Assembly: GCF_018873765.1 (NCBI RefSeq)
Contig: NC_057925.1
Coordinates: 49,178,010-49,242,009, forward strand
Length of the DNA stretch: 64,000 nucleotides
Origin: Telopea speciosissima
Taxonomy: Eukaryota; Streptophyta; Magnoliopsida; Proteales; Proteaceae
Direction: 5' to 3'
Numbering within the stretch: the stretch's first letter is position 1; each line of letters opens with the position of its first letter. Positions 1 through 64,000 of this stretch are shown piece after piece. The notes under the pieces were generated by a model, which saw nothing but the letters and a program-made list of their open reading frames with translations, ran no database searches and was not told where the DNA came from. Position numbers and translations under genes: made by a program.

Positions 1-18
1 CAGTGACACGGATATGGA

Positions 19-113
19 TTCTCTGCCATTCTGCAGGGTGTGCGGTGCACATGGCACACATGGCCTCTACTGTGCCGCAGATGTGCATAGCACACCCTGC
101 AGTACAACAGAGG
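19..113. repeat. Small inverted-repeat element (MITE-like)
   Basis: The arms at about 20-42 and 90-113 are inverted copies built around CTGCAGGGTGTGC and its complement, with CTCTG and CAGAG at the outer edges. The loop holds GCACATGG-type words. An element of related layout lies at 30,411-30,552. No coding content. The family is not identified. Confidence 0.5.
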
Positions 114-581
114 TTTGTTAGTTAGAAACATGTCCTCGACATAAATCCAAACTTCCCTTAACAAAATTACTTGGACCAATGGATAGCTAAGGAAAAAGGA
201 AAGGAACATAAATACAGGACCGTTTTCTTTTCCTAAATGAATGAAGTTCCTTTCCCTAGTCTCTGTAAGTTTCGGTTTGGAAAATTTTACTTCACAAAAT
301 TTGAATTTTAAAATTTTACATGTTGAAAAGTTTTCCAATGTTTGTTTTTTGGTGGAAAAGTTTTCCCTAGGCTCTGTTCATTTCCGTTTGTTTAAAACTT
401 CTATTTCTTTGTCATGTTTCAATTTTAAATTTTTTTTTTTTTTTAATATTTCTGTTACTAGATCAAATTTCTAGACAAAAAAAATTGTGCAACCCATAAT
501 ATTTTTTATTTCTGGGCCAGAAAAGAAACAAATACATTTGTTATGCACAATGATTTTTGTTCCCGGAACTCTTATAAAAAG

Positions 582-713
582 AGCGCCATAGTGCACAAGG
601 TTCCCACTGCTGCAGGGTCTGGGAGGGGCAAATGTACGTAACCTTATCCCTTGCTTCTTAGGAGAGACTATTTAAAAGTTTTGAATCCGGAACCAACAAG
701 TTGCAACAACGCA
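582..713 (-). mobile_element. Degenerate Au-type SINE
   Basis: Read on the minus strand this matches the Au SINE family as remembered. The plus strand shows GTGCACAAGGTTCCCACTGC, then CAGGGTCTGGGAGG, TGTACGTAACCTTATCCCT, GGAGAGACTATTT and a decayed B-box region (TTTTGAATCCGGAACC). The tRNA-like 5' end is at the right and is eroded. It is old and inactive. Confidence 0.6.
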
Positions 714-754
714 ATTTATAAATTTTCAAAAACGCCATTGAATACTCAAAAATT

Positions 755-897
755 TGGTGGAGGTGATGGTGGTGGTGGCAGTGCTGGCAATGGTGGAGGA
801 GGAGGTGGTGGTGACAATGCTGGTGGTAGAGGTGGAGGTGGAGGTGTTGGTAGTAGTGGTAACAATGGAGATGGTGGTGGTAGAAATGGTGGTGGTT
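755..897 (+). repeat. GGN-rich low-complexity tract
   Basis: About 140 bases of imperfect GGT/GGA triplets. Two overlapping frames read as glycine-rich or valine-rich peptides of 68-82 residues. There is no ATG-led frame of useful length, no signal peptide and no flanking exon signal, so this is treated as simple repeat and not as a glycine-rich protein gene. Confidence 0.7.
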
Positions 898-1140
898 GAA
901 GTTACATTGGAGGCGGTGTTTTATTTTGAACGTGAAATTAATGCTTTGCCAAGCAAATAAACCATTGTCTCATTAAAGAGCAACTACCCCTCCCCCCCCC
1001 CCCCTTTTATTTTTCCCTTTTGTTTCTGAAACAGAGAATGTTCCTAATTAAAGCTTTTGTTTCTTTATTTTTCATAAATATTTTGTAACTTGTTCATTCT
1101 TAGGAACCAAAAAAAAAATAGAGAAATAGAGAAACAAAGT

Positions 1141-1524
1141 GCCCGCTTGATAACCTTACGGGTGTTTCTGTTCTGGTTATGTGCTGAGCAACAGCAAAAC
1201 AATTTTTTCATTTTCTATGCTGAGAAAACGTTTTTGACCCGCTTGGTAAACCTGTTCTTGGAAAGAAGCGAAACTTTTTTTTTTTTTTTTTTAAAAAATC
1301 AACAAAAAGATATGTTTGGCACACTTTTCCAATTTTCAGCCAAGAAACGACAAACCATGTCCAACATGTTCTGTCAAAAGTCTTCCAGGGAGCATAAATT
1401 TTGATTTATGTTTTCAAAAACAGTCACAAAAAGCACTTCGTTATCAAGTGATTTTTAGGTGTTTTTCCGTTTCTCAGAACGAAAAAACATCAGAAACTGT
1501 TTCTCGTAAGGTTATCAAGCGGGC
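1141..1524. mobile_element. TIR MITE, possibly hAT-type
   Basis: A perfect 20-bp terminal inverted repeat, GCCCGCTTGATAACCTTACG, stands at 1,141-1,160 and as its complement at 1,505-1,524. The flanking 8-mers (1,133-1,140 and 1,525-1,532) agree at five of eight positions, weakly suggesting an 8-bp target duplication. The interior is AT-rich and non-coding. Confidence 0.55.
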
Positions 1525-4267
1525 TCAAAAGTATTATCATGTCGGGCCAAATAGTGAAATCATTGAAGAGAAAGCAAACACATTAGATCCTATCTTTGTG
1601 GTGTTAAGAAGGGGTTTTCCCATCTTCAAAGATCTCAAAAGAAAAAAAGAATAATGCGAATTTGTCAGTACGCTGACATTTGTGGTGTGATTCCCCCTTT
1701 TTGCGACATCGTGGGAGGTACACTATGGTGCCGTGGTTGGGATGTTGGGGCGTTGTTGTTGGGACACCGCAGGAGGTAAAACCTTTCAACTTTAGCTCCA
1801 ATTTTGGGGTTTTTGAGTAAGTCCGGTTTTTGGATTGTGATGTCGATGATCGTCTGTGTCCTATTGTCGTTATTTACCGGGAGGGGTGGTCAATTTCCAG
1901 TGTCTACACTTTTGTACAACCACGAGAAGGGATTTCTATATTTCGCATCTAATTAAATTGTGTTGTGAGAATATGAAATCCCTTCTATGAATTATTAGAA
2001 CTTTTTGAATGTTGGTTCCAGTATCCATATTGGCCCAGGCCTCAATATTGGTCTTTTTATAAGAAAAAAATGGAGAGTCCCCAATCAAAATATTTTCTAT
2101 ATGGAATTTTCTCTGTCTCAATTAGATAACCTTCCCTAGATAATCATTAATAGAGATATTTTCTAGCCTGTAAATAATTCAAGTTTATGCGTGTTGTAAT
2201 TATAGGGAATCTTTCGACTCTTTTTTACTTGTAAGGGTGATCCATAAATATATAAGTCCTTCTTACCTTCTTAATTATAATTAATATATTTATGTGATAA
2301 ACCATCATATCTGTAGTGTTTTTAAAATTTTTCTTTTTGTTTTGGTAATCAGTTGGTTGGTTCGGTTTGAATTGATTTCAGTTTGTTACTAGGCCAACCC
2401 AAAATCAAACTGTGAAAGAAAGTTTCAATTTTGGCTAGGTCTGGTTTGGTTTCTTATCAGTTTTGTTTTGTTTCTGGTTTTTTTTTTATTTATTGGTTTG
2501 TAATCAAGCTAGTGTCAAATATGGTTAGGTTCGATTTCGAGTTTACCAATACATAAGGAAATTAATAAGAAAATCCTAATTGTATTGGATTTTCAGTTTC
2601 TTATCACGTTATTATTAGTCTAGTCTTGATTTTTATTGGGTTTGGCTCGGCTTTCAGTTTCAATCCATTCATTTCGATCGGTTCGGTTTCTACTTGGTTC
2701 CATAACACCCCAACCCAAAACAAAACGAATATAATTAGTTTGGGTTGAACCGACTAGTTTCGATTGGTCCAATCAATTTTTAGCTAAACTTTGACAACTT
2801 CAATTCTAGACATGCATCCTTTTTGTCTAATTATAACCAAAACTGATGTTCAAGTCAAATTTTAATCAACATTTGGACTAGCTAAAAAAGATGCAAATAT
2901 AAATGGAACAATTGACACATGATCGTCAACATAATTTGTTGGGCTAATTGCATTTGATGTATATGTCCATGAAACTCAATTTAATTTGATTAAATTAATT
3001 AATATATTTTCATATTCATGTGCTTCTTGTGATTATTTTGATAATGTGCAATTGTCCACTTTTACTGTTATTAGTTCACAACTATGAACAAATCTCGACA
3101 CTCTGTTCTAGGGTTGTCACATTGTATAATTTTTAATGGATATTAGTAAGAAAATATTAATGTGGGCAATTAATTGTGTTGAATATTGATCCATTGGAAT
3201 TCCCGATTTGATTTACCACCATTGTATTCACAAGGGGAATTTTGGTAGTTTCATTTTTTTTCGTACCTGACTATACACCAGACGCTCATTGTATGTTATA
3301 TATGCATGAATGAGGGTGTTCCTCAATATGGTTTCACACGCCAATAGGGTGAACATCCAAATATGTGAGTGATTGTATGATGATCGATCAGAATCCGGGG
3401 CCTTGGTAATATTAGTTGAATATTATTCTTTAAAGAAGTTTCAATAATTTTGATTAATCATTGGATTTAATAATCACTGTTAATCATATAGTGTAGTTGC
3501 AATTTTGGCGGGACGTTTGTTTACATACTTGTGAGGGTGCATTGTGGATGTTGATAGTGTGGGGAAAAAGTGTAATGAAAGTTCTACCATATGGGGTTTT
3601 CACGTTATGCTTTTTGTATAGATGTCCTTTTGTATAATTAAAAAAATTTAAAGTGTAAAAGATTTCTTTTTGTGCAAATATGGATAACTTAAAGGGTGAT
3701 CTTTTTAGGCCTCATTCATTCCTTTTTTATCATTTCAGTTCCACAAGTTTCACACCACACTCTACTTCCTCCAGCTATGGCTTGTCTAGTCGCCCCCCTT
3801 CAAAGGGATTATCCTTCTAAACTTGTGTGTTTTGCAGAGCAAAGGGACTATCCTTTTAGACTTTTACATTTTGCAGAGTGATTTTTTAAAAGTTTGTAGC
3901 CCTGTTTCAATTCAATTTTAAGGAAAAGCTCCATCGACAAATTTTCAAGTAAAGGGCCTTATGAATGTTATAAAATGATGGATTAGTACACAGTTCTCCA
4001 TATAGGACCAGTATTCAAAAATTCATTTAATTCTAATCATAGTACTAGGGAAAAGGCTAATCACACTAGCGATGTGCCCAGCCTTGTGTTTGCCTCTCTC
4101 TCCCCACCCTCCTAGTGAAAAGATACACCTGCCCTCCCTTGCCTCTCCCCTCCCTCCCATGTGACTATTGAGTTTGCCCACTAGCTTACTTGCTCCAACC
4201 ATTGTGTCTACCCTTTTCCTAGCCTTCTCCTAGCTTACCTAGAGCAAGAGTTGTGCTTATCCCTTCT
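1525..4267. other. Intergenic, no gene seen
   Basis: AT-rich sequence without a convincing coding frame. Around 2,340-2,770 there is a stretch of GGTTCGGTTTGG-like words, a decayed plant repeat type seen again near 25,180, 39,130 and 54,600. Around 4,080-4,260 there is a C/T-rich stretch. Nothing else could be assigned. Confidence 0.6.
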
Positions 4268-7200
4268 CCATAGTATTAATCAAGCTTAAAGTATCGTTAT
4301 CGGGTATCGTATCAAAAAAGGCGATTCTAAGACGTTCGCATCATATCAAAGAGACACAAGATATACTAAAGATACACATAGAAATGTTTAGGATACATGC
4401 AAAATACAATTTTGAAGCATAAATAAGTAATATGTAAAATATATCATGTATAAAGAGGAAAATAAAGTAAGACGAGACAAGTGTAGTCAATTAATTATGT
4501 ATACTGGATGAAGTTTCTTACTTTTACACACTAAAACGACATTAAAAATCAATATTTAAGCAAAAATCAAAGTTATGATAGAAAATTGTTCATGCGCAAA
4601 TCTAGTTTCGTTCCTTGATTGTAAGTTGTTTAATTACCAAATGATGATGAAACCAACATTACTAAAGTTGCTTTTGCCAGTAGAAACAAGGAATTATATT
4701 GATTTTTGCCAAAACAAAATTGATTACAATAGCTTACAGGAGCTTTGATAAGTGTTTTAAGTCATTGATTGAGTTATATAGTTTATAAGAAATGCATCAA
4801 GTGAATTGATAAGTATCAATCAATACATTATACAATCCCATGGGCTGTACTTGTAAGCTTTGATAATTAATGCATTATATTAGATCCATTCCAAACTATA
4901 TGATCCACACAAAATAATGTAAAAGTAAAAGTAAAAGTAATGCATGTATGATGATAATGTTATTTGGAATAAAAAAAACTACTGCAAATTAAAACCTCAT
5001 CTATCTCAATCCCAAGTTGATCAGGAAATTAAAGTTGTTTAAGATGAGTACTACTACTACTACTACTAATTAATGATAACATATTAAAAACCAAAGAAAT
5101 AAACCTATGACCTAATTAAATAGAAAAAGTTTTGCTTCTACGTACAAGGTTGGCAGCCAAGAAAATAGAATAATTCACTTCCCTTTTGGATTCATATATG
5201 GATACCTTCTTAGGTTTTAGTAATTTGTAAAATACCTTTTAAGATCCCATTTCCTCGGCTTCCCTGCTACAGTAACAGCGAAATTTCGTCCAATACGGCT
5301 GTGAAGAAATAACCCTGGCACCAATCCGATCAAGATTGTGAACAACTGCAGAAGCCTTCACACCTCCATGGTTGAGGAAAGCTTCCACCATTCGATTTCC
5401 AATCTCCTTAGCCTCCTCTTCATCATCTGTGACTGCAACAACCCTCATTTTATTTCCAATCTCCTTACTCTCTTCCCCATCTACAACCCTAGTTCCAATC
5501 AACTTACAACCTAATACTCCTTTCTCCCATGCCGCCTTCATCACCGCTGCAAGACCAGGAATTTTTGACGTCCTCTCCTGCTTCTCAAACACTTGCACCT
5601 CCAAGCCATCTACTACTTGCTTATCCCAAAATATTCTACACCCGAATGCTCCCTCAGCTTTCTTCCCCACTTTAAGACCAGGAATCAATGACTCACACTT
5701 GGGCCAACCCCTATTAATCCTTTCAGGTCCATGCATGTGAGATGCCATACGACAACAAATCCAAAAATCATTACCCGTTATCCTAACGGTTCTCAATTTT
5801 CGAGTTTCAATTTCTGGGGTTACTAGAACGAAAAACAAATCCTTCTCAGCAGGAAATTCAAGAGGAATTATTTCAAGACGCACGTAGTTGTCGATCATAA
5901 CAAATCCTCCCATGAATGCTGCCGTTAAATTTTCGATGTGACAATCTTTATAGTATGGCAATACAGAGAGACTTGCTTGGATTAAATCTACGACCGACAA
6001 TTTCCTTCCAAAAATCTCATTAACAGCAACAGCAGCTGCAGCAGCATTAGCAGCACTCGATCCAATTTTCCCTAACGCTGATAATCCCTTCTCGATAGTG
6101 AGGGAAAGACCGACGGATTTGATTCCCAGTCTTTCCATGACGGATCTTGCTGCTATTGCAGCGGAATTAAAAGAAGGGTCGAGCGTGTCGTAATTCCATA
6201 GCGGGTCGACCTCGCTCTCAACGGAATTGATTGATACTTTTGAAGGAGGAACGGGGTGGTCTGAAATTTCCACGGTAACATAATTGCCAAGCCCATCGAT
6301 CGCGCAATTGATTACATCATCATAGTTCGGGTCCCCCACGTCAGCTATCGTCGCCGGTGCAAAGGATTTCACAGAGGAGAAAATGGGTTCCGGCTCAATT
6401 CTGAAAAACTTCGATGATGGCCGACAAGAATTACATCTGAACTTTGATAGCGGAGAAGAAGAATTGGATCTAAAAAACCAAAGGGACGGCAAAACAGAAG
6501 AAGAAGAAGAATTGTATTTAAAACTAAGGTTACGATGAGTTTTGGGTATTAAGTACTGACGGGCTTTTGTTGCTGTACCTCTACTGATGAACTTCTTCAA
6601 ACTTAACGCCATTAATTCCACCCTACCCCGATACGGATGGGTATCGTGTTGCAGAGTCGGCGGGGATTTGGTTTTAGGGGTTTTTTTTTGTAGAAGTGGA
6701 AAACTAACAATACTGCGGGAAGGAGGAACGGAGGGGAGGGAAGGGAAGATAAAACATATAAAAATCTTTTGGGATTCTCTTAATTTGTAGTAAATCCTAA
6801 TAGAATCACTCTAATAAAGGAAGGTAACAACTCCTCCTCATTCTTTCAACTAATAAGATAAGATTGTCATCCCATTTTTCTTCTCATTCTCACACGCCTC
6901 GACTCTTTCTTACCTTATATTTAAATACGTGGAAACATCAAAGCCTTCTCATGTGGGAAATCACATCTCTCAAGGATGACCCTTCACAGAATAGGATTTA
7001 TCGTAAAATTAAGGGTTGCTGAGTCTTTTGAGAGAAGTTTCAGAAATAGAAGATCGATTTTGGAGAAACGATTTGGGGGAAGATGAGGGCATTTTGGTAA
7101 TTATGCCCTAGTAAGGACATTTTGATAATTAGGCAGGATTAGATTCTTAAGAATAAATAATGGGGGTAAAAGAGTCTTTTCAAATTAAGTTATCGTAAAA

Positions 7201-7420
7201 AGGTCTTTTCATATTATGAACAAAAGAGTCAGGACAATTAGGTCTTTTTACATTTAAAAAAGATAAAAGAAAAGGTACTTTGGTCAAGTTTTTAGCACTT
7301 AACGTCTAAACTTAATATTATAGACTTGAATGGTTTTAGGGGGTAAAATAGGGGTGGTAAGTGGAATTTACCAGGGTGGTACGTGGACTTGTCAGAATCT
7401 TAGAGGGTATGAGGAATATT
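4268..7420. repeat. Segmental duplication, copy A
   Basis: This block matches 18,652-24,745 in the same orientation. Both begin at CATAGTATTAATCAAG, share the 3' flank of the homoserine kinase-like gene, the gene itself, about 330 bp of 5' flank (to about 6,935 and 23,445), and a further stretch around GAAGATGAGGGCATTTTGG (7,080 and 24,558) to GGTACGTGGACTT (7,378 and 24,717). Copy B is longer because a MULE and a LINE fragment sit inside it. Copy A lacks about 125 bp present in B at 19,283-19,407. Confidence 0.85.
5239..6612 (-). CDS. Divergent homoserine kinase-like protein, copy A (457 aa, intronless)
   Basis: A GHMP-kinase fold protein closest to plant homoserine kinase, the chloroplast enzyme that makes O-phosphohomoserine for threonine and methionine synthesis. 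The start is the ATG giving MALSLKKF; the frame stays open a little upstream but without another ATG. Residues 1-75 are Ser/Arg-rich, like a plastid transit peptide. Diagnostic stretches are SVKSFAPATIADVG (80-93), GLSLTIEKGL (168-177), SSAANAAAAAVAVNEIFGRK (185-204), AAFMGGFVMI (231-240) and DLFFVLVTPE (258-267). The three substrate/ATP motifs are altered: the usual ANLGPGFD is ADVGDPNYD, GSGLGSSAA is LGKIGSSAA, and the C-terminal SGAGPTAVAV loop is replaced by LIGTRVVDGEESKEIG. An IPG..-GC segment occurs twice (308-329, 348-374) and a 14-18 residue VTDDEE-KEIGN unit is also repeated (376-408). Kinase activity is doubtful; the frame is intact. It is longer than the usual roughly 370 aa. Confidence 0.85.
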   Translation of the reverse strand: MALSLKKFISRGTATKARQYLIPKTHRNLSFKYNSSSSSVLPSLWFFRSNSSSPLSKFRCNSCRPSSKFFRIEPEPIFSSVKSFAPATIADVGDPNYDDVINCAIDGLGNYVTVEISDHPVPPSKVSINSVESEVDPLWNYDTLDPSFNSAAIAARSVMERLGIKSVGLSLTIEKGLSALGKIGSSAANAAAAAVAVNEIFGRKLSVVDLIQASLSVLPYYKDCHIENLTAAFMGGFVMIDNYVRLEIIPLEFPAEKDLFFVLVTPEIETRKLRTVRITGNDFWICCRMASHMHGPERINRGWPKCESLIPGLKVGKKAEGAFGCRIFWDKQVVDGLEVQVFEKQERTSKIPGLAAVMKAAWEKGVLGCKLIGTRVVDGEESKEIGNKMRVVAVTDDEEEAKEIGNRMVEAFLNHGGVKASAVVHNLDRIGARVISSQPYWTKFRCYCSREAEEMGS

Positions 7421-7434
7421 TGGTGCATTTTAGA

Positions 7435-8791
7435 GGATTTGGCTCCTGTCCTGCCGTGGCGGGAGCTGGATGGTCCAGCACCCCTTAAGATGGAGACACA
7501 TGGCTTTTAATACATCCAACGGTCAAAAAAGGCATAGGCATATTGTAATCCCTTTTTCGTCTTTCACTCTCTCGTTCAACGAAACCCGACCCGAATATTT
7601 GACCATTTTGAAACCCATAGATTAAAACTCTAGTTTGTACTTTCTCTCGGCTCTTCCCCCTTTCTGATAGTCTCCATCTTTCCTGAGGGAACTCAGCTCA
7701 AACCCTAGGTGAACGGCTCCATCTTCCCATTTAAACGGCGATCGGTGACGGCGAGGCTAACCAGGTTATCTATAGAGATATCCTTCGCAGTTAGAAGCAA
7801 AACCAACAAAGGTGAAACCGTGAAAGGGGGCCACAAGGCCCACTGCGGGCCTACGGCACAGCAGCAAGGCAGAGAGAGGCGTATGACCTATTGAGGGGTG
7901 AGCGAATAGGATTTGGTTCCTCTACAAATCCTAACTAAGCCAAGCTATATCAAATTAGTTATATTTGAGGAACAAAAAAAAATTCTAATATTGCAACCTT
8001 TCTCTTGAAAAATTTCCTCTAACCCTTCCTTCTCTTCCATTGAGAAGATGGGAGATTCAATAAACTCTGCAATCCTTTTCAAGTGAAGAGCTGGTTCACC
8101 CACCATCTCGTAGTACCTGAGAAATAGCATATTTTGAGGCCTTTCTAAACTTGCTCTTCAAAATCCTCTCTCATATGGCACTGTGGGAGTATAACCCACG
8201 CATCACAACCCTCTTTGTTACTTCTGTTTCTCCTTTTATCAATCATCTTGACACAAAAATAGGGACCGTTAAGGTCGTCGAATCGCCCAACGGGTATCTT
8301 CCCAAAGAAGCGGTCCATCGTTCAAAGAAATAAATCGTGAAACAATGACTAGATATGACTGGACCTGCGAAATTAAGTAATTGAATCTGTAGAAGCAGAG
8401 GTGGAACTGTGGAAGTGGTGGTCGGAGGTTGCAGGGGTGTAGGAGAGGAAGAGGAAAGAGAAAGAGAAGAAGATGCTCATTTTATCTGGTTAGCCTCATC
8501 GTCGCCGTCGTCGTCGCTGTCACTGTCGCTGGATCCCTTGAAGAAGATAAAAGTTGCAAAGGAGGAGGGTTTTGAGGAGATGAAGGGGGAAGAGGAAGAG
8601 AAACGAGGGTTTTGAATCCATTTGGGTCGGGTTTCGTAAAACGAGAGGGTAAGAGAGGAAGATGGGTAAATATGGGTTAAAATAAGACTTTTTCATTTTT
8701 GGCCGTTGGATGTATTAAAGGCCATGTGTCTCCATCTTAAGGGGGTGGTGGACGGTCCAGCTCCCGCCACGACAGGACAGGAGCCAAATCC
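7435..8791. mobile_element. Pack-MULE 1 (non-autonomous Mutator-like element)
   Basis: Long terminal inverted repeats begin GGATTTGGCTCCTGTCCTG at 7,435 and end with the complement at 8,791. They stay similar for about 95 bp and more weakly to about 165 bp (the ACGAAACCCGACCC word). A perfect 9-bp direct repeat, CATTTTAGA, flanks the element (7,426-7,434 and 8,792-8,800), the target-site size expected of MULEs. There is no transposase. The interior carries a sulfotransferase gene fragment. It lies about 0.8 kb upstream of homoserine kinase-like copy A and is absent from the matching place in copy B (about 24,735). Confidence 0.88.
8011..8157 (-). pseudogene. Captured cytosolic sulfotransferase (SOT) fragment
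   Basis: The minus strand reads RASLERPQNMLFLRYYEMVG and continues EPALHLKRIAEFIESPIFSM and EEKEGLEEI. Plant cytosolic sulfotransferases carry the same run (WKASLERPQNVLFLKYEDM, then P..HLKRLAEFLG.PFS.EEE), which lies between the sulfate-acceptor core and the PAPS-binding C-terminus. Only about 49 residues are present. Upstream sequence looks like a decayed continuation; the frame is closed just before RASLE. It lies wholly inside Pack-MULE 1, so it is a transduplicated piece and not a gene in place. Confidence 0.78.
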
Positions 8792-8800
8792 CATTTTAGA

Positions 8801-9425
8801 GAGTACGTACGTGTATTTTACCCCCAAAAAAAAATCACATACCTCCCCAACTTTTATAAGCTAATATCAAAATGGTCCACTTCCTTAATTGCGTCATCAA
8901 GTTAGATTTTATAAAATGGTCAAATTTACAATTTTACACTTTATTCAAAAAACCCCAAATCGCTAAGGGATACAATTTAAGGTTAGGTTTCCCTGCAAAC
9001 CTTTTCTTATTCAACGAAGCATTTTTTCATGAAAGCTTAGCTCCGTTCAGGGAGGGAAGAATATTTTGTCCTTCGATGACAAAATGAAGGGTCGAAATAA
9101 CTAACAAGTGACAGTTTTTCGCGTTTTTGAAGAAACTGCTTTCAACTAGCAGCTGAGAGAAGGGCTGGGCAGCTGAGATTGTTATAAGTGAGTACCTTTT
9201 TATGTTTGTTCGTTTGGACTTTGGAAGAACAAATAAAAGCATTTTCCTTCCTCACTACCATCTCGAGAGAAGCAATCGGCTTGAGATATGCATTGTATCG
9301 AACTTTCTAACTCTGGATGGATGAGACAGAGCCAAAAAAATGACACAATGGCATTACTGATTTTTACTGAAGATGATTTGATTTCCCCTGCAAGATCTCA
9401 ATAGGATCGATCGAAATAAATGGGC
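8801..9425. other. Intergenic between Pack-MULE 1 and the Copia element
   Basis: About 620 bp with no coding frame above 71 codons and no recognised repeat. It ends with the left copy of the Copia 5-bp target duplication, TGGGC, at 9,421-9,425. Confidence 0.6.
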
Positions 9426-9948
9426 TGTTAGAATTTTAGTTCTAATAAAATTCCATATGGACATAATTAAATCCCTAAACCAACTAATTAGGGTTTTGGT
9501 CTAATAAAGTGGGGTCATTAAGTTATATTAGAAATCTAATGTGGACTGGCTTAGTGTGGGCCAGATAGATTCCTATTGGGACTGTGATGAGTCAGACCCT
9601 ATAGGGATTACTATATAAGGAGAGCTAGGTCCCCCCTCTACCCAAGACAACTATTATTATTCTCAATTGCTATTGAGAAGTGCATTCTTGAAAGAGAGGG
9701 AGATATTCAGTGTTCGTCATCCTTGCGCATTCGGTATTCTCATCAGGCCAGTTACTTTAGGAATAGAGGGGAAGCACCTAGATCTTTGTTTTTTATTTTC
9801 CACTGCAATCATCATCACTATGGATGCAAAACAAGGTTGGTGGTTCTATCCCTATTTTCTATTATTTGATTTGATTGTGTTCTTGAACGCCCTATGAAGA
9901 TCCTGGCTTTTGGGATTTTGTCCCTATTCGGATCGATTCATTCTAAAA
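9426..9948 (+). repeat. 5' LTR of the Copia element (523 bp)
   Basis: It starts TGTTAGAATTTTAGTTC and is followed directly by the primer binding site. The terminal CA is changed to AA in this copy. A TATA-like ACTATATAAGGAG lies near 9,612. Confidence 0.95.
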
Positions 9949-12900
9949 TGTGGTATCAGAGCCTCCATAGATCCGTTCTTAAACCTATATGGATTCAAAA
10001 TAATAGAACATAATAAGGGAATCGAAAATTTTTCGATTCGAATCAAGGGTTTTAAGGGTTTTTTTCAGTTTTCCAAAAATCCGTACGGACACTGGCATTC
10101 TGCCGATTTTTTTAGCCGGCGAAAACAGAATCTAACCACATGGGTGCGTAGAGCACAAAATTTCAAAAATTTTGGCGGGTGGATCTCCCCCGGCCGACAC
10201 CGGATGCGCTCTCACGCGCCGTCGGCAGCGGCGGGTGATCTCACTCGCCGTCAGGTTTATTTTTTTAAAAAAAAAAAAGAGATTTCTGGGGTTTTGCTAT
10301 CGTACACCCCTGACAGGTATATAATCTTGCTAACGTGCGTCGTCGGGTCGGATCGACCCGCTGACCCGACCCGACAACCAGAACAGGGCTTACCTGAACC
10401 TGGTTGGACCGGACCCAAATCGGTTTATTTGAACCGGGGTTGAACCGAATTGATTTTGTTTGACTTTTCGGACCGGTTTGACCAGTACAGTCAACCAAAT
10501 TTGGACTTGAACTTTGACCGGGCTTTTTGGGGGCTACGAGACTCCGTTTGGGGTCCCGTTTTTTGCGTTGGCTCTGTTTTTCTGTGCTCTACACAGTGGT
10601 GCCCTCTGTTTTGATCAGATATGCATATTTTAAATATTTTTGATATTCTTTTGATACATGCCCTTTTATGTAATTTATCGATTCATTTTATTGGGAACCG
10701 AACCAATTTCTGACTTGTTGGAATACCTACCTTGATGAATAGAATTATTCTTATTTTTGTGTTAATTTTAAGACATTTAAAACCCCTTGTCATAAATTAT
10801 AAAATAACACATTGTTTAAGGATGTAAGTAATTTTGAAAAATCCTGAAAGAGGGTTTCATGTTTTCGACAGGATGCAGCCGCCAAAGTGACCTTCCTTGT
10901 TGGATTTGTGAAACACCAGTCTTATACAGTTGTAGGATGTCCTTCAACTCTGATATGTGGTCATACACCCAAAGGTGGTGATCATGTATTGGTACTTGAA
11001 GGGGTACATATACAGTATGCATGTGAATAGGTTGACCCTAGAATTCTGCACACCCAAAGGTGGTGGATTTTGAAAGTTGAGCTGTATTCCCATGGCCTGG
11101 TATGTAGGGATTTTTACAATTGCATATTGAGAATTCAGCCCAAAGGTGTTTTCACAATGATGTGTGTAAATTTCTCATTAGCTTATAAAGTTTTCAAGCT
11201 GTACTTGCATCATTTTAATTATTGTACTATTCATTGTTTAAATTTTCAGTCACCTTCTTTGTCAATAATAACATGGTTACTATTGAGCTCCTCACTGGGT
11301 CAAACTTTAAGAAGTGGAAAGAGGACATTATGTTTGCTATGGAAATGGCAGATGTGCATACGTCCCTTGTTATGGATACACCAATAGAACTAACTGCTGA
11401 TAGTACTGAAGATGAAAAGTCTGTGCATGCTGCATGGCAAAAGAGTAATCGACTCAGTATACTGTCCATAAAGAGGTCGATACCGGAATACCTAAAAAGT
11501 GGTCTGCCTGAGAAATGTATTGCCAAGGAATTGCTAGATGCAATCTCCAAGAGATACAAAGTTTCATCGAATGCTGAGATTGGGACACTTCTGCAAAGGT
11601 TATTTAATATGGAATATGATGGTTCTGGGGGTGTTAGGGATTACATTATTAGGATGGTTGATTACCAAACTAAACTCAAGGCCTTAGACATTCCTCTTCC
11701 AGATGCCCTAATTGTCCATCAAGCCTTAAATACCCCACCTTCTGAATTTGGCATCATAAAAACCAACTATATTTCCCAAGATGGAGTCTGGAGCATTAAT
11801 GACCTAATTTCTAAGGTTGTGTCTGAGGAAGAGAAACTGAAGAAAGAGAAAAAGCCTACTGCCATGTTTACTTCCAAAGCCCGTAAGAGTAAAAAGTCTA
11901 AAACTATACTCATAAGTCTCCATAATAAATAGTCCAATCGGACTAACAATTTGGGACTCAAGAAAGACTCTTTGAAGAAAGAGAGTGATCGCTGCTTCTT
12001 TTGCAAGAAGAAGGGTCACATGAAGAAGGACTGCGACAAATACAAGGCTTGGTTACTCAAGCCCAAGCAGCCATCAGGTAATGATTCTTTGGCTATAGTT
12101 TGTGAATCCAATCTATCAGAAGCCCCATCTAGTTCTTGGTGGCTAGATAGCGGTGCAACTAACCATGTTGCTTTTACTATACAGGGGTTCATAAACCGGA
12201 GAAGGCCAAACAAGGATGAATCAAGGCTAGTCGTAGGAAATGATGGACATTCTGATGTAGAGTTCATGGGAGATGTAATTTTATTATTAGATTCTGGTTT
12301 TAAATTGACTTTAAAGAACATTTTTTATGTACCGTCCTTTAGGCGGAATTTAATTTCGGTTTCAGTTTTGGACATTAATGGTTTCTATTTTGAAATAAAG
12401 AATACTATGGGTACTTTATTTTTTAATTCAACTAAAGTTGGTTCCTGCTTTATGTCCAACGGATTGTACAGATTGTGTTTGTCTCCCACTGATATCTACG
12501 TCTCCTGTAATGTTGAAAACGTTGTTTCTAAAAGACCCTTACCTAAAGAACGGTCTTTCACATTGTGGCATAAGAGGCTAGGTCATATTTCTAAGGCAAG
12601 AGTGGAAAGGCTGATAAAGTCTGACATCCTGCCTACTCTTGAAAGTGATCTAGAAACTTGTGTAGACTGTTGTAAGGGAAAGATGACCAAAATAAAAAAG
12701 AAAACTGCAGTCCATAGTTCTGACCAGCTAGAGGTCAATCACATTGACATCAGTGGTCCCTATGCAGCCACATTGTGTAAAAAATTTTATTTCATCACTT
12801 TTACAGACGATTATTCCCGATATGGATACCTGTACTTAATTAAAGAAAAGTCTGAATCTCTTGACAAGTTCAAGATTTTTAGGACTGAAGTTGAGAAACA

Positions 12901-15900
12901 GTTAGGGAAAGTTATTAAAATTGTTAGATCAAATCGTGGGGGTGAGTATTATGGCAGACATGGCGATGCTGGACAGCCTAAGGGCTCGTTTGCCAAATAC
13001 CTTGAGGACTCTGGAATAGTTAGTCAGTTTACTATGCCAGGAAGTCCTGAACAAAATGGGGTCGCCGAAAGGCGTAACCATACCCTTATGGACATGGTGA
13101 GGAGTATGGTTAGTAGGACAAATTTACATAAGTTCTTATGGGGTGAAGCCTTGAAAACTGCTCTTTATATCCTTAACCGTGTACCTACTAAAGCTGCTCC
13201 TCTTACACCTTTTGAGTTGTGGACCGGTCGTAAACCCAGTTTAAACCATCTTAGAGTTTGGGGGTGCCCTGCAAAAGTGAAGTTGTATAATCCGACTTTA
13301 AACAAGTTGGATCCTAAAACTACTCGTTGCTACTTTGTCAGCTACCCAGATCATTCGAAGGGATATAAATTTTATAATCCCTACGGAGGTACTAGGATTG
13401 TGGAGTCACAGACAGCGAAGTTTCTGGAATTTAATGTGGCTGAAAAGAATGATTGTTCTCAGGCTGTTCAAGATAGTCACATGGTTGGTACATCAGTAAC
13501 TATTCTTCTACCTATTCGGACGGATGTGGGGCATACTGTGCCATTGGTTACACCTGCTGGAGTTCAGGAGCCTGATATTGATACCGCCCTCGACATTCAT
13601 GTAGCACCTAATGAGATTCCTCTTATTCAGGATGCGGTTGAGGATCCTATCATTGATGCAGTTCCAGCTGAGATTCCTCAGATTTAGGTTGAGGCAGTAG
13701 TGGCACCATTACGGAGATCCACCAGGGAGAGAAGGTCAACTATATCACCTATCTATGAGGTCTATCTGGGAGAACATGACTATGACATTGGTTGTGTGGT
13801 CGATCCAGTTACTTATTCAAGCGATGTTTCTAGTCCTCAGTCAGATTTGTGGATAGATGCGATGAGAGATGAAATACAATCGATGAAACATAATGATGTT
13901 TGGGAGCTTGTTGATTTACCTAAAGGTTGTAAGCCCATTGGTTGCAAATGGATGTATAAAACCAAAAGAGATTCCAAAAGAAAAGTTGAGAGGTTTAAAT
14001 CCAGACTGGTACCCAAGGGATTCACTCAGAGAGAGGGAGTAGACTACAATGGGACTTTTTCTCCAGTCTCCTTGAAGGATTCCTTCAGGGTGATCATGGC
14101 ATTGGTAGCTCATTTTGATATGGAGCTGCATCAGATGGATGTTAAAACCGCCTTTCTCAATGACAATCTTGATGAGAAAGTCTATATGGTTCAGCCTGAG
14201 GGTTTTTCAGTGGATGATTCAGATCATCTTGTGTGTAGACTCAAGAAGTCTATCTACGGTCTCAAACAAGCTTCTAGGCAGTGGTATCTGAAATTTGACA
14301 GTGTTGTGATTTCGTTTGGTTTTATGAAAAACAAAGTGGATTAGTGTATATATCACAAGATCAGTGGGAGCAAATTCTATTTTCTCATTCTATTTGTGGA
14401 TGACATCCTGCTTGCAAGCAGTGACCTAGGGATGTTGCATAATACAAAGCAACTTTTATCTAGGGAATTTGACATGGACCTTGGTGAGGCCTCTTTTGTT
14501 CTTGGGATTGAGATCCATAGGGATCATTCTCGTTGTTTATTAAGTCTTTCTCAGAGGGCTTATGTTGATCGTGTTCTTGAGAGGTTCAGTATGCTGGATT
14601 GCAAACCTGGGAATGTTCTTGTTCTCAAGGGTGACAAACTGAGTTCGACACAGTGCCCAAAAAATGAAGCTGAGAGGGATGAAATGAAGAAGGTGTCTTA
14701 TGCTAGCGCACTTGGTAGTATCATGTATGCTCAGGTCTGTACCAGACCGGATATTGCTTTTGTGACGGAACTTCTTGGCAGGTATCAGTCAGATCTTGGT
14801 CTTAGCCACTGGGTTGCTGCCAAGAAAGTGTTGAGGTACTTGAAGGGGACAAGAGATTATATGCTGACTTACAGACACATTCCTGAACTCAAGCTAGTGG
14901 AGTATACAGACTCTGACTTTGCTGGCTGTGAGGATGACAGAAAATCCACATCAGGTTATGTTTTCTTGATGGCAGGAGGGGCAGTATCATGGAAGAGTAA
15001 AAATCAGACATTGGTGACCACTTCGACTATGCAGGCAGAGTTTGTAGCATGCTATGGGGCTGCTACTCAGGCTATTTGGCTCAGAAATCTCATAAAGGAG
15101 TTGACTATTGTAGATTTTATGGATAGACTCATCCAAATATACTGTGATAACAGCTCTGCTGTGTTGGTTATAAACAACAATAACGGACTTAGTGGGTCTA
15201 AACACATAGAGATCAAGTATTTGACCATAAAGGAGAGAATAAAGGAAGGTGACATTGCAGTGGAGCATATTGGTACAGATGATATGGTTGCAGATCCCCT
15301 AACCAAAGGTTTTCGCCCTTGTGTTTTTTAGAGACATGTCATGAGCATGGGCTTAGTTGCATCATGGGATGTGGTTAGTTAGTGAGAGTTTGTTTTATTT
15401 TGCTTCATTGTAATTTAAAGTTTCTTTTCATCTGTATTTTTACCTTATGGTAAACCTTGGTTTATATATATATCAGGTGTCATTGCATGCAGTTTCTTTT
15501 AAACACATGAGTGTTTTATTTATTGACATGATGAATATATTTCTAATTTTAAAGTCTTAAGGAATGTGTTAATCTTAAGCAAAGCTGGGGCATGAAGTTG
15601 TTAGCCTAAAGGTATGTCTTGTAACACATAAAGTATAACTCGAGTTATTTCTGATGAGACATACAGATTCGTTAGAATCACAAAGTTTATTTCTCTAGTG
15701 AGCCTGTGCCACTTAAAGAAGAGAGATTTTGGATTGATAAATGTATAATACATAAGGAACCACTACGTGAGTATTATCTCATTGCCACACTACCACATTG
15801 CATCCATGTTAATTAGCAGAGTTGAGGACTCTCGTGACCATGGAAGGCTCTGTGTCGCTTGATCATAAATGCAGTTACCGCCATAATTCGGTGTCTAAAA

Positions 15901-16070
15901 CTCTATGGGATAGGATTGACTTTCTAATATGACCTCTAGACCAATTTATTTTAAAATTTGTGCAATTAAAGTTTTCTTAAAGAGTTGTTAGCCTGTGATT
16001 TGTTTTGGTCAAAACTATTTTTAAATCTTTTTAAAAAATAAGGAATTTAATGTAAGTCCAAGTGGGAGAA

Positions 16071-16591
16071 TGTTAGAGTTTTAGTTCTAATAAAATTCCA
16101 TATGGACATAATTAAATCCCTAAACCAGACTAATTAGGGTTTTGGTCTAATAAAGTGGGGTCATTAAGTTATATTAGAAGTCTAATGTGGACTGGCTTAG
16201 TGTGGGCCAGATAGATTCCTATTGGGACTGTGATGAGCAGACCCTATAGGGATTACTATATAAGGAGAGCTAGGTCCCCCCTCTACCCAAGACAGCTATT
16301 ATTATTCTCAATTGCTATTGAGAAGTGCATTCTTGAAAGAGGGAGATATTCAGTGTTCGTCGTCCCTGCGCATTCGGTATTCTCATCAGGCCAGTTACTT
16401 TGGGACTAGAGGGGAAACACTTAGATCTTTGTTCTTTATTTTTTGTTGCAATCATCATCACTATAGATGCGAAACAAGGTTGGTGGTTCTATCCCTATTT
16501 TCTATTATTTGATTTGATTGTGTTCTTGAACGCTCTATGGAGATCCTGGCTTTTGGGATTTTGTCCCTATTCGGATCGATTCATTCTAACA
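16071..16591 (+). repeat. 3' LTR of the Copia element (521 bp)
   Basis: It starts TGTTAGAGTTTTAGTTC after the purine tract AAGTGGGAGAA and ends TTCTAACA before the TGGGC target duplication. A hand comparison with the 5' LTR gives roughly twenty substitutions and three small length differences. Confidence 0.95.
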
Positions 16592-16596
16592 TGGGC

Positions 16597-17870
16597 AACC
16601 ATAGAAAATAAGTAGAGATCCAAATGAAGGAAGTCACTCACTTTATAATGATTTATAGAGAAAACATGTGAGAAGACATTCAACCCCGAAGCTTGATCTT
16701 CAGTAAGAGTGAGTTTGTTTGTTTTGTTAATTTTAACAAACACCATTAAGGAGGATGATTTCCTGTACGAAATGAATAAATGGGCTGATGCAGATGAATC
16801 TAATTAAATATTCAAATGCCTTGGATAAGGCTGACGATGGGAGAGCTAGCAATGTCATTGAGGAGCTAGAGTGGAAGAAATTTATCGAGCAAGTAATCGA
16901 TTCTAGAATCTAGGCACGCTCTTGCAGCTGCTCGATCAAGTCCCGTTATTTTCAATCTTTTCGAAACATTGGAATTGCGCTTCGGCGATACGCAGAGTCG
17001 CAGAGGCTGAGGTATTGATGGAATAATCCTTCTCAATTTTTGCAACTGAACTTGATATATAAAACTCCGGCCTTCTCACTCATCTTACCCATCTCCATCC
17101 CCTTCTCACATTGCCGATACTCTGGATTCACCATTACAAAACGAAAGTCTCATTTCACCTCTGCTCTCCAACTTGAGTTACATGAGATTGGGAGGAACTG
17201 CAACGGTGAAAATCAGCAGAGGCAGCAAAAGAATCAACAACCCCAGCTTCGCAACCAGACGCCATCTAAAGAGTCTCAAGGCCCCTTACCTATTCAAAGC
17301 ACACCACTGGAATATGTTAAAATCACCGGGAGAGAATTAGGAACTCGAGGAGAGAGAGAGAGAGAGAAGAATCTCCAATTGGTAAACACCTCCAGGTTTT
17401 ACAGAGGATGGATGGGCGGTGGTGTTCTAAGAAGGAGGAGGAAGAAGACGAAGAGAAAAAAAGAATATATCATCAATAAAATGGGATATATGGATGTATA
17501 TACTAGGGTTAAAATGGTCTTTTTCTCTTCTTTTTTAGTTTTATTCAAAGTTTTAAATTAACACTGTTAGTGAAGAGGGGTGTGGTTGTATTTTTCTTTT
17601 TCAAATCGTGAGATTTCTTTGAGTTATGGGCTAGTTCCAGGGGAGGTACACATAATTTATTCTATTTTTAATGATATTTTGTCTTTTTTTTTCTTTTTTC
17701 TTTTTGTTTGTTTTTGGTAGAGTAGAGCTTTACTGATCATGTGACCCGCTCAAGGCTTCGGACATGCAAAGACGATGAAGCTAAGACAATGACCCGCTCA
17801 TGATCCATTACTGGGGACCCTTAGGACATCCGGGTATTATGGATTCGGCTCACCACATCGTAAAGTGCAT
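16597..17870. other. Unassigned stretch right of the Copia element
   Basis: About 1.3 kb with no recognised gene. At 16,800-16,910 a short plus-strand frame reads like protein (NVIEELEWKKFIEQVIDSRI). At 16,920-17,010 the composition becomes GC-richer, as if part of an exon, but no family was recognised. A plus-strand frame at 17,040-17,561 starts from a non-ATG codon and is Gln/Arg-rich; it is probably chance. Confidence 0.4.
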
Positions 17871-17879
17871 GAGTGAGCT

Positions 17880-18300
17880 GTCTATTGAACAACTCCGTGA
17901 GCTTGTCCATTTTACCCCTAACCGTCCTTATGTCATTAACAGACTCCACTAATGACTTATCGATAGATCCCTAAATATACAGTGAGGCTTTAGTATCCCT
18001 CACAATAAAGTCCTCATAGAAATCTATGTCTTCAGGGTCATCATCCTGGTGGGTTCTTGGGGAGGATCCTCATCAAGAACATTAACGAATCCTATTGCAG
18101 TTAGGAAGAACTTAATGCTCCGGTACCAGTCAACGTAGTTGGGTCCAGTCAATTTTGAATCATTTATAAGGGTCAAATAATTTGAATTAACGGTAGCCAT
18201 CGAATTAGAATCTACATATGTACAAGTAAACCACACAAATATTAATAACCATCGATAAAATTTGAGCATACATATCAATGGTCACTCATAATTTAGGTCT
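17880..18300 (-). mobile_element. Copia gag remnant
   Basis: A fossil piece on the minus strand. The words KLTGPNYVDWYRSIKFFL and GFVNVLDEDPP match the conserved start of Copia gag proteins (K L . G . N Y . . W). The flanks to about 18,640 look like further decayed retroelement sequence, but no LTR pair was found. It is an old remnant, unrelated to the full-length element in this window by sequence. Confidence 0.6.
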
Positions 18301-19821
18301 CCCTCATGACCCAAAAAATGAATTGGATACCTACAACCCTTGCATACATAATTTGCCTTGTCGGGAATCATTATATATACTATGGTAGTAATCTGTCAGC
18401 CTCATGGACTTCCAATATTTTCGGCCACCTGAGTATCATGTCTACATCATGTTGGCTGACATACACCCAAATCATGTATATACTTATTGCATTAGTTAAA
18501 ATCATGGAATCATAAAAGATGGTCCACTGTCGCAGTGCCCTCTCACTATCCACACCCTAACTTATCCAGATAGAAATAAATATAGATGATCTTGTGATAA
18601 TGAATCTGGCAATATCCTAACGGCATATGCGGGGTCATATCACACAACCTCCCCATAGTATTAATCAAGGTTTAAAGTATTGGTAACGGGTATCGTATCA
18701 AAAAGGTGATTTTAAGACATTCATATTATATCAGAGAGATGCAAGATACACTAAAGATACACAGAAATGTTTATGATACATGCAAAATATAATTTTGAAG
18801 CATAAATAAGTAATATGGTATAAAAAGGAAAACAAAGTACGAGAGACAAGTACACTCAATTTATTATATATAAAGGATGAAGTTTCTTACTTTTACTAAT
18901 ACATACACCTCATTAAAAAACAAAACAAAAAAACCCCCTAGTTTGATGCAATCATTCAGGTTGTCTTCACAAACTTAGTGATCCATTACAAAAAAAAAAA
19001 ACATTAAAAATCAATATTTGAACAAAAATTCAAAGTATTGATAGAAAATTGTTCTTACGCAAATCTAGTTTCGTTCCTTGATTGTAGATTGTTTAATTAC
19101 CAAATGATGATGAAACCAACACAACTAAAGTTGCTTTTGCTAGTAGAAACAAGGAATCAAATTGATTTTGCGAAAACAAAATTGGTTACAATACCTTACA
19201 GGAGCTTTGGTAAGTGTTTTAAGTCATTGATTGAGTTATATAGTTTATAAGAAATGCATCAAGTGAATTGATAAGTATCAATCATATCGAGTCATGTATC
19301 GACCTTCAACCCTATTCTGTTGAAACTTTTTTTAGGTATTGTATCGATACCCTAAAAATGAGATACGGATCAATTAGCATCGATGGATACCTTAATATAC
19401 TTATAACCTTGGTATTAATACATTATACAATCCCATGAGCAGTACTTGTAAGCTTTGATGATTAATGCATTTTATTAGATTCATTCCAAACTATATGATC
19501 TACACAAAATAATGTAAAAGTAAAAGTTAAATGTAATGCATGTATGATGATAATGTTATTTGAAATAGAAAAAACTACTGCAAATTAAAACCCCATCTAT
19601 CTCAATTCTCAAGTAGATCAGGAAATTAATTAAAGTTGTTTAAGAGGAGTACTACTACTGATATATTAAGAACCAAAGAAATAAATCTATGACCTAATTA
19701 AATGGAAAAAAACTTTGCTTCTACAAGGTTGGCAGCCAAGAAAATAGAATAATTCACTGCCCTTTTGGGTTCATATATAGATAGATACCTTCTTAGGTTT
19801 TAGTAATTTGTAAAATACCAT

Positions 19822-21150
19822 TTAAGAGCCCATTTCCTCGGCTTCAATGCTACAGTAACAGCGAAATTTGGTCCAATACGGCTGTGAAGAAATAACCCTA
19901 GCACCAACCCGATCAAGACTGTGAACAACTGCAGAAGCCTTCACACCTCCATGGTTGAGGAAAGTTTCCACCATTCGATTTCCAATCTCCTTACCCTCCT
20001 CTTCATCATCAGTGACTGCAACAACCCTATTTCCAATCAACTGACAACCCAATACTCCTTTCTCCCATGCCGCCTCCTTCACCGCTGCAAGACCAGGAAT
20101 TTTTGACGTCCTCTCCTGCTCCTCATCCGGATCCATCAGCTCTATTTGCAGTTCCCCTTCTCCTTGCTTAGCCCAAAATACTCTACACGCGAATATTCCC
20201 ACAGCTTTCTTCCCCAATTTAAGACCAGGAATCAATGGATTACAATTCGTCCAATCCCTATTAATCCTTTCAGGTCCATGCATCTGAGATGCCATACTTT
20301 TACAAATCGAAAAATCATCATCCGTTATCCTAACAGTTCTGATCAATTTCTGAGTTGTTTCGATTTCTGGGGTTACTAGAACGAAAAACAAATCCTTCTC
20401 AGCCGGAAATTCAAGAGGAATTATTTCAAGACGCACGTAATTGTTGATCATAACAAATCCTCCCATGAATGCTGCCGTTAAATTTTCGATGTGACAATCT
20501 TTATAGTATGTCAATACAGGGAGGGTTTCTCGGATTAAATCTACGACCGACAATTTCCTGCCAAAAATCTCATTAACAGCAACAGCAGCTGCAGCAGCAT
20601 TAGCAGCACTCGATCCAATTTTCCCTAACGGTGATAATCCCTTCTCGATAGTGAGGGAAAGACCGACGGATTTGATTCCCAATCTTTCCATGACGGATCT
20701 TGCTGCTATTCCAGCCGAATTCTGGTAAGGGTTGAGCGTATCGTAATTCCATAGAGGGTCGACCTCGCTCTCAACGGAATCGATTGATACGTCTCCAGGA
20801 CCAACGTTCCTTTTGATTTCCACGGTAACATAATTGCCAAGGCCATCGATCGCGCAATTGATTACATCATCATAGTTCGTGTTCCCCACGTCAGCTATCG
20901 TCGCCGGTGCAAAGGATTTCACAGAGGAGAAAATGGGTTCCGGCTCAATTCTGAAAAACTTCGATGATGGCCGACAAGAATTGCATCTGAACTTCGATAG
21001 TGGAGAAGAAGAATTGGATCTAAAAAAACAAAGGGACGGCAAAACAGAAGAAGAGTTGTATTTAACACTAACGTTACGAGGAGTTTTGGGTAGTAAGTAC
21101 TGATGGGCTTTTGTTGCTGTACCGATGAACTTCTTCAAACTCAACGCCAT
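19822..21150 (-). CDS. Divergent homoserine kinase-like protein, copy B (442 aa, intronless)
   Basis: Tandem paralogue of the gene at 5,239-6,612, about 85 percent identical in protein by eye. The start chosen is MALSLKKFIG, the position homologous to copy A; the frame runs open further upstream, but that part is not shared. It has the same Ser/Arg-rich N-terminus and the same core (GLSLTIEKGLSPLGKIGSSA, AVNEIFGRK, AAFMGGFVMI, FVLVTPEIE). The C-terminal phosphate loop reads LIGNRVVAVTDDEE where active enzymes have SGAGPTAVAV.D.E, so the Gly/Ala/Pro/Thr loop is lost. The IPG..-GC segment is doubled here too (306-326 and 348-374), but the second small repeat of copy A is absent. Differences from copy A are clustered (for example 112-123, 140-144, 207-213, 328-346). 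A MULE lies 246 bp upstream of the start. Confidence 0.85.
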   Translation of the reverse strand: MALSLKKFIGTATKAHQYLLPKTPRNVSVKYNSSSVLPSLCFFRSNSSSPLSKFRCNSCRPSSKFFRIEPEPIFSSVKSFAPATIADVGNTNYDDVINCAIDGLGNYVTVEIKRNVGPGDVSIDSVESEVDPLWNYDTLNPYQNSAGIAARSVMERLGIKSVGLSLTIEKGLSPLGKIGSSAANAAAAAVAVNEIFGRKLSVVDLIRETLPVLTYYKDCHIENLTAAFMGGFVMINNYVRLEIIPLEFPAEKDLFFVLVTPEIETTQKLIRTVRITDDDFSICKSMASQMHGPERINRDWTNCNPLIPGLKLGKKAVGIFACRVFWAKQGEGELQIELMDPDEEQERTSKIPGLAAVKEAAWEKGVLGCQLIGNRVVAVTDDEEEGKEIGNRMVETFLNHGGVKASAVVHSLDRVGARVISSQPYWTKFRCYCSIEAEEMGS

Positions 21151-21395
21151 TAATTCCCCCCTGGCCTGGCCCTTCTTCCAATTGAGGTACCGTTGTGTTG
21201 CAGAGTCGGCGGCGATCTGGTGTTTAGGGTTTTTTTTTTTGGGTAAAAGGGAAAAACTAACAATGCTGCGCAGGAGGAGAGGGGAAAACATATAAAAATC
21301 TTTTGGGATTCTATTCTCTTAATTTGTATTAAAACCATAATAGAATCACTCCAAAAAACGGAAGGTAACAACTCTTCCTCCCTTTAGAAAATAAA

Positions 21396-23319
21396 GGGCA
21401 AATTTCACGGATACCCTCTATAATTATTTGAAATGATAAGAACACCCTAAATTTTATCAAAATGGCAACCTTCCCCTTGACGTTAAGCAAGGTTAACCCC
21501 CCAAGATAAAATGACGATTTTACCCTGTTAATAAGAGTTACCATCCAAAGTGACAATGTCGATTTTACCCTTTTAATAAATTTTCCTAAAAATTACTAAG
21601 AAATCTATCATCTTCCACATTTCTCTTCCCACTGGAGCGTGTTGAGGCACCATAGGAGAGCACAACCACCGTGGGCGGCCATCAGCTGCTCCAGCTCTAG
21701 CCGTCGACAATCAACTCCGGCGACGATTACTTGCAGTAACTCATCATCACCCATCTCATCATCACCCATCTGCAGAAAGTGAAACAAGAAATTGTAAGTG
21801 ACCTATTGACCTAGGGTTCCATTAAACTGTTCAATCAAGGTTTTTGTGTTTTAAATTATTGGATGTCAATTTCTATTGCATAATAATCTAATCATTTTGA
21901 TGTTTAGTGTTAAACATACATAAGTATTCAATATAAGTTCAGTTAAAGAAGGAAAGAAATCGAAATTTCTCTACATAGTATATACCTTAAGAACTCACGA
22001 GCTTGGCTGATTCAGAGGACACGAATATTGTGAAGCAATTGAAAGCAATAAGTCTGATAAGAGCTCCACAAAATAACTTCTGAGCTACCAAATCAGCTTC
22101 CATTTTGTTGTTGCAGCGGATCTTACTCCGTTTTGGATCCAAAAATCTAGCGGGTGGAAGTAAGGGAAAGTGAGAACAGAGGAAATAAGTATGGGAGAAA
22201 GAAGAAGAACAGAGAACTCCATGGTGGCTTATTATCCCCACTGGTCTCCATCGGAATATCTTCATAGGCATCAAAGTTAATGCCACCACAGCCAGGCCGT
22301 CCTAGATCAGACCTTGGACCGCCCCAACGATTTCCACCTAAAGCAGCATCAAACTTGGTCGACCACTACTGACGGAAGAGCCCTTGAATACGGTGGCCGG
22401 TTACGGAGGTGTGGAGGAACATAAGACGCTTTTGCAGGACGTGAAGTGCTACCAACTTCTTCTTCTTTCTCCTTTTGCATGTATTTCCCTAACCCCTTCT
22501 CCTCTCTTTCTTTTCTTTGCCTCACTTCTTAAGCCTCTACAACTTTGCAACATCAAGCAAGCAAGCATTACTCTCTCTCTCTTTGTGTCTCACTATTCAT
22601 CTTAGACTCAGAGCTTGCGTTTCATACAAGGTTAAAAGAGCAGGGTGGAGTGGAGTTGCAGGCAAGAGGAGAAAGAAGAAGAAGAAGAAGCCCTACGGCC
22701 CTCTTCCCTGTTCTTGCTTCTTCCGCCGTCAATCAAAGAGAAAATGAAATGGGTTTCAGATGTTGGATTTGGGTTTGGTTGAGTGGGAGAGTTAAAGAAA
22801 TTAAAGAGGTTTAAATGGGGTATTAGAGAAGAAAATGGGACCGGTGATGGTATTTTGGATTTCTAGAAACCAAAAAAAAATTGACAAAATGGAAGAGAAA
22901 GTGGGTCAACGGGTTCAGTGGTGTGGAGAAGAAATAAAAGGGGTAAGAGAAGATGAAGAAGATGCAGCGACAACGGCAGCGGTCAGCGGCATTGGCAGTG
23001 GTTATCGGCAACGACAGTGGTAGCAGTCAACGGCAATGGCAAGACGATGAAGAGAATGATTTGTATTTGAGGTTTTAACCTTAAGGGTATTATGGGAAGT
23101 TCATGATGTGGTAAAGAGTAATTTTGTCATTATGAGAGCTTTTTTTTTTTTGGGTAATTCATTATAAAAGAGTTAACAGTGATTTCACTGTGCAGACGGT
23201 TAGAAATGGATTAAGTTGAAATAAAGTCATAAAGTAAGGGGTATATGTGATATTTTTAAAAAATTTAGGGTGTTTTTGTCATTTCGCATAGTTATAGGGG
23301 GTGTCTGTGAAATTTGCCC
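21396..23319. mobile_element. Pack-MULE 2 (non-autonomous Mutator-like element)
   Basis: Terminal inverted repeats of about 65 bp begin GGGCAAATTTCAC at 21,396 and end with the complement GTGAAATTTGCCC at 23,319. They are flanked by 9-bp direct repeats GAAAATAAA and AAAAATAAA (8 of 9 match; 21,387-21,395 and 23,320-23,328). There is no transposase. Inside is a DEAD-box helicase gene fragment and other GC-rich, gene-like sequence (21,640-21,740 and 22,020-22,140) that was not identified. The same genomic position in duplication copy A (about 6,840) lacks it, so insertion came after the duplication. Confidence 0.88.
22219..22459 (-). pseudogene. Captured N-terminal fragment of a DED1/DDX3-type DEAD-box RNA helicase
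   Basis: The minus strand reads STSRPAKASYVPPHLRNRPP at 22,391-22,450. In another frame further on it reads GGINFDAYEDIPMETSGDN at 22,231-22,287. Plant DED1-like helicases (Arabidopsis RH11/RH37/RH52 group) have YVPPHLRNRPP near the N-terminus and GINF.AYEDIP.ETSG just before the Q motif. The Gly/Arg-rich stretch normally between them is shortened and the frame is shifted. None of the helicase core motifs is present. It lies fully inside Pack-MULE 2. Confidence 0.85.
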
Positions 23320-23490
23320 AAAAATAAAAAACAACTCTTATTCTTTCTTTCAACTAACAAGATAAGATTCTCATTGCACTGTTCTTCTCATTCTCACACG
23401 CCTCCACTCTTTCTCAATTCTCACCCTATATTTTCTCCACTAAAATTTACTCGGGTCCTATTTTTTTTTGGTAGAATACTCGGTTACTGT

Positions 23491-24490
23491 TTTTTTTTTT
23501 GGAAAGAAAATAAATTTATTGATGAGAAAAGCATGAGTCACCCGGTGCTTCACCATCGCAAAGATGAAGCAATCAAGGAGTGAAAATAGGTCAAACTGTC
23601 ATACATGCAACTGATGTCATACATGCAACTACAGAGTCATTCTGGCCAAGGTATCAACTATAGAGTTGATATGCCTTGGAATACAGATAAAAGAACATAC
23701 ATAAAAAGATAAACAAAGATTCCTGATATCATTTAGGATTGGAACTGCAAGAATAGGTGGAACTCGACTCGCATCTTGCAGGCATCTGATAACTTTAAAG
23801 TTGTCCGACTGATTCAACATGAATTCTCGTATATCCAGCTGATAGCTTGTGTTAAACCCATGGGAATTCCAATGGCTTCACCAAGAAACGAAGAACTGAA
23901 AGAAACTCTATTAGAGGCAGCCAATAATGGAAAACCCTTTTCATCTCGAACCAGGAAACCAACACCTCTAAAAGTTGCGTCACTTGGGAGAGATGCATCC
24001 GAATTTGATTTGACAAATCCTGGTGGGGGTGGTTGCCATGCAGCTGTCCCTCTAGTATTCCCGTTCACTGGATGAGTATAAGAAGTTGTTATTGTTGACT
24101 GATTTGCTGGAAGGAACTCCCTGCAAGATTTTTTGCATTCTCAATTACATCCAGAGGAGTCCAATTGTTTCGCTTAAACACCAAATCATTCCGAACCTTC
24201 CATAAGTTCAAACAAATGAATAAGCCAAAGAGAGAGATTCAAGTGCCATAAGCTTATCCTTACGAAATAAAAAATCCCGCCCTTGAAGCCAATGGTATAA
24301 TAAGGGCGGGATTTGACCATTATCTGTGACAAGCCACAATTCAAAGATCTTAGGTCTGCCTTTGTATTGGGAGAGAATGATAAAGATTACCAAAGATTGC
24401 GTTTTTTGGTTTGTGAAGGTATTTCTTACCTTACATAGCGCTTGATCTTCATGTGCAAAATGGTATGTGATTTGCTTTTTCATTAATCAA
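23491..24490 (-). mobile_element. 5'-truncated LINE (L1-type), 3' end fragment
   Basis: The A-tail of the element is the T-run at 23,491-23,501. On the minus strand, WQPPPPGFVKSNSDAS with GVGFLVRDEKG (about 23,920-24,040) is the start of the plant LINE-type RNase H, and RHINSIVDTLARM (about 23,632-23,670) is its end. Upstream, HWLQGRDFLFRKDKL and LNLWKVRNDLVFKRNNWTPL (about 24,150-24,290) match the linker after the reverse transcriptase zinc-finger domain. Frames are interrupted. The reverse transcriptase itself is missing. It lies inside duplication copy B only. Confidence 0.8.
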
Positions 24491-24759
24491 TTTATGTTTT
24501 TCAGGGCGGTGGTGGTGGTGGTGGTGGGTATGTAAAAGAAGATGATGATTTGGGAAAGATGAGGGCATTTTGGTCTTTTTAAATTTTTGCAAATAGGTCA
24601 AGGCAATTAGGTCTTTTCAAATTTTAAAAAAGATAGAAGTAAAGGTAGTTTGGTCATCTTTTATCATTTAATACCTGGTATGGACTTAAATGGCATTAGA
24701 AGGGTAAAGCAGGGGTGGTACGTGGACTTATCAGAAGGGTACGTGTCCTTTACCCTAAT

Positions 24760-27480
24760 ATTTTTGGGTTATTTACACTATAATTGTTGGGCCAGCGTCT
24801 ACTGTTACACCCCTATAATTTGCAACTCGTCACCCTAGTTGGCCAACCAAGCATTGAACCATCACCCTAGTTTCAGCCATTAAACCAAGATGCAAAAGTT
24901 AAATCATTTTCCAAAGCTTTATTCGCAATGTAGGAAAATGCATATGGGTGGAAAATAACCAGATGGATATATGGTGATGTGGACATCATGTCCTCAAAAT
25001 CTAAGCATCAACTAAGCTATCACTTGGCAGCCTTTCCTTAACTCAATGCATAGAAGAATGGCATGAGCTGTGGGTCCAATTGTGCAAAAGGAACATCTTT
25101 GGGCTAGGAAGCCAATAGCATACCATGCGTCTTACTGTTAGAGGTTCAGGGTGTCTTATGTTTGAAAAAATATAGTGTTTTAGATTTAAGTGTGGTATTC
25201 GGTTCGATTTCGATTCAAATTGATGGTTTTTGAATTGAAATTGGAACTGAATCAAACCGAATTAAATACTCATATACCTGAACCAAAGCCAAACCAAATT
25301 TATTCGACACGATTTCAGGTTTAGTATTCGGTTTCGATTTGGTTTTGACACCCTTAGCTCCAAGAGATGTTTGATCTTGTCAACGACAAGATAAAAAGCA
25401 TCTATTAGAGCCTTCAACTCTACCTTGGGGCCTATCAGATCGGATCGGTTTGAATCCAGTTACACCTGATTGATAAACATCAAAAGCGTGATTCCAGGCT
25501 CGATCGAGCTGCTCACCAAGATGGCGGATCAATCTGATGTGTTAATATTCTGCATTTATTTCTTTGATAATATTACATTACCCATTTTAATTTGTTCTTT
25601 AAAACACAGAATGAGGGATGGAATCAGTTATATTTGGATCCAAATCAGCCCGAATCAGTGTTCAAGAATCCTAGAATCAATCCTCAAATTCAAAAACAGG
25701 GAATTTCTAGGGTTTTTGAGTGTGAATCAGCTTTATTGATCAGTGGAAATTGAAATCAACCATGGCCGATTCCAATCCAAATCGGCTGATTCCTATTCCG
25801 AATTCTTAAAACGTTGCGATTGGGTGATCTTCGCTATCTTCCCAGGGTAAGAGAAGAGCCTAGTTTCAAAACTTAAGTATTAACTATTCTCTCATTGTAC
25901 TTAAGGGTGCAAGTTTGGCCTGATGAGCCCAAAGCCCACATGGTAGGAGAATGGTTTAGCTTTTAACCCCGTAGGGTGGGTTAGGGTTCAAATTCTTAGA
26001 GCCAGGCTTGGACCTGAGTGACGTGGGTTGTCTAGCTTTATTTATAGGCATCACATTCTCTATTTATTCTCTTGAGTTTTCAATGTGAAACAAAATGTTC
26101 CTGGGGAAGAGAGAGGACTAAGAGAATGCACTCATTTTTTGTCTCAATTTTAAAATTTAAGAAAAACATTAGAGATTGGGGGAGTCCATAAATAAGAGGT
26201 AAAGAGAGTGAATATTTTCCTTTTTTTTTTGCTTTTTTAGGTAGTAAATATTTTCAAAATTTGTTATTAATATCGAGGTGATAGCTTAGTTTTCAAGGAT
26301 GAACAATTCACAATTAAGAAGTCATCAGTTCAACTCTCCTCTCATTAGGCCATACTGCATACCTATAAAAAAAATTTGGTTAGTATTAAGCTAATCAAAT
26401 GGTGTAATGATAAACAAAACCAAGCCCAGCCCATCCTGAGTCCGATAAGAATCAGGCCTGGACTAAAATATCTCAACCCGACCTAGAATTGGACCAGGCT
26501 TGGATTGAGCTCTGGGAATGAAAACCTTAGCCCAACCCAGCCCTCTTGCACCTTTAATTATACCCATCAATTCTTTAATGAACAAATAATTCTTTTGTTT
26601 TTTTGGTTGAAGAATAATTCATTTATAATAACTAGACGATGAAGGAGTGGAACTCCTATTACTTAAAACTGTAAAAATTTATAGATTGAAGTACTAGAGC
26701 CATTATAAAAGAAAAAGAACCCACCTCAGAGATGAGACTTAGCCGATCTGATCCCAATACTTAGACACCTTAACACACACCTACCTTTGAGGGGTTGCCC
26801 AAACCAAACCATCAAACATCCATCATGGTTCCTCCTTGAGAACCATCATGTTTTAGTGGGACAAAATTATATCATACAAAACTCTTAACCTGTTGCATCA
26901 AGAAACCGTCAAGTGGATCTTTCGGTGGAGTAGCTTGCACAAAGGAACAAAATAAGCAAGGGAGAGCCAATCTTCTTCGGCGGAGGACTCTCCAATGGCT
27001 AAGTTAGATCTCTTTAGCAGCAGATAGAATACTAGAATTCAAGATAATCAATGTCATCTATACCTGAGTATATATAATGTGGACTGTAAATCCAGGCCAG
27101 CGATGGTGGAGATTCCCGTATCTTGAGTTTTCTATTTAGGGTAGGAGGTCTCATTGTAGAGTCTTCCTAGGAAACTGCTTCCCTAGTTAGTAGGAGTCGT
27201 GAGTTTCCATATCGCCGCTCTGCGGTGGGGATAATGGGATATGGCTTCCTTGTAGGACTATAATGTTAATTGATTGTGATATATCAGGATTGGGATAGAC
27301 AATCTCCTTATCTCCCACATGGTGGAGAATATCTTGTAGTAACTCACTCTCCTGTTCTGGGTCGATCGATTATTGTGTGAGCTTGACCCAATGGGCTTTA
27401 CCCATCGGAAATTTTATGACAATCACTACCATTAAGTGGCTATATTTAAGTATATCACAACCAAACAGTTCCCAAAGGCT
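24760..27480. other. Intergenic, decayed repeats only
   Basis: No gene was recognised. GGTTCGATTTCG-type words occur at 25,190-25,350, bounded by AGGGTGTC (25,147) and GACACCC (25,348), like a decayed TIR element. A second repeat with Pro/Gly-like GGGCT words runs from about 25,905 to 26,560 and contains a SINE. Confidence 0.5.
26277..26375 (+). mobile_element. tRNA-derived SINE, degenerate copy
   Basis: It has a tRNA-like head, GGTGATAGCTTAGTTTTCAA, followed by CACAATTAAGAAGTCATCAG, TTCAACTCTCCTC and an A-rich tail. It aligns with the better-preserved copy at 57,961-58,080 over about 75 bp. Confidence 0.6.
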
Positions 27481-27507
27481 AAAAACCATTGGTAGATCCC
27501 ATATTTA

Positions 27508-27550
27508 GTCCCACATCGGTTTGTAAAGGAAGAAAATTTTCTTTATATAT
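27508..27550 (+). promoter_or_regulatory. snRNA promoter, Pol III type (USE + TATA)
   Basis: The USE GTCCCACATCG lies at 27,508-27,518 and the TATA box TATATAT at 27,544-27,550. The 25-nt gap fits the spacing that in plants selects RNA polymerase III. The transcript begins about 23 nt after the TATA box. Confidence 0.85.
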
Positions 27551-27572
27551 CATCTTAGTGAAGAGACTTCTT

Positions 27573-27695
27573 GTGTTCGTTACAAGGAGAGATGGTTGGC
27601 ATCTCCCCTGACAGGGACGGGAACAGCTTTCGGGCTTACCTGTTACCATATCCGGTTAAGGCTACCCACTTCGGTGGATCTTTATCCAAAAAATT
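27573..27695 (+). ncRNA. U6atac snRNA (minor spliceosome)
   Basis: This RNA replaces U6 in the U12-dependent spliceosome. Diagnostic parts are GTGTT at the 5' end, AAGGAGAGA (27,584-27,592; the U12-type 5' splice site pairing block), GGTTGGCATCTCCCC, the GGGACGGGAACAG stretch, ATCCGGTTAAGGC and a 3' hairpin CCACTTCGGTGG. These align block by block with remembered U6atac, which is about 125 nt; here about 122 nt before a T-run at 27,694-27,700 that serves as Pol III terminator. Promoter spacing also indicates Pol III. The usual AGC triad appears as GGC, which may be a plant variant or decay; it was not checked. Confidence 0.85.
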
Positions 27696-27700
27696 TTTTT
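27694..27700 (+). terminator. Pol III T-run terminator of U6atac
   Basis: Seven T residues directly after the 3' hairpin and an A-rich tail, followed by a second T-run at 27,704. Confidence 0.8.
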
Positions 27701-28058
27701 CCCTTTTTCTCTCCTATTTCTTCTTCTGCTTCTACTTCTACTTGTTTTGACTATTTCTATACCACCAATAATGGTTTTAGCACTTGTGACAAAAGTGTTT
27801 TTTCTTGCCAGATCTGGAGAACAGTTCTCTGTCTTGTAGCATCCTTCCCATTCAAGAAGAAAAAGTGAAAGATAGGAGAAGAGCCAAAGTGTTTCTATAT
27901 AATTTGAAGTTTCTGCTATTCTCTCTCTCTCTGTAGTCTGTACCCTCAGTTCTTGAATGAACTAGAAATAAGAAATGTCACATGGAAGAGAATGAACTAC
28001 TAAATTGGTTATGAAGATTCCCTCTTTTATTATAGTATGGGAAGGAGGTGGGTTTTAA

Positions 28059-28112
28059 AGTCCCACATCGGTGAGAAAATAGAAGAGAGAAAAGGAAACA
28101 ATAGTATAAATA
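28059..28112 (+). promoter_or_regulatory. snRNA promoter, Pol II type (USE + TATA)
   Basis: The USE AGTCCCACATCG lies at 28,059-28,070 and TATAAATA at 28,105-28,112. The 34-nt gap is about one helical turn longer than at the U6atac gene and is the spacing known for Pol II-transcribed plant snRNAs. Confidence 0.87.
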
Positions 28113-28134
28113 GGGAAAGCAACGAAGTTAAAAC

Positions 28135-28295
28135 GTACTTACCTGGACGGGGTTTATGGGTGATCAAGAAGGTCCATTGCCTAGGTTGGTGATTTTCATT
28201 GCACTTGGGAAGGGTGCCCGCCTAACATCTCCCCAAGTGGGAGAGTGTACGTCATAATTTGTGACAGCGGGGGTACGCGTTCGCGCGGCCTCTAC
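28135..28295 (+). ncRNA. U1 snRNA
   Basis: The RNA of the U1 snRNP, which pairs with 5' splice sites of major-class introns. The splice-site pairing sequence ACTTACCTG is intact at 28,137-28,145. Further landmarks are GATCAAGAAGG (loop I, U1-70K side), ATTGCACTT (loop II, U1A side, 28,198-28,206), the Sm site AATTTGTG (28,256-28,263) and the GCGTTCGCGC end hairpin. Several stem positions differ from the remembered plant consensus, but the changes I traced keep pairing or wobble (for example ATGGG with GTCCAT in stem I). The first nucleotide reads G where A is usual. Promoter and 3' box are both good, so an expressed variant is likelier than a pseudogene. Confidence 0.9.
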
Positions 28296-28296
28296 C

Positions 28297-28312
28297 CAAT
28301 TTTCTAGTTAAA
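28297..28312 (+). terminator. Plant snRNA 3' box after U1
   Basis: CA, seven bases, then AGTTAAA. This satisfies the plant Pol II snRNA 3'-end rule CA(N)3-10AGTNNAA and lies immediately after the U1 coding end. Confidence 0.8.
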
Positions 28313-29030
28313 AAGCTTGAGCATAGCAGGATGTTTACCTGAATTTCTTGAAGGAACAGAGAACTGCGTCAGTAAGAGTTCTGTGCCTAATCTGATGAAG
28401 TAGCAATCGGCAGGTTGGGAGTTTACCTAGTCTGATGTAGTAGCAATCGGCTGGTTGGGAGTTTACCAGAATGCCTGGGTGAGATAGCTACATAATCTAA
28501 TGGAACTTTCTTTTTAAAGGTCAATTCCTCTGCTTTTTTGTGGAGTTTGTAAATCTTGACAGATTTAAGATTTGGGGGGACCTAATTCTATAGGAGAATT
28601 TTTCAAAACTAAGTAACTTGAAGTTCTTGGTCATCTCTTCAAAGCCCTTAATTTTGAATGTAAGTTCCAACTATGGTTCTTAATCTCGTATCCGATCGGC
28701 GATATTGTCCGAATCGGATCAATATTGGCCATGACCGATCCCGAGATTAGAGTGATCAGTTCCATGTTATTTGGAGTGGTTATAGGATCGGAAAATACAC
28801 TGGGATCAAGCGATATGATCCAATCCAATCATGTAGAAGTGAATCGATGCTGCAATAAAAACGCTGGGATCGAGCTTGGGCTAGGCTGTGGTTTCCTGCA
28901 GAAGAGGTCTCGTCAAACAATCTGCTATATACACTCGTCAATATCGTCAGACAGTCTAGGACCGGTCGGACTTATGACCCTCCCATTGCATGAGAATCCC
29001 ACACAATAGACCTCTTCTGCTAGAATCTAT

Positions 29031-29292
29031 TCATGGTTCTAGGTATCGGTATTGTATTGCCCGTATCGGGTGATACATACCAATTTTGCTAGTCACCGAT
29101 ATTGATACTATGCTGATACCGTATCGATAGCACAGTACGGACAAGAGGTAAAAAGGTCAGAAAACTCATTTTTTAAGGAATTTCAAGGGTAATTTTGTTC
29201 GATACAGCCGATCTAGGCCGATACCGAATCAATATTGTATCGGTTTTGCATGTTGCCGATACCCATTCCGATACCATATACTAAAACCATGA
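29031..29292. repeat. TATCGA-rich palindromic repeat, copy 1
   Basis: A 260-bp repeat that begins CATGGTTCTAG and ends with the near-complement CTAAAACCATG. It is packed with GTATCGG/CCGATAC words. Other copies are at 49,276-49,528 and, inverted, 51,783-52,046. It is surrounded by further ACCGATCC-type decay at 28,680-28,800 and 30,040-30,250. Unclassified. Confidence 0.65.
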
Positions 29293-29414
29293 ATCTACTC
29301 ACTACATGGCTTCCATTGCTTTCTTCTCAAAGGACTAGCAAAGAAACTGAAGAAAGTGACACTTTAATGTCGATAGGTTTTGTTTTTTTTTTTCCCCACT
29401 TAATAAAAGGTTTA

Positions 29415-29789
29415 GGGTAAATTACATGTCAACCCTGGTTTTCAAACGAAACTCAAGTCACCCCTTGGTTTTTAAAAATACTCATCCGACCCGTAACGGT
29501 GTTAGTCTCATGTTAGTTATTGGTGTGAAAGGACTATTTTACCATTGTACTAAAGCATTAGAATTAAATTTACAATACTACCCTTCAAAATCTATGTTTC
29601 GATGTCAAGGGTAGTTTAAGGATTTAAATTTATTTAACTGGCTGACATCATCACTTAACAACATAAAAGTAATGGTAGGGACTAATTGTCATATTGGGGT
29701 CTAATACAAAGGACGATTTGAGTATTTTCAAAAATCAGGGGGTGATTTGAGTTTCGTTTGAAAATCAGGGGGTAACGTGTAATTTACCC
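29415..29789. mobile_element. MULE-type MITE (375 bp) with perfect 9-bp target duplication
   Basis: Inverted repeats of about 75 bp begin GGGTAAATTACA at 29,415 and end TGTAATTTACCC at 29,789. Exact 9-bp direct repeats AAAGGTTTA flank it (29,406-29,414 and 29,790-29,798). It is non-coding. Its ends resemble those of Pack-MULE 2. Confidence 0.9.
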
Positions 29790-29824
29790 AAAGGTTTATC
29801 AAAACCTATTTTGCTTTAGGGGTG

Positions 29825-29945
29825 ATGTTCTCTGCGCCCAGAATTCCAGACACATGGGCTTGCCATTCAGGGGGGTAGGGTGGTCATTTTGCCCACCCCC
29901 ATGTTTCTGGGCGCAGCCTGTGCCACAGGCATAGAAAACATTTTC
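29825..29945. repeat. Short inverted repeat, CTGCGCCCAGA type
   Basis: CTGCGCCCAGAA and ACATGGG on the left pair with CCCATG and TTCTGGGCGCAG on the right. A related decayed copy (GTTTGGATACAGGGGCAGCG) is near 54,867. It has no coding content. Confidence 0.45.
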
Positions 29946-30410
29946 CCTTTGCTTTATTAATTTTTTGGGGATACTTTCCCCTATTTTTTTACCTTTATTT
30001 TTTTTATTTTTTCAATTTTTGTAAGGTTTTTAATTTTTTATATTATTCTGATTGATACTGACCGATACCATTCCGATCCGATCCGAATAACATCGGTCGA
30101 TCCAATATGATCCGTTATCATACTACCTACCAATCCTGACCAATACATGAGCCGGTCCATAAAAAAACAAATTTTGGATGTTTTTTACCGATCGAGACCG
30201 ATTTGTACTAATCCGATACCGATCCAAAAAGGTATTGCCCATGACCGATCCAGAGTCCTGTCCCTTGATTTTGAACCTTGGCTCCAAGTGGTTTCCTCCA
30301 TTCCCAGATCAATAATCTCAACATGAGCCCTTGTCAACTAAGTCCCTCCTTTTCTGATTGGCTTGAAACTCAAAAGGAAATCTTATCTGTATATTTCTAA
30401 TGCAACCCAC

Positions 30411-30552
30411 ATCCTCTGCTGTTACAGCACAGTGCTGTAGCGTATTGTGCAGTGCAACAGAGGCCATGTGGCACAGCAGACCTTACATGGTGCACATGGA
30501 CTCTAATACACCGCACGATGAATTACAGCACCGTGCTGTAACAACAGAGGAT
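30411..30552. repeat. Foldback MITE (142 bp)
   Basis: Arms of 29 bp, ATCCTCTGCTGTTACAGCAC plus AGTGCTGTA at 30,411-30,439, and the near-complement at 30,524-30,552. Each arm is itself partly palindromic (TACAGCAC.GTGCTGTA). It is related in layout to 19-113. Confidence 0.65.
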
Positions 30553-30878
30553 AAAAATTCAGCATTTCAGGCCCTACACCCAACTGGTTTTGGGATCTTT
30601 CTTCGAATCTCTCTCCATTGAATGCATCTTTCAATCAGTTACAAGGTCAACTACCAAACCCTCTTCCAGTTGAATCCTTCGTAGACATAGGCTGCGTTTG
30701 GTATTCATTCCAGATCATTTTTCCATTCTCAGATGAATAAAAATAGTTGTGTTTATTGTCTAGAATGCAAAATCGACCTAGAATGCATTCCAATAATGTA
30801 TATCAAACACAATCATAGATTTCAGGTCCAACCTCTTGAAAGAACCCATTCCTCTTTCACTGGTCGAGATTGAATTAG

Positions 30879-32450
30879 TTTTTTTTGGTGGAAAAATATA
30901 ATTTACTGATTAGCTAAAATTTTTACAATAGTTGTCAAAACAGTCAGTAGAGCACTTGTTTGTTCTAGCATACTTTGCTAGTAAATCCACAGGGTTTAAA
31001 TAAGGTCTAGGTTTCTTAATAATTTGTACAGACCGGGAAGAAAGTATGGGAGATGTCCAAAAGTAAGGCAAATAATTCCCAAGGCCAGGGAAATCCTGCT
31101 GGATCAGCCAGCCAGTCGCAAATCTGTTGTGAGTCGGTCCACAGAATTGCTTGTTGACAGTCCAATGAAAGTGACTTTTCGAGCCCTGCTTAGAATAATC
31201 AAAGTTCCGCTTCTTGGACTAACCCTACACAACCATAATCCATAGCCGAAGCAAAAAATTTATGATTATAAAAAATTAAAAAACCCCACCCACCAGAGGA
31301 GGAAGTGTTACAAAAACTCCCATCGGATACCACAACACAAGTATCAAGTGTTCCCAGTTCCATAAAATACGACAGAGGTATTGTGTCAGGGGAGGGGGTA
31401 GTAGGAAAAGATGAAATCTGGTTAGGTGTTACGTCAGTTGGTGCCACAAGTTGTAGGTCAAATATCCATCGCTGGACATTAAGCATTATGACCATTGGAT
31501 TGACCGGTTTTTGTTGAAAAATAACCTGATTCCTATGGGTCCAAATGAAATATAGAGTGACACCAACAATACTCAACACCCGGTTTTGATCCCTATGATC
31601 AATCTGGTCAAATAAATTGGAAAAGGCTTCTACTAGTGTAGCATCAGTCAAATTTTCAGTTTGAAATCCAAGTGGACCAGCTGCCCATATACGCTTTGTA
31701 AATTTGCAGGAAAAGAATAGGTGCCAAATAAACTCAGTTTCATCCAAGCAAAATGGGCATTTGCAGAAGCTAGGATCCTTCCAAAGAAACTTAGATTTAG
31801 TAGCAATTCCCAAATGGAGAAATTCCCATAAGAAGAGTCGGAACTTTGGTGGTACCTTTAATTTTCAAATCTTACTCCAAATAGAAGGTGCAGCCGAAAC
31901 CAAGGGAAGGGATTGCGAAGAAAGAGTTAATGCTATTTTTTTTGTTGTCAGGTTTCCAGATTTAGAAAGAGGAGAAACAATATGGTCCGCATGCGGGTAT
32001 TTGGAAAGTGGGATGGATAGGATTGCATTTCTGATATCATGTGGAAAGAGGGAATTTAAAAGGGGTGTATTCCATGACCTATTGATCAACAAATCCGACA
32101 CAGACTGATAGAATGGATGACACTGGATTAACTGGTTGAGGGTTGTAAACGACGACGAGGGAATCCAAGGATCATTCCATATATGGATATCTGAACCATC
32201 TCCCACATGCCAGCGGATCATTTTCCGAAAACACGGGAGCACAGCACAGATGCTATTCCAAGTCCAAGAACCAGATTTGAACTTCGAAAGTGGATTAAGA
32301 AGAGATGATTGTGGGAAATATTTACTCTTAAGCAAAGATGCCCACAGTGAGTTAGGCTCCTTAATCAAACGTCAAGTTAATTTAAGAATCAGTGCTCACT
32401 TATGGTCCCAAAATAAACTATTCTTCATCAAATCATTTTTCCATGTGGCA
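30879..32450 (-). mobile_element. 5'-truncated LINE (L1-type), RT C-terminus to RNase H
   Basis: On the minus strand, 32,368-31,865 encodes the region after the reverse transcriptase core (SLWASLLKSKYFPQ, SWTWNSI, WHVGDGSDIHIWNDPWIPSS). Then comes the zf-RVT domain (CPFCLDETEFIWHLFFSCKF at about 31,699-31,758) and an RNase H-like tail (VVSDGSFCNTSSSGGWGFLI at about 31,275-31,335, continuing past 31,199). The T-run at 30,879-30,886 is the A-tail. The frame is interrupted in at least two places. No endonuclease or RT core is present. Confidence 0.85.
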
Positions 32451-33763
32451 TATTAGGTGGTCAGTGCAAGAAAATTTCCATGGGTGACAAGAACTATGGA
32501 ATCTTGATCCTATTAGGGGTAAATTGTTAAAATGAGTAGACAACACTTTATGGAGTCTTGATCCAATTATCTATGCGGAAAAGGCATGTCTAGACCTTTT
32601 TCCATCAACTGTTATTTCAAGCATACATAATTAGTTTTAGTCAAAGGGTTTTCTTCCCTGTCACGATGCTTACTGAAGTATACTATTTGCTACGTGGCAA
32701 GAACATGAATTAATCTATGTGACAGAGGACCAAACAAGAATCTCATTGGTACATTTTCAGCTTAAGTTATAAAAAAGATGTCATTTTATATTTTATATCC
32801 ATCTCGATCCATTTGATAGCATTTTGATAATTTTACTAGAACTTTGAATCTGGGTGTGAGCAATTTTCCTTACTTTGAACTAAAATGTGACCATTGAGAT
32901 GTATGTGGCGCCCTATATCACATGGACCAACCCATGTACTGCCAAATAAAAAAATAATAAAACATTATACTTCACTAGGCATAGTGATGCCTAGAAGAAC
33001 CCTTAATCAAATAACCATCACACTTTAATTAACAAAGCAAACCAAGATTTCAAGTGGGCATTACCTGATCACAGTGAGCATTCTTCTATCTCTTCAGTCT
33101 TAATTCCCATGACTAATAGCACTAAAAAAGGCTCCACCATTTAAAACTTGATTTTGAAGTTCAAAATCAGTCAAAGAACCAATGGCAACATAAAATTTAC
33201 AAGTTTGATCCACATATCACCTTCCCCTGTAACTAATGCAGTTTCAACTCCAACAATCCAAACAGAGCTTACATGAAATCAGATGCATCCAACAATGGTT
33301 GCTTCTTGTACTTGTGCACTTTAGGAGAGTTGGGTGACGATGTGTCCTTTTGCTTCCATGAATGTCCTTCCATGCACCATTGATGGGACTAGAAAAGATA
33401 ACATTAACGAAAAATAAATTAGAGATAACTTAAGAATAGCTCTGTTATATTATAAATGGATTCATATGCACATCCACAGATTTTCAAATGTCAACATCAG
33501 AAAAGAAGATATGTAACCTTGAAATGAAACCACCATTCAAAAAAATATACATATTCACAACCACAGAGATTTTCAAATGTCAACCTCAGAAAAGCCGCCC
33601 CATTGAAAAAAGGCCAAAGAAGGGGGAGGGTGGGGACCGCACTACAAATATAAATTTTCTGAGCTTACTGGTCCAATGATCACAACAGTTAAGCGGTTTA
33701 CACATGATAGGTAGCTATTAAACAAAACAAAAAAAATAAATAAATAGGTCTACCATGGGCAAA
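32451..33763. other. Intergenic and 3' flank of the AIM32-like gene
   Basis: AT-rich, without coding potential. A short direct repeat CAGAGATTTTCAAATGTCAAC / CACAGATTTTCAAATGTCAAC (20-21 bp) is seen at 33,476-33,496 and 33,564-33,584, with nearby sequence also alike (duplication of about 88 bp). Confidence 0.5.
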
Positions 33764-36700
33764 TCATCTCAATAGTTTATAGCTCCTATATGCAATGGCG
33801 ACAGCTACAGCGGCCCCTATTACTGCAAGGGCAGCATGTATATCCTCACGTTCCAAGCTTTCAAACCATGTAGGCATTACACATGCCTTGCGTGTGCAAG
33901 AAGCCCCTTTGTTACCAATCCTTGAAGTTGGTTTGCTACTACTAACACTTGAAGTTGGTTTGCTACTGCTCTTCTCTTCAACCACTATTTTTGCCTCTCT
34001 TTCATCTTTTTTGAACTCCACTGGTACAGAATTATTCTGGCAACAAGAAGAACTTTTGTTATCCTGGCAACAACCTGAGACTTCTGATTGAGTTCCATTT
34101 CCAGCAACATCACTTTCATTGGCTTGTATAGGCTCTTTTCCGCTTTTCTCTGTGTTTGTCTCACCATTTAATTGGAGTCTTCGTTCTTGCACTTTCTTCT
34201 GGTCTTCTTCTGATAAACCCATCTGTCCCCTAAAAGTTGAATTCAAACAAATTACAAAGTGAGGGGAAGATGCCAGTACAGTCGAATCAATGGCCAAAAT
34301 CACAAAGGGCTGTGCTCATATCCAATCAAGCAAAATCACGTGTTAGCAGAGAGAAGATAAATATTAAAAAGACAATAATTATCTTCAGCATACATTTATT
34401 CACCATCTTATCATACTTTCTCAATCATAAATTGAAAATAACAATAATCCCTTTTGACAACTACAAAAAGAATTATATAAAGAACTGAGAGTCTTAATGG
34501 TTCCAATGAAACTACTGGTTTGACTAGCAGGTTGTTAGGTTCTCTTCTTGATAAGAAAGATTGGAAATAAGATAAACCATTCATCTTTTGACTATAAGTT
34601 AACTGTGCCAACAATTTAAGTCAAAGAAATAGGATTCCGTATCTAGTCCAAAAGACGAGAAAAGGAAGAGAAAATCTGTCCAGGGTTGGCAGAGATAGGT
34701 GTTGCAATTTGAGTTTTGAGGGCAATGATGCATCTGGATATCTATATATTGGTAAACCTGATAACAGGTCAATCAGAAGAAACCTGAAAAGATGAATTGG
34801 TCTATCACAAACTTATATTTATTGCTTAAGGAACCTGTCCTAAAAGATCTGGTTATTGATCCCTGCATGATGAATGACCAGATCAATAGCCAAGCCAAGG
34901 AGAGTGACAGTAAACTTCAGTATCCTACTTATAAATGTCTTTCAGATAGATTCCATATAAACAAATCTAAATATCATTTTGTCTAGCTGTGGCCTTTCTA
35001 ATTCTATTATCTAGTAAAACGTTATAATGCCTATTCCCATATATCTCTCAGATAGATTCCAAATAAACAAATAGGTTTAGTAATTATCAAAACACTATAA
35101 TGCTTATTTATTCAAGACATGCAAAGAAATAAATGAATTTATATAGTTTAAATATCCAAAAGGATTCGTCTATTCGTAACCAAGTAGGCTACAAAAGAAA
35201 TTGTAACCTTACTTGTTTTACCCCTAAAGTATAAAGTGTTTTCACCTGGATTGAGGAACATAGGTAATTTTACATTGGTCAGCTGAGTGTAGGAAGGGAA
35301 GTTTCCCTTGCACCAGCCCAACCATGCCCTGCTCAAAGCAATCTTCACAGTTCCTCTTGCTGATAATGTTTGACTCGGAGATGGAACTCTGGTTTGTGGT
35401 AGGGTAAAGATAGACCTTTCCATTACAATGCCTTGACGTGATCTCACTTTCTTGATTGTTTTTTCTGTTAGATTATGCAAGCTGAAGCTGCAGATTCCAA
35501 AAACAAAGAAGACATCTTCCATTCTTCTCTTAATTTAGAAGAAACCTATCTAGAAGAAGGTTATAAATATGGGTTTCATGATGGTTGGATCCTAGGGCAG
35601 CAAGTAGAAAGATAGGTTGGCCTCAAATTAGGCTTCAAAGTCTGGGAGGAAATTGGGTTTTGTTAAGGTTGCGTTGATGTCGGGAACTTTGCAATTCAAG
35701 CCGAGACCAGCCACTTTCTGCCTCATTCAGAAGTACTTCAAGCACATAAAGGAATTGATTAAACTATACCCAGTTTTGGATAAGGATGAAGTTCAAGGCT
35801 TTTAAAGCAAAAAAGTAAGTCTTATGCATGGACCTGTCCATAGGGTATCTATGGACGGCCCACCTTGTACCACACAGCTGGTTTGATGGGGACTGAAAGT
35901 TTGTAGAGAGGCGGGACCCAAAGGTTCCCCACATGCTAAGTTTCAGCTCAATTAGAGTTGACCAAGTGGCAAAAATAAAGCTCTCAAAAATCCAGGACTA
36001 CCAAGAAGGGAGTAATCCTTCGGGGCAAGAATGGAGCTTAGTGATAATCAACACTCTGAATGGGGGCTGAAAATTTGGAGAGAGGTAGACCCAAAGGTCC
36101 CCACATGCCAAGTTTCAGCTCAATTGGAGTTGGCCAAGTGGCAAAAATAAAGCTTCCAAAAATCCAGGACTACCAAGAAGGGAGTAATCCTTTGGGGCAA
36201 GAATGGAGCTTAGTGATAATCAATACTTTGAATGGGGCCTGAGTTTTAACAATCAGTTTGGCACAGAATCTTTCACTGTTTGAAGTAGCAGAGAAAGAAC
36301 GGGAAGAAGATAGACTGGATTTATGAGGAATGCTTGTTCAAGTTACTTAACCCTATTAGCATGTGGATCAAGCTGATCGAAATTTTTGTGAAATTCTAAC
36401 TCCGATATTGTAAAATTACCTAATTGTCCCTACTTTCAAAGTACGCAAAACGAAAGGGTAAGGGTTCAAAAGAGAAGCTACGATAGTAGTTATAACCATT
36501 TCGGTTACAAAAATATTAAGTGTATAAGAATAGCAATGATCCAATTAATACTCATATACATGACCACATTAATTAGATGGTGGTCACGCACTGGCAGGCC
36601 AAATGTGCGCTCAAATAGGGAACACTCATGACAACTACTCTTTCCTTTTCATATTTTTTCAAGTAATATCCTTCAATGATATTAGGAAAGAGCTAGCCAG

Positions 36701-38817
36701 ACTTTGAATGACCTGGCAAGGGAGAGTACCTACTATTTGTGTATGTATTGTGGCTTTAAGAAAATGAATAATACCTCCAAAGTCGGTCTACAATTTCTCC
36801 CTTCCCAATATGCTGCTCAAGCAAAATAGGTACATCCTCTGGAGCAACATACCCATACCTACAGAAAATAAGCGCCAAATTAATCAATTTAGAAGAGATG
36901 ACAATTAACTTACAAAACATATGTAGAAACTAGATGATGGAAAGATTTCAAAAGCAATAAATCAGATCAGACAACAAGATTCAATGAAAATCACCCCCTT
37001 ACCAGTGGCCTGTCACCTTTCCATCTATATTTCTACCAAATATGATTACATTTCCTGCATATTTATGGCCCCCAATATGTGAGCAAGGGCTAACAGAAAC
37101 TTGACCTTCAAGACTTCGTGCATCTATCTCTTCTCTGAACCTTGAAATCAGAGCAGGTCCACAAACACCACATCGGCGATCCCGGCTCACATGAGAACAA
37201 ACAAAAATGTATGAACCTCTCAGTGTTTCAGGTGTGCCAGGAAGCCATTCATTATCCTTTACAAGCACTTCTTCAACAAATGTATCAACATCAAAATGTG
37301 TCAAACGCCTGCAAATTGGAGCAGGTTTACAATCAGAAGCAGAAAAAGTTAACAGAGCTAGAGTCTCTACTTAAATTAAGTTTGCAATCTGACCGGTAAC
37401 GGATCATGTCTGGAAAGATCAATACATCCCCATTCGATGTCTCGGTACCATCATGTCCTTCACATATTGTTAAGCAAGTCTTCAGGATAAAACAGGGAAC
37501 AAAAGTAAGTACTCAATGTAAGACCCCAATCCGAGGCCGAGAAAGCATGAACAAGTTCAAACAAAAACAATGTCACATAAAGAATACTGCTGAGAATCAG
37601 CGACACAGGATAGCCAAAGAGACCAGCTTGACACACATAGTTGAAATGCTTTTGTAGATGAAGATATGCACTAGCATCATTTCAAACAATTAACATGTGC
37701 AGAACTTCAGAAATCAATAATAGTGGACAATATAGCAGAAACTTATAAAATAACTATCTGACCAGTGGCTTGACTGCTTGAGGATGGTATGACCTCTAAA
37801 TTGTCGTCAGTCAGAAAGGGGAAAAGAAAAACCAAAATTGTATAGAGGAGGTACATATAGGAGGAACTTGGTCTAATATCATGAGGGTAATTTGATATAG
37901 AAATGTTTCCCTAACCCTAAGTTGTCAGGCTGTATTACGTTCATGATCTTATTGATGATCGATGTTTTAAAATCCTACCATTTACAATGTGGTACAGTTC
38001 TAGCAAAAAAAAAACACTTAAATCCCTGGCCTAAATCCTTTTGAGGGAAGCCTAACAATATCATTTGTTCTTAAATGAATTCAAATTGTAAACAAGCGTG
38101 GATACAAGTAAACCCTATTTTCTTCGAAATCTGTGGTAATGAAGATCTCTTCATAGAAGATAAGTCCAAAATGGAAGTAAACAGATGGAGAGAAAGGGGG
38201 GAAAAGAAGAAGAAGGAGATGAAGTGTTAGATTGAATACAGAGTACTATCTGGTGATCCAAAACCCTATACTTTCTCGTAACGTCAAACCCACATTGATG
38301 CACAAGCAAAATTGTCCAAAATTCAAGTCCACCCTTATCACCAAAACCCACCCAAAGAAAGATAGAAGAAGAAGTTTACCACCTTGTTCTTCATATCGGC
38401 TTTCCTGGCCATGAGAGTAGCAGAGAGAAGCCTGGGCAAGCGATCGAACTCAGCGGCTTCAACGCGAGGAGGCCAGACAAGAGGATTCTTGTAGCATAGA
38501 AAGACATGACGGTCGTAGATCTGCACGGTGCCTACAAGAGAGCTCTGGCGAAAGTCGTAGCGTAGGAAGCCGAATTCGACATCACTATTGCTTCCGCTGC
38601 CTGCGTCACTAGTCAATAATCCATCGTTCTGGAAACTCCCCGAAGCGCTCCCAATCTGCGAATTATGGTCGCCAAGGAATCCATCACCATCTGATGATGC
38701 TGGAATTGGAGAGGATGAAATACTAGTAGTAGTATTCAAAAAGGAAAGAGGGTCTTCTCTGTTACTACCACTACTACTACTATTACCCATAGCCATTGCC
38801 ATAGCTATAGAACTCAT
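33764..38817 (-). CDS. Apd1/AIM32-type ferredoxin-like (Suc_Fer family) protein, tail-anchored, 5 exons, 458 aa
   Basis: Coding exons in order: 38817-38383, 37479-37394, 37308-37003, 36858-36775, 34229-33764, all with GT-AG introns and summing to 459 codons with stop. Residues 1-60 are Ser/Gly-rich. The thioredoxin-like ferredoxin domain starts at about 75 (VEFGFLRYDFRQSSLVGTVQ) and includes RLPRLLSATL, LTICEGHDGTE, DRRCGVCGPALI and HIGGHKYAGNVIIFG. The yeast relatives Apd1 and Aim32 bind a [2Fe-2S] cluster with two Cys and two His; the H-x3-H of HIGGH is present, and the CGVC pair is a candidate for the Cys side. Exon 5 adds a charged linker with two CC pairs and ends in a hydrophobic helix AALAVIGAAVAVAIAYRSY, a likely C-terminal membrane anchor. 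The plant family has no settled role that I know of. A donor 3 nt further (38,380) would also keep the frame. Confidence 0.92.
35148..35522 (-). other. Unrecognised ATG-led frame of 124 codons inside intron 4
   Basis: It starts MEDVFFVFGICSFSLHNLTE and contains PSQTLSARGTVKIALSRAWL. No family was recognised. It lies within the intron on the same strand as the host gene. It may be a decayed inserted fragment or chance. Confidence 0.2.
35887..36234. repeat. Tandem duplication, two units of 174 bp, in intron 4 of the AIM32-like gene
   Basis: Units 35,887-36,060 and 36,061-36,234 share long runs such as AAATCCAGGACTACCAAGAA and GGCAAGAATGGAGCTTAGTG. They are roughly 90 percent identical, so the duplication is fairly old. 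It is non-coding. Confidence 0.9.
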
Positions 38818-39099
38818 GAAGTAAAACTCGTAAATGGAAATGGAAGAATTGGAAGTTGAAGAAGGTAACCTAGCAGTTGAGAGAGAGAGAGAAGCTGACT
38901 CGGAAGTCTGGAGTCAGGATAGGAATTCCAGGAATAAGGGGATCGAGGATTCTCATTCTGAATCCACAAAGGGAAGTTGGAATGTTTACAGTAGGGAGGG
39001 ACCATCACCTGAACCACCGCTACCATCACCGCCAGGTGGCATCCACGTGGCATCACGTAGGAAGGGCGTTATTTTTATTTTTTTAATATAAAAGATATG

Positions 39100-40286
39100 T
39101 GATAAAATTTTCGTGTGGTCACTGGTCACTGACTCACTGGTTTCGATCTAAATCCGGTTATTATTATTATTTCTTTTTAACGAAATCCTGGTTCGGTTTG
39201 ATTTTGGGTTTACATGTCTAAATAAAGAAATTGATGAGAAAATCTTGGTTTTTTGGGGGGTTTACTGATCGGTCAGCTCGATCCATTTTGGTTTCTAGTA
39301 GATCCAGAAAAACCCAATTCGAAACCAAACCGATAAGGGATTGATTCGATCTGGGCTGAACTAGTTGTATCGATCAGTTTGATTGGATTTGTATGTATGT
39401 TTTTAAATTTTATATTATCACGTGGCAAATTCTTATTCAGTTTACCATAAGATCTATTTATACACAATTTGGGTCCTAACTAATTTACCACTTGGTGGAT
39501 GGATATTAGATCCAACCACCAAACTAATATCCTTTTTTAGTCCTAAGGTTGAGAAATCCAAAATTGAATGCGTAGCTATGTGGGTGATGATTGTGAAATG
39601 TGACTGTGGTGACGGGTAGCCCGCATATTTTCCCTTCAACAGGAATTTTTATCTAATTTCCATTTCAAAGTCTCTAATTTTTTTGGAAAGAAGAACGTCG
39701 TTTGAACCTGTGCTGATGTAGTCAATGAGGGACTGTGCAAGGACATCAATAAGGGTGATTTTTCAATTTATAAAAGGGCAGGAGGGTAAACATTTAGGGG
39801 GGTTGTGTTTGGGCAGAACGGCCACGCTATCGAACAGTGTTCTTATTTTTTATAGGTCACTTTTAGGAGAGTTGAATTCATATCCCCTTAATTGTGAAAT
39901 ATCAGACCTTACCCCTGAGGGTATAGATGTGAAGTTACTTGGGTCGAAAAACCCAATGAATGAAACCCACAAATCGACATCAATTCCCTCTATACCCTAC
40001 ACCCTGACGGTTCCCTTCCTTTTTTTTTCCCCTCTTGATCATCTCTGCAACCATCATTTTGGTATTCACACCAAAGGGTAGAGGATTACTTGTGGCAGAT
40101 TTTGGAAGCCATGGGTAAAATCAATTTTCAAAACAGGTGAAATCTGTTTTCTCTAGTTTATGCAGGTTGAGCGAGCGACCCACTTATTATGGGTTTGGGT
40201 TGACCCAACTTGACCAGTCATCCAGCCCCACACCAGAGCCCCAACCCTATTGAGGTTTGGGCTTCAATATCCCACTTCCAGAGGGC
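39100..40286. other. Intergenic between the AIM32-like 5' end and the TREPH1-like 3' end
   Basis: It includes the AIM32-like promoter side (38,818-39,090) and a GGTTCGGTTTGAT-type decayed repeat at 39,120-39,400. The stretch 39,720-40,080 holds a plus-strand frame of 118 codons with no recognised domain, judged chance. Confidence 0.5.
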
Positions 40287-40690
40287 AAACTGTGAGTAGT
40301 ATTGTAGGGTTCTTTAGTCGACCTCATGTCCGGAAAGAACAGTCCCTTTTAACTTCTTTAGTCTCTGTTTGGTTGCAAGAAAATTAAAAGGAAGTGAAGT
40401 GAAAATTTTCAAACCTAAAAATTTGGTTGATATTTTTCCTCCCTAAAACTAACACCATTAGTTCATCATATTCTGGAACATCTTTCCTATTCCTTCATCC
40501 ACAGTAAAGGGTTCATCCAACCTAAATGAATTCAAACCCGAGCAATTGTAGAAAAACTCCACATTTTTAGGTTTGAAATTTTTCACTTCACTTCCATTTC
40601 CTTGCAACCAAATAGAGACTAAAGAAGTTAAAAGAGGCTGCTCTTTCCGGACATGAGGTAGACTAAAGAACCCTTCAATACTCACAGTTT
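40287..40690. mobile_element. Long-armed foldback MITE (404 bp)
   Basis: Inverted arms of about 130 bp start AAACTGTGAGTA at 40,287 and end TACTCACAGTTT at 40,690 (left arm has a 3-bp insertion just inside). Shared inner words are CTCATGTCCGGAAAGA and TTTAACTTCTTTAGTCTCT. The flanking 9-mers CCAGAGGGC and CCAGAATTC agree at six positions, hinting at a decayed 9-bp target duplication. It lies 0.4 kb downstream of the TREPH1-like stop codon. Confidence 0.8.
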
Positions 40691-40810
40691 CCAGAATTCT
40701 TCACAAGTTCTTTCCTTGTAAAGGATATGAGTCGATCACAAAACCTATCTGCCACTGAAAGACCTTCTTTCTCAACTTCAGAACTTGGTCTTATTAATAG
40801 TTTTCCCCTT

Positions 40811-41008
40811 CCAGATATTAACATAAAAAAGAAGGAACATATATACTAGTGCTCTAGAACTAGAATATACACAACCAAGTCATGGAGGTGTTTTTCTCTT
40901 CTCCCCCCCTCCAGATATTAACATAAAAAAGAAGGAACATATATACTAGTGCTCTAGAACTAGAATATACACAACCAAGTCATGGAGGTGTTTTTCTCTT
41001 CTCCCCCC
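40811..41008. repeat. Near-perfect 100-bp tandem duplication
   Basis: Two adjacent units, 40,811-40,910 and 40,911-41,008, both run from CCAGATATTAACATAAAAAA through GTCATGGAGGTGTTTTTCTC. They are identical by eye except for the length of the closing C-run. They lie 120-320 bp after the TREPH1-like stop codon, probably within its 3' UTR. Confidence 0.95.
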
Positions 41009-41129
41009 TCCCCCTTTTTTTTCTATCACTTATTCTTTTTCTCCCTTCTTCCCCCTCACATCATTCACACTTGCACAAGTCATCAGCAAACCAAAACAAC
41101 ACCCCAAAAAAAAAAAAAATCAACTAAAA

Positions 41130-44100
41130 TCACAGGAGTTCCTCCCCAGGGAGGTAAGAGTGAGACCCACCCTCAACATGTTTCTTCTTCCTATGGAAGA
41201 TACCACTGAGATTGGACAACAGTACCTTCTTTGAGACAGATGTCTTTTCTTTATCCAGCTTACGGACACCAACAACCTTCTCTGGTAGGTTCTGCTTCTG
41301 AACCATGGAGTTTTGTGTCGATGAAAGTGCAGAAACCTCTGAATCAAGAATTCTAGCAGCAGCTTCAGCAGATTTCTTTTGCTCCTTTTCACGCCACCTC
41401 AGTAGCTCTCCCTCAACAGCCCTCTTTGCTGCCTCTGCCATCTCTGCCCTCTTCAAAGCCGCCTCCGTTGCAGCCTTCATCTCCTCAATCTCCTTCTGGC
41501 CTGCCTCCAACCTCTTTAGTGCTTCATTCTCACCAGCCTTTACTGCTTCCACCTGAGCCATTGCAGCTGCTACTTTCATTTCAGCCAATTTATCAGATTC
41601 CTCAACTTTCCGGCTAAAAGACTCAAATTCCTCCTCTGAGATTGTGATCATTGCACCAGACTCTGATGTTGAAGCACGAGTTGCATTTGTTCTTTCAGAC
41701 AATAACTTAATCTGATCAAGGGCCATTGCCTCTGCTGCCTTTGCTTCTTCTGCCTCTTTCAGTGCAATCTGTAGTGTCATTTCTGCTCCTTCCAGGGCAG
41801 TCCGGGTGGCTTCGGCTTCTTTCTTTAGCTCTTCAACATTGCTCTTCGTTTCTTCTGCCTCTTTTCTTGCATTTTCAGATTCTAACGATAGCTGTTGGAG
41901 GGTAGAGATCAGCTCATCAGAAGCACCTTTGGCTTTAGATTCTTCAGTAAGGGCTGCTTCAAGCTCACCCTTACTTTTCTGGAGCTTGACATGCAAGTTC
42001 CCAGCAATAGATTCGGTTTCTGCTTCCTTCTCTTTTAGTTCAGCATGTTCCTTCTTCACTGCTTCCAGCTCCACTTTAAGGGACTCCACCAAGCTCCTAA
42101 GAGTGCTTTCTTCTTCTGCCACTTTTTGCAATACCTCTTTAGCACCATCAAGCTCTGAAGTCACAGTTCTTACAGAATCCAGATCAGAAGCGCGGGCATT
42201 TTCCATCTCCTTTTGTAAAGCCCCAATCTCAGCAGCTGTTTCAGCAAGCTTACCTTCGAGATTCCTGGTGATTTCAGGATCAAACTCTTTCTTCAAAGAT
42301 AGCAGTTTCTTCTGTGCTTCTTCCAGGGCAGCTCTATAAGACTGCCTTTGGACATTTTTTTCCTCAAGAATCTTTTCTTGCTCCTGCTGGGCTTGCATAG
42401 AAGCCAGCTTCACATGCCCAAGTGATTCTTGTGTGGCTGCAATCTCCTTTGACAGTTCAGCAGCCTTCTCTGCATTAGCCTTGGCTGTGACTTCAGCTTC
42501 TGCTGCTTGGTGGAGTGCAGCAGATTTTTCTTCCAGGGATGAGTCAAATTCCTGAAGGAATTTCCTGAGTTCTTGTTTGGCAGCATCAAGTTCAGAAATG
42601 GTGGCTGCATACTGTTCTCTGGCATTGTCCAACTCCTGTCTCCAAGCACCGTCAGTTTCAACAGGGCAACCAGAGTTTGCTTCATCCAGTTGCTTTGCTT
42701 GGTTCTTCGCCGCTTCTGTCACCTTAATTGCCGACTCCTTGGAATCTTTTACACTTTTCAATTTGTTGGTTAAATCCTCAACTGTTTTTTTAGCCCTTTC
42801 AAGTTCAGCAAATGCTTGGGCCTTGGTGGTTTCAGCATTTTTAAACTGTTCCTTCAGCTTGTTGAGCTCTTTCTGGGCCAGATGAAGTTGTGTCTCCTTT
42901 GCCAATACCCTCTGGCAAAACAAAAAGAAATCGGAAGCACAGATGTTAGACCTATGTCATGACATAGCAGTCAATGCATTACGTGTATTTCAAAGATTCT
43001 TCTGAACACTGTTTGAACCGTTGGCACCCAGCCAACTACAAACTTCCTATTTTACAGTTGAGAGTCTTGAGACTGGATATATCATATCTGTAAAATGGAA
43101 ATTCAGGCCTTGCCTTCTGACCCTGATTACTTGAAGTTGTAATCTCCACCTAATTAGTGGAATTTGAACTTCAAAGAGCAACAGGAATTGACTCATCATT
43201 ATAGGACTTTATCCCAATAAATCCACATCTAATTTACACTCACTGTTACCTTAAAACATTAGCTTCTAGAATTATGAACTCCAACCGTCCAAAAGCATGA
43301 TGCATCATATGATCATAAGCAGAAATCATTTCTGGGAGAGGGTTTCCGCCGCTGCCAGTGTGGGGGGTGCAATCTCCCACACCACACCAATCGGAGCCCG
43401 CGAATTTGTTTTGTCATAAGGGGCCCACGTAGTTCGGGAGGAGAGAGAGTGTCAAGGAAGCTTAGGTTTCATTTCAAATGAATTTACGTAATTTATAAAT
43501 ATCACAAAAGAAAATCCCACACTAGAAAAGTAATTTCTAAAAATTTGAACTTATTTTTAAAACAAAACGGCAAAGGCTAGCACTATGGATGTTTTACTTA
43601 GCACAATGGTCCACCCAATTTTCACCATGTGGCATGTAACATGGCAATTTCCAACCATATGGATAGGAAGGGCCCATCTTGAATTAGATCCAGGTAAAAT
43701 TTGATGGTCTCAAACTCAATCGTATGACCAACTTGTCGTGGATTTTTCTAGTATATTTTCAACAGTCCATATGTTTGGCTCTTATGACTTTTTAACACTT
43801 ATTTTGACCTTAGTTTTTTCCCTGTTGTATAATTTGGATAGGACTGAAAATTTGTGTAGGTTTATGGGGGCTGTGGGGTACATACACCAAATTTGGCTGC
43901 CAGGTGGACTGCCACAATTCAGATATAAATCAGGCCATTTTGCCAGCCTAGCAAAATGGCCCTAGAGGTAACATGATTATAGACTATCTAGGTTTGATCT
44001 TACAGTTACACGTCTTTCACCCATCTGTTGGATCGGATTTAAAAGGCCTAAGCTGCCTCTATAGTAATATAGGGATAACCAGGGGGGGGGGGGGGGGTTG

Positions 44101-44621
44101 GAGGTGGAGAGAGATTTTAGTGTCATAGCCCAACTAACAATCCGTTGTCATATTATCGTCTAGAGTTGTCATAGGCACCCTCCAAATTTGCTAATGGCTG
44201 ACCTTGTCTTGGTGAGAAGCCAAAGTAACCATGGCATTGAACATAAGAACAATCAATTGGGCATTTTTGTTTTCTGACCAAAAAGGTGAGCCCTTTCTAT
44301 CAAATAGTGGAGGGGTCCCACTTACTACCTTACGTCTTAGATATTTCATCGTTCATTTGTTCATATTTTCTCTCTAACTACTTGATATAAGAAATACCCA
44401 TGAAGTTTGTGTGAAGTTCTCTATATCTAGTTAATCAGAGTAAGAAATACCTCTGCAGAAAAAGAATTTGATTTTTTAACGGCAGGTTTCTCCTTTGAAA
44501 AGGCTCCTTCACCGAACAAGCTGACTGCAGCTTTGACTGATTGGAATGGTGTCCTAGTGTCTATCTCTCCCACCTCTGCTCTTGGAGAGTCTGTTGCATT
44601 TTGGCGAGCTTTCACACCCAT
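41130..44621 (-). CDS. WEB-family coiled-coil protein, TREPH1 (At5g55860)-like, 650 aa
   Basis: Exon 1 is 44621-44451 (57 codons from ATG) and exon 2 is 42911-41130; the 1.54-kb intron has GT-AG ends and joins ...FSAE to RVLAKETQLHLAQ in phase 0. The N-terminal signature IDTRTPFQSVKAAVSLFGE and the C-terminus LSGIFHRKKK...SYLPGEELL match the Arabidopsis protein At5g55860 (about 649 aa) end to end as remembered. Nearly all of residues 60-560 is heptad-rich, Glu/Lys/Ala coiled coil. Family members WEB1 and PMI2 act in light-driven chloroplast movement; At5g55860 (TREPH1) is a phosphoprotein needed for touch responses, and the NLSGIF stretch where I recall the touch-induced phosphoserine is conserved. 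A cytoplasmic scaffold role is likely. No membrane segment or enzyme domain is visible. Confidence 0.95.
44082..44098. repeat. Poly-G run
   Basis: A run of 17 G residues in the intron of the TREPH1-like gene. Length may be unreliable because of sequencing. Confidence 0.9.
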
Positions 44622-44998
44622 AATGCCGTTTTATGTTAATGTTTTCACCTCCAGTGTCCACCTGCTGAGATAGGTTAAAAAAATGACATATCACCACGTT
44701 ACTATGGAGGGCACAGCAAAGAAAGGGTGGGGGGCATTAACCTATAATACAACAAGCGCACTTCAACATCTGGATGCTAATGAGCAAAGTAAAATCAGCT
44801 TATTGTTAGACAAAGAAGTTTGAGTAATTTATCTGCTAAGGAAAAAAAACCAAATTGAGGATAAGAGAGCATTTCAAGAAACCTGCATGTTTCATTTTTC
44901 TTGTTTTTTGTTAGAGACTTCAAATTTTATTAGGGGTAAGAAAGCCAGAAATTAAGGGAAAGAAGATTTCTCTAATTTCAAATAGTAAATCCAAGAAG

Positions 44999-45945
44999 TT
45001 AGGCCCTTCTTTGCCTTCTCTGAAGGATACAAGATTCACAAATTCTCTCACATAGTCCTGGATGTGGAGGTTTAAATACCAAACTCTTCCCCTCAAGGAT
45101 TGAAATCAGGATAGATAATAGCAAGGAAATACTGAGCTAGATTGGAATGGATCAGATGGTACAAAGGAATAAATATCCAGAGGCAAAAGCCAGACTTACA
45201 AAACATCAACCCATCCACTCACCTAATAGATAGCAATGATCTGATCTGTTACACCCTCTTGTAACTACCCTGAGACCCAAATGATAACAAATTCTTTAAA
45301 CAATATTATGGTGAATCTTGACCTCAGGAAAGCAAATTGGAATGCTACAGTCTACTGACATCATTGCAAAGGATATTTTAGTCATTACACTGGATTATTT
45401 AGTTACAAAACATCCCAAGTATCCCATGTACACAGACCAAATATCCTTCGTATGCACATTGATCAGATCAGGATTAGGTCCTTTGCTTTCTCTGAAGGAT
45501 ACCAAGAGTTAAGCTTATCTCGCATTTTCCTGGGTGTGGAGGTTCAAATACCGAACTTTCCCCATAAAGGATTAAAATCAGTATCAGATAATTCCAAGGA
45601 AAAACTGATATAGATTGAAATGGATCAGATGGTACAAAGGAATGAATATCCAGACGGAAAAAGCCAGAATTGCAAAAAGATCAACCCATCCACTCATCTA
45701 CTAGATAGCAATGGTCCAATCTGTTACACTCCCGTGTAACTACACAGAGATCCAAATGATAACAAATACATTAAACAACATCACGGCGAATCTGGACCTG
45801 AGAAAAACAAATTGGAATGCTACAGTATACAGACATCATTGCGAAGGATATTTTTGCCATTACACTGGATCATTTAGTTACAAAAACATCCCAATTATCC
45901 CAGTTGCAATGACTGAATATCCCTTGTATGCACATTATCAGGCTT
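44999..45945. repeat. Tandem duplication, two units of about 475 bp, upstream of TREPH1-like exon 1
   Basis: Units 44,999-45,473 and 45,474-45,945 align throughout, for example GATCAGATGGTACAAAGGAA at 45,149 and 45,623 and AAATTGGAATGCTACAGT at 45,333 and 45,809. Identity is roughly 80-85 percent, so the event is old. No coding frame is shared. It probably lies in a 5' UTR intron or promoter. Confidence 0.9.
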
Positions 45946-45959
45946 CTCTGTATAATCTC

Positions 45960-47280
45960 CTACATAGGATCTGACTTCACAAATAGTAGCAAATTTTTGG
46001 AATCCCTACGCAATAACAAGCATGGAGGATTTGGGTTTAATATTTAAGTTAAGAATTTAATCTAGATGAAATCATAAATGGTAGGAGAACTACAATGAAA
46101 CATGAGAATACAATATTTCATTTTCTAAGCAAAGAACAATCCTTGATCAAAGCAACCAGAATGGCACTCCAACCCCCACCGACCCCAGCCCTTTAACAAA
46201 GACTAGCTCCATACCACTACCCCATTCATTAACAAGAAGCAAAATTAAACTGTTACCATATTAAATGTATTTTTCTCAGTTGTAACTCAAAGAAAATAAA
46301 AAGAGTTTCATCAAATAGAATGCTACCCTATTTTCCCACATCCAGCACTAAAGATTAAACCTTCCCGGCCTCACCAAGATGGCTCCTCCAATTCCCATGC
46401 AAGTGATAAAAGAAAAAATATTGCCATAAATGTACGCAATATCCATAGTCTCAAACAACATAATATTTGATCCACCTAGTTAATTATGTTCAGGATCTCC
46501 CAAGGTGCTATGATAGGATACATTGACAATAGCATAATAGTAACAAAGTATTTAGTACTGAGACCCGAATACCTTTTAGTATTAGTATAAATGAAAGTAC
46601 ATGTATCAAATGAGGTTCGCGAATAGATCACTCAACAATAGACCACGGTAATAGGAGGGTGAAGGAAAGGATAAAATATAAGAAGCATCAGCCCATAGCC
46701 TAGAAAGTAGAAAGTACAAACCAAATTCCGGGAGACTCCTTGAAGGATTGACAATAACTTATGTCGTATGGGTTTACAAGTCCTCAAATCCGATCCTCAG
46801 CTCGATTGAGGATCTCTGGCGATTCATGTGGTTTGTACCCAAACCCACAAATTAGTACTTCAGCTACCCTTATACTCGACCTTAGATTTGCAGGTTGATC
46901 GCCTTTGTAATACACTTCCGTAATAAATTTCAAATCTCTCAACATTAATGTATTTTTATTTATCTTTTTCCAATTAAGTTGCAGGAATATGAACATATAT
47001 CAATACCCAATTAACTCCATTAAACTGCATAAAAGGGAACAAATACAAAGTACAACGTACTGGTCTTCACCATGTCATTCAATCTTTAAAGCACCTCAGG
47101 CATACCCAATAGATAGAGGATTTTTGTCGGAAATTTCAGAGTTGCAGAGTAATATAAACATGGAAACTTATAGAGTTGCTATAACGGAAGGAATATGCCA
47201 TGCAGAGGAAAAACAGGGAAAAGAGAAACAAGGGAAATGGCATCAATCAAAAAACAAAGAACGAGAGAAGCTAGATAAGG
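45960..47280. other. Non-coding, upstream of the TREPH1-like gene
   Basis: AT-rich, without conserved frames or recognised repeats. If a 5' UTR exon exists near 47,300-47,650, this belongs to its intron. Confidence 0.4.
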
Positions 47281-47289
47281 ATGCAATAC

Positions 47290-47660
47290 ACCAAGAACAT
47301 ACCTGAAAGGGCCTTCGAAGAGCTAGGGAACAACGACATAAACCCTACTAATCATGGAAGGATCGGAGGAATATTCAGGAATCTCCAACAAGAAAAACCC
47401 TCGAACCCAACAGAACCAATAACAAAAGCAACAGGCAGAATCAACGACGGTTCCTCCTAGGCATCTGCAACCATAATAACAAAGGCAAAAAGGGTCAAAA
47501 CCCTAGAGAGAGAAGCCCCTAAGCCGAGAAGACAAAGAGGGATGATGACCCAAGAGAGAAACGCGGTTGATCCGGGTGAAGCTCCCGAGGAAACAGCTAG
47601 TAATTTACCTGCGGCAAGGAAGGAAAGCAGCTTTGAAGCATTCGTGAAAGAGTAAATATA
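47290..47660 (-). promoter_or_regulatory. Possible 5' UTR exon and promoter of the TREPH1-like gene
   Basis: Read on the minus strand this stretch has the C/T-rich, GC-richer character of a plant 5' UTR (CTCTCTCTAGGGTTTTGACC near 47,499, TCTTCTCGGCTTAGGGGC). It lies 2.7 kb upstream of the ATG with GT-like donors nearby. It is inferred only from composition and position; a UTR exon close to 44,640 is equally possible. Confidence 0.35.
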
Positions 47661-48370
47661 GCTTTTTTCTTTTTTCGGTTGTACAGGTTACCCACTATGG
47701 CTAAGAAAGGTAAAAGAGTTGCAGAAAAGGACGGCAGGGGAAGAGAAATGGGGTCCTTTCCTTTCGTTACAGGAGAAATGGGTTTGAAAATTTCGAAAGT
47801 GGGTTATAGGAATTTTATATGAGACAGATTCTGCAAAAGCATGGAAGAGAGAGAGAAAGAGAGCGAGGAAGACAAGAACAAGATTAGGGATGTGCCAGGT
47901 CAGCGTCTGGCACCGTCCAAAAAAACGATGTCCATTTGGGACGATAAGGTCAGTGGAGTCAAGAGTCAGAATTTGAGAGGGTTTTTTTTATTTTTAAATG
48001 GAAAAATTTCACGTACCTCCCCTGAAGTATCATGTAATTACATAAATATCCATCAATTTTGAAAAATTATGTGTGCCCCCTATTTTTGTAAAAAGTTAAC
48101 AAACACACTCATTCATGCTGTTAATTTGGGACTAACAGTGTTAGAATTAAAAGATAAATTGATCAAATTACCCTCATCTTCCCCAAATCATTAAGGGTTT
48201 GAAGAAAAAAATTTGAATGGTTTTTACAAACGCATCAAAACCCGCTTCAATGGATTTAGATTCAGGATATTTGATCTATCTCTACTAGTACTTGATCAAG
48301 GAAACAATGGGGAGGCAATTGCTGGTTAGATCTTTCGAGGTGGCATATTGGCGGGATATGACTTTGGTTT

Positions 48371-48904
48371 TGATAGACCATATTTTACCACAGCTAATTG
48401 TCCCGTGACACGTGGAAGAGTTGGACCAGCCCTCAACCTGACCTACACATAGGTCGGGTCGACCGATCACATCGAGAAATCATGCTAACCAGGGTTAAAT
48501 ATAGCCTACACCCGGGGTCAAAGGAGGGTCATGCACCTCGCATGACCTCAAAATCACACGTTAGGCGTGACCCTAGGTCATACACGTGTCAGCTAGGGAC
48601 GCTGCCATCGAGGATCATGGGGAACCGAAGTTATCCTCTACAAACAGAGAAATTTAAGTATCGTACAACGTCTTAAAGCTATAAATAGCCATGTCAGGCT
48701 AAGGTATGGGGACTCTCGAATTTTCGACTTACTCAAGCTCTTTAGTTTGAGATTTATCTGTTGCAAGCTCTGACTTAGGCATCGGAGCAGACTAACCGGC
48801 TCAGGCCGGGGCTTCTTTGTCTTTCTGTGGTTTTGACTACACAGGACCACTCAGGGACGACCCGACCAGCCGAACCGTTGCACGAGTCAGAATTTGTCAC
48901 AACA
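48371..48904 (+). mobile_element. Solo LTR (534 bp) with perfect 5-bp target duplication
   Basis: It begins TGATAGACCATATTTTACC and ends GTCACAACA, flanked by GGTTT on both sides (48,366-48,370 and 48,905-48,909). A TATA-like CTATAAATAGCC lies near 48,679. No internal region remains, as expected after recombination between LTRs. The family is probably Ty3/Gypsy by general look, but this is not certain. It is inserted into Pack-MULE 3. Confidence 0.82.
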
Positions 48905-48934
48905 GGTTTCAACTAAGAGCAATTACTATCACTA

Positions 48935-50235
<1,301 letters not shown>

Positions 50236-50241
50236 TTCAAT

Positions 50242-50326
50242 ATGACCGCGGACTCCGCCGCTCCCACTGTTCGTGCCACCGTCGTTCAAGCTTCGACCAT
50301 CTTCTATAATACCTCCGCCACTATAG
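50242..50326 (+). pseudogene. Captured first exon of a nitrilase (NIT4-type) gene
   Basis: The ATG-led frame reads MTADSAAPTVRATVVQASTI and goes on FYNTSATI. Plant NIT4-type nitrilases begin their catalytic domain with the same string (VRATVVQAST.FYDTPATLDKAERL). The match stops after ATI plus one G, directly before GTACTT, which is where a phase-1 intron donor would lie before the Asp codon. So genomic sequence with its exon border was captured. The catalytic Glu-Lys-Cys residues are not present. It lies inside Pack-MULE 3. Confidence 0.8.
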
Positions 50327-51428
50327 GTACTTCAGTGCTACTTTTGTCCACCAGATCGACGTTGATCCACTCCCCCCCTCCTTTGTTTCCCTTCCCCTAT
50401 CAGTGGCAGAAAATTGTCAACTCGGTTGGGGGAAACCATGGATTTTAGTGGGTTAATTATTTCCTCAACAGGATTGAGGCTCAGAGCTTATGTTTCATTT
50501 GCTATTTGCCCACCGTCTTGGATTGCCACAACATTGACAGAGAATGTCATCTATGTCTCTTTTTCATTATCAATGACCCAGTTAGGAGAAATAGTGAATT
50601 CACTAGTTATCTCTCAGATCTTGAACTAAATTCCTCTGCAAATTCCATTTCCTGGTTAGCCATCCCAGGTCTTCAAAATTTGTCTCTGGAAACGAAAAAT
50701 TGAAGAGAATTCGCAGAGAAGCCCAGGCAGGCACGCAACAGAATTTAAAAGCTCAGTTGCAGAGGCATTGAGAGAAGAAAAAGCAATGGTTGGTTTGCTG
50801 AATAATTTTTTAGGGTGGAGTTATGGCACTCATCCTGTGTTTTTTTTTTTTTTTTTTTTTTTCAAACCCTAATGGGGAAGATGAGGGTAATTTGATCAAT
50901 TTTTTTTTTTAATTCTAACGTTGTTAATCCTAAGTTAACGATATGAGTTTATATATATACTTTTTACAAAAATAGGAGGTAGGCATAATTTTTCAAAACT
51001 GTTAGATATTTGTGCAATTATGTGATATCTCAGGGAAGGTACATGAAAATTTCCCCAAAAAAATTTATGAATCCCTCACTCATTGGCTCCATTATATCCG
51101 TTCGCTTCAAACCCTAGACTCAAAATTCTTAAACTTTGGTAATTGGATTGGAAATTACCATGGAAAGGCTGGAATAATTACGAGTTTTGAGGGGATTGAA
51201 AGACGCTATTTCTTCTTCCATTGGTTCCAGTCATCCAGACGGTAAAGGTGATTGGAAGTTGACCAAGGGGAATGGTCAAAACATAAGACTTAGCTTGACC
51301 CAGTCCATAAATTGGACGGTGAGGATCAACGTAATCATAGTGTTGTATCAGATAGACATTGGAAAAGGACTACATGTCCCCTTTACAATTCATCATGTTG
51401 CCCCGTGGGGCATTGTAATGGAGGAAAA

Positions 51429-51768
51429 TTATCCTCTTAGGTTTTTTGTCCGGTACAATTCCCTAGTGTCTCTAATAAGAGGATTGAACTCCTCTCTCGT
51501 GTAGGACGATGTTCAGCGCACATCGTCCGATTGGGGAGACCACGATCCACACGCCACTACACTGGGATGCATGTGGTGGTGTGGATCGGAGCTCCCTAGT
51601 CGCACGGTGTCCGGCGCACAAGTGCGTTAGAGAGGAGCCGAATCTCTAATAAGAGGGGGTGGATCCCACCCGGGCAGCGTGTTCGGGCAGGGAGTAAGGT
51701 GGTCATTTTCACCCCCCCTATGAGAAGAACCGGACGAACTGTACTAGGCAAGGAACCTGAGAGGATAA
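51429..51768. mobile_element. TIR element of about 340 bp
   Basis: The left end TTATCCTCTTAGGTT and the right end AACCTGAGAGGATAA are inverted copies, with looser pairing for about 40 bp. The interior is GC-rich with GTCCGGCGCAC-type words. No target duplication was found. Confidence 0.5.
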
Positions 51769-51782
51769 AGATCCTTGTAATG

Positions 51783-52046
51783 AACATGGTTTTAGTGCAC
51801 GGTATAAGAACATGTATCTATCAACTCGAACACTGATACAGTATTGGATTGATGTCGGCACGATTTGGCTGTATTGTGCAAATTTTCCCCTAATTCTCTT
51901 TTTTAAAATGGGTTATTTGGCCATTTACCCCTTGTCTGTACTGTGCCACCGGTACGGTATCAGCATAATATCAAGATGGGTCACTTGCAAAGCCAGTAAG
52001 TATCACCTGATACAGGCGATACAATACCGATACCTCAAACCATGGT
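51783..52046. repeat. TATCGA-rich palindromic repeat, copy 3 (inverted)
   Basis: It starts ACATGGTTTTAGTGCACGGTAT and ends ACCGATACCTCAAACCATGG. It is in the opposite orientation to copies 1 and 2. Decayed sequence of the same type continues to about 52,285. Confidence 0.6.
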
Positions 52047-52653
52047 AATGAAAGGATCACCTATGGATTTAGGTATTGATATTATATCAGGCAATACGTA
52101 TCAATATCGATAGTGATCAATGTCAAAACGAGATCCATACGTATCGGCCAATACGATCAAAAAGTGTTTTTTTGTTTTTGGTACTGAAATCGATTCAACA
52201 AGAATTGATTCGGCCGATCTGAATTGATATTGGTATCAGTATCAGTGGCAATTGATAATACACCTTGAACCAAAACCTTGGGATGACCTACTTGTACGCT
52301 ACACGTACAGTTAGGCCTGTCTCATCATTTTTAGAGGAGCATTAATTAGTGCAAGAAGGAATGTCACACTAAAATTTCAAAGAAATAGGGGTGTGTATGG
52401 CAATGGTTAAGAAAAAAAAAACACTTTTGTTGTTTTTGTGTATTTTTGTTTTTTAAGAATAATATGTCTGGAATGGAACGTGTATGTGACGCCCATTTGT
52501 GCTTTTTTTGGGAGTGATTTACATATACCTCCCCGAGGTTTGCTTTAATTACATTTTCATTGGAAAATAGCGTGTACTTCACTACGCCCATCTTTTTTTT
52601 TTTTTTGGTAATTCACTACGCCCATCTGTTTGTTAGTTTGTGACTAACAACGT

Positions 52654-52900
52654 TTTTCACCAAAAGTCGGTTAACCTTTTGGGATTGGTGTGTGGTTTGT
52701 GTGATTACACTTCACTTTGTTGTTTCATCAAAAGAAAAGGGGGTGGGTTTAGTCCCACATCGAGTGTGTGTGTGGTGTATGTGCTGTGTATATCCGCCAT
52801 TCCACGGTTCCAAAAGTCGGTTAACCTTTTGGGATTGGTGTGTGGTTTGTGTGATTACACTCCACTTTGTTGTTTCATCAAAAAAACTAACAACGTTAAA
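52654..52900 (+). repeat. Direct-repeat insertion with snRNA-like USE
   Basis: Two direct repeats of 74 bp (52,664-52,737 and 52,812-52,885; one mismatch seen, CACTTCAC versus CACTCCAC) flank a 74-bp middle. Each unit begins with a perfect hairpin CCAAAAG-TCGGTTAAC-CTTTTGG. The whole is bordered by ACTAACAACGTT at 52,642-52,653 and again at 52,889-52,900, right after an A-run, which looks like a retroposition target duplication. No tRNA-like A and B boxes are visible. Confidence 0.6.
52752..52793 (+). promoter_or_regulatory. USE-like motif plus TATA, Pol III-type spacing
   Basis: GTCCCACATCG at 52,752-52,762 and TATAT at 52,789-52,793, 26 nt apart. A start about 20 nt on would fall at the second direct repeat. 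The USE word also occurs in unrelated plant promoters and repeats, so function is unproven. Confidence 0.35.
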
Positions 52901-53108
52901 ATTGTTTATTAGTTGATTAAAATTGCCCTTCATGGTAAATTTACCCTATTTCCTCATTACTTGCTCTGTTGAACAATTCTCGACGGACCACCATTGTTGA
53001 CGTTGTTACTACACCTCTAAGGGCAACCATCATTGTTGCACTTCTTGCTGCTGAGCTGAAACAACTGGCCAAAAGCTTTTGGAGACCTAGATTTGTGGAA
53101 TTCTGCCT

Positions 53109-53918
53109 AGGGGGGTGTAAGTTTGGCCTTGTCGGCCCGAGCCCGAACAGGGCTTGGGCTGGATTTTTCAACCTAAGGGTGGGTTAGGGTTGAAATTTTG
53201 AGGCCCTGGGTCAAGGTCGGGTTGGGTCAGGGTTGAGGCCTCGAGCTAAGCCCAGTCTGGCTCGACACTTTGTTAGGTTATGCTTTACAATTTATTGTTT
53301 ACATTTTTCAATTTTTGTTTAGTATCTAATTATTTATTGGTTTACTACAAAAGGGCGAAATATCAAGTGAACAAAAATATGGCAAGAGATCTCTACTTGG
53401 TCGCATGATCTCTACACAAGCGTTTAGGCCAATGGGGGTCATGCCTGGGTATCTACCCGGGGGCAGAGGCATCATTTCACAGTGCCCTATTAGAGGGCAT
53501 AGGAAACACCACCAAGTAGAGATCTTTTTTCTCAAAAATATTTACAATTTTAAGATTGGGTTAAGTTTTTAACCCAAAGAAAATAATCAATTGAGTATGA
53601 AACAAACTAATACCCAATCACATGTGTCTTATTTTTTAATGCATAGGATAATATAAATGGAAAAAAAACAAGGAAAGTCAAGGCCAATCAGGCCCTAGTA
53701 AAAATTAGGGTCAATCAGGGCCAACTCAACCCTTGGCAAAAATCAGGGTCAATAACGGTTGGACTGGGCTGGGCTGAGCCCGACAGGGTTGAGCCTGGGC
53801 TGAGATATCTTAGTCTGATCTAGGGCTGGGTTGGGCTTGGGTTGAGCTACAAGAACTCAGGGTTGGGCTAGGGTTTTAAAAAACCCGACACAACTCGGCC
53901 CTGTTTCACCCCTAAAAG
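53109..53918. repeat. GGGCTTGGGCT-rich repeat
   Basis: It begins GGGGGGTGTAAGTTTGGCC and ends GGCCCTGTTTCACCCC, a loose inverted pair, with many GGGCTGGGCT and TCAGGGTTG words. A relative, with ends GGGTGCAAG and CTTGCACC, lies at about 25,905-26,560. Probably old non-autonomous DNA transposons of hAT-like end type. Confidence 0.5.
53387..53526. mobile_element. Small MITE (about 140 bp)
   Basis: AGATCTCTACTTGGT on the left and ACCAAGTAGAGATCT on the right are perfect inverted copies of 15 bp. It is nested in the GGGCTT-rich repeat. Confidence 0.6.
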
Positions 53919-54163
53919 CATGGGAGGTATGTGTTATTTCCCAAACCTCACAAGTGAAAATGTAATTACAACAAACCTCAAGGGAGGTAAATGTAAATTA
54001 CCCTCTTTTTTTTTTTTGGGGGGGGGGGGGGAGAGGGGCTGTCGAGGGAATGAACCAAGTAAAACAAAACACTTTTCATGATCATTTGAGAAACAAATTG
54101 AAAATGGTTTTTAAAAAACAGAAACAAAACTGGACAACAAAAAAGACTAAACTTATACGTGTC

Positions 54164-54219
54164 TCAACTCTCCACTCTCCAGTCTCCACTCTCCACTCTC
54201 CACTCTCCACTCTCCACCA
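54164..54219. repeat. Heptamer minisatellite (CTCCACT)n
   Basis: About seven to eight copies of CTCCACT, one with a CTCCAGT variant. Confidence 0.9.
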
Positions 54220-56570
54220 CCACTTCTACCTCCACCAGCACCACAAAAAAGAATTTCTGACTTAGAAATACTAATTTGGAACAGAAACATTGCCATACAC
54301 AGCCTAGGTTTTCGATACCTAAGATTCTAGGTGTGTTGTTCCGACACGATGATCAGCAAGTTGACAACTGGCTAAAACAATTTTCACACAATATATAGGA
54401 CTTAGTTTCTCTACTCTTCAACATAGAGATGTGAACACTTTAATTAGCATGGGGAAGGATATTTTCGATTATATATAATAGGAGTAGGAATTAATGATGA
54501 TATAGGAGTCCAATCACGAGGTCATATCCCCAGTGCAGTGGAGATTCTCTCTTCTCCTAGGTTGTAGGAAGACTTAATCCCAGTATATATCATTATTATG
54601 GGTGTCAATAGAATTGGAATTGAAAATCGAAATTGAAATCAAAACAGACCGTTTAAAATTGAACAATAATAAGTCAGTTTGGTCTTGGTTTTTAATAGTA
54701 AATTTTCATTCGGCTTGGTTTGGTTGTGGTTTTAGACTAAAAACCATTGGTTGAACCAAACAAAATTAAATGTCACTCATATAAATCAAACCAAACCAAA
54801 CTTAAACCATACTAAACCCTATAATCATTTCCGGGGACACAATGATCATTTTGCCTACTCCTGTGTTTGGATACAGGGGCAGCGCACTGCACGTGCCCAA
54901 TATGTGTTCTCTTTCCCTTAAATTTATCATTCCGAATTAGACACATTTTCATCCTCATATTGTTCTGTGATTTCTTTTTCTCGATTTAATTATTAAACTG
55001 GAGTTGGTGGCATAGTTGGAAAACCAAGTGTTTTTTACTCGACTTGACTCGCCTTTCAGAAAACTTGGTGAATCGGCCCAATCACCTAAGCAGGGTGAGT
55101 CACATTTTTCTTATTTTTAAATATATAAATTAGTAAAAAAATAAAAAAAATACAGGAAAAATATGAAAAATTCAGAAAATTAAAGACAAAAAATACATCA
55201 TGAATTTGTTGTTCTTCACTGAAAAGTTTGGTAGAAATTTCTTGAAACTTTTGTTGTATATGTTACGAATTCAATGTTCATCTAACTTTTCTGTTAATAA
55301 GTGAATGGTGGTCTTTAATTGAAAAACAGAAATGGAATCCTCTCCTTCATCCCCACCTCCCAAAAAAAGGGTGGGGGTTCATTCATGAGTACTAATGTGA
55401 CTATAGACATGTATTCTTCTTGTAGTATAGGTTCCATGTAGGCTATTTCGTACACTGTTCTTATCAGGAATAATTTGATAAACTAAAAAGAAGAGAGGGA
55501 AGCTTCACGTTTGTTATCCGTTGAGAAGTTGCACAATGATTTAGGGTTTGATTTTCTCTCAATGAACTATCAAGCAAGAGAATTCAAGGGTTTATAAATG
55601 GTACTTCTATTTGATAAGTACATTGGTCAAATTTCAGCCTCAAATTTAAACTATGAGTTTTATGTCTTGTAAAATTATTAGAATGCTTACATACAATGGC
55701 ATATTTGTAATTTTGCTGCTTCACTCACTCTTTGGGCACTTGCAGTACTTGTTTTGTGTTAAATTTGAGCATAGAGAGAGTTGTTTACCACCTTGACCAA
55801 ACCAACTTTTCTGTCATGGCAAGTCATAACACTATCATTAGTCATGACCCAAATGTTCCAACGTGCGAAGCACATCGGTTGCAAGGCCGCAAGAGATCTT
55901 ATTTATTTTCTTATCTTTTTTTTTATTTTTTTTGTCAATTTTTCATAGATTTTTTTTTTCTATTTTTGAAAGGAGCAGGGATGTTAATTTGCTAATATTG
56001 CAGGTCAAGAATTCATGATAGATTTCACTATTAATGATCAATTCTTAAATTTCTCATTACCCTTTTCATTTTCCATTAGAATGCTGCCAAAGATATTATT
56101 TTTGTTTTTTTTTTTTTTTGGGTGAATCAAAAGTATATTCATTAAGACCCATAGGTAGGGATGAAAATGGATAACCGAAAATTCAAATCCGATTACATCT
56201 ATATCCGTTAAGAGATATCCGGAAAAAAAATCCGACACATTCCAAATACTTAATAATTAAGAATTAAATAAATAATGATCTTGAGGGTTTTTTGAAGATT
56301 CAACAAATTCTAGAATATGAGGAACAGATAATCATGATCTAAGAGAGATGGATTGACAGTGAATTCTATCCATTAGAGGGAGGAAGGTCCGGATTACACA
56401 AGGTTGAGATGTAAATGGTTGGTTGAAAATCCAATGAACATTTGCCTCATCTTCTAACCAAACAGGGTTTCAGGATCAGAGAGGAAGACTTCCAAAGAAA
56501 CACTAATCTTCCATATTCCTCTTATATTGATCTTCATATGGGGTTGAAGAAATCCAAAACTTGTGGGCTG
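54220..56570. other. Intergenic, no gene seen
   Basis: It contains a decayed repeat of GGTTTGGTT type (54,600-54,830) and long T-runs near 55,915-55,960 and 56,106-56,120. The plus-strand frame at 55,732-55,995 is in this low-complexity region. Nothing could be assigned. Confidence 0.5.
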
Positions 56571-56972
56571 TCAAAGATTCTCTAATCTGATTTCACCTTC
56601 TACATGACAACCGCTATAATTTAAACTGTTATCACAGATATAATTGGGGTGTATCCGACACACAAAAGAGAAAATCTGTGCTATCATCAACCAAAATTTT
56701 GGAGAAACACAAGAAAACAAAACTTTTCTAACTTGAGGCAGAGGGAAAGCAAGACCCGTGGCTACGAGCTGATGTTTTCCCAAGAGATTTAACCAATTAC
56801 TTGCAGGTGACCCCATCAACTGATTCCTGGGCATGCTAAAATCACTAGCATACATGATTTGGATTGCTGTCTGGCCATCCCCACATTTGCCTCCTTGGAA
56901 TTGATTTACCAAGCCAATGTAATTCCGCAACACTTCTTCCATGCACTCGCTTATTATGAATCCATGCTTCAT
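56571..56972 (-). other. 133-codon ATG-led frame in the NOP2 3' UTR
   Basis: It starts MKHGFIISECMEEVLRNYIG only 11 nt after the NOP2 stop codon, in a different frame, on the same strand. No domain was recognised; residues are not strongly biased. It most likely is untranslated 3' UTR, but the length is above what neighbouring intergenic sequence shows. Confidence 0.25.
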
Positions 56973-56983
56973 AGATTAATTCT

Positions 56984-59900
56984 TCATTGGGCTACCTTTT
57001 CAGACCTGTTCTTGCTTAAAGCTTTATTTTGCCTGAAAGCTTTCCTTTTCTCTTCTCTGCAAGAGGTTCAGAAGATATAAGATCAAGAATGGCTTGAATT
57101 ATAACCATGAAAATGTGACATTAAAAAATGCCCTCTTTAGGCTATAAATAACTTGGCCCATGTGGTTAACAAAACATGCTTTAGCATTGAATCCTTCCAA
57201 AACCAAATGACAAGGTACTTAATACCAGTAATATCATTAGTTTAAAGTTGTATATGATGCAATTATCCACATTAATAAAACATGGGATTGTGATAATACA
57301 AAGGCAACTTACCTAGCTCTTGAGATTTCCTCTCTAGATAGAAACTTCCTCTTTTTATTTTCTTTAGCCCAGGCTCGTGGTTCTTCATTTCCATTGGTTG
57401 ATACATCCTTTCTGAAGCCACCATATGCCTTTTTGGTGCCGTTTTTAAGATCAGTAACTTGGGGCTGTTGAGGTTTCCCTTCTGTGTCGTTCTTTTCATT
57501 TGTTTGGCCATTATCGAGCCCGGGTGCCGGTTTTATTGCTCCCAATTCCTCACATGGCTTCGGTGTTGTCTTAGAATTGCTCAATTTCTTCAGCTGCAGA
57601 AACAAGAAGAAATTAATATATGTAATTAAATAGGTGCAAAACATTAGGATACTGTATGATATAAATCTAGATCAAGAAGTAAGAACCATAAAAGTTTGCC
57701 CAATTAAGTTGCTCAGAACAACATTTGAGTCAAGGGGGTGAATTGGTTTATTTATGTGAAAAGCCCAATAAATAAATATTTGTCCTCTGGTTCAAGACTT
57801 CAAGGCTGGCCTCAATGTGACAAAATTATTCATGGAGTAAGGCTAAAATAATTATGAAAAAGAATACAGAGACACATGTTTAACTTCAATAACAAGTGGC
57901 TAAAAGTGCAAAAATGAAATGCATGGTTTCCTTGAATAGCCAAGCCAAGAGAATTAACGCCGAGTGGGTAGCTCAGTTGGCAAGGATCAAAACCTCACAA
58001 TTAAGAGGTCATGCATTCAACTCTCCTCGGGGCCTACCTGTCAAAAAATTTTAAAAAAAAAAAGGAAAAGAAAAGAAGGCAAGAGCAGTTTATCAAGAAT
58101 TCTATGTACTTCCAGAAGAATGCGAAAATACCGACATGATATCCACATGTTTGTTAAGGTCAGATGTAAGTGCTTATTTGCACATATATGCTCCAACCAA
58201 TGTGCATGACTGCATGTGTTGTGCATGCCACCATGTAGAGGAGTTTTTGGATCAACCTCAACCACACAACTAGTAAGTTAGAGATAATACAAGCAAAGAA
58301 AACAAGTCAGCATGTAGCTTCTCTTGTGAGAATTACAATTTTGAGGTGAAGTGATACCTTTGCCACAAAAAAGCCATCCATGTTGTGAACGTGGGGGTAA
58401 AAGCACCTACTCTTTTCTAGTGAGGGGTGAAACCGGTGCTCTCTAAAGTGCGTAAACCTAAGGAAGACAATGATCAGGGAGCAGAAAAACTACAGGGTTC
58501 ATTTATAACTGGTAGTATGTAAAACTAGAGTTACCCTGGACGGCCAAAGTCTAGCCCACATGGCACCAACTGCACATCCCTTTTTCCGAGTGCATGGTCT
58601 ATAACTGCTTCATTCTGAAAAGTTTATAGTTTAGAAAAATAAATACCATTACTGGTTCTGCAAAGAAGCGGTCTCAATACAAACCTCTGGAATCATTAAT
58701 GAGCAAGTGGAGTAGACAATGTATCCCCCAGATTTGGAATTAGCATCCACCATGTCAATTGCTGCAAGTATCAATTTCTGCAAGGGAAACATTGGAGATC
58801 TTCAAATAAGTTCTAAACTAAGGAGGATTAACCATTAGACAGAACTAACCTGTACTAAAAAAGTAAGAAAACTGCTTCATGAATAAAAATAAAAATACTA
58901 TGTCTTCAGGCAGGCCATCCAGAAAGACACCCAAAAGAGAACACTGGTAAAAACATCTTTGAAATTTCTTTTTGTGTAAAAACACTTTTAAAAGTATTAA
59001 ATGGTGTTGTTTATCATAAAAAAAGTCAAGATCTCAAATATAGCAACAACACCCATGTAAACTCCAAATTTGAGCTCTCCCCAACCAACTTCCCCTCAGA
59101 TGGAGAGAGAGAGCAAACATACCTTCTGTAGAAAAGCACATTTTTGTATATCTTCAGAACTTTTAGAGGCTTTGACAGACTCATCCTTTGATATAACCTG
59201 CAAAATCAATAACCCTTTCCTAATTTTCTAACAAGCATCCAATAGAGACGATAAAATTTTCCACAATAGTAAGTAGGTAATCAGATCAAGTATCGAATCA
59301 CTTACTCCAGTTCCACTGCAGGGAGCATCCAACAACACTCTATCAACAGTGTTTAGTCCCAAAATCTTTGGCAGCTGAAATTCAAAATAAATTTCCTCAG
59401 AAATCTTGCCCAAAATTCACTAGACTTCTAGTGAAAGCTGACCACAAGACGAAAATAACACATAAGCAAGATTATATGCATATAAAAGAATTCTCCATTA
59501 AAAGAACTCAGAAAAGAGGCCAGGAAATGAATCAGGGTCTGATAATATACCATTGCCATTCTAGACCAAACATTCTACAGGCTGCATGTTCTGCAACCAT
59601 TATAACAAACAGATAAAGAAATGCATCTATTGTATGTATAAAGCTACCCAATTTGTCACATAATTTTAGAAGCCAATCTGCACCCAATTGACCCGAGTCA
59701 CCGACACTGGTGGAACCCGACAACCTGAGCAGTAAACTACAGACAGGGATGTTCCTGAAGTGTTTGAACCTATATCTGACATAGCCACAACCTCTATGGG
59801 TTTAAAAATAGCTCAGATTTGTGTATTCTAATCTCACCAAAGAACCAGAGTTATCAAGGGCATATTTGGAGCCCACAAATCAACGAAGAAATATATCAAT

Positions 59901-62900
59901 TGATTCTCCCAACTTGACTTTAGGATCATATTTTAATAATTTTGGAGAATATTTCCATTCTCAGTGGCAATCAACAATGGAGTAAATAATGAAAATTCTG
60001 AAATTTTTTCTAGGGCAGAAACTTTATATCCCTCTGATTAAATAAATGAAAGAATGAAGTATCATTCAGTTCTTATTTTATGTCTTCATGATGAGGATTC
60101 TAGAGAAGATTTTGTTATGTTTCACTCAATTAAGATTTTATCAAGTTTTCTAAAATTCAACATACAAATTTATTATTTCGCCAATTAACTTTATATGGAT
60201 TTGCTTCATTGGACTTCCTGAAAACATTATGCATACAATTCTTTGAGAAACTCTTCTATATATCTCACATAGGCACAATAATGATGTTATATATATTAGG
60301 TTCATTTTACACATATAAAGGTAAATTTAGTATATTCTGCATAAACAGTTCATTCTTTCATATCGGAAAAATCTTACTGTAACCGAAGTGGTGTAACCTT
60401 ACTTTTTCACCTTCCAAGACAACACACATTTTTTTTTCAATTAGGGTAAATCCTGTCATTTCACATAAAAACTGCATTAAATAACTTTCAACTTTTTGAA
60501 AATCTTTTTTTGCCCCTGCATTAATAATGCATTAAATAACTTTAGGGAATAAGACAACAGGCAAAAAAAAAAGAAGGTTACAACTTCTTAATGCTGCATC
60601 TTGAATTTTCTTAATCATCAATTGCAATAATTCAACATTGATAGCAAATATTTTTTTATTTGTAACTTCATGTATAAAGATTGTATCCTCTATAAGTTAT
60701 TTTATCTTTCCATTTTGTCCTGCACCTTGGGTCATGTTTGGCTCTTTATCAGGAATTTTTACTTTTAATTTAACCGAATCATATTATAAATTTATTGGCT
60801 AATTTGAATTCTAATTAATTCCATGGTTGATGCAGCTCGAGCTAAGGCTAAAGGGGAGAAGAAAGGCTAATCCTGGGAGGAGTCCAAGTTGTGGGTTAGA
60901 TATTGTAGTTCTTTTTCAGTTTTGACTCAAGATGTGAGTCCCAGAACATATAGGAGTTTTAGTAGGTTTCTCTAAGCTGTTGAAGTAATAAATTTAAGTC
61001 CTAGATGAAGTAGGACAGTAGGAGCGGCCAATTAGGCTTAGCATCAGTTCTGTCGTTGAGTTTTCCTCCTGTTATTTGGATTTCCAACTCAGTTAAGATT
61101 TATTAGGTCTGAACAGCAATCTAAAGATAGGCCTTCCATAATTTACACATTAAGATTTATAGCTTTCTTTACATGCTTCTGCAGATTCACAGTTCTTCAA
61201 CTTGAGTGAATTCTCAAGGACCCCTTGGTGGATTCTACCAGGGTCACAGCAAGTGGATTCCTGCCCCCCCCCCCCCCTCCCCCCTTCTCTCTTCTTCTAT
61301 TCTTCTTTTTATTGTTCCCAAATATCTCTTCAACATCCAGGTCAGTTTTTTATCTTCTTAACACTTAGTGATAATCCTGTTTAAGTGCAACTATCCAGAT
61401 TCTTAATTCTTTAAGTATCTGCTAAACTAATGATCAGTTTGAGCTAAAATTTGATATCTGAACTTATAAAACTATTTTCTTATAGTTCTGATCATTAGAA
61501 CTAAGTTTTCTTGCTTAATATATCCATCTCTCACACTGCTCTGTTTGTTTTATTTTTCCATATTGTCCCAATCACATCCTCCATTTTACCAGAGAATTCA
61601 CAGAAATTCTACCGATTGTTTGGCCTAAATATCCGGGTCACTCTACCTGAATTTCAAGCCCAGCAGATCAGTCCTTTGTAAGATATCAAATTTTCCCTTA
61701 ATGGCCCTAATTTTACTCTTCTCGGTTTCCCCAATTATATCTGATTTTATATAATTCTCTATTATTACATTCTATTTTATCAATTCTCAATCCATTTCCT
61801 ATTCCTGTCCTCTTATTCTATATTATCAGTTTCTCTATATCTGTCACTTAGATCCACCCTGCAGATCCATGGTTCCTAAAACCTTAATTCGAGGGCATTG
61901 GTCATTGGGTTTGCATTAATGTTCATCTCTATTATGCTCAATTTAAATTTTTTCTACTGCACATGTTTGGTTCTCTTGCTAGCCTCATGTTTACCACAAC
62001 TTTTCTGCCTATTTTCTGTTATAACAATTAAAATGCTAAAACATAGTTACGGGGACCAACAATTGTTAGGGGCAACCAGGTGTGATACCTTCTAGTTTAA
62101 CTTGGACGCAGGTCAGAATCGGGTTTGAAGTTCATCCTGGTCAGTATTCCGCATTCTAGGATGGTAAACTGATGCAGTTAAGATTGTCCAATCGGGTAAA
62201 TAGAGCCATCAAAAGACTTTATTTTGGCCCATGGTTAAGTTCCATGGACCTTGGGCTTCTTAATTTTGGGTTTATTGATGTAATGGGCCTAATTTATAAG
62301 CCCATAAAGTGGGGGATAAAGTTAGTACACGAAATTATTAGTTGACTTGAGTGTTAGTTAGATTAGAATACCTAATGGTCCTAATATCTAGACAGAGTTC
62401 TGTTTCGAGTTTATTTACTTTATTGAGTGTGTGAGTGTGATTAAGAATACTTTTACGAGTCAAATTATGAATTTTAGAAGGTCTTTATAAGTGTAATACA
62501 CCCACATCAATTAGAGATGATTTGAGGTAAAGAATATGAACTTTTTAAGAGTTTTGGTACTATTGAGCAGTGCATACGGAAATGGTATCCCAAACCTGAT
62601 TTCTTTTCTTTTCTTCTCTCTTCTTCCTCCCAAGAAGATTGATCTCATCTTTTCTCTCTCCCCTTCTATCGATCTGATTTCTTCCCTTAACAATGCAGTT
62701 GTTTCCTTCATCTTAGATCTGATCACAGATTTGATCATTGGTCATGCTTGCATTCGAGATCCATAACCTGGATTTTCAGATTGCAATACAAACCCTTTCT
62801 TATATTTTACCCAAAGTATCACATTTTCATGAGAACATCTATCAGCATAACAACCATGTTCACAACAGGAAGAAATGTTCATTTTTCTCCCATGCAAATT

Positions 62901-64000
62901 TGAAATTAGTAAAGTATAAACAATTATCAGTTAGCATGTACTTCACCAGCTCCAAAAAATTTGTAGAATCTGAAACTAACCTCCTTCCCATCATAATTAC
63001 ACACAATGGTGTTTGTTACACCCATACGATGCAAGTTTGCAGCCAATGACTTGAGTCTAGGCTCCTTCAACTCATTTGCATAAATTATACCTGGAGAAGA
63101 TTACATTCATGAATTAAAAAAGATGAAAAAATAAAAAGAAAACAAGAATCCATACTAAACAAAAAGAAACGAAAGTACTAAATGGGACCAACAAATGACT
63201 GCCCTTGCACAAAGATACTAAAAAAAAATTTAAAAGAAAATATGTGTGTGTGTGTATAACAAAGGCTACTAATCAAATCTTATGCAGGAACCAGAGCAGT
63301 TAAGTACGACCCAATCTTACACTGATTTGGTTGGGATATAAAAGAGAAGGATCTGTCTCTCCTTACAGTAGTAACACTGGATCTTTTCCATTTTTCTTCT
63401 ATGCATTTGCCCCCGGGGGATGGGTGACGAAAACAGCTAGGAAATCCAGACCAGTTTCCTATCTTTTTTTTCTTTGGTGTGGGGGGGGGGGGGGGGGGGG
63501 TTAGGGGAGAAATGATAGGTTTTCTATCAAGTAACTTAAATAGGTGCTAAAAAAATTTCTTCCTTTTCTTTTGTCTCTGAAGCAACCAACACTGGGATAA
63601 ATGAATCTCAAAAAATTGAAAAAGAAAAGAAAGATGGGAGAACACAACTTTTTCTTCAAACATATTACGAATGATACTTTTATTAATAATAAGGAGAAAG
63701 CAGGGACTATTAGCCAAAAAACCAAAGATAAAATTAAGGGGAAGGGTTTTGTGCACGGTTGTGCATGGTGCACGCAGATGCACAAAGCCGTTGGATGGGG
63801 ATGAGGGTCTGCGGTGCACCCCCTTAACTCCATCTGACGGCTGTGTGCATGGTCACGACCGTGCACACAACCTTTTCCTATAAAATAAAGGCAAGAGCAC
63901 AAAGTTGCTGGAAATGGCATGCAGGTTACTCAGAAGAAATGAATTTTTGCTTTAATTTTTTTTAAACTATAAAAAAAGGTGAATGAAGAATCGATACCTC
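56984..64000 (-). CDS. NOP2: NOP2-type 25S rRNA (cytosine-C5)-methyltransferase, 3' part
   Basis: An S-adenosylmethionine-dependent nucleolar enzyme (NOL1/NOP2/NSUN family; Arabidopsis OLI2/NOP2A and NOP2B) that methylates a cytosine of large-subunit rRNA and supports ribosome assembly. Exons on the minus strand: a sliver ending about 63997 (5' part outside the window), 63090-62981, 59374-59306, 59197-59123, 58777-58685, 58614-58535, 58457-58358, 57593-57313, 57056-56984. All phases join cleanly. Visible: [34 protein letters not shown], then [14 protein letters not shown] (motif IV with its Cys), [19 protein letters not shown] (motif VI, catalytic Cys), [18 protein letters not shown] and [18 protein letters not shown]. 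The C-terminal tail is Lys/Arg-rich and ends SEKVAQ. The 3.6-kb intron holds retroelement-like sequence. The N-terminal acidic/basic region and SAM-binding motif I are not in the window. Confidence 0.95.
57957..58080 (+). mobile_element. tRNA-derived SINE, well-preserved copy
   Basis: A perfect Pol III A box TAGCTCAGTTGG at 57,969-57,980 and a B-box-like GCATTCAACTC at 58,013-58,023, then TCCTCGGGGCCTACCTGTC and an A-rich tail with GAAAAG units. It sits in the intron between NOP2 exons 57593-57313 and 58457-58358, antisense to the gene. It shares its head with the copy at 26,277-26,375. Confidence 0.75.
60830..62760. other. Retroelement-like filler in the long NOP2 intron
   Basis: The stretch differs in texture from the flanking intron: a poly-C tract at 61,263-61,278, long non-coding sequence with GGGCCTAATTTATAAGCCCA (62,284-62,303) and CTCTTCTTCCTCCCAAGAAG. 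It looks like LTR-type sequence, but no LTR pair or target duplication could be set, so it is unclassified and old. Confidence 0.3.
63481..63500. repeat. Poly-G run
   Basis: About 20 G residues in a NOP2 intron. The exact length is uncertain in any assembly. Confidence 0.9.
63742..63877. mobile_element. Foldback MITE (about 136 bp)
   Basis: The left arm GGTTTTGTGCACGGTTGTGC and the right arm with GACCGTGCACACAACC are inverted copies; inner words CACAAAGCCGT and ACGGCTGTGTG also pair. It lies in a NOP2 intron near the window edge. Confidence 0.65.

Follow-up and report, generated by a model that had tools for sequence, protein, structure and literature searches.

A 64,000-nucleotide stretch of the Telopea speciosissima genome (NC_057925.1, positions 49,178,010 to 49,242,009; the window) carries two genes, A1 and A2, of a family derived from plant homoserine kinase (HSK). 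The family comprises two classes, A and B, and its best explanation, put at just under an even chance, is that it consists of plastid-targeted, non-catalytic pseudoenzymes with two subunit types, which bind a partner and evolve under diversifying selection. An HSK duplicate would have lost catalysis and been kept as a non-catalytic binding protein, probably imported into plastids; A and B would have been duplicated jointly as a unit, and they probably act as a hetero-pair, which is fused on C5. The scaffold would have been held while parts of the substrate loop, the motif 1-2 stretch and a rebuilt C-terminal segment changed under positive selection. Such change on a held scaffold would be expected of a pair whose binding partner is itself constantly changing; candidates are pathogen factors, selfish elements and co-evolving proteins of the host.

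Both genes in the window lie on the minus strand and are recognised as single-exon, class A HSK-derived pseudokinase genes by their open reading frames and profile matches. Counted from the homologous ATG, A1 (5239..6612) has 457 codons and A2 (19822..21150) has 442, each followed by a stop; the open frames and the loop sequences are exactly those given in the original prediction. The genes had also been described as a tandem pair, and both are present, separated by a frame-broken copia element, but they are part of a larger family, with a 98% copy located about 46 kb away from A1. The N-terminal extension of A1 (residues 1-68, 6409..6612) is transit-peptide-like by composition, containing no acidic residues, 20 Ser/Thr and 14 basic residues, and the extension of A2 (residues 1-64, 20959..21150) is likewise free of acidic residues. 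Across the family the extensions comprise 53-81 residues with 0-3 acidic ones and are rich in Ser/Thr and basic residues. The A and B proteins may be imported into plastids.

The altered substrate loop reads ADVGDPNYD in A1 (residues 90-98, 6319..6345) and ADVGNTNYD in A2 (20869..20895), while the altered ATP loop is LGKIGSSAA in both (6049..6075 and 20602..20628). In A1, CHIEN (5929..5943) stands in place of the canonical HADN, and the conserved Glu that precedes it (residue 194 of the canonical HSK, H) is gone. The rebuilt segment of A1 contains an extra LIPG...FGCRI module (5632..5688), and A2 has a weaker LIPG module (20179..20235); in comparisons with the last module, none of 500 shuffles was as similar for A1 and seven of 500 for A2. 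The extra module is weak in B1 (6/500 shuffles) and is unsupported by the same comparison in B5 (32/500) and BF1 (348/500). At the canonical place, A1 has an IPG...GCKL module that precedes its altered C-terminal loop LIGTRV (5485..5565), and A2 has an IPG...GCQL module with the altered loop LIGNRV (20023..20103). The stretch upstream of A1 (minus strand, approximately 6613..6812) is alignable to other A and B genes and contains a telobox-like AACCCCTAA (6674-6682), and that upstream of A2 (minus strand, approximately 21151..21350) is alignable within the family and contains the telobox AAACCCTAA (21224-21232).

The Pfam domain GHMP_kinases_N is detected in A1 and A2 with 34.0 and 34.2 bits (cut-off 22.3), and no other Pfam domains were seen in these proteins. 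NCBIfam homoserine kinase models also match them, with E values of 1e-17 to 4e-32, but the curated cut-offs of NF002288 (101.7 and 111.3 vs 194 bits) and TIGR00191 (63.9 and 72.4 vs 168.25 bits) are missed. A search for a canonical HSK and a phylogeny had been proposed with the original prediction. One canonical gene, H, was found by genome searches at C10:6851549-6852688, with a single-exon coding frame. A contig scan with plant HSK as the sole query returned no relative. In the tree, H, A and B together are split from 38 prokaryote HSKs with support 100/99, and A and B form one group with support 100/100, which indicates that the family descended from plant HSK. The stem of the A+B group measures 0.78 changes per column, compared with 0.15 for H. 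The GHMP fold is kept according to the Pfam matches and the predicted model of A1 (pLDDT 80.5, pTM 0.84), the first four PDB rows being homoserine kinases, with a large rmsd. Modelling of the fused protein was unsuccessful (pLDDT 44.7), with all single-domain rows of its alignment placed on the B half, and it lends the A-B pairing no structural support.

The family comprises 11 open, intronless genes on C10, C3 and C5, and an extra near-identical copy is present on the unplaced contig C690. An A gene is followed by an adjacent B gene at two loci, and a third locus has a broken B; the B adjoining A1 is broken. No B partner was found in a search near A2, A4 and B3 are separated by 47 kb on opposite strands, and the A copies lying close to B2 are broken; pairing is not retained at every locus. 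On C5, A and B are joined in two genes of opposite strand, each of which is one continuous frame (782 and 802 codons). The indels between the fused genes are all multiples of three (16/16); as relatives of one another, these genes may stem from a single fusion event. The A tree and the B tree have the same locus order, namely, C5, then C3, then C10-51Mb and then C10-49Mb. The frame of A5 ends 15 residues before that of A1, and the B frames end near the canonical end.

Selection acts unevenly along these genes. The mean dN/dS is 1.07 in class A (p=0.64 against 1) and 0.98 in class B (p=0.90), and the branch estimates are 0.19 for H and 0.99 for the family. A mean close to 1 is also the expectation from decay, and the original prediction had named this value, combined with an absence of transcripts, as a sign of pseudogenes; the number was indeed obtained, but it does not carry that meaning here, as it arises from a mix of constrained and fast codons. 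The M2a model was favoured over M1a in class A (p=4e-6, 11% of codons at 4.6) and in class B (p=1e-12, 7% of codons at 9.6), with 21% and 27% of codons, respectively, in a near-zero class. These site models, run with branch-length ratios fixed from M0, were significant in 13 of 14 variants. Residue D94 of A1, located in the substrate loop, is among the sites with a high posterior for positive selection, the posteriors being empirical Bayes values without parameter uncertainty.

Alignment error, gene conversion or multi-nucleotide changes might have produced the positive-selection signal in a family that is simply under weak constraint; this reading is rather unlikely, and it would be compatible with the others discussed here. 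Misalignment or conversion between paralogous genes could inflate the signal; the class B sites are clustered at 122-149 and 285-287, and a local-identity filter removes the signal in B (p=0.47) and lowers it in A (p=0.04). However, this filter drops columns in poorly conserved stretches, and hence fast codons, by design. Significance survives gap margins of 5 and 8 codons (6.5e-5 and 0.02 in A; 1e-5 and 0.0074 in B) and reduced sets (A2+A5+AF1+AF2, 0.0026; B1+B5+BF1+BF2, 0.042), and none of the 60 null simulations for each class reached the observed value.

The loss of canonical positions was scored in 40 columns with at least 90% conservation, defined on the same 39 canonical HSK rows that were scored. 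All 40 are retained in H and 92% in the worst of the 38 prokaryote rows, against 21 in A1 and 23 in A2, and 12 of the 40 are lost in every one of the 13 A/B domains. The universal losses include the F of motif 1 (N-L-G-P-G-F-D), whose other positions are partly lost; S157 and G158 of motif 2 (G-S-G-L-G-S-S-A-A); E194, the conserved Glu before HADN, which we take to be catalytic in HSK; G328 and P329 of motif 3 (S-G-A/S-G-P-T/S); and the Thr of T-x-x-x-R, which lies in a poorly aligned stretch. The Asn of HADN is retained in all 13 domains. The ATP loop is more degraded in class B than in class A, which retains part of GSSAA (the whole of it in A1-A3) and, in A1-A5, the HADN His. In class B this His is lost in 6/6 domains and the Gly of GLGSS in 5/6. 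The claim that all three GHMP motifs are altered thus holds in that the loss is beyond chance, but the ATP loop is altered rather than erased, as A1 and A2 retain GSSAA. The loss test rests on conservation; catalytic residue numbers for HSK were not found in the open literature, nor were active-site terms in PMC4258817. Since 12 highly conserved HSK positions are lost in all of the domains, kinase activity of the A/B proteins is unlikely.

The alternative that the family represents a new enzyme, with an active site remodelled for another substrate, is itself unlikely. It would be consistent with the predicted retention of the GHMP fold and with the GSSAA, His and Asn residues that remain, and the expansion and fast change of the family fit specialised metabolism, in which such expansions are usual. 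Nevertheless, the conserved Glu, the ATP-loop Ser-Gly, the T-x-x-x-R Thr and the motif 3 Gly-Pro are lost in all domains, and class B has additionally lost the HADN His and, in most of its domains, the GLGSS Gly.

HSK performs a conserved reaction on the way to threonine, and its gene is known as a susceptibility gene. A slightly less probable proposal is that the A-B pair, as a plastid-localised pseudoenzyme of two subunits that are fused in places, is a recognition or decoy module in a molecular arms race, which mimics or guards the DMR1/HSK node, its loops diversifying against an outside factor. If true, a novel type of rapidly evolving recognition family inside the cell would have sprung from a core amino-acid enzyme. 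HSK is a dimer, and it is improbable, although conceivable, that A or B replaces one of its subunits, lowering or buffering the activity and shifting homoserine. The fold shared with HSK, the similar N-terminal extension and the C-terminal VAVTDD...LDRVGARVIS, which in an alignment by eye is among the best-kept parts shared with HSK, speak for such a regulator. Arabidopsis HSK mutants are reported to have increased homoserine and increased pathogen resistance, and basil with an edited HSK gene to have less downy mildew (PMC4258817, PMC8525366). However, HSK is a slowly evolving target, as its branch dN/dS indicates, and there is no evident reason why its regulator should have two subunit types or be under diversifying selection.

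Least probable is that the genes are decaying duplicates, pseudogenes drifting neutrally, whose open frames are a sampling effect. The mean dN/dS agrees with decay in both classes, as do the 11 broken A/B copies or fragments examined, besides which further short matches exist. However, about 37 nonsense changes (19.7 + 17.6) are expected under neutrality (on terminal branches alone, 13.0 in A and 14.2 in B), while a single one, in A3, was observed with the frame ends left out of the count. Seven of the nine pairs compared for indels have only multiples of three (73/73); in the remaining pairs, in which both frames are open, multiples of three make up 13/15 (B1-B3) and 15/21 (B1-B5) of the gaps in nucleotide alignments. 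Each of the 11 broken copies, among which four derive from a single captured fragment, has a gap that shifts the frame or a stop in register, including three at 1-2% divergence. The near-zero codon class also argues against drift. The frames thus appear to be held by selection despite the lost catalysis, within a set that was picked for open frames. The original interpretation of retained frames with lost loops as a pseudoenzyme or a new role is upheld by the canonical HSK elsewhere in the genome, the loss of conserved catalytic-site positions and the frames that have stayed open against the number of stops expected under neutrality. Independent acquisition from bacteria, loss of the sole HSK, and a sequencing or frame artefact were rejected in view of the grouping of A/B with plant HSK against the 38 prokaryote rows (100/99), the presence of the canonical gene, and the motif loss shared by 13 domains that are spread over C10, C3 and C5, respectively.

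A plastid-targeted family of paired, non-catalytic HSK derivatives binding a changing partner would, if true, clearly exemplify the conversion of a metabolic enzyme to a binding protein, and it provides a concrete gene set for asking what a dead HSK does and which partner changes. To our knowledge, no pseudoenzyme family of GHMP kinases has been described whose subunits are paired and fused and evolve under diversifying selection, and text searches of the literature found none. The A/B genes group with plant HSK (DMR1; ThrB type, GHMP superfamily), which they resemble in fold, transit-like extension, much of the scaffold and, as in H, a single exon. They differ from it in the three altered GHMP motifs and the 12 canonical columns lost in all domains, the rebuilt segment, in which most members have an extra IPG module, the division into two classes, the fusion and the fast evolution. 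The prokaryote HSK structures 4p52, 1fwk and 4rpf are the best sequence and fold matches, but they retain the motifs; residues 79-272 of A1 align with 4p52, and the C-terminal part does so weakly (8 bits). Pseudoenzymes in general, which include pseudokinases and PDX1.2-like partners of plant enzymes, share with the A/B family the loss of catalytic residues, the kept frame and the presence, in the same genome, of a paralogous gene for an enzyme that looks active. The rapidly evolving immune and conflict families of plants, such as NLRs and decoys, are similar in their clustered duplicates, birth and death, and fast codons, while the A/B family is distinguished by its origin from a metabolic enzyme and, in A1 and A2, by GHMP_kinases_N as the only Pfam domain.

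The window (C10:49178010-49242009 in the 822.9-Mb assembly; C10 is contig NC_057925.1) contains two single-exon genes derived from homoserine kinase (HSK) on the reverse strand, A1 (window 5239-6612, 457 codons) and A2 (19822-21150, 442 codons). The original prediction that the substrate, ATP and C-terminal loops are altered was borne out in both open frames. Pfam and NCBIfam place the two genes in the GHMP/homoserine kinase family, curated homoserine kinase cut-offs not being reached, and homoserine kinases are their nearest solved structures by sequence. The proposed check for a canonical enzyme in the source species was run on the genome. Whole-genome searches with the GHMP profile and H as queries, in which only the best candidates were scored, revealed a single canonical gene for the enzyme, H (C10:6851549-6852688), whose ANLGPGFD, GSGLGSSAAS, HADN and SGAGPT are all intact, and two decayed copies of H, on C7 and C6.

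A genome search with A1 as query, combined with reading of frames at the loci, defined a family of 11 open genes and one further copy on an unplaced contig; the open genes encode 13 distinct domains. Class A further comprises A3 (C10:49136192; 98% to A1, with a stop five codons ahead of the A1 end), A4 (C10:51280765) and A5 (C3:10484081), and class B comprises B1 (C10:49128464), B2 (C10:38911724), B3 (C10:51329155) and B5 (C3:10489095). The near-identical copy of B3 on the 17-kb contig C690 is perhaps an unmerged haplotype. Two genes, F1 (C5:15291537-15293882, reverse strand, 782 codons) and F2 (C5:15316974-15319379, forward strand, 802 codons), join an A and a B domain in one open frame (AF1/BF1 and AF2/BF2); the two are related to each other and lie in inverted orientation, and perhaps go back to a single fusion event. 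A class B gene lies 3-7 kb downstream of class A on the same strand on C3 (A5-B5) and at 49 Mb on C10 (A3-B1). A1 likewise has a class B copy downstream on the same strand, just left of the window (about C10:49175788-49177048), but it is broken, with a single-base gap and a stop in register. This copy is 97.5% to B1, and A1 seems to have lost its B partner recently. The exceptions to this layout are A2, near which no B was found, A4 and B3, which are 47 kb apart on opposite strands, and B2, whose adjacent A copies are broken.

Conservation was assessed against 39 canonical rows (H and 38 prokaryote rows of 80 fetched), in which 40 columns are at least 90% conserved. H keeps all 40 and the 13 A/B domains 16-23 each; the prokaryote rows retain at least 92%, but these same rows helped to define the columns. 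Twelve columns are lost in every A/B domain, namely F76, G80, S157, G158, S165, E194, D203, T248, P298, I324, G328 and P329 (H numbering), of which T248 and P298 sit in a poorly aligning stretch. This stretch has been rebuilt: in most members, the segment that follows strand PEIE and comes before the last module resembles a second LIPG..KKA..GAFGC.I module. Its likeness to the last module was better than all 500 shuffles in A1, A4, A5, B2 and B3, and was equalled by 1-7 of 500 in AF1, AF2, BF2, A2 and B1. The extra module is unsupported in B5 (32/500) and BF1 (348/500) and, as expected, in H (370/500).

In an unrooted tree with the 38 prokaryote homoserine kinases (drawn with midpoint rooting), H, A and B stand apart from the latter (support 100/99), and A and B form a single group (100/100) with a stem of 0.78 versus 0.15 for H. 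The locus order is identical in the A and B trees, with C5 earliest, followed by C3, C10-51Mb and C10-49Mb; duplication of the whole A-B unit is the simplest reading. In the B tree B2 (38.9 Mb) groups beside B1; support is lower in this tree (95/70 at the B5 step). Synonymous divergence (NG86) does not exceed 0.23 within A; it is 0.36-0.54 for A against B and 1.28-1.60 for H against A/B, and the split from H therefore looks much older than that between A and B.

Pairwise dN/dS (NG86) is 0.31-0.45 when H is compared with the family members, and mostly 0.7-1.4 among the members themselves. In a two-ratio model the H branch, stem included, has 0.19 and the family 0.99 (p=1e-10); the family value is indistinguishable from 1 (p=0.95). 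A value near 1 with no transcripts had been named as a sign of pseudogenes; the number was found, but here it averages over constrained and fast codons. The codon-likelihood code written for this analysis matched the IQ-TREE M0 log-likelihoods (-2755.65 and -2346.90), and 286 codons were kept in A and 238 in B. Under M2a, 21% and 27% of codons in the two sets fell in a near-zero class, with a fast class of 4.6 at 11% of codons in A and 9.6 at 7% in B. The M1a-M2a, M7-M8 and M8a-M8 comparisons each gave p below 1e-5 in both classes, and none of 60 M1a simulations per set reached the observed value (largest 11.7 and 10.6 vs 24.7 and 55.1). When trimming and gene sampling were varied, 13 of the 14 settings remained at p<0.05, several only just; the other, the B set under a local-identity filter, had no significant positive class (p=0.47). 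Eleven class A sites have a posterior >0.8 (7, 94, 117, 152, 165, 222, 304, 307, 322, 356 and 359): site 94 is in the old substrate loop, 222 stands right before CHIEN, 304-322 belong to the rebuilt segment, and the last module holds 356 and 359. The nine class B sites are 122, 126, 144, 145, 148, 149 and 285-287.

Neutral evolution would yield 19.7 nonsense changes in the A tree and 17.6 in the B tree, while one was observed, in A3, leaving out frame-end differences (A5 ends 15 residues before A1). Indels are all multiples of three (73/73) in seven of the nine pairs compared, the others being B1-B3 (13/15) and B1-B5 (15/21). All 11 broken A/B copies examined carry a frameshift gap or stop, three of them at 1-2% divergence, although four derive from one captured fragment and the comparison is biased by the picking of open frames. 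Even with this bias, chance would hardly account for several frames staying open, since single branches each expect three or four stops (A4 3.7, A5 4.4, B3 3.0 and B5 3.0). Simple decay is a poor fit to these sequences.

In a comparison of ten genes (A, B and fused), up to about 200 bases 5' of the ATG are alignable at 60-91% identity, and AAACCCTAA occurs in this stretch in nine of the ten rows, A1 having a variant; this conservation only hints at expression. The N-terminal extensions comprise 53-81 residues, 0-3 of them acidic. Mature A1 was modelled from 52 rows with a pLDDT of 80.5 and a pTM of 0.84; the model is poorly confident at the rebuilt segment (mature-chain residues 206-236), and homoserine kinases fill its first four PDB rows (rmsd 8-10).

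A piece of class A coding sequence (A1 CDS 376-926) is also carried within a transposon whose long inverted ends begin GGGTAAAG, found in four copies (C3:28238115, C1:41178836, C2:9148448 and C1:69587727, the last without an inner part). Given these ends and the perfect 9-base target duplications in two of the four, the element resembles a Pack-MULE that took up the fragment and multiplied it. Window segments 24505-24756 and 7202-7436 resemble its inverted ends, the latter lying between the A1 start and a frame-broken Ty1/copia retrotransposon (11222-15331) that separates A1 from A2, with gag and reverse transcriptase above the Pfam cut-off and the integrase core slightly under it. N-terminal HSK scraps (mature residues about 1-57 or 1-76), 80-91% identical to H, occur at 18 places genome-wide (e.g. 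C6:48818702, C8:20085284 and C11:7140973), and may be another fragment picked up by a mobile element. At window 41133-42923 there is a large exon of a gene of the WEMBL (weak chloroplast movement under blue light) type.

In this family the canonical catalytic-site positions are gone, the frames are open, selection is uneven, the A and B trees are congruent, and A and B frames have been fused. The fused form may reveal the role of the separate genes, namely the formation of an A-B pair; such a pair would bind something, partly at the mouth of the former cleft and the rebuilt segment, and its partner would keep changing. No published account of a family of this kind turned up in an open-licence full-text library, and relatives in other genomes may exist, labelled simply 'homoserine kinase'. 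The Arabidopsis HSK gene is described as a susceptibility factor (PMC4258817), so that a conflict setting would be plausible for the Telopea family.
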